64,000 nt of DNA from assembly GCA_027082925.1 (NCBI GenBank), contig JALWTD010000014.1, forward strand, positions 382,393 through 446,392. The letters are read 5' to 3'. Positions 1 to 64,000 of the stretch are shown here, piece by piece. Position 1 is the first letter of the stretch; each line of letters starts with the position of its first letter. Source of the DNA: Flavobacteriaceae bacterium (GTDB lineage: Bacteria; Bacteroidota; Bacteroidia; Flavobacteriales; Flavobacteriaceae). The translations under genes were made by a program, and so were the position numbers. The notes below the pieces were generated by a model. The model was not told where the DNA came from and searched no databases. It saw only the letters and a program-made list of their open reading frames with translations.

Positions 1-717
1 GGTGGCGTATTACGAAGAACAGGGCACACAGAAGCTGCCATAGATTTGGCGAGATTGGCCGGGTTAACACCTGCTGGTGTTATTGTTGAAATTATGAATG
101 ATGACGGTACAATGGCAAGATTACCTCAACTGGTAAAAATTGCTAAAAAGTTTGATTTAAAAATTATTTCTATCGAAGATTTAGTAGAATACCGCATGCA
201 GCATGATTCTCTTATAGAACAGGTAGAAGATATGTTTATTCAAACACGTTTTGGAGAATTTAGATTGCGTGCTTATAAACAAACCACCAACAATCAAGTA
301 CATTTAGCGCTAACAACAGGCACGTGGAATAAAGGTGATGAAATACTGGTAAAAGTAAACTCTGCCCTTATAAATAACGATATTCTAGGCACACTAACTA
401 AAAACCCTGATGACAAATTAAAACGTGTTTTTGACGCTATTAATAATGAAGGTAAAGGTGCCATTGTATTTATAAACCAAGAAAATCAATCGTTCGATTT
501 ACTCAATAGAATTGCCATTTTAAAAGAAAACCAACACCATCATAAAAACTACGCTCCAAATATTAAAATGGATGAGAAAGATTTTGGAATAGGTGCTCAA
601 ATTTTACACGATTTAGGAATTACAAAACTACGTGTTTTATCTAACGCCAGCTCTTTTAGAAAACGAGTTGGAATGACTGGCTACGGTTTAGAAATTATTG
701 AATATGTAACTTATTAA
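1..717 (+). CDS. ribB: 3,4-dihydroxy-2-butanone 4-phosphate synthase with degenerate GTP cyclohydrolase II domain (5'-truncated)
   Basis: The reading frame is open from base 1, so the gene starts upstream; 238 residues are visible. The first part carries the RRTGHTEA segment and the EIMNDDGTMAR stretch typical of DHBP synthase, which makes 3,4-dihydroxy-2-butanone 4-phosphate from ribulose 5-phosphate for riboflavin synthesis. The rest aligns with the GTP cyclohydrolase II half of RibBA proteins, starting near QTRFGEFR. Where active enzymes have SEC followed by RCDC (zinc ligands), this protein has SAL and a region without cysteine, so cyclohydrolase activity is probably lost. A separate functional ribA would then be needed elsewhere. 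ribH lies in the same window at 26115. Confidence 0.9.
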   Translation, partial: GGVLRRTGHTEAAIDLARLAGLTPAGVIVEIMNDDGTMARLPQLVKIAKKFDLKIISIEDLVEYRMQHDSLIEQVEDMFIQTRFGEFRLRAYKQTTNNQVHLALTTGTWNKGDEILVKVNSALINNDILGTLTKNPDDKLKRVFDAINNEGKGAIVFINQENQSFDLLNRIAILKENQHHHKNYAPNIKMDEKDFGIGAQILHDLGITKLRVLSNASSFRKRVGMTGYGLEIIEYVTY

Positions 718-733
718 ATTTTGTGAAATTGCA

Positions 734-1453
734 ATGAAAAAAATATTAATATTTTGCTTCTGTAGTATTTTTATAAGTAGTTGCAACAAGCCTCATAAAT
801 CGCTTCAAAAAAAGGAAAACAACCAAAAAAACAGTCATAAAGCGTTTGTGATTACCGGAAAAGTAAAAAACTTTTATACAAATACGGTTTACTTAAATAA
901 AATTGATGAGTATACTATTTCTCCTGTAGATTCCTCACTAATATTAAACAATACGTTTACTTTTAAAGGCACCGTTGAATATCCGGAAAGATATGCTTTA
1001 ACCTTTAAAAATTATCCTGAAACCATTGTGTTTATTATTGAGAATAAAGATTTTACTATGCACATAGACCAAGAGCATGCACATGATTTTTATGTAGAAG
1101 GCTCTCCTCTTAATACAAAACTAAATGAGTATAAAACCGCATCAAAAAAATTATTTTCTAAAATTGAGGATTTATTTCCCGAGTTTCAAAAAGCACGTTT
1201 AGAAAACGATGTAAAAACACTAAATAAAATTGAAACGCAGATAAAAACTATTGAGAGCGAATTCACTAATTTCAGTTACCAATTTATTGAAAATCATAAA
1301 AACTCGTACCTATCGGCTATGTTATTAAGAGACCTTTTAAAATCTTCTTTAACAGATACCTCAAAAATTAAAAACAACTACAACTTACTTCCTGAAAATA
1401 TAAAAAAAGCGCCTGATGCTCAAAAAATAGCCGTTGCATTACACATACGTTAA
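734..1453 (+). CDS. DUF4369-type lipoprotein without thioredoxin domain
   Basis: The 239-residue protein begins with a lipoprotein signal (IFISSC, lipidated Cys at about residue 17). Residues 38-130 look like the DUF4369 beta-rich domain that precedes a thioredoxin-like domain in many Bacteroidota thiol-disulfide lipoproteins. A charged helical segment follows (about 133-200). The protein ends just where the thioredoxin domain would start and no CxxC motif is present. It is either a stand-alone DUF4369 protein or a shortened relative. Its last 15 bases overlap the 3' end of the convergent pepE gene, so the stop may have been captured from that gene. Function unknown; probably periplasmic and membrane-anchored. 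Confidence 0.75.
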   Translation: MKKILIFCFCSIFISSCNKPHKSLQKKENNQKNSHKAFVITGKVKNFYTNTVYLNKIDEYTISPVDSSLILNNTFTFKGTVEYPERYALTFKNYPETIVFIIENKDFTMHIDQEHAHDFYVEGSPLNTKLNEYKTASKKLFSKIEDLFPEFQKARLENDVKTLNKIETQIKTIESEFTNFSYQFIENHKNSYLSAMLLRDLLKSSLTDTSKIKNNYNLLPENIKKAPDAQKIAVALHIR

Positions 1454-2152
1454 AAAACTAAAATCTGTTTCGGGAGGCAACTCTAAAGGTGGTTTCCCCT
1501 TTTGAAATAACCGCGCCATTAAAGGACCTTTTAAGGTTACCTTATTTCTTTCTCCCAGCAACCAACTTCCTTCTCGTAAGCCAAGTACAGGTATAGCATT
1601 TAACGTATGAAACTCGTGAATACGTGTTTCTCTAGTTTCTCCCATATGAGTAGAATCCGGATTGGGATCTAAATAATGAGGATTAATATTAAAATTTATA
1701 AATCCGAAAGTATTAAAACTTGGAGGGTATACAATTGGCATATCGTTTGTGGTTTGCATAGTTAAACCGGCAATATTGCTTCCTGCACTTGTTCCAAAAT
1801 AAGGCACCCCATTTTCAACCACATTTTTAATTGCCGAAATTAATTTTTGTTCGTACAATTCTTTAACCAATAAAAAAGTATTTCCTCCGCCGGTAAAAAT
1901 ACCTTCAGCATTATTTACAGCGTCAACCATATTACGGTATTCATGAATTCCCTTAACCGAAATATGTATTTTTTCAAATGATTCCCGAGCAATTTGGGTG
2001 TACTCATCAAACGAAATTCCATTTGGTCTTGCAAAAGGAACAAATAAAATCTCTTTTGTTCCTGAAAAAAAGTGAGCCAATTCGGGTAAAATATACTCTA
2101 AATAGGCTTTTCCATGAACCGTTGAAGTACTTGCTATAAATAATTTTTTCAT
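1439..2152 (-). CDS. pepE: dipeptidase E (peptidase family S51)
   Basis: This cytoplasmic serine peptidase releases N-terminal Asp from dipeptides. It has 237 residues; the E. coli enzyme has 229. Visible motifs are the glycine-rich FTGGGNTF segment (about residue 87), the nucleophile elbow GTSAGSN with the catalytic Ser near residue 121, and NPHYLDP with the expected His near 159. There is no signal peptide. It is transcribed alone, divergent from the gene at 2256, and a full flavobacterial-type promoter lies just upstream (2170-2198). Confidence 0.92.
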   Translation of the reverse strand: MKKLFIASTSTVHGKAYLEYILPELAHFFSGTKEILFVPFARPNGISFDEYTQIARESFEKIHISVKGIHEYRNMVDAVNNAEGIFTGGGNTFLLVKELYEQKLISAIKNVVENGVPYFGTSAGSNIAGLTMQTTNDMPIVYPPSFNTFGFINFNINPHYLDPNPDSTHMGETRETRIHEFHTLNAIPVLGLREGSWLLGERNKVTLKGPLMARLFQKGKPPLELPPETDFSFLTYV

Positions 2153-2169
2153 CTCCTTAAAAGTTTAAT

Positions 2170-2198
2170 CAAATGTAACAATTTTGCACCTTTAACAA
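2170..2198 (-). promoter_or_regulatory. promoter of pepE (TTG-N18-TAnnTTTG)
   Basis: On the minus strand TTG (2198-2196) is followed after 18 bases by TACATTTG (2177-2170). This fits the Flavobacterium consensus TTG-N17-23-TAnnTTTG for the main sigma factor. It lies about 18 bases before the pepE start codon. Confidence 0.65.
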
Positions 2199-2255
2199 AA
2201 GTTTACCATCATATTAAGATTTTTTTTTAACTTTTTTCTATTTATTTGTTTGTGC

Positions 2256-3032
2256 ATGAAAAAACAACTAACCTTCTTATTTTTATTTTTTACAATTGTA
2301 GCCTTTGCTCAAGAGAGAAATTACACCTCTATTATTGGTAAAATTTACAGCGGCAATAAAATTGTAACAGATGCACACATTATAAACTTAAACAACAAAT
2401 TGGGAAGTGTAAGTAATGATTATGGTGAATTTGAAATTAACGTTAAAGAAAATGATACGCTTTTAATTTCATCCATTCAATACGAAAAACGCAAAATTAG
2501 AATTACAAAAATTCATATCAAAAAACGCAAATTGGTAATTCATCTTATTCCATTGGTTACCGTATTAGACGAGGTGTTTATAGAACAGCTGTCAGGCAAC
2601 TTATTATCCGATTTAAGTAAAGCACCTAAGGATACCATTAGACATAATTTTACCTTCACAGCAAGCGACTTAAGTAAAAAATTACCTGTAGACCAATCTG
2701 GAATACTTTCTCCTCCCGATGCAGAAGCTTTTACAAATCCCATATACATAAGTGGTGGTGGCGGAGCTACCATTCCTGACTTTTATATGATTGCTAAACG
2801 AAAATTAAAAAAGGTACTCACTAAAAAAAAGCAGTTTCCTAAAAAAATTGTAGGAGATTTAGGTGTTTCATTTTTTACACAGCAATTAAAAATTCCGAAA
2901 GAAAAAATAAACAATTTCTTGCAGTACTGTGAGTATAAAAACATTATAGAAAAATACTATAAAAATGACCTACTAGCAGTCATTCAAATTCTAATTGACG
3001 AAAGTAAAGCATACAACGCCATTAAAAATTAA
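2256..3032 (+). CDS. secreted carboxypeptidase-regulatory-like domain protein
   Basis: A 258-residue protein with a Sec signal peptide ending near FAQ (residue 20). Residues 25-100 form a CarboxypepD_reg-like beta-sandwich of the kind found at the N terminus of TonB-dependent receptors: IIGKIYSG, then GSVSNDYGEFEI, then DTLLISSIQY. No plug or barrel follows, only a basic helical C-terminal region. The ATG at 2256 is chosen over the in-frame TTG two codons upstream because MKKQLTF is a normal signal peptide start. Probably periplasmic or surface-located; specific role unknown. It precedes the DUF6702 and M1 genes. Confidence 0.8.
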   Translation: MKKQLTFLFLFFTIVAFAQERNYTSIIGKIYSGNKIVTDAHIINLNNKLGSVSNDYGEFEINVKENDTLLISSIQYEKRKIRITKIHIKKRKLVIHLIPLVTVLDEVFIEQLSGNLLSDLSKAPKDTIRHNFTFTASDLSKKLPVDQSGILSPPDAEAFTNPIYISGGGGATIPDFYMIAKRKLKKVLTKKKQFPKKIVGDLGVSFFTQQLKIPKEKINNFLQYCEYKNIIEKYYKNDLLAVIQILIDESKAYNAIKN

Positions 3033-3097
3033 CACTTTTTATGAAAATAGGCATTTTGTTTATCAAAAGCTTTTTGTTAATTAGCAAAAAATAAAAA

Positions 3098-3595
3098 ATG
3101 AAGTTTTCTAAATACATCATCGTACTATTTGTAATTCCACTATTTGCCTTTTCTTTACACAAGTACTATATAAGTTTGTGTGAAATTGAATACATAAAAG
3201 AAGAAAAATCGGTACAAATAACCATAGGTTTGTTTCTAGATGATTTAGAATACAGTATGAATAAAGGACTTAACGACAAACTGTATCTGGCATCGGAAGA
3301 TGAAGTAGAAAACATTGACGATTACTATAAAAAATATTTAAGCAAACATTTTAAGGTAACTGTAAACGACTCGCTACAAACCTATACTTATGTAGGAAAA
3401 GAATACGACGATGATATTGTACGATTTTACTTAGAATTCCCTAATATCTCTGAGTTTAAATCAATTAGCATTACCAATACTTGCCTTGTTGAAGACTTTC
3501 CGTCTCAGCAAAATATTATTAAAATAAAAGTAGACCACTTTTACAAGACCTTTTACCTAAATAATAAAAATGCTAATTGTTTGTTAAATTTTTAA
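3098..3595 (+). CDS. DUF6702 family exported protein
   Basis: This 165-residue protein has an N-terminal hydrophobic signal segment (residues 4-19, ending near AFS) followed by HKYYISLCEIEY, characteristic of the DUF6702 family. The rest is a predicted beta-rich domain with many acidic residues (DDLEYSMNK, the SEDEVENIDDYYKKYL region, KEYDDDIVRFYLEF). In flavobacteria such genes commonly sit next to an M1 metallopeptidase gene, as here (63 bases to the next start). An accessory role to the peptidases is possible but is only inferred from position. Confidence 0.75.
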   Translation: MKFSKYIIVLFVIPLFAFSLHKYYISLCEIEYIKEEKSVQITIGLFLDDLEYSMNKGLNDKLYLASEDEVENIDDYYKKYLSKHFKVTVNDSLQTYTYVGKEYDDDIVRFYLEFPNISEFKSISITNTCLVEDFPSQQNIIKIKVDHFYKTFYLNNKNANCLLNF

Positions 3596-3658
3596 CAATT
3601 AATTAATACTCTTATTGAAAATATTTAATTTCGGTATTTATTAACTAAATGAACCGCA

Positions 3659-5929
3659 ATGAAAAAATTAATTCTAGGAATTCTGTCAATCCTCTTTGTA
3701 ACTTCAAGTTTTTATGCTCAAGAAACTGACAAAGAAAAAGAAGTACAAAAATCGCACTACAACATTAATAAGTTTAGACAGCTTAAGCAAGAACTCCCAA
3801 CTCCAAACAAGCAGCACACTGCATCGGGAGCTCCTGGGTATGAGTACACGCAACAACAGGTTGACTACAAAATGGATTTAGTTCTAGATGATGAAAACCA
3901 AAAACTTTTTGGAGAAGAAAACATCACTTATCACAACAATTCAAAAGACTTTCTAGAATATCTTTGGGTACAATTAGATCAAAACATGAGAGCTCCAGAT
4001 TCTAAAACACCTGATATTAAAGGTGGCGGACCTGATGTACTCTATTTTCCTTCAAAATTTACAAAGCAATTTATGGGGAAACCTTTTCAAGGTGGGTTTA
4101 ATATTGAATATGTAAAAGATGCTCATGGAAAAGATCTTGATTACATGATTAATAGAACCATGATGCGTATTAACTTACCACAACCTATTGCTCCGGGAGG
4201 TACATTTGTTTTTAACATCAAATGGTGGTACAATATAAACGATTATTTGTCTGATGCCGGAAGATCTGGATACGAAGCATTTCCTGATGGAAATAAACTA
4301 TATGTAATTGCTCAATTTTTTCCTCGCTTAGCAGTTTATAACAATGTGGAAGGATGGCAAAATATGCAATTTTGGGGACGAAGTGAATTTGCTTTGGAAT
4401 TTGGTAATTACGAAGTAAGTATTACAACTCCTAAAGACCATATTTTAAACGGTACCGGTGTTATCCAAAATCCGAAAGATGTTTTTACCAGAAAACAATA
4501 TAAGAGATACCAAGAAGCAAAAAAATCGTTTGACAAACCTGTATTTATTGTTACTCCTGAAGAGGCTCTAGAAGCTGAAAAAGGAAGAGCTAAAGGTACT
4601 AAAACTTGGAAATTATATGCAGAAAATGTGCGTGACTTTGCCTTTGCCTCATCTAGAAAATTTATTTGGGATGCAATGGCGGTTGATATGAACGGCAAAA
4701 CAGTAATGGCATATTCTCTATATCCTAAAGAAGGAAATCCTCTTTGGGAAGAACACTCAACACGTGTGGTTGCCAATACCTTAAAAATATACTCTAAACA
4801 TACTTTTGATTATCCTTATCCACACGCAACATCTGTAAACGCACAGCGCCAAGGAATGGAATACCCAATGATTTGTTGGAACTTTGGAAGACCAAATCCT
4901 AACGGAAAGTATTCAGAAAGAACAAAAAAAGGAATGATTAGCGTAGTTACGCATGAAGTTGGTCACAATTTCTTTCCTATGATTGTAAATTCTGATGAAC
5001 GTCAATGGACTTGGATGGATGAAGGTATCAACTCTTTTGTTGAAATTTTAGCTGAGAACGTATATGATTCAGAATTATTCCCTATGAGCAAATATCCTAA
5101 AAATGTAGTAGGATATATGTCTGGAGACCAAAGCAAAATGGCTCCAATTATGTCTCAAGGAGATAATGTGTTTAATTTTGGTGCCAATGCATACGCAAAA
5201 CCAGCTGCAGGATTGTTTATTCTTAGACAAACCATTATGGGACCTGAATTATTTGACTACGCATTTAAAACATATGCAAGACGCTGGAAATTTAAACACC
5301 CAACACCTGCAGATTTCTTTAGAACTATGGAAGATGCGTCAGCGATGGATTTAGATTGGTTTTGGAGAGGTTGGTTTTACACTACCGGAAACAACGATAT
5401 AGGAATTAAAGAAGTTAAAAAGTATTACGTAACCGATAAACCTACAAAACAAGCTGAAAAAATGGCAAAACGCTACGGAATAACCGTAGACCAACTGCCA
5501 CCGTCACTATACCTTGTTTCTGAAAATAGCGATGAGTTTTCTTCAGATTTAAAAAATAAAAAACCGGAAGATTTTAGTATTCTGAAAGATTATATTGAGA
5601 AAAATTTCTCTGAAGAAGAGCAAAAAACACTTAAAGCGCCTAAGTATTTTTACGAACTAACTTTTGAAAAACCGGGAGACCTTGTAATGCCTATAATTGT
5701 TGAGTTTGAGTACGAAGATGGTACCAAAGAAAGAAAACAATATCCTGCACAAATTTGGAGACACAACGACCGAGAGGTTACCAAAGTGTTCCCTGCAAGT
5801 AAAGCCATTAAAAAAATTACTATCGATCCAGATGAGCAAACTGCCGACGTAGATTTAAGTAATAATAGCTGGCCTAAAAACAAAGAAACTAAATTTGATA
5901 AGTTTAAAAAGAAACAAATCAAAGGGTAA
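3659..5929 (+). CDS. secreted M1 family metallopeptidase, copy 1
   Basis: A 756-residue zinc aminopeptidase-like protein with a signal peptide ending near FYAQ (residue 20). The catalytic HEVGH is at residues 432-436 and the third zinc ligand is the Glu of MDEGINSF, 18 residues after the motif (residue 455). The exopeptidase-type GMEYP segment (GxMEN-like) lies upstream, near residue 399. The N-terminal beta-domain includes YEYTQQQVDY and the VQLDQNMRA strand. Likely role: periplasmic or surface degradation of peptides. A second copy follows after a terminator; residues 522-756 are identical to residues 519-753 of that copy, while the N-terminal two thirds clearly differ. Confidence 0.93.
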   Translation: MKKLILGILSILFVTSSFYAQETDKEKEVQKSHYNINKFRQLKQELPTPNKQHTASGAPGYEYTQQQVDYKMDLVLDDENQKLFGEENITYHNNSKDFLEYLWVQLDQNMRAPDSKTPDIKGGGPDVLYFPSKFTKQFMGKPFQGGFNIEYVKDAHGKDLDYMINRTMMRINLPQPIAPGGTFVFNIKWWYNINDYLSDAGRSGYEAFPDGNKLYVIAQFFPRLAVYNNVEGWQNMQFWGRSEFALEFGNYEVSITTPKDHILNGTGVIQNPKDVFTRKQYKRYQEAKKSFDKPVFIVTPEEALEAEKGRAKGTKTWKLYAENVRDFAFASSRKFIWDAMAVDMNGKTVMAYSLYPKEGNPLWEEHSTRVVANTLKIYSKHTFDYPYPHATSVNAQRQGMEYPMICWNFGRPNPNGKYSERTKKGMISVVTHEVGHNFFPMIVNSDERQWTWMDEGINSFVEILAENVYDSELFPMSKYPKNVVGYMSGDQSKMAPIMSQGDNVFNFGANAYAKPAAGLFILRQTIMGPELFDYAFKTYARRWKFKHPTPADFFRTMEDASAMDLDWFWRGWFYTTGNNDIGIKEVKKYYVTDKPTKQAEKMAKRYGITVDQLPPSLYLVSENSDEFSSDLKNKKPEDFSILKDYIEKNFSEEEQKTLKAPKYFYELTFEKPGDLVMPIIVEFEYEDGTKERKQYPAQIWRHNDREVTKVFPASKAIKKITIDPDEQTADVDLSNNSWPKNKETKFDKFKKKQIKG

Positions 5930-5931
5930 TA
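5234..5931 (+). repeat. direct repeat, copy 1 (gene-conversion tract between M1 genes)
   Basis: This 698-base stretch matches 7557-8254 at an offset of 2323 bases. The only mismatch seen is at 5284/7607 (C/T, silent); from 5285 to 5931 (647 bases) I found none. The match ends one base after the second base beyond the stop codon, and upstream the two genes diverge quickly, including at synonymous sites. Confidence 0.93.
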
Positions 5932-5938
5932 AACTGTT

Positions 5939-5962
5939 GCCACTCTTTTGAGTGGCTTTTTT
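5939..5962 (+). terminator. rho-independent terminator after first M1 gene
   Basis: A perfect 7-bp stem GCCACTC/GAGTGGC with a TTTT loop is followed by six T residues. It lies 10 bases after the stop codon and separates the two M1 genes transcriptionally. Confidence 0.85.
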
Positions 5963-5990
5963 ATTTCTTATAAATTTAAGATACCAAATA

Positions 5991-8252
5991 ATGAAAAAAA
6001 TATTTATTTCATCTTTCCTCCTTCTTTTTGTTACATTTTCTTCTTTTGCACAAAAAGAAAAAATACAAAAAGCACACTACAACACCAATAAGTTTAGACA
6101 ACTTAAACAGGAGCTTCCTACGCCTAATAGCCAACACACAGCCTCTGGAGCTCCCGGACATGAATATACTCAACAACAAGTAGATTACGATATAGCTGTA
6201 ATTTTAGACGATGAAAATCAACGTATATATGGAGAAGAAACAATAACGTATCACAACAACTCTAACGATGTGTTAACGTATTTATGGATTCAGTTAGATC
6301 AAAACATGAGAGCCCAAAACTCAAAAACTCCTGACATTCAACAAGAAAAAACAAATGCGCTATACACTCCAAAACGATTTGCTTCAAAATTTGTAGAAAA
6401 TCCTTTTGATGGCGGATTTAAAATAGAATATGTTAAAAATATAGATGGTAGTAATGCATCATACCTCATCAATCAAACTATGATGCGATTGAATTTAGAC
6501 ACACCCTTGGCTCCGGGAGAAAAACACTCGTTTAAAATTAAATGGTGGTATAACATCAATAATCATGTAGAACAAGGTGGTCGTTCTGGTTTTGAACATT
6601 TTCCTACAGATGGAAATAATAATTATATTATTGCGCAGTTTTACCCAAGATTAGCTGTTTACGACAATGTAGATGGTTGGCAAAATATGCAATTTTGGGG
6701 ACGTAGTGAATTTGCTTTAGAGTTTGGAAATTTTAATGTAGCTATTACGACTCCTAAAGATCACATATTAGGCGCTACCGGTGTTTTAACAAACGAAAAA
6801 GAAGTACTTACAAACACTCAACTAAAACGCTTAGAAAAAGCTCTAAAATCTTACGATAAACCTATTATTATTGTAACACAAGAAGAAGCTGAAAAAGCTG
6901 AAAAAGGAAAAGCTAAAGACACTAAAACTTGGAAGTTTTACGCTGAAAACGTACGTGATTTTGCCTTTGCTTCTTCTAGAAAATACATTTGGGATGCTAT
7001 GGCTGTTGACATTAACGGTAAAAAAGTAATGGCCTATTCTTATTATTCTAAAGAAGGCAATCCTCTTTGGGAAAAACACTCTACAAGAGCTGTTGCAAGT
7101 ACCTTAAAAACCTATTCTAAATATACTTTTGATTATCCATATCACAAAGCTATTTCTGTTCATGCCAGAAGTATTGGAATGGAATACCCTATGATTTGCT
7201 TCAATTTTGGAAGACCAAAACCTGACGGTACTTACAGTGATAGAACTAAGTACAGAATGCTTGGTGTAATTATTCATGAAGTTGGACACAATTTCTTTCC
7301 TATGATAATAAATTCTGATGAACGTCAATGGACTTGGATGGATGAAGGTTTAAATTCATTTGTTCAAATTTTAGCTCAAAAAGAATATGACCCAAACTTC
7401 CCTATAAGAAGAGGACTACCTAAAAGTATTGTTGGATATATGAGAGGCGATCAAAGTAAAATAGCTCCAATTATGACTCAAGGAGATAAAGTATACCAGT
7501 TTGGCAACAATGCGTATGCAAAACCAGCTGCAGGACTCTATATGTTAAGACAAACTATTATGGGACCTGAATTATTTGACTACGCATTTAAAACATATGC
7601 AAGACGTTGGAAATTTAAACACCCAACACCTGCAGATTTCTTTAGAACTATGGAAGATGCGTCAGCGATGGATTTAGATTGGTTTTGGAGAGGTTGGTTT
7701 TACACTACCGGAAACAACGATATAGGAATTAAAGAAGTTAAAAAGTATTACGTAACCGATAAACCTACAAAACAAGCTGAAAAAATGGCAAAACGCTACG
7801 GAATAACCGTAGACCAACTGCCACCGTCACTATACCTTGTTTCTGAAAATAGCGATGAGTTTTCTTCAGATTTAAAAAATAAAAAACCGGAAGATTTTAG
7901 TATTCTGAAAGATTATATTGAGAAAAATTTCTCTGAAGAAGAGCAAAAAACACTTAAAGCGCCTAAGTATTTTTACGAACTAACTTTTGAAAAACCGGGA
8001 GACCTTGTAATGCCTATAATTGTTGAGTTTGAGTACGAAGATGGTACCAAAGAAAGAAAACAATATCCTGCACAAATTTGGAGACACAACGACCGAGAGG
8101 TTACCAAAGTGTTCCCTGCAAGTAAAGCCATTAAAAAAATTACTATCGATCCAGATGAGCAAACTGCCGACGTAGATTTAAGTAATAATAGCTGGCCTAA
8201 AAACAAAGAAACTAAATTTGATAAGTTTAAAAAGAAACAAATCAAAGGGTAA
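5991..8252 (+). CDS. secreted M1 family metallopeptidase, copy 2
   Basis: The 753-residue paralogue of the preceding gene has the same layout: signal peptide ending near SFAQ, N-terminal beta-domain, GMEYP segment, HEVGH at residues 429-433 and a Glu 18 residues later. The start is ATG 5991 (MKKIFISS). A GTG at 5952 is in frame but lies inside the upstream terminator and would spoil the signal peptide. The last 235 residues are identical to copy 1 although the N-terminal parts differ at many positions, so the copies may cut different peptides while sharing one C-terminal domain. It is expected to be exported like copy 1. Confidence 0.92.
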   Translation: MKKIFISSFLLLFVTFSSFAQKEKIQKAHYNTNKFRQLKQELPTPNSQHTASGAPGHEYTQQQVDYDIAVILDDENQRIYGEETITYHNNSNDVLTYLWIQLDQNMRAQNSKTPDIQQEKTNALYTPKRFASKFVENPFDGGFKIEYVKNIDGSNASYLINQTMMRLNLDTPLAPGEKHSFKIKWWYNINNHVEQGGRSGFEHFPTDGNNNYIIAQFYPRLAVYDNVDGWQNMQFWGRSEFALEFGNFNVAITTPKDHILGATGVLTNEKEVLTNTQLKRLEKALKSYDKPIIIVTQEEAEKAEKGKAKDTKTWKFYAENVRDFAFASSRKYIWDAMAVDINGKKVMAYSYYSKEGNPLWEKHSTRAVASTLKTYSKYTFDYPYHKAISVHARSIGMEYPMICFNFGRPKPDGTYSDRTKYRMLGVIIHEVGHNFFPMIINSDERQWTWMDEGLNSFVQILAQKEYDPNFPIRRGLPKSIVGYMRGDQSKIAPIMTQGDKVYQFGNNAYAKPAAGLYMLRQTIMGPELFDYAFKTYARRWKFKHPTPADFFRTMEDASAMDLDWFWRGWFYTTGNNDIGIKEVKKYYVTDKPTKQAEKMAKRYGITVDQLPPSLYLVSENSDEFSSDLKNKKPEDFSILKDYIEKNFSEEEQKTLKAPKYFYELTFEKPGDLVMPIIVEFEYEDGTKERKQYPAQIWRHNDREVTKVFPASKAIKKITIDPDEQTADVDLSNNSWPKNKETKFDKFKKKQIKG

Positions 8253-8254
8253 TA
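7557..8254 (+). repeat. direct repeat, copy 2 (gene-conversion tract between M1 genes)
   Basis: Partner of 5234-5931. It covers the 3' third of the second M1 gene and ends just past the stop codon, where the two sequences separate abruptly (TAATAA against TAATAT). Confidence 0.93.
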
Positions 8255-8272
8255 TAATCATCGTTCTTTATC

Positions 8273-8308
8273 AAAAAAAAGACGTTCCTTTAACGGAACG
8301 TTTTTTTT
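8273..8308. terminator. bidirectional terminator between second M1 gene and lgt
   Basis: A run of eight A residues, a 7-bp stem ACGTTCC/GGAACGT with a six-base loop, then eight T residues. It sits between convergent genes and can work in both directions; it touches the lgt stop codon. Confidence 0.85.
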
Positions 8309-9122
8309 ATTTTGTTTTTCTAAACATTATATACAACCCGAGTATAATTAGAGGAATACTTAGTACCTGACCTGTATTTAATCCTAAAATCCAATCTTCT
8401 CTTCCTTCTACTTGAGCTTCTTTAAAAAATTCAATTACAAAACGAACAGACCAAAGAAGTACAAAAAACAATCCGAAAATATATCCTAGCTTTTCTTTTT
8501 TGTTTGTTTTCCAATAAACAAACCATAAAATACCAAATATAATTAGATAACTAAATGCTTCGTATAGTTGGGTAGGATGACGCGGAAAATCTTCTCCCAG
8601 TCTTTGGAATACAAAACCGTAATCAGAATTTGTAGGTTTTCCTATAATCTCAGAGTTCATTAAGTTTCCAAAACGAACAAACATAGCTCCTATTGCAACC
8701 GGAATGGTTATTCTATCCAGAATAAATAACAACGGTTTTTTAAGTACTTTTTTACTAAACAAATACATTGCTATAATAATTCCTATTGCTGCGCCATGAC
8801 TAGCTAAACCTGCAAAACCTGTAAACCTGAAAGGTGAAAATTTAACCGGTAATATAACTTCTAAAGGTTTTTCTATTAAAAATTTAGGGTCGTAAAAAAG
8901 AAAATGTCCAATACGTGCACCTAACAAAGTTGCCACAACCGCATAAATAAATAGTGAGTCTAGTTTTTCTAAAGGAATGTCTTCTTTTATAAATATTTTT
9001 TTCATTAAATGTAGCCCTAGCATAAATGCAATGACAAACATTAAGCTATAATATCTAACAGCAAAAGAACCTATTTTAAAAATTTCAGGAGAAGGATTCC
9101 AATCTATATGAAGTAGTATCAT
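8307..9122 (-). CDS. lgt: prolipoprotein diacylglyceryl transferase
   Basis: Inner-membrane enzyme that moves diacylglycerol from phosphatidylglycerol to the lipobox cysteine of prolipoproteins. The 271 residues and several membrane spans match the family. Key motifs are the first-helix RYYSLMF segment, LLGARIGHFLFYDP, GLASHGAAIG, and RFGNLMNSEIIGKPT, which includes the signature Arg and Asn. The start is ATG 9122 (MILLHIDW); the longer frame to 9230 adds 36 basic residues with no homology and overlaps yidD. The many lipoproteins in this window are its substrates. It lies downstream of yidD and cysS on the same strand. Confidence 0.93.
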   Translation of the reverse strand: MILLHIDWNPSPEIFKIGSFAVRYYSLMFVIAFMLGLHLMKKIFIKEDIPLEKLDSLFIYAVVATLLGARIGHFLFYDPKFLIEKPLEVILPVKFSPFRFTGFAGLASHGAAIGIIIAMYLFSKKVLKKPLLFILDRITIPVAIGAMFVRFGNLMNSEIIGKPTNSDYGFVFQRLGEDFPRHPTQLYEAFSYLIIFGILWFVYWKTNKKEKLGYIFGLFFVLLWSVRFVIEFFKEAQVEGREDWILGLNTGQVLSIPLIILGLYIMFRKTK

Positions 9123-9180
9123 TGAATGTGTATTTTTTGTAAATGTAAATATATGTAATTTGTATCCAGCTAAAAAACTG

Positions 9181-9432
9181 TTACTTTTTTGTTTCTTCTT
9201 TTTCGGGAACAGGATCATAACCACTACCACCCCACGGATGGCAACTTCCTATACGTTTAATGGCCAACTTACCTCCTTTAAAAAAACCATGTTTTTGCAA
9301 AGCTTCTAACGTGTAGCTAGAACACGTTGGGGTATACCTGCAACTAGAAGGTGTATATGGTGATATTGCAGCTTGATAAAACCGAACCAACCATATAAAG
9401 GGAATTGCCAATATTTTTGCTAAACGTTTCAA
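9181..9432 (-). CDS. yidD: membrane protein insertion efficiency factor YidD
   Basis: A small 83-residue membrane-associated protein that assists YidC-dependent insertion of membrane proteins. The family signature is clear: an amphipathic N-terminal helix ([17 protein letters not shown]), then [15 protein letters not shown], then [17 protein letters not shown]. Three conserved cysteines are present. It starts 9 bases after the cysS stop, so it is probably cotranscribed. In many other bacteria yidD sits beside rpmH and rnpA; that is not the case here. Confidence 0.95.
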
Positions 9433-9441
9433 CTATAACAC

Positions 9442-10920
9442 CTAGTTTATAGAAAAAGTAGTACCTTCTTTTCCATCTTTTAATTGAATTCCTATTTCTA
9501 AAAGTTTGTCTCTAATCTTATCTGAAAGTGCCCAATTTTTATTTTCACGAGCTTCTTTACGCATAGCTATCAATAATTCCACCACGCTACTTAATTTATC
9601 AGAGTCGTCATCACTTAAATCATTTTTCAAGCCTAACACATCAAAAACAAAAGCGTTTAGAGTTGTTTTAAAGTGTTGTAAATCTTCTGAACTAATTGTT
9701 TCCTTTTTGGTAAGCAGCAAATTAATATACTTAACGGCTTCAAACAAATGAGCAATTAAAACAGGCGTATTAAAGTCGTCGTTCATAGCTGCATAACATT
9801 TCTCTTTCCAAGAATGAATATCTATACTAGATTCGTTAGACACTTCAATAGTATTAATATTGTTAACCGCTTCCATCAATTTAATATACCCTTTTTCTGA
9901 AGCTTCCAATGCTTTGCTTGAAAAATCTAAAATACTTCTGTAATGTGCTTGTAGCATAAAAAACCGTGTGGCACTTGGAGTAAAAGGTTTGCTTAAAATG
10001 GTATTATCTCCTGAAAAAATTTCGTTGGGCAAAATATAATTTCCTGTAGATTTAGCCATTTTTTGACCGTTTAGAATAAGCATATTTGCGTGCATCCAAT
10101 AACGAACCGGATTTACGCCATTTTTTACTTTAGACTGGGCTATTTCACATTCGTGATGAGGAAACTTTAAATCCATTCCTCCTCCGTGTATATCAAATGT
10201 TTCTCCAAGGTACTTTGTACTCATGGCACTACATTCTAAATGCCACCCGGGGAAACCTTCGCTCCAAGGAGAAGGCCAACGCATTATGTGCCTTTCATCT
10301 GCCTTTTTCCAAAGAGCAAAATCTTGTGGGTTTTTCTTTTCAGATTGTCCATCAAGTTCACGAGTGTTATGTATTGAATCTTCTATATTTCTTCCTGACA
10401 AAACACCATAATGTGCTGTTTCGTTATATTTTAACACGTCAAAATACACCGATCCATTTACCTCGTATGCCAATCCTTTATTTAAAATATCTTTTATAAT
10501 TTCAATTTGTTCAACAATATGCCCTGTTGCCGTTGGCTCTATACTTGGTGGTAAATTATTTATTTTTTGTAAAGTGTTATGAAAATCTACGGTATAACGT
10601 TGAACCACTTCCATAGGTTCTATTTGCTCAAGTCGTGCTTTTTTTGAAATACGATCTTCACCTTCATCAGCATCATTTTCTAAATGTCCGGCATCTGTAA
10701 TGTTGCGTACGTAACGCACTTTATAGCCTAGGTGTTTTAAGTAACGAAACACCATATCAAAAGACATAAATGTTCTTACATTCCCTAAATGTACATCGCT
10801 ATAAACTGTTGGTCCACAAACATACATTCCTACTTTTCCTTCAACAAGTGGCGTAAATACTTCTTTTGATTTACTTAAAGAATTGTAAATTTTAAGCTGA
10901 TTTGTTTTGTATAATTCCAT
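9442..10920 (-). CDS. cysS: cysteinyl-tRNA synthetase
   Basis: Class I aminoacyl-tRNA synthetase charging tRNA-Cys. The 492 residues are close to usual length. The HIGH-like motif is HLGN in [13 protein letters not shown] (about residues 38-50), the KMSKS motif is KMAKSTGN (about residue 288), and the zinc-site segments CGPTVY and GWHLECSAM are present, as is the [10 protein letters not shown] helix. The C-terminal part has the DALR-like helical region and the usual [12 protein letters not shown] segment. It heads a minus-strand group with yidD and lgt and is divergent from meaB, separated by 214 bases. Confidence 0.96.
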
Positions 10921-11134
10921 TAAATTTTAATTGAATTTAAAGATGTAAAGATAAGAACAAATCCCTAATGTAAAAATTATACCTCTACTGTTTTTTATTT
11001 CTAAAAACAAGGTAAACAAACTTCTTTTTAACTTGTAAAAAGATTGTTATTGGCCTACAAAAAACATTATTTTATATGTTTCATTTTTATCAAAATAAAA
11101 ATTTTAAATTTACATCAAGTTTTATCTGCAACTT
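10921..11134. other. 214-base divergent intergenic region, cysS / meaB
   Basis: An A+T-rich region that must hold the promoters of both genes. I found no exact TAnnTTTG element for either, only near matches such as TATCTTTA on the minus strand close to 10944. No ORF or RNA structure was recognised. Confidence 0.5.
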
Positions 11135-12220
11135 ATGCGTAAAAAAAAATCATCAGTATCTGCTTTACATGAGGTTGAGGGAGTTAAACAACCTCTCAGT
11201 ACTAATGATAGTTCTATAAGTAAAATTAAACAAAAACGCAGAGAACAACCTTCTGAAAGTGAGTTTGTTACAAAAATTTTAGCAGGTGATATTTCATACC
11301 TAAGCAGAGCCATTACCTTGGTTGAAAGCACCAATCCAAAACATCAACAAAAATCAAATGCAATTATAGAACAGTGCTTGCCACACGCAAATAAATCGGT
11401 AAGAATTGGCATTACCGGTGTTCCCGGTGTTGGAAAAAGTACTTTTATAGAAGTTTTTGGTAAGTTTTATACTAGCAAAGGAAATAAAGTAGCTGTATTG
11501 GCAATAGATCCTAGTAGCTCTGTAAATAAAGGAAGTATACTTGGTGATAAAACCAGAATGGAAGAATTGGTAAAAGATCAAAATGCTTATATTAGACCTT
11601 CTCCTAGCGGCAATTCTTTAGGTGGCGTTGCTCAAAAAACAAGAGAAACTATTATTTTATGTGAGGCCGCCGGATTTGATACTATTTTTATTGAAACGGT
11701 TGGCGTTGGGCAAAGCGAAACAGCTGTACACTCTATGGTTGATTTTTTCCTATTACTTAAACTTGCTGGTGCCGGAGATGAATTACAAGGAATTAAACGA
11801 GGTATTATTGAAATGGCCGATGCCATTGTTATTAATAAGGCCGATGAAAATAATATAAAACAAGCCGAATTGGCAAAAGCTGAATTTGCACGTGCACTTC
11901 ATTTATACCCTCCAAAAGAAAGCAAATGGCAACCTAAAGTAACTACTTGTAGTGCTTTTTACAACATAGGTATTGATAAAATCTACGAATTAGTTCAAGA
12001 ATATACCAGTTTAACCAAAGTCAACGGCTATTTTGAAAAAAGAAGAAGTGAGCAAAACAATTACTGGTTACTAGAAACTATTAACCAACAGCTAAAAACC
12101 GAATTTTATACCAATAAAAATGTAAAAAAAGCTTTAAAAAAATATATAACCGATATTGAAAATTCTAAAACAACTCCCTTTAAAGCTGCTCAAGAATTAT
12201 TAAAACTATCTAAAAAATAA
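11135..12220 (+). CDS. meaB: methylmalonyl-CoA mutase-associated GTPase MeaB
   Basis: G3E-family GTPase that loads and protects the cobalamin cofactor of methylmalonyl-CoA mutase. Visible motifs are Walker A GVPGVGKST (about residues 96-104), the switch-like DPSSSVNKGSILGDKTRM, the ETVGVGQSE segment around the G3 region, and the base-specificity NKAD (about residue 231). A basic N-terminal extension of about 40 residues precedes the family start. 361 residues. No mutase subunit gene lies in this window. The stop overlaps the next start by one base (TAATG), so it may be translationally coupled to the glycosyltransferase although the functions appear unrelated. Confidence 0.93.
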   Translation: MRKKKSSVSALHEVEGVKQPLSTNDSSISKIKQKRREQPSESEFVTKILAGDISYLSRAITLVESTNPKHQQKSNAIIEQCLPHANKSVRIGITGVPGVGKSTFIEVFGKFYTSKGNKVAVLAIDPSSSVNKGSILGDKTRMEELVKDQNAYIRPSPSGNSLGGVAQKTRETIILCEAAGFDTIFIETVGVGQSETAVHSMVDFFLLLKLAGAGDELQGIKRGIIEMADAIVINKADENNIKQAELAKAEFARALHLYPPKESKWQPKVTTCSAFYNIGIDKIYELVQEYTSLTKVNGYFEKRRSEQNNYWLLETINQQLKTEFYTNKNVKKALKKYITDIENSKTTPFKAAQELLKLSKK

Positions 12221-12933
12221 TGAAATACAAATTTACCATTATTGTTCCTGTTTATAATGAAGAAGACAATTTAAAACGTGTAGAACAAGAACTAACTAAC
12301 TATATAAAAATAGCCTCAAAAAGAACAAAAATCTTATTTGTAAATGATGGTAGTAAAGATAAGAGTCAAACACTTATTGAAACTATTTGTGCTAATAATG
12401 CCGACTTTTCCTTTATTTCTTTTGAAAAAAATTGTGGATTAAGTGCCGCCATTACTGCAGGTTTTGAAGCTGCTGACACCGAACTTGTTGGATATATAGA
12501 TTCTGATTTACAAACAGCACCCGAAGACTTTAATTTACTTTTAGAACATATAAATGAATACGACTTGGTAACCGGAGTAAGAGCTAATAGAAAAGATACT
12601 TTTGTAAAAAACATGTCGTCAACCATTGCAAATGGTATTCGAAGAGCCTTTACGCATGACGGTATGGACGATACCGGATGTCCTCTAAAAGTAATTAAAA
12701 CAAGTTATGCCAAAAAAATTCCTATGTTTAAAGGACTACATCGCTTTTTACCGGCAATGATATTGTTACAAAACGGAAAAATAAAACAAATTCCGGTACA
12801 ACATTTCCCTAGAATTGCTGGAGAAGCAAAATACGGTTTATGGAACAGACTTATTGGACCGTTAATAGATTGTTTTGCGTATTTATGGATGAAGAAAAAG
12901 TATATTAATTATCAAATAGCTAAAAAAGGTTAA
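12220..12933 (+). CDS. GT2 glycosyltransferase, DPM1/ArnC-like (probable polyprenyl-phosphate sugar synthase)
   Basis: A 237-residue GT-A fold enzyme: IIVPVYNEEDNL at the N terminus, FVNDGSKDKS, GLSAAITAGFEAA, and the metal-binding DSDLQTAPED (about residues 92-101). This pattern fits enzymes that move a sugar from a nucleotide donor to a lipid phosphate. There is no long C-terminal membrane anchor, only a mildly hydrophobic tail. It is coupled to meaB upstream and to the LAB_N gene downstream (one-base TAATG overlap each). Specific sugar unknown. Confidence 0.85.
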   Translation: MKYKFTIIVPVYNEEDNLKRVEQELTNYIKIASKRTKILFVNDGSKDKSQTLIETICANNADFSFISFEKNCGLSAAITAGFEAADTELVGYIDSDLQTAPEDFNLLLEHINEYDLVTGVRANRKDTFVKNMSSTIANGIRRAFTHDGMDDTGCPLKVIKTSYAKKIPMFKGLHRFLPAMILLQNGKIKQIPVQHFPRIAGEAKYGLWNRLIGPLIDCFAYLWMKKKYINYQIAKKG

Positions 12934-13559
12934 TGAGTAACTGGATTATTTACGGTATCGGATTTTTAGCGCAACTGCTCTTTTCGGGAAGACTCATTTT
13001 ACAATGGGCTTTATCTGAAAAAAGCAAAAAAGTGTTAACACCTTCCATATTTTGGAAATTGAGTTTAATTGCTTCATTTTTACTGTTTGTATATGGCTAT
13101 TTACGAGATGATTTTGCTATCATGCTGGGACAATCTCTTACCTATTTTATTTATATACGAAATCTACAATTACAAGGAGAATGGCAAAAAGCTCCTAAAT
13201 CACTTCGATGGTTTTTATATCTTTTCCCTGTGTTAATTGTTATTTATTCATTCAATAACAACGTATACGATTTAACAAAGTTATTTAAAAATGAAGCCAT
13301 CCCATTATGGCTACTCCTTTTAGGAAGCGTTGCCCAAGTAATATTTACACTTAGGTTTATTTACCAATGGATTTATTCAGAAAAAAATAAAAAATCGTCA
13401 TTGCCTTTCGGATTTTGGTTGCTGAGCCTTGTTGGGTCAAGTATGATTTTAACGTATGCCATTTTAAGAAAAGATCCGGTGCTCTTTATAGGACATATTA
13501 TGGGAGTGGTTATTTATTTTAGAAATATTCTTATTTTGAGAAAACAACAGAACTCTTAA
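12933..13559 (+). CDS. duplicated LAB_N (lipid-A-disaccharide synthase N-terminal domain) membrane protein
   Basis: A 208-residue integral membrane protein made of two homologous halves. In half 1 (residues 7-78) one reads AQLLFSGRLILQW, SEKSKK, FWKLSL, YGYLRDD, IYIRNL. In half 2 (about 121-202) the matching segments are AQVIFTLRFIYQW, SEKNKK, FWLLSL, YAILRKD, IYFRNI. Each half has about three hydrophobic spans. LAB_N domains are related to the PQ-loop/SWEET fold, so a two-bundle transporter is possible. Located between polyprenyl-phosphate sugar synthase-like genes, it is a candidate for moving lipid-linked sugar across the inner membrane. The fold relation is established knowledge; the flippase role is my inference. 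Confidence 0.85.
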   Translation: MSNWIIYGIGFLAQLLFSGRLILQWALSEKSKKVLTPSIFWKLSLIASFLLFVYGYLRDDFAIMLGQSLTYFIYIRNLQLQGEWQKAPKSLRWFLYLFPVLIVIYSFNNNVYDLTKLFKNEAIPLWLLLLGSVAQVIFTLRFIYQWIYSEKNKKSSLPFGFWLLSLVGSSMILTYAILRKDPVLFIGHIMGVVIYFRNILILRKQQNS

Positions 13560-13576
13560 ACTTTCGTTTTTATCCA

Positions 13577-13584
13577 TATATTTG
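13577..13584 (+). promoter_or_regulatory. possible -7 element TATATTTG before the second glycosyltransferase
   Basis: An exact match to TAnnTTTG, 50 bases before the start at 13634, in the 74-base gap between the LAB_N gene and the second GT2. No TTG was found at the right distance upstream. Confidence 0.4.
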
Positions 13585-13633
13585 TGCAATATTCTTGGCA
13601 ATTCCATGAAAAAATTACAACTAAAATTTTAAA

Positions 13634-14380
13634 ATGATAAAACAATTTCAATTATGTATTGTTATACCTTGTTATAACGAAGAAAAAAGGCTTGAAACAA
13701 AGTGCATAGATACTTTTTTAAAATCACATGAAAATGTTTTATTATGCCTTGTTAACGATGGCTCTTCTGATGATACTTTAAATGTTCTTCAAGGTGTACA
13801 AGCTAAATTTCCTAAAAACATTACGGTAGTTGACACCGTTAATAATGTAGGAAAAGCAGAAGCTGTACGACTTGGGTTTTCTCACTGTGACAATCATTTC
13901 AACTATGATAAAATTGCGTATTTAGATGCCGATTTTGCAACTACGTTAGAAGAATGTTTAGAAATTAGCAACTGTATAAAAAATGAGGTGGTATTTGCTT
14001 TTGGGTCTAGAATTGCCAAAATAGACAATCATATTCAACGAAAACAATCACGTTTTTTAATTGGTAGAGTAATTGCCACATTTATATCAAAACAACTAAA
14101 CCTTGTTGTGTACGATACACAATGTGGTTGTAAAATTTTTCATCACAAACTTGCTTCACAAATTTTTGCTGAAAAATTTATCTCAAAATGGTTATTTGAT
14201 GTGGAATTATTTCATCGAATTATTAAAATATACGGAAGAGATAAAATGGGAACTATTGCTCGAGAAATTCCACTTAAATCTTGGATTGACCAAGGAGATT
14301 CTAGAGTAAAACTCAGCTATTTTTTTAAACTTTGGTACGATTTATACGTTATAGGTAAAACCTATAAATCTGTTAACTAA
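13634..14380 (+). CDS. GT2 glycosyltransferase, ALG5-like
   Basis: A 248-residue GT-A enzyme with IVIPCYNEEKRL, LVNDGSSDDTL, NVGKAEAVRLGF and the metal-binding DADFATTLEE (about residues 97-106). A later segment TQCGCKIF followed by WLFDVELF resembles the dolichyl/polyprenyl-phosphate glucosyltransferase subgroup. No clear membrane anchor. It differs from the first GT2 in this cluster, so the two may make two different lipid-linked sugars, matching the two ArnT-like transferases downstream. Donor unknown. Confidence 0.85.
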   Translation: MIKQFQLCIVIPCYNEEKRLETKCIDTFLKSHENVLLCLVNDGSSDDTLNVLQGVQAKFPKNITVVDTVNNVGKAEAVRLGFSHCDNHFNYDKIAYLDADFATTLEECLEISNCIKNEVVFAFGSRIAKIDNHIQRKQSRFLIGRVIATFISKQLNLVVYDTQCGCKIFHHKLASQIFAEKFISKWLFDVELFHRIIKIYGRDKMGTIAREIPLKSWIDQGDSRVKLSYFFKLWYDLYVIGKTYKSVN

Positions 14381-14395
14381 TTTTTTAATTACCCT

Positions 14396-15796
14396 ATGAA
14401 GATTTCTAAAAAAATATCAGTTTACGCACTGTTAGTTATTGGCTTGTTATTATTTAGAGCCTTTTTTAATTATGCGATTCCTCTAATGGACAAAACTGAA
14501 GCTCGTTATTCTGAAATTGCCAGAATTATGGCAGAAACTAACGATTTTACAACCTTACAAATAGATTATGGCGTTCCGTTTTGGGCAAAACCTCCTTTAT
14601 CTACTTGGTTAACAGCATTGAGTTTTAAATGGTTTGGCGTAAATGAATTTACAGCAAGATTACCGTATTTACTTTTAAACATACTTGTAATTTTACTCAT
14701 TGGAAGATATGCTGAACGTAAAAAAATAGACTTTTTTATTCCGGCTGTAATTTTGTTAACCATCCCTGAATTTTTAATTCATACAGGTGTGGTTTCTACA
14801 GATACTGCCTTGGCTTTTAGCGTAACTCTGGTAATGATTTCATTTTGGGAAGCTTTAAACAACAAATCTAATAAACTCTGGAAGTATTTGTTTTTTGTGG
14901 GCTTAGGATTGGGTTTATTAGCTAAAGGACCTATTATTTTTGTGTTAACAGCTCCTCCTATTTTTATATGGTGTGTGTTGTTTAAAAAGTTTAAAACAAT
15001 CTGGAAAGTTTTCCCTTGGGTTTTAGGTACGTTACTTGTGGCCATTATTGCAATTCCTTGGTATTACTTAGCAGAACAAAAAACACCGGGGTTTTTAGAT
15101 TATTTTATTGTAGGAGAGCATTTTAAACGCTATTTAAGTTCTGGCTGGAAAGGTGATAAATACGGCTTTCCTAAATCGCAACCTCTTGGTATGGTTTGGG
15201 TATTTTTAGCTGTTTTTGCCTTGCCATGGATTCAAGCTACCGTTGGAAAAATTTGGAAAAACAAAACTCATGTTTTTAAAGATAAATGGCTTGCTTTTCT
15301 AATTTTATGGCTGTTGTGGACCCCACTGTTTTTTACCGTATCTAAAAGCCTCATTCATCCTTATATTATGCCGGTAATGGTACCTATTGCTTTATTAATA
15401 ACACATTGGTGGAATGATATTCGCAAAAAAAAGATGCTCCTCAAAATAGGAATGATACTCCCTGTAACCGTTTTATTGCTCTTTATTTTTATTTCGTTTA
15501 GCGGTAAAAAAGAGTTTTATGCCAATTCTGATAAATACTTAATTGAAAATAATGTAACTGAAAATGTTCCTGTTTTTCACTGGCAAAGTAAAAGCTACTC
15601 CGGTCAATTTTACACAAAAGGAAAAATGGATGTTATAGAAAATAACAAACGTTTAAAAACACGCATAAACTCCGGAGAACCATTTATGGTTATAATTCCA
15701 AATAAGCGAATTAAGTTAATTGATTCGTTACATTTAAAACAATTAACCAAAATAGGTGCTAACTATAAAAAAGGAATTTATTTATTTAAAAAATAA
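14396..15796 (+). CDS. ArnT/PMT-like membrane glycosyltransferase, first copy
   Basis: A 466-residue GT-C fold protein with about ten hydrophobic spans. The first periplasmic loop carries the acidic motif DKTEARYSEIARIM (about residues 31-44), then FWAKPPLSTWLTAL. Both are hallmarks of the ArnT/PMT superfamily, in which the acidic residue of the first loop is catalytic and KPP is conserved. These enzymes use a polyprenyl-phosphate sugar to modify lipid A, glycans or proteins on the periplasmic side. The C-terminal soluble tail (about 370-466) is modest. It lies 15 bases after the ALG5-like gene and before a second transferase. Confidence 0.88.
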   Translation: MKISKKISVYALLVIGLLLFRAFFNYAIPLMDKTEARYSEIARIMAETNDFTTLQIDYGVPFWAKPPLSTWLTALSFKWFGVNEFTARLPYLLLNILVILLIGRYAERKKIDFFIPAVILLTIPEFLIHTGVVSTDTALAFSVTLVMISFWEALNNKSNKLWKYLFFVGLGLGLLAKGPIIFVLTAPPIFIWCVLFKKFKTIWKVFPWVLGTLLVAIIAIPWYYLAEQKTPGFLDYFIVGEHFKRYLSSGWKGDKYGFPKSQPLGMVWVFLAVFALPWIQATVGKIWKNKTHVFKDKWLAFLILWLLWTPLFFTVSKSLIHPYIMPVMVPIALLITHWWNDIRKKKMLLKIGMILPVTVLLLFIFISFSGKKEFYANSDKYLIENNVTENVPVFHWQSKSYSGQFYTKGKMDVIENNKRLKTRINSGEPFMVIIPNKRIKLIDSLHLKQLTKIGANYKKGIYLFKK

Positions 15797-15813
15797 GTGA
15801 TTAAAAAAACACA

Positions 15814-17439
15814 ATGCTAAATTTCGCACAAAAAAATCCGCTCGTTACAATTTCAATTGTGGTATTACTCATGCTATTAATCCACTTAGATGTTCCTAAT
15901 ATCACCATTATGGAAGCTCGAAATTTTATTACAGCTAGAGAGTTACTTCAAAATAATGATTGGCTACTTACCACAATGAATGGAGAAGCTAGATACCAAA
16001 AACCTCCTTTACCTACTTGGCTAACCGCATTGTCTGGAATCTCTTTTGGAATACAAAGTCTTTTTGCTTTACGATTACCCGGTGTTTTAATGGTTTTATT
16101 ATTGGCTTTTAGTCTTTATTTTTTGTCGTTAAAACTAAAATTATCAAAAATTCATTCGTTACACAACAGCCTTATTTTAGTAACATCGTTTTACGTAATA
16201 GCTATTATAAATGAAGCTCCTTGGGATATTTACACACATGCCTTTATGCTTACAGCACTGTACTTTTTATTCCAAGTTTTAGAAAGTGACAAGGTAATAT
16301 GGAAACAACTTATTTACAGTGCCTTTTTTGTAGGATGCTCTATTATGAGTAAAGGACCGGTATCACTTTACGCCCTTTTCTTACCCTTTTTAATTTCTTA
16401 TGGAATTACTTTTAAATTCAAGAATTTAAAGAAAAAAGGACTTGCTTTTATCGTGTATATCGTATTGTTTTTACTTGTAGGAAGTTGGTGGTTTGTATAT
16501 GTACGTATTGCCGATGCAGATGCTTTTCTAAAAATTGCGTCTAAAGAAACAGGAAATTGGAGTAGCTATAACGTAAAGCCTTTTTATTACTATTGGAGCT
16601 TTTTTACACAAAGCGGATTGTGGACTATTCCTGCTTTTATTAGCTTGCTATACCCTTATTTAATAAAACGTGTTCAATATACAAAAGCCTATCAATTTTC
16701 ATTTTGGTGGACAATTATTGCGGTTGTATTACTCTCTCTTATTCCTGAAAAAAAACCTCGCTATTTAATGCCGGTACTAATTCCGTTAGCAATAAATACC
16801 GGATTTTATATTCAGTATTTAATAGAAACTTTTTCCGGCTTAAAAAACAAAAAAGAAACCATTCCTGTATACTTTAATTTTGGACTTATAAGTACTATTG
16901 CTATTGCTTTTCCTATTGCAGGTTATTTTGTATTTAACAATAGCTTAGATACCTTTTTAGTGAGTTATATCTTAACATCAGTGGCCGTTTTTAGCATTGG
17001 TATTGCTATGCTTAAAAAATTAATTCAGAAAAAAATACAGTCGGTATTTTACCTTACTATTGCTTTTATGATGGCTATTTTTATTTTTGGGCTTCCGCTT
17101 TCTAAAAGTTTTAATAAAAATACCGAATACCAAGCCATAAATTCGCTTCATAGTATTGAACAAAATAGCGGATTTAAGACTTACTCCGTTGGTGAAATAA
17201 CTCCTGAACTACTTTGGGACTACAATGGCTATTTGAAAAATATATTTTTGAACAATCATCTTTTAATACCTTCTGAAGAAAAATTCGGTTTGCTTATTTT
17301 GAATAAAGATGTGGCGTTTATAAAAAAAGAACTTGCTCCTAATTACAATTTAAAACACCTAAAAACATACAATTTAAATGTAGGTAGCAGAAAAAAAGAA
17401 AGGCTTATTAGACAACTATATCTAGTTACAAAAAAATAG
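15814..17439 (+). CDS. ArnT/PMT-like membrane glycosyltransferase, second copy
   Basis: A 541-residue GT-C protein with many membrane spans. The first-loop motif is TIMEARNFITARELL (about residues 31-45), followed by YQKPPLPTWLTAL. The Asp-Glu pair seen in ArnT is reduced to the single Glu of MEAR. It differs strongly from the first copy outside these motifs, so they are old paralogues rather than a recent duplication. The spacing of 17 bases argues for one operon. It probably transfers a lipid-linked sugar to a periplasmic acceptor; the acceptor cannot be read from sequence. Confidence 0.86.
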   Translation: MLNFAQKNPLVTISIVVLLMLLIHLDVPNITIMEARNFITARELLQNNDWLLTTMNGEARYQKPPLPTWLTALSGISFGIQSLFALRLPGVLMVLLLAFSLYFLSLKLKLSKIHSLHNSLILVTSFYVIAIINEAPWDIYTHAFMLTALYFLFQVLESDKVIWKQLIYSAFFVGCSIMSKGPVSLYALFLPFLISYGITFKFKNLKKKGLAFIVYIVLFLLVGSWWFVYVRIADADAFLKIASKETGNWSSYNVKPFYYYWSFFTQSGLWTIPAFISLLYPYLIKRVQYTKAYQFSFWWTIIAVVLLSLIPEKKPRYLMPVLIPLAINTGFYIQYLIETFSGLKNKKETIPVYFNFGLISTIAIAFPIAGYFVFNNSLDTFLVSYILTSVAVFSIGIAMLKKLIQKKIQSVFYLTIAFMMAIFIFGLPLSKSFNKNTEYQAINSLHSIEQNSGFKTYSVGEITPELLWDYNGYLKNIFLNNHLLIPSEEKFGLLILNKDVAFIKKELAPNYNLKHLKTYNLNVGSRKKERLIRQLYLVTKK

Positions 17440-17451
17440 TATTTTTACATT

Positions 17452-18126
17452 ATGAATTTAAAATCGATTACACGAACAGAAAAATTGGCTTATGCGTTTT
17501 TAGCCGCAATATTTGGATTGGGAATTTACTATTCTAATACCAATTTAACCTATTTTGACGAAGTTTACACTAAAGAAGACGGTCTTGTAGAATACGGAAC
17601 TGCAATAATGCTTTTATGCTCTAGTTTATTATTGTTTGGCCGGTTTTTTAAATTCTTTAAACACAAAAGTATCTCTTGGAGAATAGGCGTATTTTTTATG
17701 GCACTTATTTTCTTTTTTGGGACAGGTGAAGAAATTTCTTGGGGACAACGTATTTTTAATATTGAATCGTCTCAGTATTTTATAGAACACAATGCGCAAG
17801 GAGAAACCAATCTTCACAACATGGTTGTAGATGGAAAAAAGGTGAACAAAATTATTTTTAGTCAACTTTTAACCATTATTTTGGTTTTATACTTGTTAAT
17901 TACACCTATTTTATATAAAAAATGGACTTGGTTGCAAAAACTGATTACAATGTTTGCAGTACCTATTGTAAAATGGCATCATACCGCTGTTTTTTTAATT
18001 GTTACGGCACTTTTAGTATTTATTCCTTCAGACAGGAAATGGGAACTGCACGAACTCGCGTTTGGTGTGCTCTTTTTCTTAATATTTTTAAGTCCGCTAA
18101 ATAAAGAAATTTACGAAACCAATTAG
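17452..18126 (+). CDS. integral membrane protein of unknown family
   Basis: This 224-residue protein has about six hydrophobic segments: near 13-27, 47-63, 74-90, 135-152, 162-185 and 198-214. The most striking conserved-looking feature is [13 protein letters not shown] (about residues 90-102) at the end of the third span, an acidic-aromatic motif that could be a catalytic or binding loop. I do not recognise the family. It is the last gene of the glycosylation cluster (12 bases after the second ArnT-like gene) and its stop overlaps the convergent PAP2 gene by four bases. It might be an accessory or acceptor-modifying component. Confidence 0.7.
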
Positions 18127-18680
18127 TGGTGTATTTTTTGAAATACGTTGTAAAAAATGCTTCCGTAAAAAGCTCCTATTAACATACCTGTAAGAACATC
18201 TAGCGGATAATGCACTCCTACGTATATTCTACTATACGAGACCAAAACTGCCCACAAAAATAAAGCAGTAAAAATATATTTTACATGTTTTTTTAATAGT
18301 AATCCTAGAAAAAATACGATTGCCATTGTATTTGCAGCATGTGCTGAAAAAAAGGAGTACAAACCTCCACATCTACCAGCTACCAGCCTAATTAATGGAG
18401 AAACAAGCTCATCGTGACACGGTCTAAGTCGTTTAAATCCAAACTTAAATAAGTTACTTGTTTGATCGGTTAACGCAATAAGTAAGGCTACACCTACAAG
18501 TGTATACAGCGTTCTTTTAAGACCTATATTTTTGTATAATAAAAATAACAACAACAAATACAATGGAATGGCACTAAACTTATTGGTTATAAAAAGCCAA
18601 AAGCCATCCCATTGAGTTGTTCCTAAATTATTTAAATAAATTAGTAACGCTATGTCTTTATTGATTAAAAAATCGTACAT
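18123..18680 (-). CDS. PAP2 family membrane phosphatase
   Basis: A 185-residue membrane protein with the three PAP2 signature elements: KFGFKRLRP (the K-x6-RP motif, about residues 86-94), FSAHA (the PSGH-like motif, near 117) and [13 protein letters not shown] (SR-x5-H-x3-D, about 155-167). Members dephosphorylate undecaprenyl diphosphate, phosphatidylglycerol phosphate or lipid A. It is convergent with the glycosylation cluster, so a link to lipid carrier recycling or lipid A dephosphorylation is plausible but rests only on position. The specific substrate cannot be assigned. Confidence 0.88.
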
Positions 18681-18698
18681 GTTGTTACTGTATTGCTT

Positions 18699-19793
18699 TT
18701 ACTGTTTTTTAGACACCGTATCTACCAATTCTACCACAAAAACCAAATCGGTATTTGGAGGAATTACATTTCCGGCACCTTGAGCTCCATATCCTAAATG
18801 AGCAGGAATAAATAGCATAGCTTTGTCTCCTATTTTTAGTTGTTGTAACCCTTCTTTAAATCCGGGGATTAAGCGTGCTTCTGAGCTATAAACTGTTGTA
18901 AAAGGAGCGTATCCATGTTGTTTATCTCTAACTTCACTGTATACGCCATAAGCTTTTGCAACATCTTTAAAACTGGTGTCAAAAAGTTTTCCGTCGGTAA
19001 AATAACCGGCATAATTAACGGTTACTTTTACTCCTTTCTTAGGAGAAATACCATTTTTGGTTTCAATAATATACATTTTTAATCCTGATGGTAATTCGGT
19101 AGCTTTTTCTCTATACGCTTCAATTTCTCTTTTTGTTTTTGCTGAAGCTTCTAATACTTTTTTTGCAAAAACCTCATAGCCATCAGAAAAAGCTTTAGCG
19201 GCATTAAATCGTTTTGCTGAAGCTCCTATTTTTACAATTTCTACCTCTAAAATAGTATCATTTTGCGCTATGGAATTTACCACATCTTGTCCTTTAACCA
19301 CGCTTCCAAATACCGAGTGTTTTCCATCTAATTTAGGAGTTGCTCTAAGGGTAATAAAAAATTGGCTTCCATTGGTTGAAGGTCCTGAGTTTGCCATAGA
19401 CAAGATACCAGCTCTGTCATGTTTTAACAAAAGGTTTCCATTTTCATCTTTTGGAAATTCATCCATAAACTTGTAACCCGGATCTCCTTCTCCAGTACCG
19501 GTAGGATCTCCTCCTTGAATTACAAAATTTTTAACAACTCTATGAAACAACACTCCATTGTAGTAAGGCTTTCCTTTTAAAGAATCCGTTACGTAAGTAT
19601 TTGTACCATCTGCTAAAGAAACAAAGTTTCCAACAGTAACCGGAACTTTTTCAAACTCGAGTTTTAATAAAATGTCACCTTTATTTGTGTGCATATTTGC
19701 ATACAAACCCTTTTCTAAATTAGTGTATTTAGTAGGCTTACAAGAAAATGTAAGTGCTAAAAAAGCGATTACGAGTATCTTAACTATTTTCAT
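18699..19793 (-). CDS. cyclophilin-FKBP fusion peptidyl-prolyl isomerase lipoprotein
   Basis: A 364-residue lipoprotein (lipobox FSC, lipidated Cys near residue 18). Residues 30-190 are a cyclophilin domain with GVLFHRVVKNFVIQGGD, SMANSGPSTNGSQFFIT and KHSVFG. After a helical linker (about 195-240) comes an FKBP domain with VTVNYAGYF, FDTSF, LIPGFKEGLQQL and AHLGYGAQGAGNVIPPN. Both folding domains look intact, apart from an insertion of about 25 residues in the FKBP bulge region. Two unrelated isomerase folds in one periplasmic protein suggest a folding factor for exported proteins. It is the last gene of the nrnA-gldI-FKBP operon. Confidence 0.92.
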   Translation of the reverse strand: MKIVKILVIAFLALTFSCKPTKYTNLEKGLYANMHTNKGDILLKLEFEKVPVTVGNFVSLADGTNTYVTDSLKGKPYYNGVLFHRVVKNFVIQGGDPTGTGEGDPGYKFMDEFPKDENGNLLLKHDRAGILSMANSGPSTNGSQFFITLRATPKLDGKHSVFGSVVKGQDVVNSIAQNDTILEVEIVKIGASAKRFNAAKAFSDGYEVFAKKVLEASAKTKREIEAYREKATELPSGLKMYIIETKNGISPKKGVKVTVNYAGYFTDGKLFDTSFKDVAKAYGVYSEVRDKQHGYAPFTTVYSSEARLIPGFKEGLQQLKIGDKAMLFIPAHLGYGAQGAGNVIPPNTDLVFVVELVDTVSKKQ

Positions 19794-19813
19794 ACTAAAA
19801 AATTAGATATGTA

Positions 19814-20539
19814 TTATTTTATAATTTCCAATAATTCTACTTCAAAAATTAGCGGCATAAATGGTTTTATTTTGCCTCCTTGTCTTGGGGTAGCTCCATA
19901 GGCTAATTCTTGAGGAATAAAAAACTTGTATTTTGAACCTACACTCATAAGTTGTAATCCTTCAGTCCAACCTTTAATAACTCTGTTTACATAAAATTCT
20001 GCAGGTTGTTTTCTTTCAACCGAACTATCAAAAACAGTTCCGTCTATAAGTGTACCGTGATAATGTACTTTTACCTTTGATGTAGCGGTAGGTTTTTCTC
20101 CTTTTCCTTCTTTTAATACAATGTACTGTAAACCACTTTCTGTTACGTGTACTCCTTTTTTAGATTTGTTTTCTTCTAAAAATTTAATTCCTTCTGCTTT
20201 TACATCTGCAAATTCTTTTTCGGCTCTTTGAATTTTTTCTTCTTGGAATTTTTTAACTCTTTCTCTTCTTCTTTTTTCAAAAAATACTTGTAAAACTTCA
20301 GCAGACTCTTCATTTGTCATTAAAAGATTTATAGAATCCATTCCGTTTAAAAATGCAGCTACAAAAATTTCTTTATTTACGTCTGGTAAATTTGCCTTAA
20401 ATTTATTAGACATATCTATTCCTAATGCATAACTAACAGAATCTATGTCTGTTTTTAATGTTTTTTTTGTAAGTGTTTTATTACATGATGTAAATGCTGA
20501 AACTACTATAATAACTGCTAAAAACTTAATTACTTTCAT
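19814..20539 (-). CDS. FKBP-type peptidyl-prolyl isomerase lipoprotein
   Basis: A 241-residue lipoprotein (lipobox FTSC, Cys near 19) with an N-terminal helical FKBP_N dimerisation region (about 30-130, rich in Lys and Glu) and a C-terminal FKBP domain. Active-site positions are present: [28 protein letters not shown] with the conserved Trp, and [16 protein letters not shown]. The layout resembles FkpA/Mip periplasmic folding factors. It overlaps gldI by 14 bases, which indicates tight coupling. Confidence 0.92.
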
Positions 20540-21071
20540 TTTTTTTATTGATTTTATTTAATTTAACTTTATATACTAATGGTTGATTAATTCCTATTTT
20601 ATTTTCGTCACCCGAAAATCCAAACATTTTATGCGAAGGAAATAAAAACGTAATGCTATCTCCTTCATGCATAAGCTTTAATCCGTTGCGTAATCCTTCT
20701 ACAATATCTTGTTTATCTACCACATACGATTGAAGTCCGTTTTCTTCTTTACCATAAATAATGCTTCCGTCTAAATCGTACACTTCAAAAGTATAGTAAA
20801 TTTGATCTCCAAATTTAGGTGAATATGTTTTGGGTGATTTAAAATTGTACGTGTACCAAAATCCGCTTGATGAAGCTATATACGTATGTGCCGTATCTTT
20901 TTCTATTATTTTTTTTAGTACCATTTCTTCGGAAGAATTTAATGATTTATTAAAATCTACCGACTTGCTCATAAATGAAGATGTTTTTCTGGTTACAGGT
21001 TTTCTGGGCGTTGGATTTACGCAAGAAAATAAACTAAGCACTAAAATTAAACTGTAAAAACTATTCTTCAT
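20526..21071 (-). CDS. gldI: gliding motility-associated FKBP-like lipoprotein GldI
   Basis: A 181-residue lipoprotein (lipobox LFSC, Cys near 17) with one FKBP-like domain (about residues 60-175). GldI is known in Flavobacterium johnsoniae as a lipoprotein required for gliding motility and resembling FKBP isomerases. The domain is degenerate. The Trp-containing segment GW.EG is replaced by [13 protein letters not shown], and the conserved YG of the active site is FG in HKMFGFSGD. Isomerase activity may be weak, and a chaperone-like or structural role is possible. It sits between nrnA and a full FKBP gene, as in other flavobacteria. Confidence 0.87.
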
Positions 21072-22092
21072 AAGAGTTTAATAATTCGTTTTTATACTGA
21101 GGTAAGATATTTAAAAATTTTGATATTGTTGCGTCTAATGATATTTCTGTTCTCCCGCCTGCGGCATTGTCATGACCTCCTCCGTTAAAATGTGCTCTTG
21201 CAAATTTATTTACTGAAAAACTTCCTTTAGAACGGAAAGATATTTTTATGAGTTTTTGCTCACTGTCTTCAATAAAAATTACCGCAAAAATAATTCCTTT
21301 TAAAGACAACGCATAATTTACAACACCTTCTGTATCTCCTTTTTGATAGTTAAACTCATCTAAATCGGACTGAGATAGTGCAATGTATGCTGTTTTTAAT
21401 TGTTCTATAACCACCAAATTGCTAAGTGCTCTACCTAAAAGTTGAAGCCTTCCGTACGAGTTTGTATCGTACACATGATTGTGAATTTTTGCATTGTTAG
21501 CTCCTTTATCTATTAAATCTGCTATAATTCTATGCGTGGTACTTGTGGTAGAAGGAAACCGAAATGAACCGGTATCTGTCATAATTCCTGTATATAAACA
21601 AGTTGCAATAGCTGGTGTTATAGCCGATAGGCTTTCTAATTTTTCTAAAAAGTGATAAACCATTTGACACGTTGAGCAAATTGAAGTGTCTGAATATATA
21701 TATTTTGCAACATCATCGGGTTGTTGATGATGGTCTATCATAATAAACGTTCCTGAAAAACATTCCAATGTGTTTTTCATATCGTCACCCACTCTATGCA
21801 ATGCATTAAAATCTAATAAAAAAATGATATCGGCCTCATCTATGGCATTTTTTGATTGTCTGTTTTGCGAATCAAACTTATATACTTGTCGTGATGCCGG
21901 CAACCATTTTAAGAAATTAGGATAGTCATTTGGAGAAACTACTGTAGCGCTATGTCCTGTACTATTAAAGTAATGGTACATTGCCAAACAAGCTCCCATT
22001 GCATCGCCATCCGGATTTTTATGTGGCACTACTACTACCTTTTTAGGCGTAGAAAACAATTCTTGTATTTCCTTTACTTCTTTACTATTCAT
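21061..22092 (-). CDS. nrnA: DHH family phosphoesterase (NrnA-like oligoribonuclease / pAp phosphatase)
   Basis: A 343-residue cytoplasmic Mn-dependent phosphodiesterase. The DHH domain shows HKNPDGDAMGA (about residues 25-35), FLLDFNALHRVG and IMIDHHQQPDD, which supplies the DHH motif. The C-terminal DHHA1 domain ends with FNGGGHDNAAGG, the substrate-binding GGGH loop. NrnA-type enzymes degrade nanoRNA and dephosphorylate pAp. ATG 22092 is preferred to the TTG at 22110. The 3' end overlaps gldI by 11 bases; the pairing of this enzyme with gldI appears positional only. Confidence 0.92.
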   Translation of the reverse strand: MNSKEVKEIQELFSTPKKVVVVPHKNPDGDAMGACLAMYHYFNSTGHSATVVSPNDYPNFLKWLPASRQVYKFDSQNRQSKNAIDEADIIFLLDFNALHRVGDDMKNTLECFSGTFIMIDHHQQPDDVAKYIYSDTSICSTCQMVYHFLEKLESLSAITPAIATCLYTGIMTDTGSFRFPSTTSTTHRIIADLIDKGANNAKIHNHVYDTNSYGRLQLLGRALSNLVVIEQLKTAYIALSQSDLDEFNYQKGDTEGVVNYALSLKGIIFAVIFIEDSEQKLIKISFRSKGSFSVNKFARAHFNGGGHDNAAGGRTEISLDATISKFLNILPQYKNELLNSYEE

Positions 22093-22144
22093 AAGTTTGC
22101 GAATATACAACTTAAAACTATACCTTTAATTTGTAAAGTCTCCC

Positions 22145-22152
22145 TATCTTTG
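22145..22152 (+). promoter_or_regulatory. -7 element TATCTTTG before the PhoD-like gene
   Basis: An exact TAnnTTTG match 26 bases before the start at 22178, at the proper place for a promoter. A TTG at 22131 is closer than the usual 17-23 bases. Confidence 0.5.
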
Positions 22153-22177
22153 TTAAAAAGATATTAAAAATACAAAA

Positions 22178-23221
22178 ATGAACTATTATAAACTCCTTTT
22201 AGTTGCTTTAATTGCACTTACTTCATGTAGAACAACCTCAAAAGAAGAAGATAAGGCAACTCATTTACCACAAACCAAATCCGATTTTACCATTGCTTTT
22301 GGTTCTTGTAATAACCAAAACTTACCTAATGTACTCTGGAAAGAAATTTTAAAAAATAATCCTGATGTGTGGATTTGGGGAGGAGATGTTATTTATTCCG
22401 ATACTGAAGATATTGCGTATTTAAAACAAAATTATGCTAAACAAAAAAGCAATGTTGATTATCAAAATTTTATTAAAAATGTAGAAATTCTAGCTACTTG
22501 GGACGATCACGATTACAGTAAAAATGATGGTGGCGTTAATCATACCATTAAAAAAGCCTCTCAGCAATTATTTCTAGACTTTATTGATATTCCCCAAAAT
22601 AGTGCGCGTAGAAAACAAGAAGGTGTTTACTTTTCAAAAAATTACACTGTTAATAACACCTCTATTAAAATTATTTTACTTGATACTCGCTATTTTAGGA
22701 CCGAGTTAACACACGATACCGAAACAAAAAAAAGATACAAATCAAATTTGTACGGACAAGGTACAATGCTAGGAGAAACTCAATGGAAATGGTTAAAAAA
22801 TGAATTGGATAACTCAAAAGCACAATTTAATATTATTGTGAGTAGCATTCAGTTTCTCTCAGGAGAACACGGCTTTGAATGCTGGAGTAATATGCCTCAT
22901 GAAATTGACAAATTAGAAACTTTGTTAAAAAATTCGGGAGCAAAAAATACCATTATTTTGTCGGGAGACAGACACATCTCTGAAATATCTAAAAAAGATA
23001 TTGACAGTCTATCATATCCGTTAATCGATTTCACTTCAAGCGGTCTTACGCACTCGTATACCAAGTACAAAGGCGAACCTAATGTATTTAGAGTTGGCGA
23101 TGTTGTTTTTACCAAAAGTTTTGGAATTTTAAGATTCGATTTAGAAAATAATACTGTTACTATGGAAATAAGAGGTTTAAATAATAAAGTTTATAAAACC
23201 TTCAACCAAAAATATAATTAG
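22178..23221 (+). CDS. PhoD-like alkaline phosphatase family lipoprotein
   Basis: A 347-residue lipoprotein (lipobox LTSC, Cys near 17). The metallophosphoesterase motifs are AFGSCNN, WIWGGDVIYSD (GD metal ligand, about 68-78), LATWDDHDYSKNDGG (DDHD motif, about 107-121), LLDTRYFR, and ILSGDRHISEI near residue 268. PhoD-like enzymes are calcium/iron phosphodiesterase-phosphatases secreted for phosphate acquisition. It is monocistronic, divergent from nrnA and ahead of ndk. Substrate preference cannot be read from sequence. Confidence 0.9.
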   Translation: MNYYKLLLVALIALTSCRTTSKEEDKATHLPQTKSDFTIAFGSCNNQNLPNVLWKEILKNNPDVWIWGGDVIYSDTEDIAYLKQNYAKQKSNVDYQNFIKNVEILATWDDHDYSKNDGGVNHTIKKASQQLFLDFIDIPQNSARRKQEGVYFSKNYTVNNTSIKIILLDTRYFRTELTHDTETKKRYKSNLYGQGTMLGETQWKWLKNELDNSKAQFNIIVSSIQFLSGEHGFECWSNMPHEIDKLETLLKNSGAKNTIILSGDRHISEISKKDIDSLSYPLIDFTSSGLTHSYTKYKGEPNVFRVGDVVFTKSFGILRFDLENNTVTMEIRGLNNKVYKTFNQKYN

Positions 23222-23247
23222 ACAACTTTACTTTAGTTATAAAGTAC

Positions 23248-23255
23248 TATATTTG
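23248..23255 (+). promoter_or_regulatory. -7 element TATATTTG of the ndk promoter
   Basis: An exact TAnnTTTG match followed by GCGCG, 31 bases before the ndk start. No TTG lies at 17-23 bases upstream. Confidence 0.6.
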
Positions 23256-23286
23256 CGCGAAATTAATAATCTTATAGAAAATAAAA

Positions 23287-23706
23287 ATGGCAACAAATAG
23301 AACATTCACAATGCTTAAACCTGACGCTGTAGAAAAAGGGTATGTTGGGGCAATTCTAGAAAAAATAAACGCTGCAGGTTTTAGAATTGTAGCAATGAAA
23401 ATGACTCAAATGACTTTGGCTGATGCTGAAGAATTTTACGCCGTTCATAAAGAACGTCCGTTTTTTGGTGAGTTGGTAACATATATGACCAGAGGACCAA
23501 TAGTAGCAGCTATTTTAGAGAAAGAAAATGCTGTTGAAGATTTTAGAGCGTTGATTGGAGCTACAAATCCTGCTGATGCTGCTGAAGGTACTATCAGAAA
23601 ATTATATGCAGCTTCAATGGGAGAAAATGCAGTTCATGGTTCAGATAGTGACGAAAATGCTGCAATTGAAGGAGCATTTCACTTTTCAGGAAGAGAAATG
23701 TTTTAA
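23287..23706 (+). CDS. ndk: nucleoside-diphosphate kinase
   Basis: Cytoplasmic enzyme that equalises nucleoside triphosphate pools through a phosphohistidine. The 139 residues match the family. Motifs: [12 protein letters not shown] at the N terminus, the active-site His in NAVHGSDS (about residue 118), RPFFGELV and [13 protein letters not shown]. It stands alone with its own promoter and a strong terminator. Confidence 0.97.
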
Positions 23707-23727
23707 CACTACTTTTAAATAATATTT

Positions 23728-23763
23728 AAAAATCCTTATTCCGAAATGAATAAGGATTTTTTT
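23728..23763. terminator. bidirectional terminator, ndk / DUF721 gene
   Basis: A 13-bp stem (AAAATCCTTATTC pairs with GAATAAGGATTTT) with a six-base loop and a T run. It sits between convergent genes and touches the stop of the minus-strand gene. Confidence 0.88.
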
Positions 23764-24058
23764 AGCTTAATATTAGTTTTGAAATTAGCTTTTCACCTAG
23801 CTCTTCGTTCATCATCTTAATTATTTTTTCTTTTCCATAACTCAGCTCTTCTCTTAAAACCGATGATTTTAAGCACACAATTAATGTTTTTCCATTTAAA
23901 CTTACGCTAGAGGTATAAGAAACAACTCCATTTCCCATTAATTTTGCCCAAGCATCATTTACAGACAATTGTCGCATTCCTTTGGTAAGGTTGTTTTCTT
24001 TTATAACATCCTTCATTAACTCCTGAATTGAATGAAATTCATTTAATCGTTTAGCCAT
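23762..24058 (-). CDS. DUF721 protein
   Basis: A 98-residue protein of the DUF721 family (Zn-ribbon-less RNA-binding-like, formerly DciA-like in other phyla): [19 protein letters not shown] at the start, [10 protein letters not shown], then a beta-hairpin [24 protein letters not shown]721/DciA-type proteins often follow recF or dnaA-region genes, and some act as helicase loaders; this small flavobacterial form may do the same, which is inferred. ATG 24058 is chosen over a TTG at 24067. The first eight bases overlap the recF stop. Confidence 0.85.
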
Positions 24059-25136
24059 GTAATTCAAATATTTTATACGGTTGGTTGGTTTTTTTCACTA
24101 CTTCTTCGGTTCGCTGCTTGTGGGTATCACTTATAAACAATTGTCCAAAGTTATTATCGTTTACCAAACTTATTATTTGCGAAACCCGGGCATCATCTAA
24201 CTTATCAAAAATATCATCTAACAACAAAATTGGTTTTACACTCGCTTGCTGCTTAATAAAATCGAACTGAGCTAATTTTAAAGCTATTAAATACGATTTT
24301 TGCTGTCCTTGTGATCCAAATTTTTTTACAGGGTAACCATCTATCGTCAACGTTAGGTCATCTTTATGAATACCGGTACTTGTGTACTGCAAAATCCTAT
24401 CGCGTTCTAGACTATGCTCAAAAAGCGTTAACATATTTGTACCTTCGAGCTGCGTTTTATATACCAAATCTACTTGTTCTTTACTGTTAGAAATGACTTG
24501 ATACCTACTTTTAAAAATTGGAATAAATGCTTCTAAAAAAGCTTTTCGCTTTTCAAAAATTACACTTCCGTATCGGTTTAATTGTTCGTTATAAGCATGT
24601 AAATTTAGAGCATCAAAAGTTCTGTTTGCCGCAAAGTATTTTAGCAAGGTGTTGCGTTGTGCTAACACTTTATTGTAATTAATAACAAACTTTAAGTATT
24701 GTTTGTCTGATTGCGATATTACACTATCTATAAACTTTCGTCTGGTATCGCTTCCATCTACTATCAAGTCTCTATCTGCCGGAGAGATGATAACCAAAGG
24801 TAAATGTCCTATGTGACCTGATAGTTTTTCGTATATTTTACCGTTTCGTTTAATAACTTTTTTGCTACCTCGTTTTAAACTACAAACAATTACCTCTTGC
24901 TTACCACCTAAAAGGTAGTTTCCTTCAATCATAAAAAAATCTGCTGTATGCTTTATGTTTTGGGTTGCTACAGAGTTAAAATAGCTTTTTCCAAAAGACA
25001 AATAATAAATGGCATCTAGCACATTGGTTTTTCCTACGCCGTTACCGCCAACAAAACAGTTAATTTTATTCTCAAAATGAAAGGTTTGAGAATCAAAATT
25101 TTTGAAGTTTACCAATGTTAGTTTTTGTAATTGCAT
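24051..25136 (-). CDS. recF: DNA replication and repair protein RecF
   Basis: SMC-like ATPase that helps load RecA at gapped DNA. Walker A is GGNGVGKTN (about residues 29-37), the signature region is [17 protein letters not shown] (about 274-290), and Walker B is [13 protein letters not shown] (about 303-315). The family opening LTLVNFKNF is present. 361 residues, the usual length. It overlaps the DUF721 gene and appears to be the first gene of a two-gene operon. Confidence 0.95.
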
Positions 25137-25225
25137 TGTGTTGTTAAAAGTCTAAAATTATTCAAATTTTAAATAACTAATTTAATAAAATTAATTAGGT
25201 ATTTAAACTTATTTGTTTAAAAACT

Positions 25226-25233
25226 CAAAGGTA
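25226..25233 (-). promoter_or_regulatory. -7 element TACCTTTG upstream of recF
   Basis: An exact TAnnTTTG on the minus strand, 90 bases before the recF start, in the 207-base divergent region. No TTG at the right spacing. Confidence 0.45.
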
Positions 25234-25314
25234 GTATTTACACTTTAAAGTAAGATAATATTAACATCTAAAAATTTAGGTGTCTTTGTATTTTTACTTT
25301 TCAATTAAAAATTC

Positions 25315-25322
25315 TATTTTTG
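25315..25322 (+). promoter_or_regulatory. -7 element TATTTTTG upstream of the TPR-ribH operon
   Basis: An exact TAnnTTTG followed by GCGG, 22 bases before the start at 25344. A TTG at 25286 is slightly too far (26 bases). Confidence 0.55.
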
Positions 25323-25343
25323 CGGCTACAAATTTTACAATAA

Positions 25344-26108
25344 ATGGCAACATATAAAAAGACCGGAAGTAAGGTAAAAAAAACACAGCATAACACTGAA
25401 GAAAAATATACTACTGCAGAAGTGTTTAACACGTTAGACGAAACAGCTTCAAAATCAGAACAGTGGGTTATCAAAAATCAAAATCAAATCTTTATTGTTT
25501 TAGGGGTTATTGTAGCTGGAATTTTAGCCTTTTTAGCATATCAAAAGTATGTGCAAGCACCCAAAGAAAAAGAAGCAGCTGATGAATTGGCATTTCCAAA
25601 AGCATATTTTGAAGACGCTATAAACAATTCTGTTGCTGTAGACTCGTTACTAACACTTAGTTTAAACGGTGCTGACGGTAAATATGGTTTTGTTGATATT
25701 GCTACAGAGTACAGCGGTACAAAAGCAGGAAATTTAGCAAACTACTACGCAGGTATTGCGTATTTAAAATTAAAAAATTACGAAGAAGCTATTAAATTTT
25801 TAGAAAATTTCTCTTCAGAAGATGAACTATTAGCGCCTATTGCAAAAGGTGCTATGGGTGATGCTTTTGCGGATATTAACCAACTTGATGATGCGCTTGA
25901 ATACTATTTAAAAGCGGCTGATTTAAGAGATAATAATTTTTCTACACCGCTATTTCTTTTTAAAGCAGGAAATACGGCGATGGATTTAGGAAAATACGAT
26001 AAAGCATTGGATATTTTTAATAGAATTAAAACAGACTATCCTAACTCTAACGAAGCAAAAAATATAGATATTTATATCAATAAAGCTACTTTTGCATCAA
26101 AACAATAA
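25344..26108 (+). CDS. membrane-anchored tetratricopeptide repeat protein
   Basis: A 254-residue protein with a basic, charged cytoplasmic N-terminus (about 1-45), one membrane helix (IFIVLGVIVAGILAFLAYQ, about 49-67) and a periplasmic domain with TPR-like units at about 130-165, 170-205 and 208-245 (YYAGIAYLKLKNYEEAIKF, AMGDAFADINQLDDALEYY). The layout matches the YfgM-type TPR_21 proteins that work with the Sec/SurA folding network, but similarity is only at the fold level. It is the first gene of a plus-strand run; ribH follows 6 bases later. Confidence 0.85.
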   Translation: MATYKKTGSKVKKTQHNTEEKYTTAEVFNTLDETASKSEQWVIKNQNQIFIVLGVIVAGILAFLAYQKYVQAPKEKEAADELAFPKAYFEDAINNSVAVDSLLTLSLNGADGKYGFVDIATEYSGTKAGNLANYYAGIAYLKLKNYEEAIKFLENFSSEDELLAPIAKGAMGDAFADINQLDDALEYYLKAADLRDNNFSTPLFLFKAGNTAMDLGKYDKALDIFNRIKTDYPNSNEAKNIDIYINKATFASKQ

Positions 26109-26114
26109 GATGTA

Positions 26115-26594
26115 ATGGCAACAACTAATTTATCAAACTACGATAAAACAACAATCCCAAACGCGAAAAACTTTCGGTTTGGGATTGTTGTTTCTGAATG
26201 GAATCCTGAAATTACAGAAAATCTTTACTTAGGGGCATCACAAACTCTTATAGAGAATGGTGTGCAAAAAGAAAACATTGTTAGATGGAATGTGCCCGGT
26301 AGTTTTGAACTTATATACGGTTGCAAACGAATGATTGAAAACCTAAAATTAGATGCCATTATAGCTATTGGAAATGTAATTCAAGGAGAAACAAAACATT
26401 TTGATTTTGTTTGTGAGGGCGTTACACAAGGTATAAAAGACCTAAACGTAAAATACGATACTCCAATTATATTTTGCGTTTTAACCGATAACACAAAGCA
26501 ACAGTCTTTAGATCGCTCTGGAGGAAAACACGGAAATAAAGGCATCGAATCTGCCATTGCCGCAATTAAAATGGCAGCTTTAAGAGAGTTTTAA
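26115..26594 (+). CDS. ribH: 6,7-dimethyl-8-ribityllumazine synthase
   Basis: Penultimate enzyme of riboflavin synthesis; it condenses the butanone phosphate made by RibB with the pyrimidinedione. 159 residues. Motifs: VSEWNPEITENLY, NVPGSFELIYG, NVIQGETKHFDFVCEGVTQG with the catalytic His, and LTDNTKQQSLDRSGGKHGNKG. Typically 12 to 60 subunits form a capsid-like shell. It is far from ribB (1-717) in the window but completes its pathway. Confidence 0.96.
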   Translation: MATTNLSNYDKTTIPNAKNFRFGIVVSEWNPEITENLYLGASQTLIENGVQKENIVRWNVPGSFELIYGCKRMIENLKLDAIIAIGNVIQGETKHFDFVCEGVTQGIKDLNVKYDTPIIFCVLTDNTKQQSLDRSGGKHGNKGIESAIAAIKMAALREF

Positions 26595-26674
26595 CACACT
26601 TCTTATTCACAAAACTTGACCACTACTCTATAATTCAGTATTTTTGGTTTTTACTGATTTTTTAATTGAATCTT

Positions 26675-26962
26675 ATGTTTGGCAAATTATTTAAGCCTCG
26701 TGCACATTATGTTTTTGACTATAAACCTCGTTACTACGACGAGCGAAAAGAACGTTTGCGAAAATTAGAAGAAAAATATCACGGAAATAAAGACGATAAT
26801 GCCGTTCCAACCATCAGTATTTCTAAAAATAGCCTTCGAAACGATTGGGTGAGAACCAAAAGAAGTGCTACCGATAGAAATACCAACCTAAGACTTGCCT
26901 TAATTATTGCCATTTTAGTAGGTATTGTTGCATACTTATTTGATATCCATACATTATTCTAA
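26675..26962 (+). CDS. small membrane protein (often mislabelled riboflavin synthase subunit beta)
   Basis: A 95-residue protein: a basic, Tyr/Arg-rich N-terminus (FDYKPRYYDERKER), a charged middle and one membrane helix at the C-terminus (LRLALIIAILVGIVAYLF, about 73-90). It ends one base into the mutL start codon. ATG 26675 is preferred to TTG 26666. In related genomes it is often named after its neighbour ribH, but there is no lumazine synthase motif. Function unknown; a tail-anchored membrane protein facing the cytoplasm is the likeliest reading. Confidence 0.8.
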   Translation: MFGKLFKPRAHYVFDYKPRYYDERKERLRKLEEKYHGNKDDNAVPTISISKNSLRNDWVRTKRSATDRNTNLRLALIIAILVGIVAYLFDIHTLF

Positions 26963-28767
26963 TGCCAGATATTATTCAACTATTGCCAGACCATGTAGCA
27001 AATCAAATTGCAGCAGGTGAGGTTGTTCAACGACCGGCTTCTGTGGTTAAAGAATTATTAGAAAATGCCATTGATGCTGAAGCAACACAAATAAAATTAC
27101 TTATTAAAGATGCCGGAAAGGTATTAATTCAGGTTATTGACAACGGAAAAGGAATGAGTCAAACAGACGCACGCCTTTGTTTTGAACGCCATGCTACTTC
27201 AAAAATAAAAAAAGCCGAAGATTTATTTAATATTAATACTAAAGGGTTTAGAGGCGAAGCGTTAGCATCTATAGCCGCAATAGCACACGTAACTCTTAAA
27301 ACAAGACAAGAAAGTCAAGAGTTAGGAACAAGTATTAGAGTTGAGGGTAGCGAGGTAAAATCTCAAGAATCAATATCAACTCCCAAAGGAACTTCTATTG
27401 CCGTAAAGAACTTATTTTACAATATTCCGGCACGAAGAAATTTTTTAAAGTCAAACACTATAGAAACTCGTCATATTGTAAATGAATTTCAACGAGTAGC
27501 TCTAGTTCACCCAAATATTTCATTTTCTTTTTATCATAACGATAACGAAATTTACAATCTTGTAGCTTCTAATTTAAGACAACGTATTGTTGCCATTCTA
27601 GGTAAAAAAACCAATGAAAAACTAGTACCTATAAACGAATCTACCGACATTGTTGCTATTGAAGGCTTTATTACAAAGCCTGAATTTGCAAAGAAAAAAA
27701 GAGGAGAACAGTTCTTTTTTGTAAACAATCGTTTTATAAAAAATACTTATTTAAACCATGCGGTTACAAGTGCTTTTGAAGGACTACTTGCACAAGGATA
27801 TTATCCAAGTTATTTTTTATACCTAACGGTTCCTACAAAAAGTATTGATATTAACATTCATCCTACAAAAACCGAGATTAAATTTGACGATGAAAAAACA
27901 TTGTACGCCATTCTTCGTTCAACTATAAAACACAGTTTAGGTCAATACAATGTTGCGCCGGCTTTAGATTTTGACAGAGATGCTTCTATGGATACACCTT
28001 ACGAATTTAAAAACAAACATATTAGCACACCTAAAGTAAGCGTAAACCCCGATTTTAACCCTTTTAATGCTCAAAAAACAGGACCAACCTATTTTCAGCA
28101 AAAAGCTTCTAATTGGGAAAGTTTATATACTGGCATTAATGTTGAAAATATAGAAGTTGAAAGCGAGCCCGTAAACTCATCGATGTTTACTGAAGAAAAA
28201 TCGACTCATAAAACTTATCAAATACAAAATAAATATATTGTAAGTAATATAAAATCAGGTGTTGTCTATATCAATCAAAATTTGGCACACCAGCGTATAT
28301 TGTACGAAGAATTTTTAGAAAACAGTACTGTTAACGAAGCTGCCAGTCAACAATTATTATTTCCGCTAACACTAGTCTTTAGCAAAGATGATGTTCGTAT
28401 TATTGAGGAAATAAAATCGGATTTAGAAAGTATTGGGTTTATTTTTGAGACTATTTCAGAAGAAGCTGTTGTTGTAAAAGGAATTCCTGTTAATATTTCA
28501 GAAAGTCAAATTACCACCATTATTGAACAGCTATTAGATGATATTAAAAATGATGTTCCCGATACCAGTTTTAGCCAACTAGATATTATGGCTAAAAGCT
28601 TTGCAAAAAGCTTGGCTATAAAAACAGGAACAAAATTAGATGCAAAAGAACAAGAAGAAATAGTTAACAAACTGTTTTTGTGTAAAGAAGCTAATTATTC
28701 TCCTTTCGGAAAAAAAACATTTGTAATTATTAACATTCAAGAAATAGATAAACAATTTAACAATTAA
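26962..28767 (+). CDS. mutL: DNA mismatch repair protein MutL
   Basis: GHKL ATPase of mismatch repair, 601 residues. N-terminal motifs: LLENAIDAEAT, DNGKGM, ERHATSKI, and TKGFRGEALASIAAIA (about residues 93-108). A linker (about 330-410) leads to the C-terminal dimer domain. The endonuclease motif DQHAxxE is degenerate: NQNLAHQRILYEE at about residue 437 lacks the Asp and the His, and the CPHGRP box is replaced by SPFGKKTF near residue 585. This suggests a MutL without classical metal-dependent nicking activity. It lies inside the ribH-rhomboid run. Confidence 0.95.
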   Translation: MPDIIQLLPDHVANQIAAGEVVQRPASVVKELLENAIDAEATQIKLLIKDAGKVLIQVIDNGKGMSQTDARLCFERHATSKIKKAEDLFNINTKGFRGEALASIAAIAHVTLKTRQESQELGTSIRVEGSEVKSQESISTPKGTSIAVKNLFYNIPARRNFLKSNTIETRHIVNEFQRVALVHPNISFSFYHNDNEIYNLVASNLRQRIVAILGKKTNEKLVPINESTDIVAIEGFITKPEFAKKKRGEQFFFVNNRFIKNTYLNHAVTSAFEGLLAQGYYPSYFLYLTVPTKSIDINIHPTKTEIKFDDEKTLYAILRSTIKHSLGQYNVAPALDFDRDASMDTPYEFKNKHISTPKVSVNPDFNPFNAQKTGPTYFQQKASNWESLYTGINVENIEVESEPVNSSMFTEEKSTHKTYQIQNKYIVSNIKSGVVYINQNLAHQRILYEEFLENSTVNEAASQQLLFPLTLVFSKDDVRIIEEIKSDLESIGFIFETISEEAVVVKGIPVNISESQITTIIEQLLDDIKNDVPDTSFSQLDIMAKSFAKSLAIKTGTKLDAKEQEEIVNKLFLCKEANYSPFGKKTFVIINIQEIDKQFNN

Positions 28768-28788
28768 AGTTAAGACAAAATTTAAGTT

Positions 28789-29577
28789 ATGGGTAGAATT
28801 ACAGAAGCTGTAAAACACTTAATTATTATAAATGTAATTTTATACATTGCGCCTCAAATGGTAGATTTTGATTTGCAAAACTTATTTGCACTTCACTTTC
28901 CTAAGAGTCCTGAGTTTGGCTATTGGCAATTTCTTACCCATATGTTTATGCATAGCCAACAAACCTTTATGCATATTTTATTTAATATGTACGCATTATG
29001 GGCTTTTGGAACACCTCTAGAACAAATGTGGGGCAGAAATAAATTTTTATTTTTCTATTTTTCTGCCGGATTGGGAGCCGGATTTATTTATACACTGGTA
29101 AACTATTTTCAGTTTAACTCAATATACGATCAGCTTGTAGCTTTAGGAGTTAATAAAAATGAAATCTATCAAATACTTAATATTCGCCTTTATGATATCC
29201 AAGTTTTTAGAAATGAGTGTATAAATATTTTAAGCAATAATTCATCTCTAAGAGAAGTCCTTGATTTACAGAAATTAATTGAAATCAATTCTTTTTATAA
29301 TAGCAGTGCTGTTGGAGCTTCAGGAGCTATTTACGGTGTTTTAGTAGCGTTTGGTATGAGTTTTCCAAATTCAAAACTTGCACTTATATTTTTCCCTGTA
29401 CCTATTGCTGCTAAATATTTTATTCCTGCATTAATTGCATTAGATTTGTTTTCAGGAGTTACAGGTTACTCGCTATTTGGAGGTGGAATTGCACATTTTG
29501 CCCATGTAGGCGGCGCTTTAATTGGTTTTTTAATTGCCTGGTATTGGAAACAACACCAGTTTAAGAGATGGAGCTAA
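28789..29577 (+). CDS. rhomboid family intramembrane serine protease, copy 1
   Basis: A 262-residue protein with about six membrane helices. The catalytic Ser is in GASGAIYG (about residues 181-188) and the catalytic His in HFAHVGGALIGF (about 234-245). The oxyanion-type HMFMHSQQTFMHILFNMYALW segment (about 47-67) sits in the expected place. A loop of about 75 residues between the second helix and the Ser helix is unusually long. Rhomboids cut membrane proteins within or near the bilayer. It overlaps nothing upstream and abuts a second rhomboid. Confidence 0.93.
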   Translation: MGRITEAVKHLIIINVILYIAPQMVDFDLQNLFALHFPKSPEFGYWQFLTHMFMHSQQTFMHILFNMYALWAFGTPLEQMWGRNKFLFFYFSAGLGAGFIYTLVNYFQFNSIYDQLVALGVNKNEIYQILNIRLYDIQVFRNECINILSNNSSLREVLDLQKLIEINSFYNSSAVGASGAIYGVLVAFGMSFPNSKLALIFFPVPIAAKYFIPALIALDLFSGVTGYSLFGGGIAHFAHVGGALIGFLIAWYWKQHQFKRWS

Positions 29578-29578
29578 A

Positions 29579-30412
29579 TTGAATATTTTTAACGACATAA
29601 AACTAGCATATATAAGAGCAAGCATTGTAGAAAAAATCATCTACATAAATATTGCTTGTTTTTTATTTTCGGTGCTTTTTAAAAGTTTTGCAATAAACTG
29701 GTTTGCTCTTTCATCATCTACAGAAAATTTATTGGTGAAGCCTTGGTCTATTATCAGCTACGCTTTTATACACCTACGCTTTATTCATATCTTAGGAAAC
29801 TTAATAATACTTTACTATATAGGTAACTTGTTTTTAGACTTTTTTACTAAAAAGCAATTTTTAAATTACTATTTTTTAGGAGCTATTATAGGAGGTCTTT
29901 CATTTGTATTGTATTCATTTTTATCATCTAAATTTAGTCCTTCTTTAGCAGGAGCTTCTGCAGCTGTTACCGCTATTTTTGTGGGGATTGCCGCTAAAAT
30001 ACCTCGCTATGCACTTCAACTTCGATTTATAGGAAGTGTAGAACTTTGGGTACTGGCTGCCATTTGGGTAGTTTTAAGTATTTTACAACTAGCTAGCATA
30101 AACAGTGGTGGTGCAATAGCTCATTTAGGTGGTGCTGCATTTGGTTTTATTTACACCAAACAATTAGAAAATGGAACTGATATAGGGAAATGGTTTGAAA
30201 ATATAATTAATTTTTTTGCAACTCTTTTTAAAACTACCTCAACAAACAATTTAAAAACCGTTTATAAATCTAAAAAAAATACATCTAAAAAAGATGTTTC
30301 AAAATCTCAACAGCGTAAAATAGATGATATTTTAGATAAAATCGGGAAATCTGGTTACGAAAGTCTTTCGAAAGAAGAAAAAGAATATTTGTTTAGAGCC
30401 GGAAAAAAATAA
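29579..30412 (+). CDS. rhomboid family protein, copy 2
   Basis: A 277-residue relative of the previous gene. The motif is GASAAVTAIF (GASA instead of GASG) with the Ser kept, and AHLGGAAFGF carries the expected His. The tail (about 205-277) is a charged cytoplasmic segment ending with a short helical motif (GYESLSKEEKEYLF) typical of flavobacterial rhomboids. The TTG start at 29579 follows GGAG by a few bases and sits just after the previous stop; the longer frame from 29534 has no homology. The second position of GxSG is often Gly, so activity is likely but less certain. Confidence 0.88.
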   Translation: MNIFNDIKLAYIRASIVEKIIYINIACFLFSVLFKSFAINWFALSSSTENLLVKPWSIISYAFIHLRFIHILGNLIILYYIGNLFLDFFTKKQFLNYYFLGAIIGGLSFVLYSFLSSKFSPSLAGASAAVTAIFVGIAAKIPRYALQLRFIGSVELWVLAAIWVVLSILQLASINSGGAIAHLGGAAFGFIYTKQLENGTDIGKWFENIINFFATLFKTTSTNNLKTVYKSKKNTSKKDVSKSQQRKIDDILDKIGKSGYESLSKEEKEYLFRAGKK

Positions 30413-30417
30413 AGGAC

Positions 30418-31428
30418 ATGAAAAATCTGTCACTTACTAATAAACTCTTATTTATAGTCAATACACTATTGGCTACACTTCTTTTAATTGCTTATATAAG
30501 TCGTTACATTTCTCCTGAAACCATTTCATTTCTTTCTCTATTTAGCTTAATTACTCCTTTACTTATTTTAATAAATAGTGCTTTTAGCGTGTATTGGCTT
30601 GTTTTGTTAAAAAGACAATTTATGCTGTCTACAATTGTACTACTTATAGGATATCAACAAGTAAATGCTTTGTACAATATTCAAGAAAAGAAAGTCTTTT
30701 ACAATAGCGATGTTAAAATTATGAGTTACAATGTAAGGCTGTTTAACTTATACAACTGGATAGACAACAAAGGCATTGACGAAAAAATTAAATCGTTTAT
30801 TGAAGAAAAAAAGCCAAGTATTTTATGTGTACAGGAATATTATACCGCTCCTCATATAGCTCAAATGTTTCCATATAAATACACCAAAATAAACCCTAAA
30901 AAAAAGCAACCCGGACTGGCTATATTTTCCAAACTTAAAATTATTAATTACGGATCGCTAAATTTTGAAAATAGTAATAACAATGCCATTTTTATAGATG
31001 TTGTAAAGTTAAAAGATACCATTAGAATTTACAATGTGCATCTACAATCGTTAAAGGTAAACCCTGAAAAAGAAACACTAAGTAAAGAAAATTCTGAAAA
31101 ACTAAGAGTGCAAATACAAAAAGCATTTAAAAAACAAGCACATCAAGTAGCGCTGTTGGTAAAACACCAAAAAAATAATAATTACAAATCTATTTTATGC
31201 GGTGATTTTAACAATACTGCATTTTCGTGGGCATATCGTAAATTAAAATCGGACAAAAAAGATGCTTTTGTTGAAGCCGGAGAAGGTTTTGGCAAAACAA
31301 TGGATTTCATGTTCCCCTTTAGAATAGACTTTATCCTTACCGATGAAAAAATAAAAATCCATAACTTTAAAACATACAACGTAAAATACTCTGACCATTT
31401 TCCAATTATGGCTAGAGTTAAATTTTAA
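30418..31428 (+). CDS. endonuclease/exonuclease/phosphatase family membrane protein
   Basis: A 336-residue protein with two or three N-terminal hydrophobic segments (about 10-28, 35-60 and 65-78) and an EEP domain from about residue 95. Motifs: KIMSYNVRLF (the SxNV start), LCVQEYY with the metal-binding Glu, YNVHLQSL, CGDFNNTAFSW and YSDHFPIMARV. This pattern fits DNase I-like or phosphodiesterase enzymes, probably tethered to the inner membrane and active in the periplasm. Substrate unknown. Confidence 0.9.
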   Translation: MKNLSLTNKLLFIVNTLLATLLLIAYISRYISPETISFLSLFSLITPLLILINSAFSVYWLVLLKRQFMLSTIVLLIGYQQVNALYNIQEKKVFYNSDVKIMSYNVRLFNLYNWIDNKGIDEKIKSFIEEKKPSILCVQEYYTAPHIAQMFPYKYTKINPKKKQPGLAIFSKLKIINYGSLNFENSNNNAIFIDVVKLKDTIRIYNVHLQSLKVNPEKETLSKENSEKLRVQIQKAFKKQAHQVALLVKHQKNNNYKSILCGDFNNTAFSWAYRKLKSDKKDAFVEAGEGFGKTMDFMFPFRIDFILTDEKIKIHNFKTYNVKYSDHFPIMARVKF

Positions 31429-31445
31429 TCTCAAAAATTCATCTT

Positions 31446-33572
31446 ATGAAAAAAATATTTTTATTCTTATTTATTTGCATATCAACAACTTCTTTTGCAC
31501 AACAAAAAGAACTAAGCATTGACGATGCTGTTTTAGGATATTACAAAGGACTGTACCCTTCTTCTTTAAACAATTTAAAATGGGTTGCCAATACTAATAC
31601 TTACCTGTATCAAGAAAAAGATAAAATTGTATTTACCAGTGCTAAAACAAATAAAGAAATTGGTTATTTTTCTTTAGACGAATTTAAACTAAACTATCCT
31701 AATTTACGTAGAGTACCACGTGTTATTAGTGCTTCAGAAACACAACTTATATTTAGAAATAGCTTTCGTTTTGAAACACTAGATTATAAAAAAAACACCA
31801 AAGTAAGTACTGTATATTTTGATAAAAATGCTCAAAACGAAGCGTATAATAAAAATGCTAATGCCGTAGCTTATACCATAGAAAATAACCTATACATAGC
31901 TACACCTAACAATCGTAAAATTGCCATAACAAATTTTACTGACAAAAACATTGTTGCAGGACAAGCAATTCACAGAAGTGAATTTGGAATTTACAAAGGT
32001 ACTTTTTGGAGTCCTAAAGGAAATTTTTTAGCTTTTTATCAAAAAGATGAAAGCCATGTGACCAACTATCCGCTTGTTGACATTACTACAACTCCGGCAA
32101 CACTAAAAAATATTAAATACCCAATGGCAGGTCAAGGAAGTGAAATTGCTAAAATTGGAATTTATAATGTTGCTAAAAATGAAACCATTTATTTAAATAT
32201 TGATACTTCAGACGAGCATTATTTAACTAACCTATCGTGGACTCCCGATGAAAAATACGTACTAGTTGCTGAAATTAATAGAGCTCAAAATCACGTATGG
32301 TATAATAGATACAATGTTAGTACAGGAGAAAAAGAAAACACCCTGTTTGAAGAAACAAACGATAAATGGACAGAGCCTGAACATGACGCTGTATTTTTAC
32401 CAAATAGCAATACTCATTTTTTGTGGTTTAGTGAACGTGATGGGTTTATGAATTTATACCTTTACGATACTACCGGAAAACTTATAAAGCAACTCACTAA
32501 ATTTAATTGGGTGGTTACCAATGTTGTTGGATTTGACCAAAAAGGAAAAAACGTATTTATTGAAGGTACCGGAAAAGATCCACGAGAATTACACATTTTT
32601 AAGGTAAATTTAAAAACAGGAAAATACACACGTGTAACAACGCAAAAAGGTACACACTCAACACACCTCAGCCCTAACGGAAGCTACCTGATTAACTCGT
32701 ATAGCAACATAAATATTCCCAGAAATATTGAAATTGTAAATACTAAAAACGGCAAAGCAACTCCTATTTTTTCTGCTGAAAATCCACTAAAAGATTATCG
32801 ATTAGGAACTACAAAATTTGTAACTCTTAAAGGTAACGATGGTACAGATTTGTACGCAAAAATAACATTACCGGCTAATTTTGATTCTTCAAAAAAATAT
32901 CCGGTATTGCTATATGTGTACGGTGGACCTCACGCACAGTTAGTAACCAATACATGGCTAGCCGGTTCTAGCTTGTGGATGACCGCTTTTGCTACCAAAG
33001 AGAACTATATTGTATTTACACTAGATAATAGAGGCTCTGCACATAGAGGCTTTGCCTTTGAAAGTGTTATTCATAGAAATTTAGGTGATGCCGAAATGGA
33101 AGACCAACTTACAGGTGTAAACTATTTAAAATCTTTAAACTACGTAGACAGTAATAGAATTGCAGTAAACGGATGGAGTTTTGGAGGTTTTATGACCACA
33201 AGCTTAATGCTTCGAAATCCAGGTGTATTTACAACTGCGGTTGCCGGAGGTCCTGTTACCGATTGGAAATTTTACGAAGTAATGTACGGAGAACGCTATA
33301 TGGATACGCCACAAGAAAATCCCGAAGGTTATAAAAAAGCTAGAGTTCATAACTATATCCAAAATCTTAAAGGAAAACTATTGCTTATTCACGGAAGTGT
33401 AGACCCAACTGTAGTACCTCAACATAGTATGACTTTACTAAAGACTGCCGTTGATAACAAAGTACAACTAGATTTTTTCACTTACCCAATGCATAAGCAC
33501 AATGTAAGAGGAAGAGACCGAGTGCATTTAGTAAAAAAAATGCTGGCATATATTGTTGAAAATAACAAGTAA
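31446..33572 (+). CDS. S9 family prolyl dipeptidyl peptidase (DPP-IV type)
   Basis: A 708-residue exported protein with signal peptide ending near SFAQ (residue 18). The first 430 residues form the DPP-IV N-terminal beta-propeller. The peptidase domain starts near 450; the nucleophile is Ser578 in NGWSFGGFM, the Asp lies in HGSVDPTV and the His in MHKHNVRGRD. Removes Xaa-Pro dipeptides from peptides taken up from the environment. Together with the M1 pair it points to a protein-degrading lifestyle. Follows the EEP gene by 17 bases. Confidence 0.94.
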   Translation: MKKIFLFLFICISTTSFAQQKELSIDDAVLGYYKGLYPSSLNNLKWVANTNTYLYQEKDKIVFTSAKTNKEIGYFSLDEFKLNYPNLRRVPRVISASETQLIFRNSFRFETLDYKKNTKVSTVYFDKNAQNEAYNKNANAVAYTIENNLYIATPNNRKIAITNFTDKNIVAGQAIHRSEFGIYKGTFWSPKGNFLAFYQKDESHVTNYPLVDITTTPATLKNIKYPMAGQGSEIAKIGIYNVAKNETIYLNIDTSDEHYLTNLSWTPDEKYVLVAEINRAQNHVWYNRYNVSTGEKENTLFEETNDKWTEPEHDAVFLPNSNTHFLWFSERDGFMNLYLYDTTGKLIKQLTKFNWVVTNVVGFDQKGKNVFIEGTGKDPRELHIFKVNLKTGKYTRVTTQKGTHSTHLSPNGSYLINSYSNINIPRNIEIVNTKNGKATPIFSAENPLKDYRLGTTKFVTLKGNDGTDLYAKITLPANFDSSKKYPVLLYVYGGPHAQLVTNTWLAGSSLWMTAFATKENYIVFTLDNRGSAHRGFAFESVIHRNLGDAEMEDQLTGVNYLKSLNYVDSNRIAVNGWSFGGFMTTSLMLRNPGVFTTAVAGGPVTDWKFYEVMYGERYMDTPQENPEGYKKARVHNYIQNLKGKLLLIHGSVDPTVVPQHSMTLLKTAVDNKVQLDFFTYPMHKHNVRGRDRVHLVKKMLAYIVENNK

Positions 33573-33576
33573 ATAG

Positions 33577-34014
33577 GTGTCTAAAAAATCGTTAATACTT
33601 GTAATTCTACAATTTTCAAGCTTTGCCTTTTTTGGTTTAAACACACATTTATTTGCCCAAAGTAGTGGTTGGTTAGGTATTCAACTTATTGGCTTAGGCA
33701 TAGGTTTATGGGGAATATTTGCCATGAAACTTGGAAATTTTAATATTCAACCCGAAGTCAAAAATACTGCTAAATTTATTACCAAAGGTCCTTACAAAAT
33801 AATCAGAAACCCTATGTATACCGGAATTATACTATTTTTTGGGGTTTCTGTTTATTGCAATTACATGCCTTTAAGACTATTTGTGTTCCTTATTTTAAGT
33901 ACCGTTTTAATTTTAAAAATTTATATGGAAGAGCAATTTCTATCCAAAAAATTTGGTAAAAAATACCTAGAGTACAAAACAAAAACATATCGGTTAATTC
34001 CTTTTATTTATTAA
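33577..34014 (+). CDS. isoprenylcysteine carboxyl methyltransferase-like membrane protein
   Basis: A 145-residue protein with about four membrane spans. The family motif is FITKGPYKIIRNPMYTGIIL (about residues 66-85), followed by EEQFLSKKFGKKYLEYK (about 119-135). These are the PEMT/ICMT signatures for SAM-dependent methylation of lipids or prenyl groups. The start is GTG. It begins 4 bases after the DPP-IV stop. Its end overlaps the convergent ABM gene by 11 bases. Substrate unknown. Confidence 0.85.
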   Translation: MSKKSLILVILQFSSFAFFGLNTHLFAQSSGWLGIQLIGLGIGLWGIFAMKLGNFNIQPEVKNTAKFITKGPYKIIRNPMYTGIILFFGVSVYCNYMPLRLFVFLILSTVLILKIYMEEQFLSKKFGKKYLEYKTKTYRLIPFIY

Positions 34015-34330
34015 GTTTTTCAAACGAATAATCGCTTTCAACCTTACAAATACGAACCTTAAACAGCTTATACCACTCTTCTTTTCCCTTTTTTCTAGCT
34101 TCTGAATGCGCTAAATGTGCTTTCCATTTTTTGATAGCTGTCCTATTTTTCCAATAACTTACAGTAATACCTACCCCTTCTCTTGCCGTTTCAACTCCTA
34201 AAAATCCATCTTGTTCTTTTGCCAATAAATTCATTTTAGCAGCCATCTTATCGTATTCGGTATTTTTTTCAGATAAAACAGAGGTAAAAACAACGGCATA
34301 ATAGGGCGGTTTTGGTGTATTTGCTATCAT
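34004..34330 (-). CDS. antibiotic biosynthesis monooxygenase (ABM) domain protein
   Basis: A 108-residue ferredoxin-like ABM protein. The pattern is PPYYAVVFTSVLSE, then MAAKMNLLAKEQDGFLGVETA, then GITVSYWKNRTAIKKWKAHLAHSEA. Such domains form dimers that oxidise quinone-like or haem substrates, or serve as stress proteins. The conserved tryptophan of the WKNRTAIKKWK helix is kept. Divergent from mtaB with 49 bases between. Confidence 0.85.
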   Translation of the reverse strand: MIANTPKPPYYAVVFTSVLSEKNTEYDKMAAKMNLLAKEQDGFLGVETAREGVGITVSYWKNRTAIKKWKAHLAHSEARKKGKEEWYKLFKVRICKVESDYSFEKLNK

Positions 34331-34351
34331 AGTTATAAAAATAAAATTCTG

Positions 34352-34359
34352 TACTTTTG
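34352..34359 (+). promoter_or_regulatory. -7 element TACTTTTG upstream of mtaB
   Basis: An exact TAnnTTTG, 21 bases before the mtaB start, in the short divergent gap to the ABM gene. Confidence 0.5.
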
Positions 34360-34379
34360 TAGCCGATAAATGTACAAGA

Positions 34380-35714
34380 ATGAATGCACAAAAAAAAGTA
34401 GCGTTTTATACTTTAGGATGTAAACTTAACTTCTCTGAAACCTCTACCATCGCTAGAAATTTTCAAAACGAAGGATTTGAACGTGTGAGTTTTGAAGAAA
34501 AAGCTGATATTTATGTTATCAACACTTGCTCTGTAACCGACAATGCAGATAAACGGTTTAAAACCATTGTAAAATCGGCACTAAAACACAATAACGAAGC
34601 TTTTATTATTGCTATTGGATGCTATGCACAACTAAAACCTGAAGAACTGGCCGATGTAAACGGTGTAGATTTGGTTTTGGGAGCTACCGAAAAATTTAAT
34701 GTAACCAGTTATATCAACGATTTAACAAAAAACAATGTAAGTGAAATTCACTCTTGTGAAATTGAAGATGCCGATTTTTATGTGGGTTCATATTCTATAG
34801 GTGATAGAACTAGAGCTTTTTTGAAAGTTCAAGATGGTTGCGACTACAAGTGCACCTACTGTACAATTCCTTTAGCCAGAGGTATTTCTAGAAGTGACAC
34901 CTTAGAGAATGTACTCAAAAATGCTAAAGAAATTTCAGAAAAAGGCATTAAAGAAATTGTTTTAACAGGCGTAAATATTGGCGACTACGGAAAAGGTGAA
35001 TTTGGAAATAAAAAACACGAACACACTTTTTTAGACTTAGTTAAAGCTTTAGATAAAGTAGATGGAATTCACAGAATTAGAATCTCTTCTATTGAACCTA
35101 ATTTACTAAAAAATGAAACGATAAACTTTGTTGCTAAGTCAAACTCTTTTGTTCCGCATTTTCACATCCCTTTACAAAGTGGAAGCAATGTGTTACTAAA
35201 AAACATGAAACGTCGCTACCTTCAAGAGACATATACCAACAGAGTTTCTCAAATAAAAAAAGTAATGCCCAATGCCTGTATTGGTGTTGACGTAATTATT
35301 GGGTTTCCGGGAGAAACAGATGAGCTTTTTTTAGAAACCTATAACTATTTAAACCAACTAGATATATCGTATTTACACGTCTTTACATATTCTGAACGAC
35401 CTAATACTGAAGCTATCGAAATGGACGGTATTGTACCTCAAAATGTGCGTGTAAAAAGAAGTAAAATGCTTAGGGGCTTATCGGCTAAAAAACGAAGAGC
35501 ATTTTATGAAAGTCAACTTGGAAACGAACTAACAGTACTGTTTGAAGGTGAAAATAAAGACGGATTTATACACGGTTTTACTGAAAATTATGTAAAAGTT
35601 AAAGCTCCTTGGAATCCTGAATTGATAAACACACTTCATACTATTAAACTAACCAAAATAGATGAAGATGGTATTGTGCGCTTTGATTGGATTCAAACTC
35701 CGGCATTTATTTAA
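34380..35714 (+). CDS. mtaB: tRNA N6-threonylcarbamoyladenosine(37) C2-methylthiotransferase
   Basis: Radical-SAM enzyme that adds a methylthio group to t6A37 of tRNA. 444 residues. The N-terminal MTTase domain has the three cluster-binding cysteines in LGCKLNFSE, INTCSVTD and IGCYAQ. The radical SAM CX3CX2C is CDYKCTYC (about residues 154-161), followed by PLARGISRS. The C-terminal TRAM-like region is short. The MtaB subgroup is favoured over MiaB by TLGCKLNF and by the absence of the longer MiaB tail. Confidence 0.94.
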   Translation: MNAQKKVAFYTLGCKLNFSETSTIARNFQNEGFERVSFEEKADIYVINTCSVTDNADKRFKTIVKSALKHNNEAFIIAIGCYAQLKPEELADVNGVDLVLGATEKFNVTSYINDLTKNNVSEIHSCEIEDADFYVGSYSIGDRTRAFLKVQDGCDYKCTYCTIPLARGISRSDTLENVLKNAKEISEKGIKEIVLTGVNIGDYGKGEFGNKKHEHTFLDLVKALDKVDGIHRIRISSIEPNLLKNETINFVAKSNSFVPHFHIPLQSGSNVLLKNMKRRYLQETYTNRVSQIKKVMPNACIGVDVIIGFPGETDELFLETYNYLNQLDISYLHVFTYSERPNTEAIEMDGIVPQNVRVKRSKMLRGLSAKKRRAFYESQLGNELTVLFEGENKDGFIHGFTENYVKVKAPWNPELINTLHTIKLTKIDEDGIVRFDWIQTPAFI

Positions 35715-35731
35715 CTAAACAATTTAAACTT

Positions 35732-36373
35732 GTGACAGATTTATACACATTTGCATTACTCATTTTTACATCATTTTTTACATTGATTAATCCGTTAGGC
35801 ACTATGCCTATATTTATGTCAATGACTGCCACGCTTAACAACCAAAAGCGAAAACGAACAGCTAAAAAAGCGACTGTTGTTGCATTTTTTACCATTATTG
35901 CTTTTGCTTTTTCCGGACAAATTCTATTTGATTTTTTCGGAATATCTGTTCACAGTTTCAGAATTGTTGGTGGCGTTATTTTCTTTACCATGGGGTGGGA
36001 TATGCTTCAAGCCAGACTTGGACATATAAAACACACCGATGATGAAGATAAAATTGACGCTTATATTGAAGATATTTCAATTACACCACTTGCAATACCA
36101 ATGATTTGTGGCCCGGGAGCTATTACAAATGCCATTATTTTGATGGAAGATGCCACCGAAATTACTCAAAAAATAGTACTTATCTCTGTAATTGCTGTAG
36201 TATTACTTCTTACCTACGCTATTTTAGTTGGTGCAAGTAAAATTACCGATAAACTTGGTGAAACCGGTAACAAAGTGATGATGCGGTTAATGGGATTAAT
36301 TGTAATGGTTATTGCTGTAGAATTTTTCTTTAGCGGTCTAAAACCAATTGTTTTAGATATGATTCAATCGTAA
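35732..36373 (+). CDS. MarC family membrane protein
   Basis: A 213-residue six-helix membrane protein. Family segments: FFTLINPLGTMPIFMSMT near the start, GVIFFTMGWDMLQAR, and SITPLAIPMICGPGAI. MarC proteins have no proven substrate; the NAAT name (neutral amino acid transporter) comes from archaeal relatives. The GTG start at 35732 (TDLYTFALL) is chosen; the longer frame from 35687 runs back into the mtaB end without homology. Confidence 0.9.
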   Translation: MTDLYTFALLIFTSFFTLINPLGTMPIFMSMTATLNNQKRKRTAKKATVVAFFTIIAFAFSGQILFDFFGISVHSFRIVGGVIFFTMGWDMLQARLGHIKHTDDEDKIDAYIEDISITPLAIPMICGPGAITNAIILMEDATEITQKIVLISVIAVVLLLTYAILVGASKITDKLGETGNKVMMRLMGLIVMVIAVEFFFSGLKPIVLDMIQS

Positions 36374-36374
36374 A

Positions 36375-37034
36375 ATGAAAATTGTTAAAAAACATATCTA
36401 TTTTGTACCCGGACTGGCAGCAAGTCCTAAAATTTTTGATAGAATAAAACTTCCTGAAAGTAAATTCGAATGCCATTTTATAGAATGGTTACTACCACTC
36501 TCAGACGACGAATCCATCGAAAATTACGCAAAGAGAATGGCTCGTTTAGTAACACACGATGCTCCTATTTTAATTGGTGTTTCTTTTGGAGGAATTATGG
36601 TTCAAGAAATGAGTAAACATCTAAATACTCAAAAAATAATATTGATTTCTAGCGTTAAAACAACGCATGAGCTTCCTTCTAGACTCAAATTTATCCAAAA
36701 ATCTAAAGTTTATAAACTGTTCCCTGCCAAAGCCATTGCCAACATTGAAGCTTTTTCTACCTATGTTTTTGGAGAAATAGCAAAAAAACGTATTGCTTTG
36801 TATAAAGAATATCTCTCGGTTAGAGATGAACGGTATCTCAAATGGGCTATTTATCAAGTACTTCATTGGAAACAAAAAAAACCACTAAAAAATACACTTC
36901 ATATTCACGGTACCGAAGATGGTGTGTTTCCTGTAAAATATATAAAAAACTACATTCCTATAAAAAAAGGAACACACGTAATGATACTTACAAAAGCAAA
37001 AGAAATTAGCAAAATTATCACAGAATCTGTATAA
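36375..37034 (+). CDS. alpha/beta hydrolase
   Basis: A 219-residue small hydrolase without a signal peptide. The N-terminal YFVPGLAASPKIF has the usual strand-oxyanion turn; the nucleophile elbow is IGVSFGGIM (Ser near residue 73). A C-terminal HGTEDGVFP supplies the Asp and a late KGTHVM the His. Starts 1 base after the marC stop. Substrate unknown. Confidence 0.85.
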   Translation: MKIVKKHIYFVPGLAASPKIFDRIKLPESKFECHFIEWLLPLSDDESIENYAKRMARLVTHDAPILIGVSFGGIMVQEMSKHLNTQKIILISSVKTTHELPSRLKFIQKSKVYKLFPAKAIANIEAFSTYVFGEIAKKRIALYKEYLSVRDERYLKWAIYQVLHWKQKKPLKNTLHIHGTEDGVFPVKYIKNYIPIKKGTHVMILTKAKEISKIITESV

Positions 37035-37113
37035 TTGTTAAAACAATACACTTTTGTAATTATTAATTCAAATTAATTTGTAATTTGAACGTTAAAATTA
37101 ATATTTGTCTACT

Positions 37114-38046
37114 ATGAAAGCTTCTATTAAAATATTTGGACTATTATTCCTGACAGGAATTTGCTATTTATTTATTTTTTCAACAACTAAAAAAAATGAA
37201 ACCAATGTTAAAAACAACCTTCGTATTAGTGACAAAAATACAAGTGAGTCATATCAAATAAAGGCATTAAAAATTCCACAAAATTTGACTTTTGCCGGTG
37301 AGCATGTGCCTATTGAAAAACACGATATTAGAGAACGAATAGACAGAGAGCTTTTGGTAAATACTTACTGGCAATCGAATGGTCTTTTATTATTTAAGAG
37401 AGCTCATAAATTTTTTCCTATTATAGAACCTATTTTAGAGAAAAATAACATTCCTAACGATTTTAAGTATTTGGCAATTATAGAAAGTGGCTTACAAAAT
37501 GTAACCTCACCTGCCGGAGCTAAAGGCTTTTGGCAAATTATGAAGGGTACAGCGATAGAAAATGGGTTGGAAGTTAATAAAAATGTAGACGAAAGATATC
37601 ACTTAGAAAAAGCGACACAAGTTGCTTGTAACTATATTAAAAAAGCAAAAGAAAAATTTGGAAGCTGGACTTTGGCTGCTGCGGCATACAACGCAGGAAT
37701 TTCAGGAATTTCAAGAAAAATAGATATCCAAAAAGTAACCGACTATTACAATTTGTTATTGGGAGATGAAACACAACGATACGTTCCTAGAATGGTTGCC
37801 GTAAAGGAAATATTAACGCATCCTAAAAAATATGGTTTTATTTTTGAAGAAGATGATTTGTACTCGTTGCAACCAACAAAAATTATTGAAGTTGATACTG
37901 CTATTAGCAATATTGCCACTTTTTCTAAAAACCTAGGTATTAATTATAAAATTTTAAAATTGTACAATCCTTGGCTTAGAGAAAACAAATTGAATAATAA
38001 ATCGAGAAAACTGTATCAATTAAAAATTCCTATCGAAAATAAATGA
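37114..38046 (+). CDS. lytic transglycosylase (SLT domain), exported
   Basis: A 310-residue protein with an N-terminal membrane or signal segment (about 5-23). The SLT/MltD-like domain covers about 100-220: FKYLAIIESGLQN with the catalytic Glu near residue 127, SPAGAKGFWQIM, and LAAAAYNAGISG. The C-terminal part (about 245-310) may be a short LysM-like binding segment (LGINYKILKLYNPW). It cleaves peptidoglycan glycan strands to 1,6-anhydro products. ATG 37114 is chosen over TTG 37105. It overlaps the TauE-like gene by four bases (ATGA). Confidence 0.9.
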   Translation: MKASIKIFGLLFLTGICYLFIFSTTKKNETNVKNNLRISDKNTSESYQIKALKIPQNLTFAGEHVPIEKHDIRERIDRELLVNTYWQSNGLLLFKRAHKFFPIIEPILEKNNIPNDFKYLAIIESGLQNVTSPAGAKGFWQIMKGTAIENGLEVNKNVDERYHLEKATQVACNYIKKAKEKFGSWTLAAAAYNAGISGISRKIDIQKVTDYYNLLLGDETQRYVPRMVAVKEILTHPKKYGFIFEEDDLYSLQPTKIIEVDTAISNIATFSKNLGINYKILKLYNPWLRENKLNNKSRKLYQLKIPIENK

Positions 38047-38423
38047 AAATGACATTTACTACTATTATTGCAATTGTTCTTATAGGGCTTATTGCCGGAA
38101 TTTTAAGCGGACTTGTTGGTATTGGAGGAGGCATTGTTATGGTTCCTTTGTTTGTGTTGTTTTTAGGAATTACCCAACACAATGCTCAAGGATTGAGTTT
38201 GGCTGTTATGCTACCTCCTGTTACGCTTTTAGCTGTTTATAATTACAACAAAGCCGGAGGTGGATTGGATTGGCGAATTGCCGTAATTGTATCAATATTA
38301 TTTATAATTGGTGGATTTATAGGTTCTAAAATAGCATTGCAACTAGACCAAAAAATATTGCGTAAACTATTTGGCGTAATGATGCTAATTGTTGCTATTA
38401 AACTTATTTTTAGCAAAAGCTAA
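38043..38423 (+). CDS. TauE/SafE family half-size membrane protein
   Basis: A 126-residue protein that covers one of the two homologous halves of a TauE/SafE (DUF81) exporter: GLIAGILSGLVGIGGGIVMVPL at the start, then AQGLSLAVMLPP, then GGFIGSKIALQLDQKILRKLFG. Full-length members have about 250 residues, so this one must form a dimer to work. The reading frame is intact, so it is a real half-size form and not a truncation. Substrate (sulfite, sulfoacetate or other) unknown. Confidence 0.85.
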   Translation: MKMTFTTIIAIVLIGLIAGILSGLVGIGGGIVMVPLFVLFLGITQHNAQGLSLAVMLPPVTLLAVYNYNKAGGGLDWRIAVIVSILFIIGGFIGSKIALQLDQKILRKLFGVMMLIVAIKLIFSKS

Positions 38424-38434
38424 CTTTTCTTAAG

Positions 38435-39373
38435 TTACACACACAAGCTGTTTTTTACAGCATTGTATTCAGCTATAATTTCTTTAATTATTTCTCCTGC
38501 CGGTTTAATTTCGTGTATCAACCCTGCTACTTGTCCTATTTCAAGTTCTCCATCTTCTAAATCGCCTTCAAACATTCCCTTTTTTGCTCTGGCTCTACCT
38601 AATTTTTCTTTAAGTTGTTCTACTGTCGGATTTTTTTGATATAAATCTTGTAACTCGTTGTAAAATTTATTTTTAATTAATCGTACCGGAGCTAACTCTT
38701 TTAAGGTTAACTGTGTATCTCCATCTTCTACGGAAACCACTTTTTGCTTAAAGTTTATGTGTGATGAAGATTCTTCACTTGCTACAAACCTACTACCCAT
38801 TTGTACACCATCTGCTCCAAGAACCATTGCAGCTAACATCCCTTTTCCATTGGCAATTCCACCCGCAGCAATTACAGGAATCTTTAATTTTTCCTTTACC
38901 ATAGGTATTAAAGTAAAAGTGGTAGTTTCTTCACGTCCATTATGTCCTCCTGCTTCAAAACCTTCAGCAACCACAGCATCTACACCTGCCAATTCCGATT
39001 TTAAAGCAAATTTTACGCTACTTACCACGTGAACCACCGTAATGCCCTGTGTCTTTAAAAAAGATGTCCACGTTTTAGGGTTTCCTGCAGATGTAAAAAC
39101 TATTTTGACGCCTTCATCTACAATTATTTGCATAATTTCCTCAATATTTGGATATAACATAGGAACATTTACTCCAAAAGGTTTTTGGGTTGCTTCTTTA
39201 CATTTTTGAATATGTTCTAGCAATACATCTGGGTACATAGAACCTGCACCTATTAAACCTAAACCACCTGCATTACTAACTGCTGAAGCTAATTTCCAAC
39301 CACTATTCCAAACCATTCCTCCTTGAATAATAGGATATTTTATACCGAAGAGTGTTGTAATGTTGTTTTTCAC
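38435..39373 (-). CDS. nitronate monooxygenase / FabK-like FMN enzyme
   Basis: A 312-residue TIM-barrel flavoprotein: YPIIQGGMVWNSGWKLASAVSNAGGLGLIGAG at the N terminus (shown in parts: YPIIQGGM, AVSNAGGLG), VAEGFEAGGHNGREE, IPVIAAGGIANG and GADGVQMGSRFVASEES. These are the FMN-binding and phosphate-loop segments of the NMO/2-nitropropane dioxygenase family, which also holds FabK enoyl-ACP reductases. The H in GGHNG is the catalytic position of NMO. It starts directly after the subtilase stop (one base), suggesting cotranscription. Confidence 0.87.
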   Translation of the reverse strand: MKNNITTLFGIKYPIIQGGMVWNSGWKLASAVSNAGGLGLIGAGSMYPDVLLEHIQKCKEATQKPFGVNVPMLYPNIEEIMQIIVDEGVKIVFTSAGNPKTWTSFLKTQGITVVHVVSSVKFALKSELAGVDAVVAEGFEAGGHNGREETTTFTLIPMVKEKLKIPVIAAGGIANGKGMLAAMVLGADGVQMGSRFVASEESSSHINFKQKVVSVEDGDTQLTLKELAPVRLIKNKFYNELQDLYQKNPTVEQLKEKLGRARAKKGMFEGDLEDGELEIGQVAGLIHEIKPAGEIIKEIIAEYNAVKNSLCV

Positions 39374-40999
39374 TTATTTCTTTAAAATTTTAATTACTTT
39401 AATCTTATTGTCGTATAGCAATTGAGCCATATACAAACCACTTGATAAATTTGATATACTTGTTGATGGATTGTTTCTAGTCAATGTTTCTGTTAAAACC
39501 AGCTTTCCTAATAAATTATAAATACTAATTTTAACAGTCTCTGTTTGTGCTGGAAAAGCCACATTAACCAACCCTTCTGTTGGGTTAGGATACAAACTAA
39601 GTTCGGTAACAGGAATCTCTGTATCTACAACAGCTAATGAGTTATAGATACTTTCAAAGTTAGGAATTCCATACCCTTCTTGATCTGTAGGTGTTGAATA
39701 TAAATGAGCCGATTGTTTTATAAGGTGCGTAATTTCTGCATTTGTTTTGTCAGGGAATGCTTGCCATAAACAAGCTACTACTCCTGTCATTATAGGTGAT
39801 GCAAAAGAAGTTCCGTTAGATGTAGCAATGTTTCCAAAACTATCAATAATATATACACTAGCACCTTCAGCACAAACATCCGGTTTTATTCTATTGTCGG
39901 CTGTTGGCCCATACGAGCTAAAACTCGCTATTGTTCCTGAAGGATCTACCGCACCAATACTTAATACCGATGAAGCATCTGCCGGTGCACTTATATAATG
40001 CCAAGCACTTGTTCCTTCATTTCCGGCGGCATTTACTAAAATCATTCCTCTACTAAAGGCTATTTCTGCTCCTCGAGAAATAAATGTGGTACTTCCATTC
40101 ATATCGGCATATGTATAGTTGTAATTTGGATTGTCAAACGTAGTGTACCCTAATGATGTGTTTATAACATCAACACCTAAACTATCTGCTTTTTCAGCAG
40201 CTTCAACCCATAAACTCTCTTCAATAGGAGCTTCTTGCGTTACATCTTCAGAAATAAATAAATAAAATTCAGCATCGGGAGCTGTACCTACAAATTGATT
40301 GTCTATATAACCCGCAATGGTAGATAAAACAGCCATTCCATGATAATGTCCTGTGTAAAAATTAGTACTTCTATTTACAAAATCATATCCTCCCAAAATT
40401 TGATTATTATCGCGCATTCTTTGAAAAGCAGCATACGTATCAACATTTGGAAACCCTGCATCTATAATTGCAATTTGCATACCTTGCCCTGTATAATTGT
40501 TTTGATGCAATACATTTCCTTTCAACATTTGAATTTGATTTGCCGCATTTCCGTAGTTAAAATCTGTAGTAAAATCTAATTTATCGTTACTTCTAGAAGT
40601 GTATTGAGTTATTACTTTTTTCTTTCCTGATTGGTTTAACAACTTATTGGCAAATTCTACAGAACTCACAAAGCTAAAAGTTAGCAAATTATTGATATCG
40701 GTTTGTGTTCCTTGCACATGCAATGCGTTTAGCCATTTAGATTTGGCTAAAACAGTTATTCCGGTCGCATTTTTTACTTGAGTAATGTACGAAGCCTCTA
40801 TAGGAACATCTCTTATATCTAATGTAATATTATAACGTGCTCTTCTATCTAAGGCTCGTTGTGAAAGCATTGTTAACGGGTTTGCAATATAAGTTGCTTC
40901 GCTTGGTTTATCGTTAAAATAAACCCAAGCATCTTCTGTTTGAGCAGATGTAGTAAAAAAAGTAATAAATAAAATTACTATGGGTAATATTCTTTTCAC
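39374..40999 (-). CDS. secreted subtilisin-like serine protease with T9SS sorting domain
   Basis: A 541-residue S8 peptidase. Signal peptide ends near SAQ (residue 20). Catalytic Asp in AIIDAGFP (about residue 177), His in YHGMAVLST (about 222) and Ser in NGTSFASPIM (about 398). The oxyanion Asn is in AAGNEG. The last 75 residues form a T9SS type A C-terminal domain: LSLYPNPTEGLVNVAF, ISIYNLLGKLV, and a final LYDNKIKVIKILKK. It is therefore exported by the type IX system and probably anchored or released at the surface. This fits the gldI gene at 20526. Confidence 0.94.
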   Translation of the reverse strand: MKRILPIVILFITFFTTSAQTEDAWVYFNDKPSEATYIANPLTMLSQRALDRRARYNITLDIRDVPIEASYITQVKNATGITVLAKSKWLNALHVQGTQTDINNLLTFSFVSSVEFANKLLNQSGKKKVITQYTSRSNDKLDFTTDFNYGNAANQIQMLKGNVLHQNNYTGQGMQIAIIDAGFPNVDTYAAFQRMRDNNQILGGYDFVNRSTNFYTGHYHGMAVLSTIAGYIDNQFVGTAPDAEFYLFISEDVTQEAPIEESLWVEAAEKADSLGVDVINTSLGYTTFDNPNYNYTYADMNGSTTFISRGAEIAFSRGMILVNAAGNEGTSAWHYISAPADASSVLSIGAVDPSGTIASFSSYGPTADNRIKPDVCAEGASVYIIDSFGNIATSNGTSFASPIMTGVVACLWQAFPDKTNAEITHLIKQSAHLYSTPTDQEGYGIPNFESIYNSLAVVDTEIPVTELSLYPNPTEGLVNVAFPAQTETVKISIYNLLGKLVLTETLTRNNPSTSISNLSSGLYMAQLLYDNKIKVIKILKK

Positions 41000-41066
41000 G
41001 ATATTAATTTTTGAAATTGAGGTTTAGAACTTCTAAGTTAATCATTTTTTACCAAACCTATTTTTT

Positions 41067-42254
41067 TTATGATATAATACCTGAACCTAACAACTCATCA
41101 TTAATATACCAAGCAACAAATTGCCCTTCGGTAATAGCTGATTGCTTGTTTTTAAATGTTACATACAGGCCATTTTTTACTTTAAACAAAGTAGCTTCTT
41201 CAAGTGCCTGACGGTACCTAATACGTGATTGTACTTGCATTGTTTCCCCTTCTTTTAAAGCTAAATCAGGTCGTATCCAATGCAATTCTTCATTTAAAAC
41301 AAATAGTGTATTTCTATATAGTCCTTTATGATTTTTACCCTCTCCTACGTATATTACATTTTCAACAACATCTGTTTCAATAACAAATAAAGGTTCTTTA
41401 GTTCCTCCAACAGCCAGCCCTTTTCGTTGTCCTTTTGTAAAATAGTGAGCGCCTTGATGTGTTCCTACAATTTTTCCGTCTGAAATTTTATAGGTAAACT
41501 TTTGAGCATCAAAAGCAATGGCTTCTTCTCTTGTTTTAAAATCGGGTATTTCGCTATTATAAATTTGAGAATCGTTTGGAATTTGAACAATAACGCCTTC
41601 TTTAGGTTTCAATTTTTGTTGTAAAAACTCAGGCAATCGTACTTTTCCAATAAAACACAATCCTTGAGAATCTTTTTTTTCGGCAGTAATTAAATCTTGC
41701 TCAGCGGCTATTTTTCGTACTTCCGGTTTGGTTAGTTCGCCTATAGGAAACAATGCTTTTGATAATTGTTCTTGAGATAATTGACATAAAAAATAAGATT
41801 GATCTTTATTTGTGTCTTTTCCTGCAAGCAAACTATAAACGGTATTTCCTGCTACTATTTGTTCTGATTTTCGGCAATAATGACCCGTAGCCACATAATC
41901 GGCTCCCAACTCTAAGGCTATTTTTAAAAATACATCAAACTTAATTTCTCTATTGCAGAGCACATCAGGGTTTGGTGTTCTTCCCTTTTCATATTCGTCA
42001 AACATATAATCAACAATACGCTCTTTGTACTGTTCACTTAAATCTACTACTTGGAATGGAATTCCTAATTTATCAGCAACAATCATAGCATCATTACTAT
42101 CTTCTAACCAAGGGCATTCATTTGAAATGGTTACAGAATCGTCATGCCAATTTTTCATAAACAGTCCTATAACTTCATATCCTTGCTCTTTTAGTAAATA
42201 TGCAGCAACACTGGAGTCTACACCTCCTGAAAGTCCAACTACTACTCGTTTCAT
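41067..42254 (-). CDS. mnmA: tRNA-specific 2-thiouridylase MnmA
   Basis: ATP-dependent enzyme that thiolates U34 of tRNA for Lys, Glu and Gln. 395 residues. PP-loop [10 protein letters not shown] (about residues 8-17); catalytic cysteines in [11 protein letters not shown] (about 94-104) and GLCFIG (about 194-199). The C-terminal beta-barrel follows from about 220. ATG 42254 (MKRVVVGL) is preferred to the upstream start at 42275. A complete promoter lies 19 bases ahead of the start. Confidence 0.95.
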
Positions 42255-42272
42255 TTTAAATTTTTTACGGCA

Positions 42273-42300
42273 CAAAGTTACGTATATCTTTTATGACCAA
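42273..42300 (-). promoter_or_regulatory. promoter of mnmA (TTG-N17-TAACTTTG)
   Basis: On the minus strand TTG (42300-42298), a 17-base spacer and TAACTTTG (42280-42273) match the flavobacterial consensus exactly, giving a very short leader before the ATG at 42254. Confidence 0.7.
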
Positions 42301-42325
42301 AAAGTGAATTTTTAGATTGATTGAA

Positions 42326-42358
42326 ATAAAAAAAGCCTATCAAAATTTTGATAGGCTT
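42326..42358 (-). terminator. rho-independent terminator of the cold-shock gene
   Basis: A perfect 26-base palindrome (AAGCCTATCAAAA and its reverse complement) with a T run on the minus strand, directly before the mnmA promoter. It lies 30 bases after the cold-shock stop. Confidence 0.85.
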
Positions 42359-42387
42359 AACTTTTTCAAAAAAGGTAACTTTATGTA

Positions 42388-42579
42388 TTAAACTACTTTT
42401 ACGTTAACTGCATTCATTCCTTTTCTTCCTTCCTGTAAATCGAATTCTACTTCATCACCTTCATTAATTTCATCGATTAATCCAGAAACATGTACAAAAT
42501 GATCTTTTTCTGAACCTTCTTCTTTGATGAATCCAAATCCTTTAGACTCATTGAAGAATTTAACTGTTCCTCTACTCAT
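42388..42579 (-). CDS. cold-shock domain protein
   Basis: A 63-residue single-domain CSD protein. RNP1 is KGFGFI and RNP2 is HFVHVSGL; the opening is SRGTVKFFNESKG. It binds single-stranded nucleic acids as an RNA chaperone. Start ATG 42579 (MSRGTVKFF); a longer frame from 42612 is not supported. Monocistronic with its own promoter element (42610-42617) and terminator. The paralogue type (CspA, CspB or other) cannot be told. Confidence 0.95.
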   Translation of the reverse strand: MSRGTVKFFNESKGFGFIKEEGSEKDHFVHVSGLIDEINEGDEVEFDLQEGRKGMNAVNVKVV

Positions 42580-42609
42580 TATTAAATTTTTAAATATTAT
42601 TATTAGCTG

Positions 42610-42617
42610 CAAATGTA
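42610..42617 (-). promoter_or_regulatory. -7 element TACATTTG of the cold-shock gene
   Basis: An exact TAnnTTTG on the minus strand, 31 bases before the start codon. The resulting leader of about 25 bases is short for a cold-shock mRNA. Confidence 0.55.
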
Positions 42618-42754
42618 GTGTTTTATTATTTGTTACAGCTATCTTTTTGGTATTTATATCTTTAATTAAATTATAATCGATTGATTGTTAGGTAGTTACT
42701 ATACATGTGATAAAGGTTGTAATAGTTAAAAAAGAACGCTATAATGCTGTTTTG

Positions 42755-43309
42755 CTAAAGTTTGGTTACATTTTTTTGAATGAGTTCTTCTACATTTACC
42801 TTATAATCAGTGTCTTTTAAAATCAAGTCGTATCTAATTTTACCACATAACTTTGCCAATTTAACCGATAATTCATCCGATTCCAAGGCGCTAATTTTAG
42901 TGTCGTTTGCTATTTGCTTTACGGTATCTATAAAATTAGAATACTCTAATAATACTTCAGGGTTGGCAACTATTGATATTTTATGTGTTAAAAACTCCAA
43001 TGAAACCAAATCGTTTTTGGTAATATTTCCTTTGGTAATAATTTTTTCTATAAAATTTATTAGTTCTATGTATAACTCCGATTTTAATTCAAAAACTTTT
43101 ACACGTTGTTCTTTTTGAATTTCGACTTCGCTTTGCTTACTAATTAAAGCTGCTGTAACCGCCATTGTAGCAATAGTCCCTAATACTATTAGCACAATTT
43201 CTTGAGCGTACGGTATTTGAGATGTTTGGTAATAGGCAAATCTCAAAAACAAATATCCAACAACAAAAGTGAAAAACGTTACCAATAAGTATTTTAAGCT
43301 ATTTGTCAT
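42755..43309 (-). CDS. membrane protein of unknown family with helical cytoplasmic domain
   Basis: A 184-residue protein with two N-terminal membrane helices (about 6-24 and 38-57) followed by a mostly helical, charged region (about 60-184). No catalytic motif is visible and I do not recognise the family. It starts 10 bases after rluF on the same strand, so it may be cotranscribed with it. Confidence 0.65.
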   Translation of the reverse strand: MTNSLKYLLVTFFTFVVGYLFLRFAYYQTSQIPYAQEIVLIVLGTIATMAVTAALISKQSEVEIQKEQRVKVFELKSELYIELINFIEKIITKGNITKNDLVSLEFLTHKISIVANPEVLLEYSNFIDTVKQIANDTKISALESDELSVKLAKLCGKIRYDLILKDTDYKVNVEELIQKNVTKL

Positions 43310-43319
43310 TTATCTAATT

Positions 43320-44045
43320 TTAAGAAGCTTCTTCTGTTTTACTAGAATTGGCAATTAATAATTGTATTTTTTGAAGTTCGTTTTTTGTAAAATGCCTGTA
43401 TTTTCCTACGGCTAAATTACCTAACGAAACATTCATTATTCGTATGCGCTTTAGTGTTTTTACTTCGTAGCCTAAATACTGGCACATTCTTCTTATTTGT
43501 CTATTTAGACCTTGGGTAAGAACAATATTAAAGGTATTCTCATTTATTTTACGTACGTTACATTTTTTGGTAACTGTATCTAAAATAGGAACTCCATGAC
43601 TCATTTTTTTTAGAAATGATGTGGTAATTTTTTTATTTACAGTTACTACGTATTCTTTTTCATGATTGTTTTTTGATCGTAAAATTTTATTTACTATGTC
43701 TCCATCATTGGTCATAAAAATGAGTCCTTCACTAGGTTTATCTAACCTTCCTATTGGAAATATTCGTTCCGGATAATTTATGTATTTAATAATATTATCT
43801 CTTTTTGACAGATCGGTTGTACAAGTAATTCCTACCGGCTTATTAAAAACCAAGTATATATTGGGTACATTTTTGGTAATTACATTTCCCTGAACGGTTA
43901 TTGTATCGTCTTTAGTTACTTTAACTCCAAGACCTACGGTTACTCCATTAACCTTTACCTTTCCTTCTTCAATTAATTTATCGGCTCCACGCCTAGAGCA
44001 ATAGCCTGTTTCTGAAATTGCTTTATTTAGTCGTTTGTATTCCAT
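43320..44045 (-). CDS. rluF: 23S rRNA pseudouridine synthase, RluF-type
   Basis: A 241-residue pseudouridine synthase. An S4 RNA-binding domain comes first (LNKAISETGYCSRRGADKLIEEG, read in parts: GYCSRRGADKL). The catalytic Asp is in GRLDKPSEGLIF (about residues 98-109), then NNHEKEYVVTVN and LTQGLNRQIRRMC. The NNHEKEYVV segment and the modest length point to the RluF/RluB branch, RluF being favoured. It modifies 23S rRNA. Confidence 0.9.
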   Translation of the reverse strand: MEYKRLNKAISETGYCSRRGADKLIEEGKVKVNGVTVGLGVKVTKDDTITVQGNVITKNVPNIYLVFNKPVGITCTTDLSKRDNIIKYINYPERIFPIGRLDKPSEGLIFMTNDGDIVNKILRSKNNHEKEYVVTVNKKITTSFLKKMSHGVPILDTVTKKCNVRKINENTFNIVLTQGLNRQIRRMCQYLGYEVKTLKRIRIMNVSLGNLAVGKYRHFTKNELQKIQLLIANSSKTEEAS

Positions 44046-44064
44046 TTTATAAGCAACGTACCAA

Positions 44065-44745
44065 TTATTGTTTCAGCTTGTTAACACTTGCCGGTTTTCC
44101 ATTTTCATAAAATTCCCACTTACCTTCTTTTACATCATCTTTATAAATACCAGTGTAAATTAACTTTCCGTCCATGTTGTAGTATTTTGCCAATCCGTTT
44201 AACTTTCCGTCTTTATAATTCAAATCATCTAACAAAACGCCATTTGATGCGTACCTTTTAAGATTTCCATGTAATTTTCCATCTTTATAGTGTAAAATTT
44301 CAGTAACCTTTCCATCTTTATAATACGTTTTAGATTCACCGTTAAGCACACCGTTTGTATAGTTTTCTTCAGACATAACCGTTTTACCGTTAGGATGATA
44401 GTACAACCACTTTCCTACTCGCTGCTTTCCTTCCATAGCTCCTTGACTTTTTAGCACACCCTCTAGTGTATAAAATTTAACCGTTGCCTGATTTGAATTT
44501 TTCTTAAAAATCTTAATTGCTATTGGGTGTTTAGAACTTTTGGCACTGTAATACCTAAAAACACCTACTTCTTTTCCGTGCTCAAATTGTCCTTGGTAAC
44601 GAATACGTTTATTATTGTAATATTTTTTCCAAACTCCTGTTCTTTTCCCCTGAGCATCAAACTGGTTAATATTTTCTTGCGCCAAGCAATTTGTACCAAA
44701 TGTACATAAGTACAGGATTGTAATTGTTGAAAAAATAAGTTTCAT
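44065..44745 (-). CDS. exported MORN-like repeat protein (YwqK-type)
   Basis: A 226-residue protein with a signal peptide (about 1-22, ending near CLA) and six or more 20-25-residue beta-hairpin repeats of the form G.W..Y...G...Y.G.: GVWKKYYNNKRI, GKWLYYHPNGK, GESKTYYKDGK, GNLKRYASNG, GLAKYYNMDGK, GKWEFYENGK. Databases often call these toxin-antitoxin YwqK antitoxins, but there is no toxin partner here and the protein is exported. It lies directly after the haem-binding-domain gene (2 bases). Confidence 0.85.
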   Translation of the reverse strand: MKLIFSTITILYLCTFGTNCLAQENINQFDAQGKRTGVWKKYYNNKRIRYQGQFEHGKEVGVFRYYSAKSSKHPIAIKIFKKNSNQATVKFYTLEGVLKSQGAMEGKQRVGKWLYYHPNGKTVMSEENYTNGVLNGESKTYYKDGKVTEILHYKDGKLHGNLKRYASNGVLLDDLNYKDGKLNGLAKYYNMDGKLIYTGIYKDDVKEGKWEFYENGKPASVNKLKQ

Positions 44746-44746
44746 A

Positions 44747-45178
44747 TTACTTTAGTGTTTTTACCCAATTTACCAAAACGGTGTACTGATTGTCTGAAAG
44801 TTTTGCGTTTTTATGAATTAAAAGATAGCTGTTTAAAGGCATTTCATGTTCCTCTAAAACTTCTTCCATTTCCTCTATAATATGATTTTTTTGTCGGTTG
44901 TTATATGTTGTCCATTCAGAAAAATTTAAATGCTCTTTTCCTTCATTTACATGTTGAGCGATAAACCACGAAATAGGTGCTATTTCACTGTACCAAGGAT
45001 ACTCGGTAGAATTTGAATGACAATCGGCACAAGACGTTTTTAAAATATCTTTTACCTCACTTGGTATTTGATATTCCGTAGATATATCGTTTTTAGATAT
45101 GTTTGAATTGTTTTTTTCAGGTCTAATAAATTGAATTAATACGAATACAACAATAATTCCTAATACTTTTTTTTTCAT
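44747..45178 (-). CDS. haem-binding domain (Haem_bd) exported protein
   Basis: A 143-residue protein with an N-terminal membrane or signal segment (about 4-18). One haem c attachment site CADCH (about residues 50-54) followed by SNSTEYPWYSEIAPISW, the hallmark of the Haem_bd domain. A later EHEMPLNSY supplies the likely axial Met. Probably a periplasmic c-type cytochrome-like electron carrier tethered to the inner membrane. Neighbours are the MORN-like gene and the DUF1028 gene on the same strand. Confidence 0.9.
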   Translation of the reverse strand: MKKKVLGIIVVFVLIQFIRPEKNNSNISKNDISTEYQIPSEVKDILKTSCADCHSNSTEYPWYSEIAPISWFIAQHVNEGKEHLNFSEWTTYNNRQKNHIIEEMEEVLEEHEMPLNSYLLIHKNAKLSDNQYTVLVNWVKTLK

Positions 45179-45180
45179 TT

Positions 45181-46170
45181 TTATAATTTTAATATGGTTT
45201 GTAATTCTTTATCTGACAGTAATAATAATTTAGGCTTTACCAATCTAGGTAATAGTTCTTTCCATTTTATGTTTTGTTTAAATATGGCTTTAAACAATTG
45301 TTTTGCTTCTGTTAACTCTCCGTTATTTGCCAATGTTACAGCATACCAAAATTTCATTTCTAAATTATCTGGGTTTAATTTTTGCGCATTTTTATAATGT
45401 TGCTTTGCCAATTTAAAATCGCCTTTTTCAACAGCCAAATCACCTTTATTCATAAAATCATATGCTTTATGAATAGTTAGCAATCTCCTCATTTCTTTAA
45501 TTGGGTTTTCACTGTCTTCAACTCGTAAATCAACTATTTTATCTTCCCAGCTATTTCCTGTACTTTTAGCTTTCACCACTAAAATAGCTGCTGCTTGTTT
45601 ACCTCTAATATCACCTCCAGCATTTTGAGCTGCTTCCATAGCTGCTAACATTCGTTCTGCCAACGTTCCTTTTGCATTTTTAAACGCTTTTGCCATTTCA
45701 GACCAAACAATATCTTTTTCCATTAAATTTGCCTGCACCGAAAAATTATCACCAACAATATGACCGGCAGCTTCAATACAATTTTTACCTGTAAAAGCAT
45801 CTACATTTCCATGTACATCAAGAATTGCCAATTGCCTTACCTCTCGCCCTTCATCTAATGCTAGAAGTGCTTGTATTGCCATTTTGGGTGTTAGTCCGCT
45901 TTCTAACAAACTCAAGCCTCTAGGTCCAAACGAAGGATTTATAAACGATTGTGTAGCAACAACTCCAACACCTGCTTTTCCCCAAACCACCAAACTTCCA
46001 ACAGAAAACCAATGAGATTGCACTGCAACTCCCATATCTCCTGTTACAGTGTCTCTTGCCACTATTGAGTACGTATGAGCAAAAGGCTCTTTTTTTAAAT
46101 AAAGCTGTTGTGAAAAACCACTAAAATGCATGGCAAATAAGATTATTATTAATACTGAATATTTGTTCAT
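45181..46170 (-). CDS. exported DUF1028 protein with C-terminal TPR
   Basis: A 329-residue protein with signal peptide ending near FSQ (residue 21). Residues 30-225 are the DUF1028 domain (HTYSIVARD, GDMGVAVQSHWFSVG, VVATQSFINPSFGPRG), an Ntn-hydrolase-like fold of unknown substrate. Residues 232-310 look like TPR units (KGDFKLAKQHYKNAQKLNPDN and NGELTEAKQLFKAIF). First gene of a three-gene minus-strand run with Haem_bd and MORN genes. Confidence 0.88.
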   Translation of the reverse strand: MNKYSVLIIILFAMHFSGFSQQLYLKKEPFAHTYSIVARDTVTGDMGVAVQSHWFSVGSLVVWGKAGVGVVATQSFINPSFGPRGLSLLESGLTPKMAIQALLALDEGREVRQLAILDVHGNVDAFTGKNCIEAAGHIVGDNFSVQANLMEKDIVWSEMAKAFKNAKGTLAERMLAAMEAAQNAGGDIRGKQAAAILVVKAKSTGNSWEDKIVDLRVEDSENPIKEMRRLLTIHKAYDFMNKGDLAVEKGDFKLAKQHYKNAQKLNPDNLEMKFWYAVTLANNGELTEAKQLFKAIFKQNIKWKELLPRLVKPKLLLLSDKELQTILKL

Positions 46171-46473
46171 AATTTACTAATTTTAAAAAAATAAAGATAT
46201 AACATCTTTTTATACTTTTAAAAAGTTAATTTTAATGATTATGATGGCGCTCTCTAACTTTTGGATTTATACCATTATGGCAATTGTAATTTTGCACATA
46301 ATTATTGGTTTTGGGTATTTAATTTACAAATTATCACCTCCTAAAAAGAAGCAAAACGAAAATAAGAATAATACGTAAAATGTTGTTGAAAGCTTCTGAA
46401 AAGAATAAGTACACTAAACAATACTTGTTTCGTTAAAATCATTATTTTTACACTTTAAAACCAAACCTTTAAA
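46171..46473. other. 303-base intergenic region between DUF1028 gene and purB
   Basis: A divergent spacer that must contain the promoters of both flanking genes. It holds one small ORF (46235-46378, listed separately). No exact TAnnTTTG element was found in front of purB; the closest is TATTTTTA near 46442. No RNA gene was seen. Confidence 0.6.
46235..46378 (+). CDS. small 47-residue single-span membrane protein
   Basis: A short ORF with start cluster MIMMALSNFW, one membrane helix (IYTIMAIVILHIIIGFGYLIY) and a basic-polar tail (KLSPPKKKQNENKNNT). The organisation (hydrophobic helix then Lys-rich tail after SPP) is convincing for a real small membrane protein facing the cytoplasm with its tail. 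The start could be any of the clustered ATGs (46235, 46241 or 46244). Function unknown; it has its own space upstream of purB. Confidence 0.6.
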   Translation: MIMMALSNFWIYTIMAIVILHIIIGFGYLIYKLSPPKKKQNENKNNT

Positions 46474-47817
46474 ATGTCTTTAACCAGTTTAAATGCTATA
46501 TCGCCTATTGACGGAAGGTATAGAACTAAAGTAGAAAAATTAGCCTTATACTTTTCTGAAGAAGCTCTTATAAAATATCGCGTTAAAGTAGAAATTGATT
46601 ATTTTATTGCATTGTGTAATCTTCCGTTACCTCAACTAGCTCAATTTAATCACGCACACTTTAATAAATTGAAAAATATTTACCTTCAGTTTTCAACCGA
46701 AGATGCTTTAAAAATTAAGGGTATTGAAAAAGTTACAAATCACGATGTAAAGGCTGTTGAATATTTTATTAGAGAAAAATTTGATGATTTAAACTTACAA
46801 GATTACAAAGAGTTTATTCATTTTGGACTTACTTCACAAGATATTAATAACACCTCTATACCGCTATCTATTAAAGAAGCTATTACAGATGTTTATTATC
46901 CCGAATTGAATAATCTTGTAGAAAAGCTCAAAGACTTGTCTAACGAGTGGTCGCATGTTCCTATGCTTGCCCGAACACACGGACAACCTGCTTCACCAAC
47001 CAAATTGGGTAAAGAACTCGCTGTTTTTATTGAGCGTTTAGCACAACAAAAACAGCAATTAAAAAATATTCCGTTTGCCGCTAAATTTGGAGGAGCAACA
47101 GGTAATTTTAATGCACATAAAGTGGCATACCCAACAACCGATTGGAAAAAGTTTGGACAACATTTTGTAGAAAACACATTAAATCTACACTATTCGTTCC
47201 CTACAACTCAAATTGAACATTATGATCACCTAGCCGGTTTATTTGATGCCTTAAAACGTATTAATACCATACTTATAGATTTAAATAGAGATATTTGGAC
47301 TTATGTGTCTATGGATTATTTTAAACAAAAAATTAAAAAGGGCGAAGTTGGTTCTTCGGCAATGCCACATAAAGTAAATCCTATCGATTTTGAAAACTCT
47401 GAAGGTAATTTAGGTATTGCCAATGCAATTTTTGAACATTTGTCTGCAAAACTACCAATATCCAGACTCCAAAGAGATTTAACCGATTCTACCGTTTTAA
47501 GAAATGTAGGGGTTCCTTTAGCTCATACCATTATTGGGTTTGCATCTACGTTAAAAGGATTAAATAAATTATTAATTATTGAATCTAAATTTGAGGAAGA
47601 TTTAGAAAAAAATTGGGCCGTAGTTGCCGAAGCTATTCAAACTATTTTAAGAAGAGAATCGTATCCTAACCCATACAACGCGCTTAAAGAACTAACCAGA
47701 ACGAATGAGGCTATTACTCAAAAATCCATTTCAAAATTTATTGATAACTTAGCCGTATCTCCTGAAATAAAAAAAGAATTAAAAAACATTACCCCAAGTA
47801 ATTATACCGGAATATAG
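46474..47817 (+). CDS. purB: adenylosuccinate lyase
   Basis: Fumarase/aspartase-superfamily enzyme acting twice in purine synthesis (SAICAR and adenylosuccinate cleavage). 447 residues. LNAISPIDGRYR opens the protein; the signature loop is GSSAMPHKVNPIDFENSEGN (about residues 292-311), and LARTHGQPASPT and FGLTSQDINNT are also seen. The next gene begins directly after the stop. Confidence 0.96.
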   Translation: MSLTSLNAISPIDGRYRTKVEKLALYFSEEALIKYRVKVEIDYFIALCNLPLPQLAQFNHAHFNKLKNIYLQFSTEDALKIKGIEKVTNHDVKAVEYFIREKFDDLNLQDYKEFIHFGLTSQDINNTSIPLSIKEAITDVYYPELNNLVEKLKDLSNEWSHVPMLARTHGQPASPTKLGKELAVFIERLAQQKQQLKNIPFAAKFGGATGNFNAHKVAYPTTDWKKFGQHFVENTLNLHYSFPTTQIEHYDHLAGLFDALKRINTILIDLNRDIWTYVSMDYFKQKIKKGEVGSSAMPHKVNPIDFENSEGNLGIANAIFEHLSAKLPISRLQRDLTDSTVLRNVGVPLAHTIIGFASTLKGLNKLLIIESKFEEDLEKNWAVVAEAIQTILRRESYPNPYNALKELTRTNEAITQKSISKFIDNLAVSPEIKKELKNITPSNYTGI

Positions 47818-48189
47818 ATGAAAAAAACAATCCTTATTGTCGCTTCGTTGGTTCTTATCATTTCGTGTAAGAACGAAAGCTTAAGCCCAGACCGGTTTAA
47901 AACCGGCACATTTGAAATTCCCGAAGGAAAAGGTTACGAAAAAACCGTTATTATTAGAATGGATACGCTTCAAATAGAAAGATATCAAGACCGTATTGAT
48001 ACACTGACCATTCACTGGAAAAATAATTTCAATTACACCTTAAAAATGCTTCATCCCAAAACAGCAATTGACGAGGAACCTATTCATGTGAAAATTACAA
48101 ACCTTAAAAAGGACTCTTACGAATTTGAAGCCGTTATAGGATATTCTAACTTTGTACAAAAAGGAGAAATTTTTAAAACTGCTAATTAA
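47818..48189 (+). CDS. small lipoprotein of unknown function
   Basis: A 123-residue lipoprotein (lipobox ISC, Cys near 17) with a beta-rich body (FKTGTFEIPEGKG, VIIRMDTLQIERYQ, TLTIHWKNNFNYTL). Relatives in flavobacteria are sometimes labelled DNA topoisomerase IV in databases, which the sequence does not support. It starts at the base after the purB stop, so it is probably cotranscribed. Role unknown. Confidence 0.75.
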   Translation: MKKTILIVASLVLIISCKNESLSPDRFKTGTFEIPEGKGYEKTVIIRMDTLQIERYQDRIDTLTIHWKNNFNYTLKMLHPKTAIDEEPIHVKITNLKKDSYEFEAVIGYSNFVQKGEIFKTAN

Positions 48190-48195
48190 ATAATT

Positions 48196-49047
48196 ATGGA
48201 TATTTTTTTGCAAGCAAATACTTGGGTTGCACTACTAACCTTAACATTTCTTGAAATTATTTTAGGAATAGACAATATTGTTTTTATCTCTATTATATCT
48301 AATAAATTAAAAGAAAAAGACAGACCTAAAGCTCGAAATATTGGACTCTTGCTTGCTATGATTTTTAGAATCCTTTTGCTGTTTGGAATTACCTGGGTGT
48401 TAAAACTTCAAGACGTACTGTTTCATATAGAAACTTCGTGGATTAAAGCAGGTGTTACAGGACAGAGTCTCATTATTATTGGCGGAGGTGTATTTTTACT
48501 CTACAAAAGTGTTTCCGAAATTCATCATAAACTAGAAGGTGATGAAGAAAGCAATTCAAAAAATGGTAGCAGTACCATAACTCAAGCTATTACACAAATA
48601 GCTCTATTAAATCTCGTATTTTCTTTTGATAGTATTTTAACTGCAATAGGCTTAGTTAGTTTAGACAATCCACCTGCTGGTTTTGGTTATTTTGGAGGAA
48701 TGCTAATTATGATTATTTCCGTTATTATTTCTATTCTAATTATGATGCTATTTGCAGGCCCTGTAAGTAAATTTGTAAATGAACACCCAACGATTCAAAT
48801 ACTTGGGCTTTCATTTCTAATACTCATTGGAGTTATGCTATTGGCTGAAGGTTCTCATTTAGCTCATGTATCGTTTTTAGGAAATACTGTTCACAGCATT
48901 CCTAAAGGTTACTTGTATTTTGCTATTTTCTTCTCTCTTTTTGTGGAATTTTTGAATCTGAAAATGAAGAAAAGCAAAAACCCTGTTCATTTACACAATT
49001 CAACCATTGTTGATGAGAAGCTAAAAGACACTCATTTAATGGATTAG
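48196..49047 (+). CDS. TerC family membrane protein
   Basis: A 283-residue membrane protein with about seven spans. Motifs: LTFLEIILGIDNIVFISI (about residues 16-33) with the acidic residues of the family, and LVFSFDSILTAIGL (about 146-159). TerC-family proteins (Alx, YkoY, MeeY) are linked to metal export, mainly manganese, and to secretion of metalloproteins. No CBS domain. Alone at the end of the purB run, 158 bases before the efflux operon. Confidence 0.9.
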   Translation: MDIFLQANTWVALLTLTFLEIILGIDNIVFISIISNKLKEKDRPKARNIGLLLAMIFRILLLFGITWVLKLQDVLFHIETSWIKAGVTGQSLIIIGGGVFLLYKSVSEIHHKLEGDEESNSKNGSSTITQAITQIALLNLVFSFDSILTAIGLVSLDNPPAGFGYFGGMLIMIISVIISILIMMLFAGPVSKFVNEHPTIQILGLSFLILIGVMLLAEGSHLAHVSFLGNTVHSIPKGYLYFAIFFSLFVEFLNLKMKKSKNPVHLHNSTIVDEKLKDTHLMD

Positions 49048-49097
49048 AACTCCCGTATCGACTGCTATAAATAAGCTACTTACATGTTGTGTTACTT

Positions 49098-49119
49098 TTA
49101 TTACATAAGTGTGTAATAA
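49098..49119. promoter_or_regulatory. operator-like inverted repeat before the efflux operon
   Basis: TTATTACA and TGTAATAA are perfect inverted 8-base arms separated by TAAGTG. A third half-site TTATTAC follows at 49120. It sits 30 bases upstream of the -7 element (49149), a suitable place for a regulator. No regulator gene is near. Confidence 0.5.
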
Positions 49120-49148
49120 TTATTACGGCTACAACTTGCCTCTCAAGG

Positions 49149-49156
49149 TACTTTTG
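49149..49156 (+). promoter_or_regulatory. -7 element TACTTTTG of the efflux operon
   Basis: An exact TAnnTTTG, 50 bases before the start at 49206. The TTG at 49136 is too close for the consensus spacing, so an activator might be needed. Confidence 0.5.
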
Positions 49157-49205
49157 CTTTCGACAAAAATGAAGTAAATTTACTAAAAACTAAAAAAGCA
49201 AAACT

Positions 49206-50516
49206 ATGAAAGGTAAACATATCTTATTCATTACTTTTTTTCTTTTTAACTTTTTAAACAGCATTGCACAACAAGAAACTACTATTTCTTTAAACGATGC
49301 GCTATCTAAAGTAGAGAAGAACAACTACAGTATTAAAATTTCTGAGCAAGAATACAATATGGCTAAAGCCGATTTTAATCAAACCAACGCCATATTATTG
49401 CCAAATATTTCAATATCACATGCTGCATACAGCACCACAAATCCACTTATGGCATTTGGATTTAAACTCAATCAGGAAATTTTAACTCCGGCCGATTTTG
49501 ATCCGGCACTTTTAAATGATCCTAACGAAGTAAAAAACTTTACAACAAAAATTGAAGTACAACAACCTATTTTTAATGCTGATGGTATTTTTATGCGTAA
49601 AGCTGCAAAAGATAAAATGAATGCTTTTGAGCTACAATCGGCTAGAACTAAAGACTACATAAAGTTAGAAGTAACCAAAGCCTATATGCAATTACAATTA
49701 GCATACAAAGCGGTAGAAGTACTTACCAAAGCCAAAGAAGCCGCTTTAGAAAACAAAAAAATAGCCGAAAATAATTTTAAACAAGGATATATGCAAAAAG
49801 CCGATATTTTATCGGTAGAAGTGCATGTTACCGAAGTAGAAAATCAATTATTAAGTGCTAAAAGTAATGTAAAAAATGCTTCAGATTATTTATTGTTTTT
49901 AATGGGCGAAAAAAGTACCTCAACACTTAAACCTGCTGATGGCTTAGCTTCTAAACTAGATTTGGGGTTATACAATTCTAGCATTTCTGAAAACAGAGCC
50001 GATTTGGCAGCAATGCAACTTAGCTATAAAGCGTATGAAAATATGTATAAAGCTACCAAAATGAGCTACTTACCAAAACTAAATGCTTTTGGAAGCTATG
50101 AATTGTATGACGATACACTTTTTGGTACTAGAGCCAAAGGTTATTTAATTGGAGCTCAACTTTCTTGGAATGTTTTTAATGGGTACAAACGCATTGGAAA
50201 AACACAAAAAAGTAAAGCTGAATTGGATAAAGCCGAAATAAGCTTAGAACAATATAAAAGTAAAAGTGAATTGGAATTTAACAATGCTAAAAGAAAACTA
50301 AAAGATGCCGAAAATAAACTAAACCTGACAAATTTAGCCTTAGAACAATCGCAAGAAGCTTTAAGAATTAGAACCAACAGATTTAAACAAGGTTTAGAAA
50401 AAACATCTGATTTGCTTATTGCTGAAACTCAATATTTACAAAAACAACTAGAATACCTACAAACAGTTTTTAACTATAATTATACAAAAGCTTACGTAGA
50501 ATTTTTAACAAAATAA
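49206..50516 (+). CDS. TolC family outer-membrane efflux protein
   Basis: A 436-residue outer-membrane channel component with signal peptide ending near SIAQ (residue 22). The long alpha-helical hairpins are rich in Lys, Glu and Ala (SLNDALSKVEKNNYSI; YMQLQLAYKAVEVLTKAKEAALENKK). The internal repeat typical of the family is visible between about 25-230 and 240-436. It is the first gene of the RND operon and lies 12 bases before the adaptor. Confidence 0.9.
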   Translation: MKGKHILFITFFLFNFLNSIAQQETTISLNDALSKVEKNNYSIKISEQEYNMAKADFNQTNAILLPNISISHAAYSTTNPLMAFGFKLNQEILTPADFDPALLNDPNEVKNFTTKIEVQQPIFNADGIFMRKAAKDKMNAFELQSARTKDYIKLEVTKAYMQLQLAYKAVEVLTKAKEAALENKKIAENNFKQGYMQKADILSVEVHVTEVENQLLSAKSNVKNASDYLLFLMGEKSTSTLKPADGLASKLDLGLYNSSISENRADLAAMQLSYKAYENMYKATKMSYLPKLNAFGSYELYDDTLFGTRAKGYLIGAQLSWNVFNGYKRIGKTQKSKAELDKAEISLEQYKSKSELEFNNAKRKLKDAENKLNLTNLALEQSQEALRIRTNRFKQGLEKTSDLLIAETQYLQKQLEYLQTVFNYNYTKAYVEFLTK

Positions 50517-50528
50517 CAAACTAAAAAA

Positions 50529-51602
50529 ATGAAATACTTAATAAACATCATAGCAATTGCAACTTTACTGATTGTAACAAGTTGTGGAAAAGATAAAAAT
50601 GTAACGGTAACTAACATAGCTCCTGTTGCCGTAAAAGTGAGTACACCTTTAGAAGGTAGTAGCTCTTTTATCTCTGCCAGTGGTAAAATTGAAGCCATTC
50701 AAAATGCCAATATAAGCACCCGTATGATGGGGTTTGTAGACAAAGTTTATGTAAAAGTTGGTGATAAAGTGAAAAAAGGGCAACTTTTAATTGCTATTAA
50801 CAATGCCGATTTACGAGCAAAACGCGCACAGGTAAATGCAAGTATTACACAAGCAACTGCTGCATTTAAAAATGCTGAAAAAGATTATAACAGATTTAAA
50901 AATTTATTTGCTGAAAATAGTGCTTCTCAAAAAGAGATGGATGATATGACTGCTCATTACGAAATGGCTAAAGCAGGATTAGAAGCTGCAAAGCAAATGA
51001 AAAATGAAGTTGATGCACAATTTTCATATGTTAATATTAGAGCTCCTTTTAGTGGTGTTATTACCAATAAATTTATAAATAATGGAGATATGGCTAACCC
51101 AGGAATGCCTTTACTAAGTATTGAAGCACCTGGTAAATTTCAGGTAAAAGCTATGGTTCCTGAAAGCAATATTTCACAAATTAAATTGGGTGCTAAAGCA
51201 CAAGTTGTTGTAAAGTCTATTCAAAAAACAATTACGGGTGTAGTTACTGAAATTAGCACTTCTGCTAAAAACACAGGCGGACAGTATTTAGTGAAAATTA
51301 TTTTAGATAAAACCAATGCACCTATACTCTCTGGAATGTTTGCCAATGTTCTTTTTCCGGTAAGTAAAAAAGAACAAACCAACTTAACCATACTCATTCC
51401 AAAATCTGCCATTATTTACAATGGAGGTTTAAAAGGTGTTTATACTATTAGCGATCAAAATACCGCTGTACTTAGATGGTTACGATTAGGAAAATCTTAC
51501 GGCGATAAAGTAGAAGTTTTATCAGGATTAAAAGCCGATGAAAAATACGTTGTTTCGGCTGAAGGAAAACTGTATAACAGAGCTAAAATAGTAATAAAAT
51601 AA
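50529..51602 (+). CDS. RND efflux periplasmic adaptor lipoprotein
   Basis: A 357-residue membrane fusion protein. Lipobox TSC with Cys near residue 18. Lipoyl-like halves are GFVDKVYVKVGDKVKKGQLL (about 62-81) and NIRAPFSGVITNKFINNGDM (about 161-180), with a helical hairpin between them (about 85-155) and beta-barrel and membrane-proximal domains to the end. It bridges the pump and the outer-membrane channel. Confidence 0.93.
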   Translation: MKYLINIIAIATLLIVTSCGKDKNVTVTNIAPVAVKVSTPLEGSSSFISASGKIEAIQNANISTRMMGFVDKVYVKVGDKVKKGQLLIAINNADLRAKRAQVNASITQATAAFKNAEKDYNRFKNLFAENSASQKEMDDMTAHYEMAKAGLEAAKQMKNEVDAQFSYVNIRAPFSGVITNKFINNGDMANPGMPLLSIEAPGKFQVKAMVPESNISQIKLGAKAQVVVKSIQKTITGVVTEISTSAKNTGGQYLVKIILDKTNAPILSGMFANVLFPVSKKEQTNLTILIPKSAIIYNGGLKGVYTISDQNTAVLRWLRLGKSYGDKVEVLSGLKADEKYVVSAEGKLYNRAKIVIK

Positions 51603-51610
51603 AGTAATAA

Positions 51611-51697
51611 CTGCGTTAGGGATAGTAGCGAAAATCCTTTTTTGAAAAAAAAGATTGAAGCGTATAGCCCGACTTTGTTGCAAACAAAGGAACGCCC
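51611..51697 (+). ncRNA. structured RNA-like element (Flavo-1-like) between adaptor and pump genes
   Basis: The 109-base gap between adaptor and pump contains nested pairing. GCGTT (51613) pairs with AACGC (51691); GGG (51619) with CCC (51668); GCG (51628) with CGT (51661); AATC plus a T run (51633) with an A run plus GATT (51656); and CTTTGTT (51673) with AACAAAG (51683) around a three-base loop. The order CTGCGTTAGGGAT ... AGCCCGAC ... GGAACGCCC recalls an intergenic element I know from other flavobacterial genomes, possibly the Flavo-1 motif; the name is from memory and not checked. It is more likely a cotranscribed element or an independent RNA than a terminator, because no T run follows. 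Confidence 0.5.
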
Positions 51698-51711
51698 AAA
51701 ATATTAAAGAT

Positions 51712-54700
51712 ATGAACGAAGGAATTTCAGGTAAAATAGCCAATTTCTTTATCAACTCGAAGCTAACCATTTTATTAATGATAGCTTTAATGATAATTGG
51801 TGTTTACAGTTCTTTTCTTATTCCTCGAGAAGAAGAACCACAAATAAATGTGCCTATGGCCGACGTAATGGTTGGTTATCCGGGTGCAAGTCCAAAAGAG
51901 GTCGAAAACCGTGTTGTTAAACCTTTAGAAAAAATAATTTCTGACATAAAAGGTGTTGAACACGTACATTCCATGGCCATGAACGGACAGGCTATGATAA
52001 TTGTACAATTTTATGTTGGTGAAGATACAGAACGCTCTTACGTGAAATTGTATAACGAACTTATGAAGCATAGAGATTTGTTTAAAAATGGCATTTATGA
52101 GCCTATGGTAAAAACACGTTCTATTGATGATGTTCCTATGCTTGGTATTACACTGTGGAGTGAACGATACAACGATTTTGAACTAAAACAAATTGCCGGT
52201 GAACTTAAAAATGAAATTGAAAAGGTAAAAGACGTGTCTATTACCAAAACTATTGGTGGTAGAGACCGTGTAATTAAAGTTGTTTTAGACAAAGAAAAAA
52301 TGGCTGAAAATGGCGTTGATGCTATTGGAATTATGCAAATGATTAATGCCAACAACCAACAATCTCAGTCGGGTAGCTTTGTTAAAAATGACACTGAATA
52401 TTTAGTAACAACCGGCGCTTTTTTAGCTTCTGTTGAAGATGTAGAAAATTTGGTGGTGGGTGTAAATAAAAATATGCCTGTTTACCTAAAACAAATAGCT
52501 AAAATACAAGACGGTGCTTCAACACCAACCAGCTACGTATCGTTTGGATATGGACAAGCTAATGAAAAGTATAAAAATTACTTGTCTGAATATCCTGCTG
52601 TTACAATCTCGGTATCTAAAGTAAAAGGTGCTGATGCGATGAAAATTTCGGAGAAAATTTTAAAAAGAGTTGAAAATGCTAAACAAAATTTAATTCCTGA
52701 CAATGTGCATGTAGAAGTTACCCGAAATTACGGGGAAACAGCTTCTCACAAAGTAGGTGAACTGTTATTACATTTAGGTGTTGCCATATTAGCTGTTACC
52801 ATTTTAGTAATGTTTGCTATGGGATGGCGTGGAGGATTGGTTGTATTTTTCTCTGTACCGCTTACTTTTGCACTTACTTTGTTTAGCTATTATATGCTAG
52901 ATTATACCTTAAACAGAATAACATTATTTGCTTTGGTATTTGTAGTGGGTATTGTGGTAGATGACAGTATTATTATTGCCGAAAATATGCACCGTCACTT
53001 TAAAATGAAACGTCTTCCGTTTAAACAGGCTGCTATTTTTGCAATAAACGAAGTAGGTAACCCTACTATTTTAGCAACCTTTACGGTAATTGCAGCTATT
53101 TTACCAATGGCTTTCGTTTCTGGGTTAATGGGACCTTATATGAGTCCAATGCCTATTGGTGCTTCTATTGCAATGCTTTTATCTCTTTTTGTTGCATTAA
53201 CTGTTACACCGTATTTAGGATATCATTTACTAAGAGAAAAAGATGAGCAAAAACATAAGGCTGAAGAAGGTTTGGATACCGGTCTTATTTATAAATTTTA
53301 CAAGAAATTTGAGCAACCTTTATTAGACGATTCTAAAAAACGTTGGATATTTTTAGGGACTACTATTGTACTACTAGCTGGTTCTACAGCTATGTTTTTT
53401 ACCAAATCTGTAGCTGTTAAAATGCTTCCTTTTGACAACAAAAACGAATTTCAAATAGTTGTAGATTTACCTGAAGGAAGTACTTTAGAAAGAACTGCTC
53501 TTGTAACAAAAGAGATTTCGCAGTACCTAGCTACAAAGCCTGAGGTAGTAAACTACCAAAACTATATTGGAACCTCTGCTCCTATTACTTTTAATGGGCT
53601 TGTACGTCATTACGATTTAAGAGGTGGTAGCAATATGGCAGATATACAGGTGAATTTATTAAATAAGTCTGATAGAAGTAAACAAAGTCATGACATTGCA
53701 AAATCTATTCGTGAAGAAGTTCAAAGAATAGGTGAAAAATACGACGCCAATGTAAAAGTGGTTGAAGTTCCGCCAGGACCTCCTGTACTTTCAACAATTG
53801 TTGCTGAAATTTACGGTCCAAATTACGAACAGCAAATAGATGTAGCTCGTCAAGTAGTTAACATCTTAAAAAATACCGATGATATTGTAGATATAGACTG
53901 GATGGTTGAAGACAATCAGGTAGAATATAAACTGGAAGTAGATAGAGAAAAAGCAATGCTAAACGGTATTGTACCACAACAAGTTGTGGCAACACTTACC
54001 ACTATTTTAAAAGAATATCCGGTTTCTAAACTTTACGATGAAAATGCACATGAAACTGTTGGTATTGTACTATCGCTAGACGATAATGAAAAGAGTTCTT
54101 TAGAAGATATTCAAAACATTAAAATAAAATCTAAAAGCGGTATTACAATTCCTGTAAGTGATTTGGTAATTGCAAAGGCTGATACTCTTCAAAAAACCAT
54201 TTACAGAAAAGACCAAAAACAGGTTGTTTATGTAACTGCTGATATGGCAGGAGCATTAGAAAGTCCGGTATACGCCATTTTAGGAATGAATGAAAAACTT
54301 CAAAAAATAAAGTTACCTAAAGGCTATAAAGTAAACGAACTTTATATGGAGCAACCTTCAAACGAAAGTGATTTTACTGTAAAATGGGATGGTGAATGGC
54401 AAATTACTTTAGAAGTTTTTAGAGATTTAGGAACGGCTTTCTTAGTTGTAATTGTAATTATATATATGCTAATTGTAGGATGGTTTCAAAATTTTAAAAC
54501 ACCTATTGTAATGATGCTTGCAATACCTCTTTCTTTAATAGGAATTGTATTAGGACACTGGGCACTAGGGGCTTTCTTTACAGCAACATCATTTATTGGA
54601 ATGATTGCTCTTGCAGGTGTTATGGTACGTAACTCGGTACTAATAATTGATTTTATTGAAATAAGACTTAATGATGGTATTCCTTTAAAACAAGCAATTA

Positions 54701-54903
54701 TTGATGCCGGAGCTGTTAGAACTACTCCTATTTTATTAACTACAGGTGCTGTTGTTATTGGAGCTAGTATTATTTTATTTGATCCTATTTTTCAAGGTCT
54801 AGCTATTTCGTTAGTAGCAGGTGCTATTGTGTCTACAATACTTACGTTAATTGTAGTACCTTTAATATATTATATGACCGAGAAACACAAACACGAAAAT
54901 TAA
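51712..54903 (+). CDS. RND efflux permease (HAE-type)
   Basis: A 1063-residue inner-membrane pump with 12 membrane spans and two large periplasmic loops. The proton-relay Asp pair of helix 4 is in GIVVDDSIIIAENM (about residues 418-431). The opening FFINSKLTILLMI and IPREEEPQINVPMADVMVGYPG are typical of the HAE1-like group, and GVMVRNSVLIIDFIEIR lies in helix 10-11. ATG 51712 (MNEGISG) is chosen; the TTG frame from 51655 reads through the structured RNA-like element and would add 19 non-homologous residues. It is driven by proton flow; substrate unknown. Confidence 0.93.
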   Translation: MNEGISGKIANFFINSKLTILLMIALMIIGVYSSFLIPREEEPQINVPMADVMVGYPGASPKEVENRVVKPLEKIISDIKGVEHVHSMAMNGQAMIIVQFYVGEDTERSYVKLYNELMKHRDLFKNGIYEPMVKTRSIDDVPMLGITLWSERYNDFELKQIAGELKNEIEKVKDVSITKTIGGRDRVIKVVLDKEKMAENGVDAIGIMQMINANNQQSQSGSFVKNDTEYLVTTGAFLASVEDVENLVVGVNKNMPVYLKQIAKIQDGASTPTSYVSFGYGQANEKYKNYLSEYPAVTISVSKVKGADAMKISEKILKRVENAKQNLIPDNVHVEVTRNYGETASHKVGELLLHLGVAILAVTILVMFAMGWRGGLVVFFSVPLTFALTLFSYYMLDYTLNRITLFALVFVVGIVVDDSIIIAENMHRHFKMKRLPFKQAAIFAINEVGNPTILATFTVIAAILPMAFVSGLMGPYMSPMPIGASIAMLLSLFVALTVTPYLGYHLLREKDEQKHKAEEGLDTGLIYKFYKKFEQPLLDDSKKRWIFLGTTIVLLAGSTAMFFTKSVAVKMLPFDNKNEFQIVVDLPEGSTLERTALVTKEISQYLATKPEVVNYQNYIGTSAPITFNGLVRHYDLRGGSNMADIQVNLLNKSDRSKQSHDIAKSIREEVQRIGEKYDANVKVVEVPPGPPVLSTIVAEIYGPNYEQQIDVARQVVNILKNTDDIVDIDWMVEDNQVEYKLEVDREKAMLNGIVPQQVVATLTTILKEYPVSKLYDENAHETVGIVLSLDDNEKSSLEDIQNIKIKSKSGITIPVSDLVIAKADTLQKTIYRKDQKQVVYVTADMAGALESPVYAILGMNEKLQKIKLPKGYKVNELYMEQPSNESDFTVKWDGEWQITLEVFRDLGTAFLVVIVIIYMLIVGWFQNFKTPIVMMLAIPLSLIGIVLGHWALGAFFTATSFIGMIALAGVMVRNSVLIIDFIEIRLNDGIPLKQAIIDAGAVRTTPILLTTGAVVIGASIILFDPIFQGLAISLVAGAIVSTILTLIVVPLIYYMTEKHKHEN

Positions 54904-54907
54904 AACT

Positions 54908-54937
54908 AAGTAAGCATCTTTGTTAAGATGCTTACTT
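54908..54937 (+). terminator. hairpin after the pump gene (possible attenuator or processing site)
   Basis: A perfect 13-bp stem, AAGTAAGCATCTT with its complement, and a TGTT loop lies 4 bases after the pump stop. Only ATAAAA follows, with no T run, so termination may be weak; it could instead protect the pump mRNA end while allowing readthrough to the PII-like gene. Confidence 0.6.
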
Positions 54938-54954
54938 ATAAAAACCATATATCT

Positions 54955-55260
54955 ATGAAACTATTAATTATTACAGCCGTTAAACAGTTTAAAAAGGAAA
55001 TTAAAAATGTTCTGAAAAAGGCAGATGTAAAAGTATATACCTATAAAGATGTTATTGGGTATAGAGATGCTTCTGAACTATTGGTACAAGAAAACTGGTT
55101 TGCCAATGAAATGAATGAAGGTGAATCTGTTTTCTTTTATGCAATTGTAAAAAAAGAAAATGTAGACTTAGTGTTTGATTTGGTAAATTCGTTTAACGAA
55201 AAACAAGAATCACTCTCTAAAATACATGTAGCTGTACTTAACATTGAGAAATCTATTTAA
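54955..55260 (+). CDS. small PII-like (ferredoxin-fold) protein downstream of RND pump
   Basis: A 101-residue protein. The order is strand (KLLIITAV), helix (KEIKNVLKKA), strand (VKVYTYKDVIGYR), a loop rich in Asn and Glu, strand (ESVFFYAIVKKE), helix (VDLVFDLVNSFNE) and strand (IHVAVLNIEKS), i.e. a ferredoxin-like fold reminiscent of PII or DUF3240 proteins. The ATG at 54928 is rejected as it lies in the upstream hairpin. Position behind an RND pump suggests a regulatory or ligand-sensing part of the efflux system. Homology is only tentative. Confidence 0.65.
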   Translation: MKLLIITAVKQFKKEIKNVLKKADVKVYTYKDVIGYRDASELLVQENWFANEMNEGESVFFYAIVKKENVDLVFDLVNSFNEKQESLSKIHVAVLNIEKSI

Positions 55261-55274
55261 CTAAATTTATTATT

Positions 55275-55463
55275 ATGAAACAACGAATTATTAGAGCTTT
55301 CGCCGGAACTTTTATTTTACTTAGTCTGCTATTAGCAGTAAAAACTGAAAACCTTAACTGGTTGTGGGTTACCACTTTTGTAGGTGCTAATTTATTACAA
55401 TCATCTATTACTAAATGGTGCTTACTTGAAGTTATTTTAGGAAAATTAGGTGTAAAAGACTAA
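55275..55463 (+). CDS. DUF2892 (YgaP-like) small membrane protein
   Basis: A 62-residue protein with two short membrane helices (IIRAFAGTFILLSLLLAV and LWVTTFVGANLLQSSI) and the family ending W-C-x5-LGKLG. DUF2892 proteins form a membrane-anchor motif seen in YgaP rhodanese; here it stands alone. It lies 14 bases after the PII-like gene and ends before a strong terminator, so it closes the five-gene efflux operon. Confidence 0.85.
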   Translation: MKQRIIRAFAGTFILLSLLLAVKTENLNWLWVTTFVGANLLQSSITKWCLLEVILGKLGVKD

Positions 55464-55486
55464 ATCTTAAACAAGTGTTTAAATTC

Positions 55487-55522
55487 TAAAAAGCCGTATT
55501 GTTAAAAACAATATGGCTTTTT
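55487..55522. terminator. bidirectional terminator, efflux operon / YjbQ gene
   Basis: Stem GCCGTATTGTT with AACAATATGGC (one G-T pair) and an AAA loop, flanked by A and T runs on either side. It serves the plus-strand efflux operon and the minus-strand gene at 55521. Confidence 0.88.
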
Positions 55523-55952
55523 AATTTATTGGAGTTCCAAAAGCGGTTAACACCAATCGTCTAGCACCTCCGTAATTTCTATGTTCGCATAAATAAATAC
55601 CTTGCCAAGTTCCCAAACTTAATGTTCCGTTGGTAATTGGAATTTGAATTGAAGCTCCTAATACCGAAGATTTTAAATGTGCCGGCATATCATCACTTCC
55701 TTCAAAAGTATGTGTGTAATAAGGCTGGTTTTCAGGAATCATTTTATTAAAATGAGTTTCAAAGTCTTCTCTAACCGTAGCGTCTGCATTTTCATTAATT
55801 GTTAAACTTGCTGAAGTGTGCTTTATAAATATTTGCAATTGTCCTAACGCTATTTTTTTTATCTCAGGAAATTGATTGCTAATTTCATGTGTTATTAAAT
55901 GAAAACCCCTTGGGTATGGTTTTAATACAATCTCTTTTTGGTATATTTTCAT
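55521..55952 (-). CDS. YjbQ family protein (secondary thiamine-phosphate synthase-like)
   Basis: A 143-residue UPF0047/YjbQ protein: GFHLITHEI, LQIFIKHTSASLTINENAD, then DMPAHLKSSVLGASIQIPI and LGTWQGIYLCEHRNYGGARR. The conserved metal-like His residues (KHTSAS, PAHLKS, EHR) are all present. E. coli YjbQ has weak thiamine-phosphate synthase activity in vitro; the true role is unknown. It is last in a run with lhgO and the MFS gene. Confidence 0.9.
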   Translation of the reverse strand: MKIYQKEIVLKPYPRGFHLITHEISNQFPEIKKIALGQLQIFIKHTSASLTINENADATVREDFETHFNKMIPENQPYYTHTFEGSDDMPAHLKSSVLGASIQIPITNGTLSLGTWQGIYLCEHRNYGGARRLVLTAFGTPIN

Positions 55953-55964
55953 TTGCTAAACAAT

Positions 55965-57167
55965 CTAAATGGTTACTTTTTTCACAATCTCATCGGCAAT
56001 AGCTAAACACGAAGTTGCCGCAGGTGATGGAGCATTAATGACATGAATATTTCCGTTGTGCTGCATAATTTTAAAGTCGTCAACCATATTCCCATCAAAA
56101 TCTATGGCTTGCGCTCTAACACCGGCTCTGGCAGGTTGTACCTCTGTAACAGAAATTGAAGGCATTAGCTTTTGAAGTGCTTTTACAAATAAATGTTTTG
56201 AAAAAGCTCTTTTATATTCATCAATACCTTTACGCCAATGTTTTCCAAACAGCTTCCAAGTTCCCTTAAAGGTTAGTGCTTCAAAAGTATCTTTTAAACT
56301 AAAACTTGTTTTGGTATACCCTTCTCTTTTAAATGTAAAAACAGCATTTGGACCACATTCTACTCCTCCATGAATCATACGTGTAAAATGAACTCCCAAA
56401 AAAGGAAATTTAGGATCGGGAACAGGATATACCAAGTTTTTTACTTTATGAACAGCTTCTGGTTTAAGTTCGTAATAATCACCTCTAAATCCAACAATAT
56501 GTAAATCGAGTTTGAGAGTATCTTTTTCGGCACTTCTATCAGACTGTAATCCGGTACAAAACAATACTTTTGTAGCGGTAATATCGCCTTTACTTGTAGT
56601 TAATATGGTGCTATTTTGTGTGGTGGTAACTTTTTTAAATTCACATGAAGTTATAAGTTCACTTTTTGGATTAATTTTGGTAATGTTCGCTATTAATTTT
56701 TCTGAAACATCTACGTAGTCTATAATTCCTGCTGAAGGAACCCAAATTGCTTTAATACCGTTAATATACGGTTCTTTTTCCTTTATTTCATCGGCATTTA
56801 AATAGCGTATACCCTCTGTTTTATTTTGAATACCTCGATTGTAAATTTCTTCTAAGGTGTGCAATTCATCAGGCGTTGTAGCAACTATTACTTTACCGCA
56901 TACATCATAGTTTACATTATTTTCTTCAGCAAACTTCACCAATTGCGCTCGTCCATTTTTACAATTTAAAGCTTTGTACGACCCTGGTTTGTAATATATT
57001 CCTGAATGAATTACTCCTGAATTTCTTCCCGTTTGGTGCATTCCTATACGAGGCTCTTTTTCTAAAACAGCAATGGTTTTTTTAGGAAATTTCAACTGTA
57101 ATTTATAGGCTGTGGCTAAGCCTACAATTCCTGCACCTACAACTATAAAATCGTAATTATTTGACAT
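55965..57167 (-). CDS. lhgO: L-2-hydroxyglutarate oxidase
   Basis: A 400-residue FAD-dependent DAO-fold oxidoreductase. The FAD motif is IVVGAGIVGLATAYKL (about residues 8-23), followed by EPRIGMHQTGRNSGVIHSGIYY (about 40-61, shown in parts: EPRIGMHQTGRNSGVIH) and the C-terminal PAARAGVRAQAIDFDG (about 349-364). This pattern is that of LhgO/L2HGDH, which oxidises L-2-hydroxyglutarate to 2-oxoglutarate using membrane quinones. It overlaps the upstream MFS gene by 11 bases, so the two are translationally coupled. Confidence 0.92.
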   Translation of the reverse strand: MSNNYDFIVVGAGIVGLATAYKLQLKFPKKTIAVLEKEPRIGMHQTGRNSGVIHSGIYYKPGSYKALNCKNGRAQLVKFAEENNVNYDVCGKVIVATTPDELHTLEEIYNRGIQNKTEGIRYLNADEIKEKEPYINGIKAIWVPSAGIIDYVDVSEKLIANITKINPKSELITSCEFKKVTTTQNSTILTTSKGDITATKVLFCTGLQSDRSAEKDTLKLDLHIVGFRGDYYELKPEAVHKVKNLVYPVPDPKFPFLGVHFTRMIHGGVECGPNAVFTFKREGYTKTSFSLKDTFEALTFKGTWKLFGKHWRKGIDEYKRAFSKHLFVKALQKLMPSISVTEVQPARAGVRAQAIDFDGNMVDDFKIMQHNGNIHVINAPSPAATSCLAIADEIVKKVTI

Positions 57168-58461
57168 ATTTCGTTTTTTTCATAAAGCTCAAAATAATGA
57201 ATCCTGCAATGAAAAATCCTGACAAAATTAAGATAAATAATCGTAAAGAGTTGGTAAATGATGTTACAATTCCGGCCAAAAGCATTCCTACAACAATGGC
57301 TATTTTTTCTGTAACATCGTAAAAACTAAAATAGGTAGCGTGGTCTAAAGTATCATCGGGAATAAGCTTTGAATAGGTTGAACGAGAAAGTGTTTGAATA
57401 GCGCCTAATACAAATCCTATAAAACCTCCTAAAGCATAAAACTTGAGGTATACCTTTGGATCATCTCTGTGAAGCATATAAGCTCCTAAACAAGCAATAC
57501 TCCATATTAAAATAGTGATTTTAAGCGATTTAATATTCCCTATTTTTTCAGAAAGTCTAGAGAAAAAGTACGCACCTAGTACACCTACCAATTGAATAAG
57601 TAAAATGGTAATAATTAAATTACTGGTATCTAAACCTAAATCTTTTGTACCAAAGATAGAAGCTAATAAAATAACCGTTTGAACACCAATACTATACAAA
57701 AAGAAGGCAATAAGTAAAATTTTTAATTGATTTTGATTTTTAATTTCTTTTACTACAATTTTTAACTCTCTATATCCTTTAAAAATATAATCTTTTTCAG
57801 GCTTACGCTTAAACGGGTTGTTTGGCAACCTTCTAAAAGTAAGTTGAGCAAACCCTAACCACCAAACACCTACAGTAAGAAATGATATTCTAGCCGGAAA
57901 TGTGGCATCTGTAATACCGTACATTTCTGGTTTCATAACCATAGATAAGTTAAACGCCAATAATAAAACCGAACCAATATACCCAAGCATAAATCCTTTC
58001 GCACTTACACGGTCATGGTCTTTTGGCTCTGCAACTTCTGGTAAATATGCATTGTAAAACACAATACTTCCCCAAAAACCAACACTTGCCAGTATGGTAA
58101 AAACAATGCCAATCCACACGTTTTCTTTACCTGTAAAAAAGTACAATGCCATTACCGATAACGACCCCAACAAACAAAAAAACTGCATAAATCGCTTCTT
58201 ATTTCCGGTGTAATCTGCAATTGCTGATAAAATGGGTGATAAAAAAGCTACAATTAAGAAAGAAAATCCCAAAGCGTATGAATAAACCGTTGTATTGTGC
58301 CACTCTGTTCCTAAAAACTGAAGTATTCCGCCATCTGCTTTGGTAACAGATTCATAATAAATTGGAAAAACTGCTGTTCCAATTACCAATGAATATACAG
58401 AGTTTGCCCAATCGTAAAATGCCCAAGCATTTATTAATTTTTTATCGCCTTTTTGTAACAT
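57157..58461 (-). CDS. MFS transporter, UMF1/Atg22-like
   Basis: A 434-residue membrane protein with about 12 spans. The opening INAWAFYDWANSVYSLVIGTAVFPIYY (seen as AWAFYDWANSVYS) is the hallmark of the UMF1 family, related to yeast Atg22. FLSPILSAIADYTGNKKRFM follows, and a second half begins near residue 245. The substrate is unknown in bacteria. Coupling to lhgO might mean transport of a related dicarboxylate, which is inferred only from the overlap. Confidence 0.9.
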   Translation of the reverse strand: MLQKGDKKLINAWAFYDWANSVYSLVIGTAVFPIYYESVTKADGGILQFLGTEWHNTTVYSYALGFSFLIVAFLSPILSAIADYTGNKKRFMQFFCLLGSLSVMALYFFTGKENVWIGIVFTILASVGFWGSIVFYNAYLPEVAEPKDHDRVSAKGFMLGYIGSVLLLAFNLSMVMKPEMYGITDATFPARISFLTVGVWWLGFAQLTFRRLPNNPFKRKPEKDYIFKGYRELKIVVKEIKNQNQLKILLIAFFLYSIGVQTVILLASIFGTKDLGLDTSNLIITILLIQLVGVLGAYFFSRLSEKIGNIKSLKITILIWSIACLGAYMLHRDDPKVYLKFYALGGFIGFVLGAIQTLSRSTYSKLIPDDTLDHATYFSFYDVTEKIAIVVGMLLAGIVTSFTNSLRLFILILSGFFIAGFIILSFMKKTKYVK

Positions 58462-58480
58462 TGCTAGTTTTTAAAATGAG

Positions 58481-58509
58481 AAAAAACCGTTCTAAAATTT
58501 TAGAACGGT
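58481..58509 (-). terminator. rho-independent terminator of the M48 gene
   Basis: A perfect 24-base palindrome (ACCGTTCTAAAA and its reverse complement) with six T residues on the minus strand. It lies after the M48 stop and ahead of the MFS gene. Confidence 0.85.
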
Positions 58510-58544
58510 CAACAATATACTACAATTATTTTTTTTTATCCAAT

Positions 58545-59348
58545 TTATTGAGTATTGTATTTTGCAGCCAACGCCTTAGCTGTTGGAAGATATGCTCTTA
58601 AGTTTTTAATTCGTGTTTCGTTTGAAGGGTGCGTGCTCAAAAATTCAGGAGGTGCATTCCCTTTTGCTTGTTTGCTCATTCTAATCCATACATTTATAGC
58701 TTCTTCAGGATTATAACCCGCCATAATCATAAAAACCATTCCCAATTTATCAGCTTCTGTTTCATGAGTTCTACTAAAAGCCAAAATACCTACTGTAGAA
58801 CTTATTCCAAAGGCCATATTCCAAACCTGTCGTGTTCTAGGGTTTTTTCTTGAAGTACTCAATGCTACGGCAATACCACCTGCTTGCTGTAAAATACCGG
58901 TACTCATACGCTCTTGCCCGTGTTTAGCAAACGCATGAGCTACCTCGTGTCCCATTACTGCCGCAATACCATCTGTATTGTCACAAATAGGCAAAATTCC
59001 TGTATAAAAAACAACTTTACCGCCAGGCATACACCAAGCGTTTACAGTTTTATCTTCAACTAAATTAAATTCCCATTTATACCTATCGGCCTCTTTACTC
59101 TTACCATTTGCCCTTAAAAACCTATCTACTGCAGCCGAAATATTTTTACCAACTTTCTTAATCTCTTCCGTTTTTTCTTTATTGTTTGATAACTTGTGCT
59201 CTTTTAAAAAACTTTCGTACTGTGCAAAACTCGCCGGTAGTATTTCAGAATCGCTTACAAAGTTTAATTGTTTTCGACCGCTAATAGGAACTGTACTACA
59301 TTTATAACTAAACATACCAAACAGTACAAGTAAAATAATTTTCTTCAT
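58545..59348 (-). CDS. M48 family metallopeptidase lipoprotein
   Basis: A 267-residue exported zinc peptidase. Lipobox-like YKCS with Cys near residue 17. The zinc motif is GHEVAHAFAKHGQERMS (about residues 128-144), with the third ligand Glu in THETEADKLG (about 190). This is the BepA/LoiP type of M48, without the membrane spans of HtpX. Likely role: periplasmic quality control of outer-membrane proteins. ATG 59348 is used; the longer frame lacks a signal peptide and overlaps the divergent gene. Confidence 0.92.
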   Translation of the reverse strand: MKKIILLVLFGMFSYKCSTVPISGRKQLNFVSDSEILPASFAQYESFLKEHKLSNNKEKTEEIKKVGKNISAAVDRFLRANGKSKEADRYKWEFNLVEDKTVNAWCMPGGKVVFYTGILPICDNTDGIAAVMGHEVAHAFAKHGQERMSTGILQQAGGIAVALSTSRKNPRTRQVWNMAFGISSTVGILAFSRTHETEADKLGMVFMIMAGYNPEEAINVWIRMSKQAKGNAPPEFLSTHPSNETRIKNLRAYLPTAKALAAKYNTQ

Positions 59349-59425
59349 TGTATATTTTTTTGAGATTTTACACGCTTTATAAATGTACAAATTCTATTTT
59401 TACATTCAAAACGAATAGGTTTTAT

Positions 59426-60307
59426 ATGAAAAAATCGGAAATTCAAAATAAAGCACACCAAAATAACACGCATAGCATTCCTTTTATTGTTTTAATAACC
59501 GGAAAAATTTTACAGTTTATTTCTTATCATTTGGCTACAAAATTTGCGGTAAAATTATTTACCACTCCTTTTCGGTTTAACACACCTGAACGAGAAAAAA
59601 TGATGGCAAAAAGTGCTCAAAAAGAGATCTTGTTTATTCCTGAAATAAACAAAAGTATTATGGTGTACACCTATGGCTATTCTCAAAAAAAAGTACTGCT
59701 CATCCACGGATGGTCTGGCAGAGGTACTCAAATGTATAAAATAGCCGATAAACTATTGGAAAACGGATATATGACTATTAGTTTTGATGGTCCTGCACAT
59801 GGAAAATCTTCAGGAAAAACAACAATGATGACCGAATTTATTACTACTGCAAAATTTATTGAACAAAAATACGGTCCGTTTGAAATAGCTATTGGTCATT
59901 CATTGGGAGGAATGACAGTGCTAAATACAATAAAACAAGGCGTAAATTTTAAAAAAGCAGTAGTGATAGGTGCCGGTGATATTATTACTGATATTATCAC
60001 TAATTTTATAAAAAAACTACAACTAAAACCAATACTAATCAAAAAAATAAAACAGCATTTCTTACAAAAATTTGGAGAAGATATAGACCATTTATCTGCT
60101 AGTTTTGCTGCTAAATATGTAAAAATTCCTGTGCTTGTTATTCATGATACAGAAGATTATGATGTACCTGTAAGTTGCGCCTACCACATCCGACAAAATT
60201 TGGAGAAAGGAGAATTACTAATTACCAATAAATTAGGTCACAGACGCATTTTAAAAAATAATGCCGTTATTAAAAACGTTATTCAATTTATTAAAAGAGA
60301 AACATGA
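59426..60307 (+). CDS. alpha/beta hydrolase
   Basis: A 293-residue hydrolase. Oxyanion strand VLLIHGWSGRGTQMYKIA (about 92-109), nucleophile elbow IGHSLGGMTV (Ser near 160), Asp in VIHDTEDYDVPV and His in KLGHRRIL. There is a hydrophobic segment near residues 14-32, which may associate it with the membrane. ATG 59426 is chosen (26 residues shorter than the longest frame). Overlaps msrB by 4 bases. Confidence 0.87.
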   Translation: MKKSEIQNKAHQNNTHSIPFIVLITGKILQFISYHLATKFAVKLFTTPFRFNTPEREKMMAKSAQKEILFIPEINKSIMVYTYGYSQKKVLLIHGWSGRGTQMYKIADKLLENGYMTISFDGPAHGKSSGKTTMMTEFITTAKFIEQKYGPFEIAIGHSLGGMTVLNTIKQGVNFKKAVVIGAGDIITDIITNFIKKLQLKPILIKKIKQHFLQKFGEDIDHLSASFAAKYVKIPVLVIHDTEDYDVPVSCAYHIRQNLEKGELLITNKLGHRRILKNNAVIKNVIQFIKRET

Positions 60308-60795
60308 AACAGTTATATTTAATACTTATTGCTTTTGTTATTGTAATTAATAACAACTACTCACAAGAAAAAAATGAAAAAACAATGGTTAAAAAAGTTG
60401 TCAAATCAGATAGTTATTGGAAACAAAAATTAACTCCTCAGCAATATTTTGTACTTAGAGAAAAAGGAACCGACGCACCAAGCGAAGATGGATATACCTC
60501 TCATTTCGAAAAAGGAACTTACCTATGTGCTGCCTGTGGTTTACAACTATTTGAATCGAATAGTAAATTTGAATCACATTGTGGATGGCCTTCTTTTGAT
60601 GATGCTATTGAAGGAACTGTAGAATATATTTTAGACAAATCGCATGGAATGATACGCACTGAAATTGTATGTGCCTCGTGTGGAGGACATTTAGGACATG
60701 TATTTGATGACGGTCCTAAAAATACCACAGGGAAACGATACTGCGTAAATACAACCTCTATAAAATTTGTGAAAGACAGTATTAAAAATGATTGA
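60304..60795 (+). CDS. msrB: exported peptide-methionine (R)-S-oxide reductase
   Basis: A 163-residue MsrB with a signal peptide ending near YSQ (residue 21), so it acts in the periplasm on oxidised proteins. Two CxxC zinc pairs (LCAACG and VCASCGG), the FESHCGWPSFDDA segment and the catalytic Cys in KRYCVNTTSIKF (about residue 149). The resolving Cys (FESHC) is also present. Overlaps its neighbours by 4 and 8 bases. Confidence 0.94.
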   Translation: MKQLYLILIAFVIVINNNYSQEKNEKTMVKKVVKSDSYWKQKLTPQQYFVLREKGTDAPSEDGYTSHFEKGTYLCAACGLQLFESNSKFESHCGWPSFDDAIEGTVEYILDKSHGMIRTEIVCASCGGHLGHVFDDGPKNTTGKRYCVNTTSIKFVKDSIKND

Positions 60796-61318
60796 CATTA
60801 GTAAAAATTATATCCAAAGTATTCAAAAACAATTTGATTACTACAAGAGTTTAGGAGATAAAACAATAGCCTCTATTTCTGAAAAAGAGCTTTTTTGGAA
60901 CTACAATTCTGAAAGTAACAGCATTGCTGTTATTATCAACCATATTATTGGTAACATGCTTAGTAGGTGGACTCATTTTTTTACCGAAGACGGAGAAAAA
61001 GAATGGAGAAAAAGAGATAATGAGTTTAAAACCCCGGCTAAAAATAAACAAGCTCTTATAAGGTACTGGGAAGAAGGTTGGGAGTGTTTATTTTATATTA
61101 TTTCTAATTTAACAGAAGAAGATTTAGCCAAAACAGTGAGTATACGAAACGAAAAACATACCGTTATTGAGGCTATAAACAGGCAGCTCACCCATTATGC
61201 ATACCATATTGGACAAATGGTTTACGTTGCAAAAATGATTAAAAATAGCCAATGGAAAAGCCTTTCAATTCCTAAAAATAAGTCTGAAGAATTCAACAAA
61301 TTAAAATTTGGTAAATAA
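60788..61318 (+). CDS. DinB/DUF1572 family protein
   Basis: A 176-residue four-helix bundle protein: IQKQFDYYKSLGDKTIAS, SIAVIINHIIGNMLSRW with the first metal His, and LTHYAYHIGQMVYVAKM with two further His residues. The DinB superfamily binds metal and may act as a thiol-dependent transferase. Role unknown. Ends the hydrolase-msrB unit. Confidence 0.88.
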   Translation: MIDISKNYIQSIQKQFDYYKSLGDKTIASISEKELFWNYNSESNSIAVIINHIIGNMLSRWTHFFTEDGEKEWRKRDNEFKTPAKNKQALIRYWEEGWECLFYIISNLTEEDLAKTVSIRNEKHTVIEAINRQLTHYAYHIGQMVYVAKMIKNSQWKSLSIPKNKSEEFNKLKFGK

Positions 61319-61363
61319 TATAATTCCACAAGCCTTTCACATTCTTTTTACGCTCATTTTTAT

Positions 61364-61371
61364 TATATTTG
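61364..61371 (+). promoter_or_regulatory. -7 element TATATTTG of the ffh promoter
   Basis: An exact TAnnTTTG, 27 bases before the ffh start; no TTG at the exact spacing. Confidence 0.6.
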
Positions 61372-61398
61372 TGTCCTCTAAAAACGAAGTGAGATATT

Positions 61399-62730
61399 AT
61401 GTTTAACAATTTAAGTGATAAATTAGACAAAGCTTTTCATGTACTAAAAGGACATGGAAGAATTACCGAAGTAAATGTTGCAGAAACACTAAAAGAAGTT
61501 CGTAGAGCGCTATTAGATGCCGATGTTAACTATAAAATAGCCAAAAATTTCACCAATTCTGTAAAAGAAAAAGCACTAGGACAAAATGTGTTAACCACGT
61601 TAAATCCGGGACAATTATTAGTAAAAATTGTAAAAGATGAACTTACCCAACTTATGGGAGGTGAAACTGTTGGGCTAAACCTTTCCGGAACGCCAACAAT
61701 TATTTTAATGGCAGGTTTACAAGGTTCGGGTAAAACTACTTTCTCAGGAAAACTTGCTAATTACTTAAAAACAAAAAAAACAAAACAAGTTTTACTTGTT
61801 GGGTGTGATGTTTACAGACCTGCAGCAATTAATCAGTTACGCGTAGTTGGAGATCAAATAGGTGTAGAAGTATACGCTGAAGAAGGAAATCAAAACCCTG
61901 TTGAAATATCACAAAATGCTATTAAACACGCCAAAGCTACAGGTAAAAATGTAGTTATTATTGATACTGCCGGACGTTTAGCTGTTGATGAGGAAATGAT
62001 GAATGAGATTTCTAACATCCACAAAGCAATAAATCCACATGAAACACTATTTGTTGTAGATGCAATGACAGGACAAGATGCTGTAAATACAGCAAAATCC
62101 TTCAACGAAATCTTAAATTTTGAAGGAGTAATTCTTACAAAATTAGATGGTGATACCAGAGGTGGAGCTGCATTATCTATAAAATCTGTAGTTAATAAAC
62201 CTATTAAATTTATTGGTACTGGAGAAAAAATGGAAGCCATTGATGTTTTCCATCCAGATCGAATGGCTGATAGAATATTGGGTATGGGTGACGTAGTTTC
62301 TTTAGTAGAACGTGCTCAAGAACAATATGATGAAGAAGAGGCCCGTAGAATTCAAAAGAAAATTGCTAAAAACCAATTTGGGTTTGATGATTTCCTGAAG
62401 CAAATTCAGCAAATCAAGAAAATGGGAAATATGAAAGATTTAATGGGTATGATTCCCGGTGCCGGAAAAATGATGAAAGACGTAGATATAGATGATGATG
62501 CCTTTAAAGGTATTGAAGCTATTATACACTCTATGACTCCTGGTGAACGAAGCGATCCAAAAACAATCAACGCAAGTAGAAAAAAGAGAATAGCAAAAGG
62601 TTCGGGAACCTCTATTCAAGAAGTCAATCAACTTATGAAACAATTTGCACAAATGAGTAAAATGATGAAAATGATGCAAGGTGGAGGCGGAAGAAAAATG
62701 ATGCAAATGATGAAAGGAATGGGACGATAA
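61399..62730 (+). CDS. ffh: signal recognition particle protein Ffh
   Basis: SRP54 GTPase that targets nascent membrane proteins with 4.5S RNA. 443 residues: N-domain helices (1-85), G domain with Walker A GLQGSGKTTFSGKLA (about 106-120), DVYRPAAINQL, DTAGR and TKLDGDTRGG, and the Met-rich M domain (about 300-443) with MIPGAGKMMKDV and the Met-Lys tail. Own promoter and terminator. Confidence 0.97.
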   Translation: MFNNLSDKLDKAFHVLKGHGRITEVNVAETLKEVRRALLDADVNYKIAKNFTNSVKEKALGQNVLTTLNPGQLLVKIVKDELTQLMGGETVGLNLSGTPTIILMAGLQGSGKTTFSGKLANYLKTKKTKQVLLVGCDVYRPAAINQLRVVGDQIGVEVYAEEGNQNPVEISQNAIKHAKATGKNVVIIDTAGRLAVDEEMMNEISNIHKAINPHETLFVVDAMTGQDAVNTAKSFNEILNFEGVILTKLDGDTRGGAALSIKSVVNKPIKFIGTGEKMEAIDVFHPDRMADRILGMGDVVSLVERAQEQYDEEEARRIQKKIAKNQFGFDDFLKQIQQIKKMGNMKDLMGMIPGAGKMMKDVDIDDDAFKGIEAIIHSMTPGERSDPKTINASRKKRIAKGSGTSIQEVNQLMKQFAQMSKMMKMMQGGGGRKMMQMMKGMGR

Positions 62731-62736
62731 TTTATA

Positions 62737-62768
62737 AAAGGTAAACTAAAATTAGTTTGCCTTTTTTT
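62737..62768 (+). terminator. rho-independent terminator after ffh
   Basis: AAAGGTAAACTA pairs with TAGTTTGCCTTT (one G-T pair) and a T run follows. It is placed 7 bases after the ffh stop. Confidence 0.82.
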
Positions 62769-62788
62769 GTATAACACACAAAAATATT

Positions 62789-63661
62789 ATGATTTTACTA
62801 GACGGAAAAAAAACATCGGCAGAAATTAAAAACGAAATTTCTATAGCTGTTAAACAACTTAAATCTGAAGGTAAAAAAACACCTCATTTAGCTGCTATAT
62901 TAGTGGGTTCAGATGGTGCTAGTATGACTTACGTTGCCAGTAAAGTAAAAGCCTGTAAAATGGTAGGATTTGATTCTACACTTATTGAATTGCCTGAAGA
63001 GACTTCTGAAAAAGAACTACTAGAACAAATACACAAACTAAATAACAATAAAAATATTGACGGATTTATTGTACAATTACCGCTTCCTAAACACATTGAT
63101 GAGCAAAAGGTATTAATGGCTGTAAACCCCGACAAAGATGTTGATGGGTTTCATCCTACCAATGTTGGTAAAATGACTTTAGAACTACCTTGTTTTTTAC
63201 CTGCTACACCTTTTGGTATTCTAGAGTTATTAGAAAGATACAATGTTGAAACATCAGGAAAACAAGTTGTTATTATTGGTAGAAGCCATATTGTAGGACG
63301 TCCTATGAGTATTTTAATGAGCCAAAAACGCAAAGCCGGTAATGCAACTGTTACTATTGCACACAGTAAAACTAAAAATTTAAAAGCAATCACACAACAA
63401 GCAGATATTATTGTAGCTGCATTAGGTATTCCTGAATTTTTAACCGGAGATATGGTTAAAGATGGTGTAACCATTATTGATGTAGGGATAACTAGGGTAA
63501 AAGATGATACTAAGAAAAGAGGATATCGCCTTGCCGGAGATGTTCATTTTGAAAGTGTTAGTAAAAAAGCAGCTTATATTACGCCTGTTCCTGGCGGAGT
63601 TGGTCCAATGACCATAGCAATGCTTCTTAAAAACACACTCATTGCTTGTGAAAGAAAATAA
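62789..63661 (+). CDS. folD: methylenetetrahydrofolate dehydrogenase/cyclohydrolase
   Basis: Bifunctional NADP enzyme of one-carbon metabolism. 290 residues. SMTYVASKVKACKMVGF with the catalytic Lys-Cys region (about residues 49-65), the DGFIVQLPLPKHID loop, PDKDVDGFHPTNVG, VVIIGRSHIVGRPMSILM for NADP, and the C-terminal TPVPGGVGPMTIAML. It stands alone behind the ffh terminator. Confidence 0.96.
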   Translation: MILLDGKKTSAEIKNEISIAVKQLKSEGKKTPHLAAILVGSDGASMTYVASKVKACKMVGFDSTLIELPEETSEKELLEQIHKLNNNKNIDGFIVQLPLPKHIDEQKVLMAVNPDKDVDGFHPTNVGKMTLELPCFLPATPFGILELLERYNVETSGKQVVIIGRSHIVGRPMSILMSQKRKAGNATVTIAHSKTKNLKAITQQADIIVAALGIPEFLTGDMVKDGVTIIDVGITRVKDDTKKRGYRLAGDVHFESVSKKAAYITPVPGGVGPMTIAMLLKNTLIACERK

Positions 63662-63703
63662 ATTTGTTTTTGTATATTAGAGGCTCTAAACGAACCCTAC
63701 AGC

Positions 63704-64000
63704 TTGGCAAATTTTTTATTTTTTGAAAATCATTCAAAGTTTGAGTCTTTTGGTATTCAACACTTAGTTGCAGTATTGTTTTTTTTTACTTGTGGCATTA
63801 TTTTAATAAAATGGGCAAAAAAACTACCTAAAGAAAAGCAAATTTACATAGAAAAAATACTAAGCTACTCGCTATCGTTCTCTATAGTATTATGGACTTT
63901 CTTGAAAATTATTGATAGAGGGTTTGATATAAAACACGACTTGCCATTTCAACTCTGTAATTTTACAGCACTACTTTTACCTGTTTTTACTATCACAAGA
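63704..64000 (+). CDS. TIGR02206-like integral membrane protein (3'-truncated)
   Basis: The frame stays open from TTG 63704 to the last base; 99 codons are visible. The peptide has a hydrophobic helix (HLVAVLFFFTCGIILIKW), a charged loop (KKLPKEKQIYIEK), then a second helix and DIKHDLPFQLCNFTALLLPV, the LPFQLCNF pattern of the TIGR02206/YwaF group. The TTG has no strong ribosome binding site, and no ATG lies in frame after the folD stop, so the start is uncertain. Function unknown. Confidence 0.65.
   Translation, partial: MANFLFFENHSKFESFGIQHLVAVLFFFTCGIILIKWAKKLPKEKQIYIEKILSYSLSFSIVLWTFLKIIDRGFDIKHDLPFQLCNFTALLLPVFTITR

Follow-up and report, generated by a model that had tools for sequence, protein, structure and literature searches.

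In the arn system (ArnC, ArnE/F, ArnT) the order of events is a GT2 glycosyltransferase, a small membrane flippase (ArnE/F, of the SMR type) and a GT83 transferase, and the sugar is L-Ara4N. The eukaryotic use of Dol-P-Man involves a DPM1-like GT2, a seven-helix PQ-loop protein (MPDU1/Lec35) and GT-C (PMT-type) transferases. The Rgt system of rhizobia comprises RgtE, a GT2 that makes polyprenyl-P-GalA, the GT83-type galacturonic acid (GalA) transferases RgtA-D and RgtF, and the lipid A phosphatases LpxE and LpxF, which free the sites for the sugar. According to the consulted portion of PMC7663294, RgtF is an alpha-(1,1)-GalA transferase, and taking it for a flippase is wrong; in the same portion the Oligotropha homologues of rgtE, lpxE and rgtF carry consecutive locus tags, a precedent for a GT2, a phosphatase and a transferase standing together. 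MPDU1 belongs to the PQ-loop family and is linked to Dol-P-Man use by a mechanism that was still open in 2012 (PMC3281891, consulted in part). How polyprenyl- and dolichyl-phosphate monosaccharides cross the membrane is poorly settled.

Here we describe a locus of a marine Flavobacteriaceae bacterium that resembles each of these systems in part. It lies in a window of 64,000 nucleotides (the whole stretch of DNA that was analysed), and its nearest named relatives belong to Lutibacter. Families were assigned by Pfam and NCBIfam searches, and an ORF check of the window found the genes of the original prediction intact where it had placed them; they are listed below, preceded by the neighbouring MeaB gene:

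11135-12220, + strand: MeaB-type GTPase, a positional neighbour that overlaps GT2a by one base
12220-12933, + strand: GT2a, DPM1/ArnC-like polyprenyl-phosphate glycosyltransferase, 237 aa (Glycos_transf_2, E 1.4e-25)
12933-13559, + strand: LABN, membrane protein in which the LAB_N unit is present twice (E 5.1e-59)
13634-14380, + strand: GT2b, second GT2, 248 aa (Glycos_transf_2, E 7e-20)
14396-15796, + strand: GT83a, ArnT/PMT-type transferase (PMT/PMT_2, E 5.4e-24)
15814-17439, + strand: GT83b, ArnT/PMT-type transferase, a weaker PMT family member
17452-18126, + strand: MP7, orphan membrane protein, no family above any cut-off
18123-18680, - strand: PAP2-type phosphatase, convergent (PAP2, E 5.7e-23)

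The plus-strand genes, MeaB included, look co-transcribed, because the gaps between them are short (from a one-base overlap up to 74 bp) and MeaB overlaps GT2a. MeaB was found in 49 of 80 related loci, within the flank covered, and its participation in a lipid-linked sugar system is unlikely.

The original prediction treated the genes from GT2a to PAP2 as one candidate two-sugar system. We compared the 80 related loci and, in addition, 120 genomes, of which 56 carry LABN and 64 do not. The exact order GT2a-LABN-GT2b-GT83a-GT83b-MP7-PAP2 recurs in only 3/80 loci, all titled Lutibacter, and therefore the seven-gene set is not conserved as a unit. What is conserved in the neighbourhood is a core: GT2a immediately precedes LABN in all 80 loci and GT83b is found in 78 of them. 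PAP2 is present in 62/80, on the opposite strand in 62/62, and was not found in the other 18, some of which are cut by contig ends. GT2b behaves independently of LABN, as 6 of the 14 genomes with GT2b have LABN and 8 lack it, against a base rate of 56/120 (p 0.78). Its constant neighbour is GT83a, which it adjoins in 17/17 loci with GT2b and in 9/12 others; this pair stands near the core in 17/80 loci, at three different positions, and occurs also in LABN-free genomes. On the 80-locus comparison and the table of LABN against GT2b, a single conserved two-sugar system is rejected. Lack of joint conservation, named in the original prediction as a refutation, thus applies to the whole set and not to the core. 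Judged by gene order and co-occurrence, two modules meet in this locus, an old core GT2a-LABN-GT83b and a portable pair GT2b-GT83a, and the predicted partners run against the gene order: GT2a with GT83b, GT2b with GT83a.

The two GT2 enzymes are different donor makers, as had been proposed, and both match Glycos_transf_2; GT2b carried the putative label ALG5-like in the original prediction. GT2a is indeed DPM1/ArnC-like, since its solved relatives are ArnC (9hwj, 4e-27), GtrB (5eke, 1.2e-17) and DPM synthase (5mlz, 2.5e-8); it also matches the ArnC model of NCBIfam, below cut-off. A tree built from 31 chosen GT2s separates the 19 LABN-linked sequences from the 10 GT2b sequences with a support of 90/88, and a single change accounts for this split in all 200 bootstrap trees (100%). 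The GT2a of the window falls on the same side of the branch as LABN-linked GT2s of four phyla. GT2a is probably the donor maker of the core module, with polyprenyl-P-GalA as its product, and GT2b is predicted to make the donor for the second, portable module.

The presence of two different ArnT/PMT-type transferases was borne out by PMT-family matches and by alignment with the solved ArnT 5ezm (GT83a 1.8e-19, GT83b 4e-5). In the Pfam search GT83b reached 21.5 bits for PMT against a cut-off of 22.7, with PMT_2 unlisted, and in a six-frame search it scored 48.3 bits for PMT_2, above cut-off. Both proteins match the NCBIfam ArnT equivalog below its cut-off of 567 bits (110 and 63 bits). A first-loop Glu and the KPP motif are kept in both, in agreement with the first-loop acidic and KPP motifs of the original prediction. 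E34, K63-P64-P65 and D138 of GT83b are invariant in 78/78 aligned rows (the window's row counted in, one fragment excluded), and D32, E35, K65, P66 and D136 of GT83a are present in 18/18 ungapped rows of 19 in total. The first Asp of 5ezm has a known role in ArnT, and the aligned position is not Asp in GT83a or GT83b. With two different GT2s and two different transferases, there are probably two lipid-linked sugars; this part of the prediction is a fair reading, and their union in one joint system is not supported.

LABN, the most informative gene of the locus, had been given no role in the original prediction, which also named no sugar. Its description as a duplicated LAB_N protein was correct; in other phyla one-unit forms (about 90-110 aa) occur. 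Comparison of LAB_N with SemiSWEET by hhalign, the SemiSWEET profile set being drawn from weak LAB_N matches, gave probabilities of 90.6% for the first half, 96.6% for the second half and 97.2% for the single form, and all 20 control segments stayed below 1%. LABN itself has sub-cut-off matches to MtN3_slv (E 4.5e-4) and SemiSWEET_3 (E 3.6e-4). Hydropathy alone gives five clear segments, and the AlphaFold2 model (pLDDT 87) has seven predicted helices. By profile homology, LABN is related to SemiSWEET; it shares with SWEET/SemiSWEET proteins a three-helix unit, single or doubled, and the 3-1-3 layout. It differs from them in the motif RFxxQW, which LAB_N has at the place of PQ in SemiSWEET-like proteins, in its context, which is a lipid-linked and not a free sugar, and in that Foldseek is not significant: the model retrieved nothing at E <= 0.001, with a GPCR at rank 1 (E 0.14) and with SWEET 5cth (E 0.34) and SemiSWEET 4x5n (E 0.45) poorly superposed. 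We regard LABN as a candidate flippase of the lipid-linked sugar. Such a flippase would be of the SWEET/PQ-loop type, unlike ArnE/F of the arn system, and its likeness to MPDU1 is one of description. The wider notion that LAB_N proteins of at least four phyla are SWEET-type polyprenyl-phosphate-sugar flippases, working with polyprenyl-P-GalA synthases as a bacterial counterpart of MPDU1, is tentative and stands somewhat below even chances. LAB_N was not found named as a flippase in titles and abstract openings (subscription literature lay largely outside the scope), and no literature was found that joins flavobacterial lipid A with ArnT, or SemiSWEET with flippase and ArnT. The consulted portion of PMC7663294 names no LAB_N protein for the Rgt system, whereas here LABN is a constant partner and PAP2 is convergent.

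The core recurs beyond the family. Among 18 LABN-bearing plasmid records of four phyla, a GT2 lies within about 4.5 kb of LABN in 16, a GT39/83 in 17 and an epimerase in 12. GT2, LABN and GT39/83 co-recur in Alphaproteobacteria and Fusobacteriota, and Cetobacterium has in a single run GT2, LABN, an epimerase-type gene, UDP-glucose dehydrogenase and GT39; this epimerase-type gene is annotated as GDP-mannose 4,6-dehydratase, and its best PDB match is 5u4q, then 6zl6. In the phylum sample, no GT2 and no GT83 was found for the LABN of locus L117; L114 is without GT2 and L118 without GT83.

The sugar of the core module is most likely galacturonic acid, because an epimerase accompanies LABN. A UDP-glucuronate-4-epimerase-like gene was found in 43/56 genomes with LABN versus 4/64 without (Fisher p 2.5e-16, a value inflated by the relatedness of the genomes); it lies within 5 kb of LABN in 37 of the 43 and is unlinked in 6. 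The solved relatives of the linked epimerase are, in order, 6zl6 and its group, 5u4q and MoeE5; we take the 6zl6 group and MoeE5 to be UDP-GlcA 4-epimerases, which their PDB names do not state. At E <= 1e-50 this epimerase type is missing in 13/56 LABN genomes, among them that of the window. Another epimerase type (E <= 1e-90), which is not enriched with LABN (13/56 versus 25/64), is present in 9 of the 13, and the other 4 have neither. The window genome has, outside the locus, a gene that resembles UDP-glucose dehydrogenase (50% identity), as well as a 349-aa epimerase with 5u4q as best match (2.8e-111; deposited as dTDP-glucose 4,6-dehydratase). A 35% epimerase at C21 was dropped for the C14 candidate, being by eye of another type and beside a second sugar dehydrogenase. 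UDP-GalA supply is linked to the LABN locus across the family; the window itself does not show this linkage, and its supply genes are found elsewhere.

The convergent gene at the end of the locus is a PAP2 phosphatase, as was predicted. Its best solved relative is LpxE (6ebu, 4.9e-8) and its best NCBIfam model is the undecaprenyl-diphosphatase SepP, below cut-off, LpxE/F and other PAP2 enzymes being not separable by sequence alone. K79, R84, R86, P87, S112, H114, S150, R151, H157 and D161 are among the residues that at least 97% of the rows share in an alignment of 63. The genome holds two more PAP2 genes elsewhere and BacA; because BacA is present, PAP2 is not needed for recycling. ArnT-type transfer releases a monophosphate, and for both reasons a recycling phosphatase is the less likely function. 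We consider PAP2 a candidate lipid A phosphatase that would free the acceptor site, the acceptor being probably lipid A or its core.

MP7 was rightly called an orphan. It has about six predicted helices and a conserved loop around GEEISWGQR and NAQ.ETNLHN; the window member matched nothing in Pfam at E <= 0.1, no PDB sequence at E <= 1 and nothing in Foldseek at E <= 0.001, and had one NCBIfam match, below cut-off. Among 29 members scanned against Pfam there are scattered weak matches, the best being Wzy_C (7.7e-4, in 6). Relatives occur in 3 other genomes among 198, and they suggest no role, because no LABN, GT2 or GT83 was found beside them in 15 kb stretches at E <= 1e-4. MP7 is present in 38/80 loci and the epimerase in 28/80, never both in the same locus; any part that MP7 might play would be conjectural.

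Taken together, we put at roughly even chances a model of two stacked lipid-linked-sugar modules, a GalA core (GT2a, LABN, GT83b and PAP2) and an accessory pair (GT2b and GT83a). At the inner face, GT2a would load polyprenyl phosphate with a uronic acid, most likely GalA from UDP-GalA. As a SWEET-type protein, LABN would carry the lipid-linked sugar to the outer face, and GT83b would pass the sugar on at a site freed by PAP2; the acceptor faces outward in this model and would most likely be lipid A or the inner core. The second polyprenyl-P-sugar would be made by GT2b and transferred by GT83a, a pair that moves as a unit and does without LABN.

Alternatively, LABN may not be a flippase but may anchor GT2a in the membrane or activate it as a subunit, the part that DPM2/DPM3 play for mammalian DPM1. 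Hydropathy shows no transmembrane helix in GT2a (top 19-residue mean 0.9), and its 237 aa compare with 322-363 aa in the solved ArnC and GtrB chains, the extra part of which holds membrane helices; DPM1-like forms without a membrane domain of their own do exist. LABN is also the most constant neighbour of GT2a, and two Gillisia loci retain GT2a-LABN without an intact GT83. However, GT2b is equally helix-free by hydropathy and often lives without LABN, the sole fusion seen joins a LABN relative to GT83 (L116, 753 aa) and not to GT2, and a transporter-type fold exceeds the needs of an anchor. Thus we consider the anchor unlikely. That LABN serves as a flippase common to both pairs, with both sugars placed on one acceptor, a reading implicit in the original prediction, would agree with the single gene run with its short gaps and with the 17 loci where the pair stands near the core, but it is distinctly improbable given the chance-level co-occurrence of GT2b with LABN and the pairs in LABN-free genomes.

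The acceptor leaves more room for doubt. Another outward-facing lipid, a polysaccharide or a protein, with PAP2 as an unrelated neighbour, is a serious, though minority, possibility. A Paenibacillus, a Gram-positive without lipid A, has UDP-sugar genes accompanying GT2-LABN; PAP2 is convergent and resembles undecaprenyl-diphosphatase models, all below cut-off; and in the one lipid A of the family considered, that of a Zunongwangia strain that may lack the locus, phosphate or PEtN is described and GalA is not reported in the consulted part of the source. Against this, no solved relative other than the lipid A enzyme ArnT (5ezm) was found for GT83a or GT83b, LpxE is the best solved match of a PAP2 that is dispensable for recycling, and two-component regulators, expected of envelope modification, flank several LABN loci. 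For the core sugar, glucuronic acid or a product other than GalA, with an epimerase that serves something else, is rather improbable. The absence of the linked epimerase type from the window genome, the four LABN genomes with neither type at the thresholds used and the NCBIfam models, which leave the epimerase product unsettled, speak for such a sugar, but the co-occurrence of epimerase and LABN holds even where the two are unlinked and recurs in the plasmid records.

If the model of two stacked modules is true, a small bacterial relative of MPDU1 would stand in a three-gene pathway, and in a one-unit form too, which would make the question of how these lipid-linked sugars cross the membrane testable. 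The widespread LAB_N family, whose name misleads, would gain a function, and uronic-acid-decorated envelopes would be predicted in many marine flavobacteria.

The gene cluster is placed and composed as the original prediction had it, with all of the listed genes present at 12220-18680 of the window, in a host genome of 2.47 Mb (99.98% complete). The interpretation attached to it was half right: lipid-linked-sugar glycosylation stands, while the single joint two-sugar set has to be given up, as the genes form two modules, a core of GT2a, LABN and GT83b and a second pair of GT2b and GT83a. The cluster is of the ArnT-type lipid-linked-sugar glycosylation kind and is counted as a new form of it because a LAB_N component is present. 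The genes are as follows.

11135-12220, MeaB, overlapping GT2a by 1 base
12220-12933, GT2a, GT2 maker of a polyprenyl-phosphate donor
12933-13559, LABN, duplicated LAB_N membrane protein
13634-14380, GT2b, second GT2 donor maker
14396-15796, GT83a, ArnT/PMT-type transferase
15814-17439, GT83b, second ArnT/PMT-type transferase
17452-18126, MP7, orphan membrane protein
18123-18680, PAP2 phosphatase, convergent

The solved ArnC and GtrB resemble GT2a (237 aa), in which hydropathy gave no membrane helix, and the solved ArnT 5ezm, the sole solved relative found for either transferase, aligns with GT83a (1.8e-19) and GT83b (4e-5).

The LABN scan of genome contigs confirmed 333 stretches, the best 80 of which were kept and mapped with the window proteins; these are mostly flavobacteria by title, the sampling favours closer relatives of the window, and counts of outer genes are lowered by contig ends. 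The closest named records among them are Lutibacter. In these best 80 of 333 loci GT2a lies directly 5' of LABN without exception (80/80, once cut by a contig end) and GT83b is present in 78, with PAP2 in 62, MeaB in 49, MP7 in 38 and an NAD epimerase in 28, directly upstream of GT2a in 27 of the 28. GT2b occurs in 17 of the 80 and adjoins GT83a in all 17; the pair lies between LABN and GT83b in five of them, 5' of GT2a or MeaB in nine and between MeaB and the epimerase in three, and one further locus, L039, has GT83a at its contig end. The exact gene order of the window was found in 3 of the 80.

The second pair is independent of LABN. In the family sample (120 genomes, 119 genera) LABN matches at E <= 0.001 in 58 genomes and strongly in 56, the two marginal matches (G270, G282) having been dropped. 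Relatives of GT2b occur in 44 of the 120 at E <= 1e-30; the upper group that we kept, with at least 47% identity, comprises 14 genomes, LABN being present in 6 and absent from 8 (Fisher p 0.78). GT83a adjoins GT2b in 9 of the 12 loci fetched from these 14 (the window and G016 were left out); L183 and L184 have a different GT39-like gene nearby, judged by eye, and in L179 GT83a was not found within the 12 kb examined.

The core module is old. A tree of 31 chosen GT2 sequences placed 19/19 LABN-linked sequences, from four phyla, opposite 10/10 GT2b (support 90/88). The window LABN matches 18 plasmid records (Paracoccus 5, Azospirillum 4, Hymenobacter 2, Cetobacterium 2, one each of five others), all of which were fetched and searched by tblastn with window proteins and some annotated proteins of the same records. 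Within about 4.5 kb of LABN we found GT2 in 16 of the 18, GT39/83 in 17 (weak in L136), an epimerase in 12 and a UDP-glucose dehydrogenase of at least 45% identity in 3. All nine LABNs aligned from outside the Bacteroidota are single units of 91-111 aa. LAB_N matches at E <= 0.001 in 35 of 198 sampled Bacteroidota genomes, 8 of them strongly; among nine LABN loci of this sample GT2 and GT83 are each present in seven, with neither found in L117, no GT2 in L114 and no GT83 in L118, and at L116:7809-10070, in the same class, LABN and a GT83 transferase are fused in a single 753-aa protein. A Phocaeicola massiliensis plasmid record (L141:2127-6184) carries GT83, GT2, LABN and epimerase in a row. 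RND efflux genes adjoin LABN on two Hymenobacter plasmids (L133, L140; annotated) and in L117 (by eye); on the same two plasmids two-component regulators also adjoin LABN, and GT2 was not found.

The GT83 of the distant loci L111, L113, L115 and L116 is nearer to GT83a than to GT83b, and therefore the transferase itself has been exchanged. An extra, distant GT83 is present in 7 of the best 80 of 333 loci, and the operon seems to hold a variable transferase slot. This extra gene stands directly 3' of LABN at L028:8639-10264 and similarly in L029, L031, L035, L043 and L050. Two Gillisia loci, L097 and L106, keep GT2a-LABN and lack an intact GT83; a short ORF at its place (L097:4843-5145) may be a GT83 remnant, and in L106 the corresponding place is after 8651.

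MP7 belongs to an orphan membrane family in which one loop is strongly conserved (an 18-residue stretch in the window member), and it never shares a locus with the epimerase in the best 80 of 333. Distant relatives lie in other Bacteroidota genomes (L145:7451-8176(-), L146:6871-8019(-), L147:7387-8697(-)), where LABN, GT2 and GT83 were not found beside them.

Our most interesting claim, that LAB_N is a SWEET-type flippase, is a candidate that the present data neither exclude nor prove. Pfam LAB_N matches both halves of LABN, and profile comparison related half 1 to half 2 at 99.7% and the halves to the single form at 99.8-99.9%. Against SemiSWEET-like proteins, a set of 14 picked by eye from 20 weak LAB_N matches and hence not independent of LAB_N, half 2 scored 96.6%, half 1 90.6% and the single form 97.2%, while 20 control segments of GT83a, GT83b, MP7 and PAP2 all stayed below 1%. 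MtN3_slv (E 4.5e-4) and SemiSWEET_3 (E 3.6e-4) match the window LABN weakly, below cut-off, as does, weakly, the solved SemiSWEET 4qnd (E 0.04). The predicted model (pLDDT 87) has helices at 3-31, 38-57, 61-80, 89-108, 125-152, 159-179 and 182-207, a 3-1-3 layout that resembles SWEET; Foldseek of the model returned no significant match. Placing LAB_N close to the PQ-loop family has a precedent, since its InterPro name appears among the PQ-loop annotations mentioned in PMC3281891.

Our best guess for the sugar of the core is galacturonic acid (GalA), because of epimerase co-occurrence and sugar-nucleotide genes. The solved proteins nearest to the linked epimerase, which we take to be a UDP-GlcA 4-epimerase, are those of the 6zl6 group, followed by 5u4q and MoeE5; their PDB names are vague, and NCBIfam models gave no decision on the type of the epimerase. 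It is present in 43 of 56 genomes with LABN versus 4 of 64 without (p 2.5e-16, too small owing to relatedness). Of these 43 genomes, 37 have it at most 5 kb from LABN and 6 have it elsewhere, so the link is not one of position alone. The type is missing from 13 of the 56, including the window's genome; 9 of these 13, again including it, have another type with best match 5u4q, which is not enriched with LABN (13/56 vs 25/64), and 4 have neither type. A UDP-glucose dehydrogenase-like gene (50% identity) is also present in the window's genome, and GalA for the window itself would rest, as a best guess, on GT2a orthology.

In the proposed mechanism GT2a would load GalA onto polyprenyl phosphate, LABN would flip the polyprenyl-linked GalA and GT83b would transfer it. 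Since the nearest solved relative of PAP2 is LpxE (4.9e-8), and homologues of rgtE, lpxE and rgtF have consecutive locus tags in Oligotropha (PMC7663294), the natural reading by analogy is that lipid A would be dephosphorylated and then glycosylated. The counter-reading, that lipid A is not the sole acceptor, is favoured by the Gram-positive Paenibacillus cellulosilyticus, in which UDP-glucose dehydrogenase, epimerase, GT2 and LABN stand in a row (L142:1344-4719), and by Zunongwangia lipid A, for which the published account gives phosphate or PEtN. In Hymenobacter, Cetobacterium, Ilyobacter, Thalassospira and one Paracoccus, LABN has two-component regulators in its vicinity, and in those records they would fit an envelope modification under stress control.
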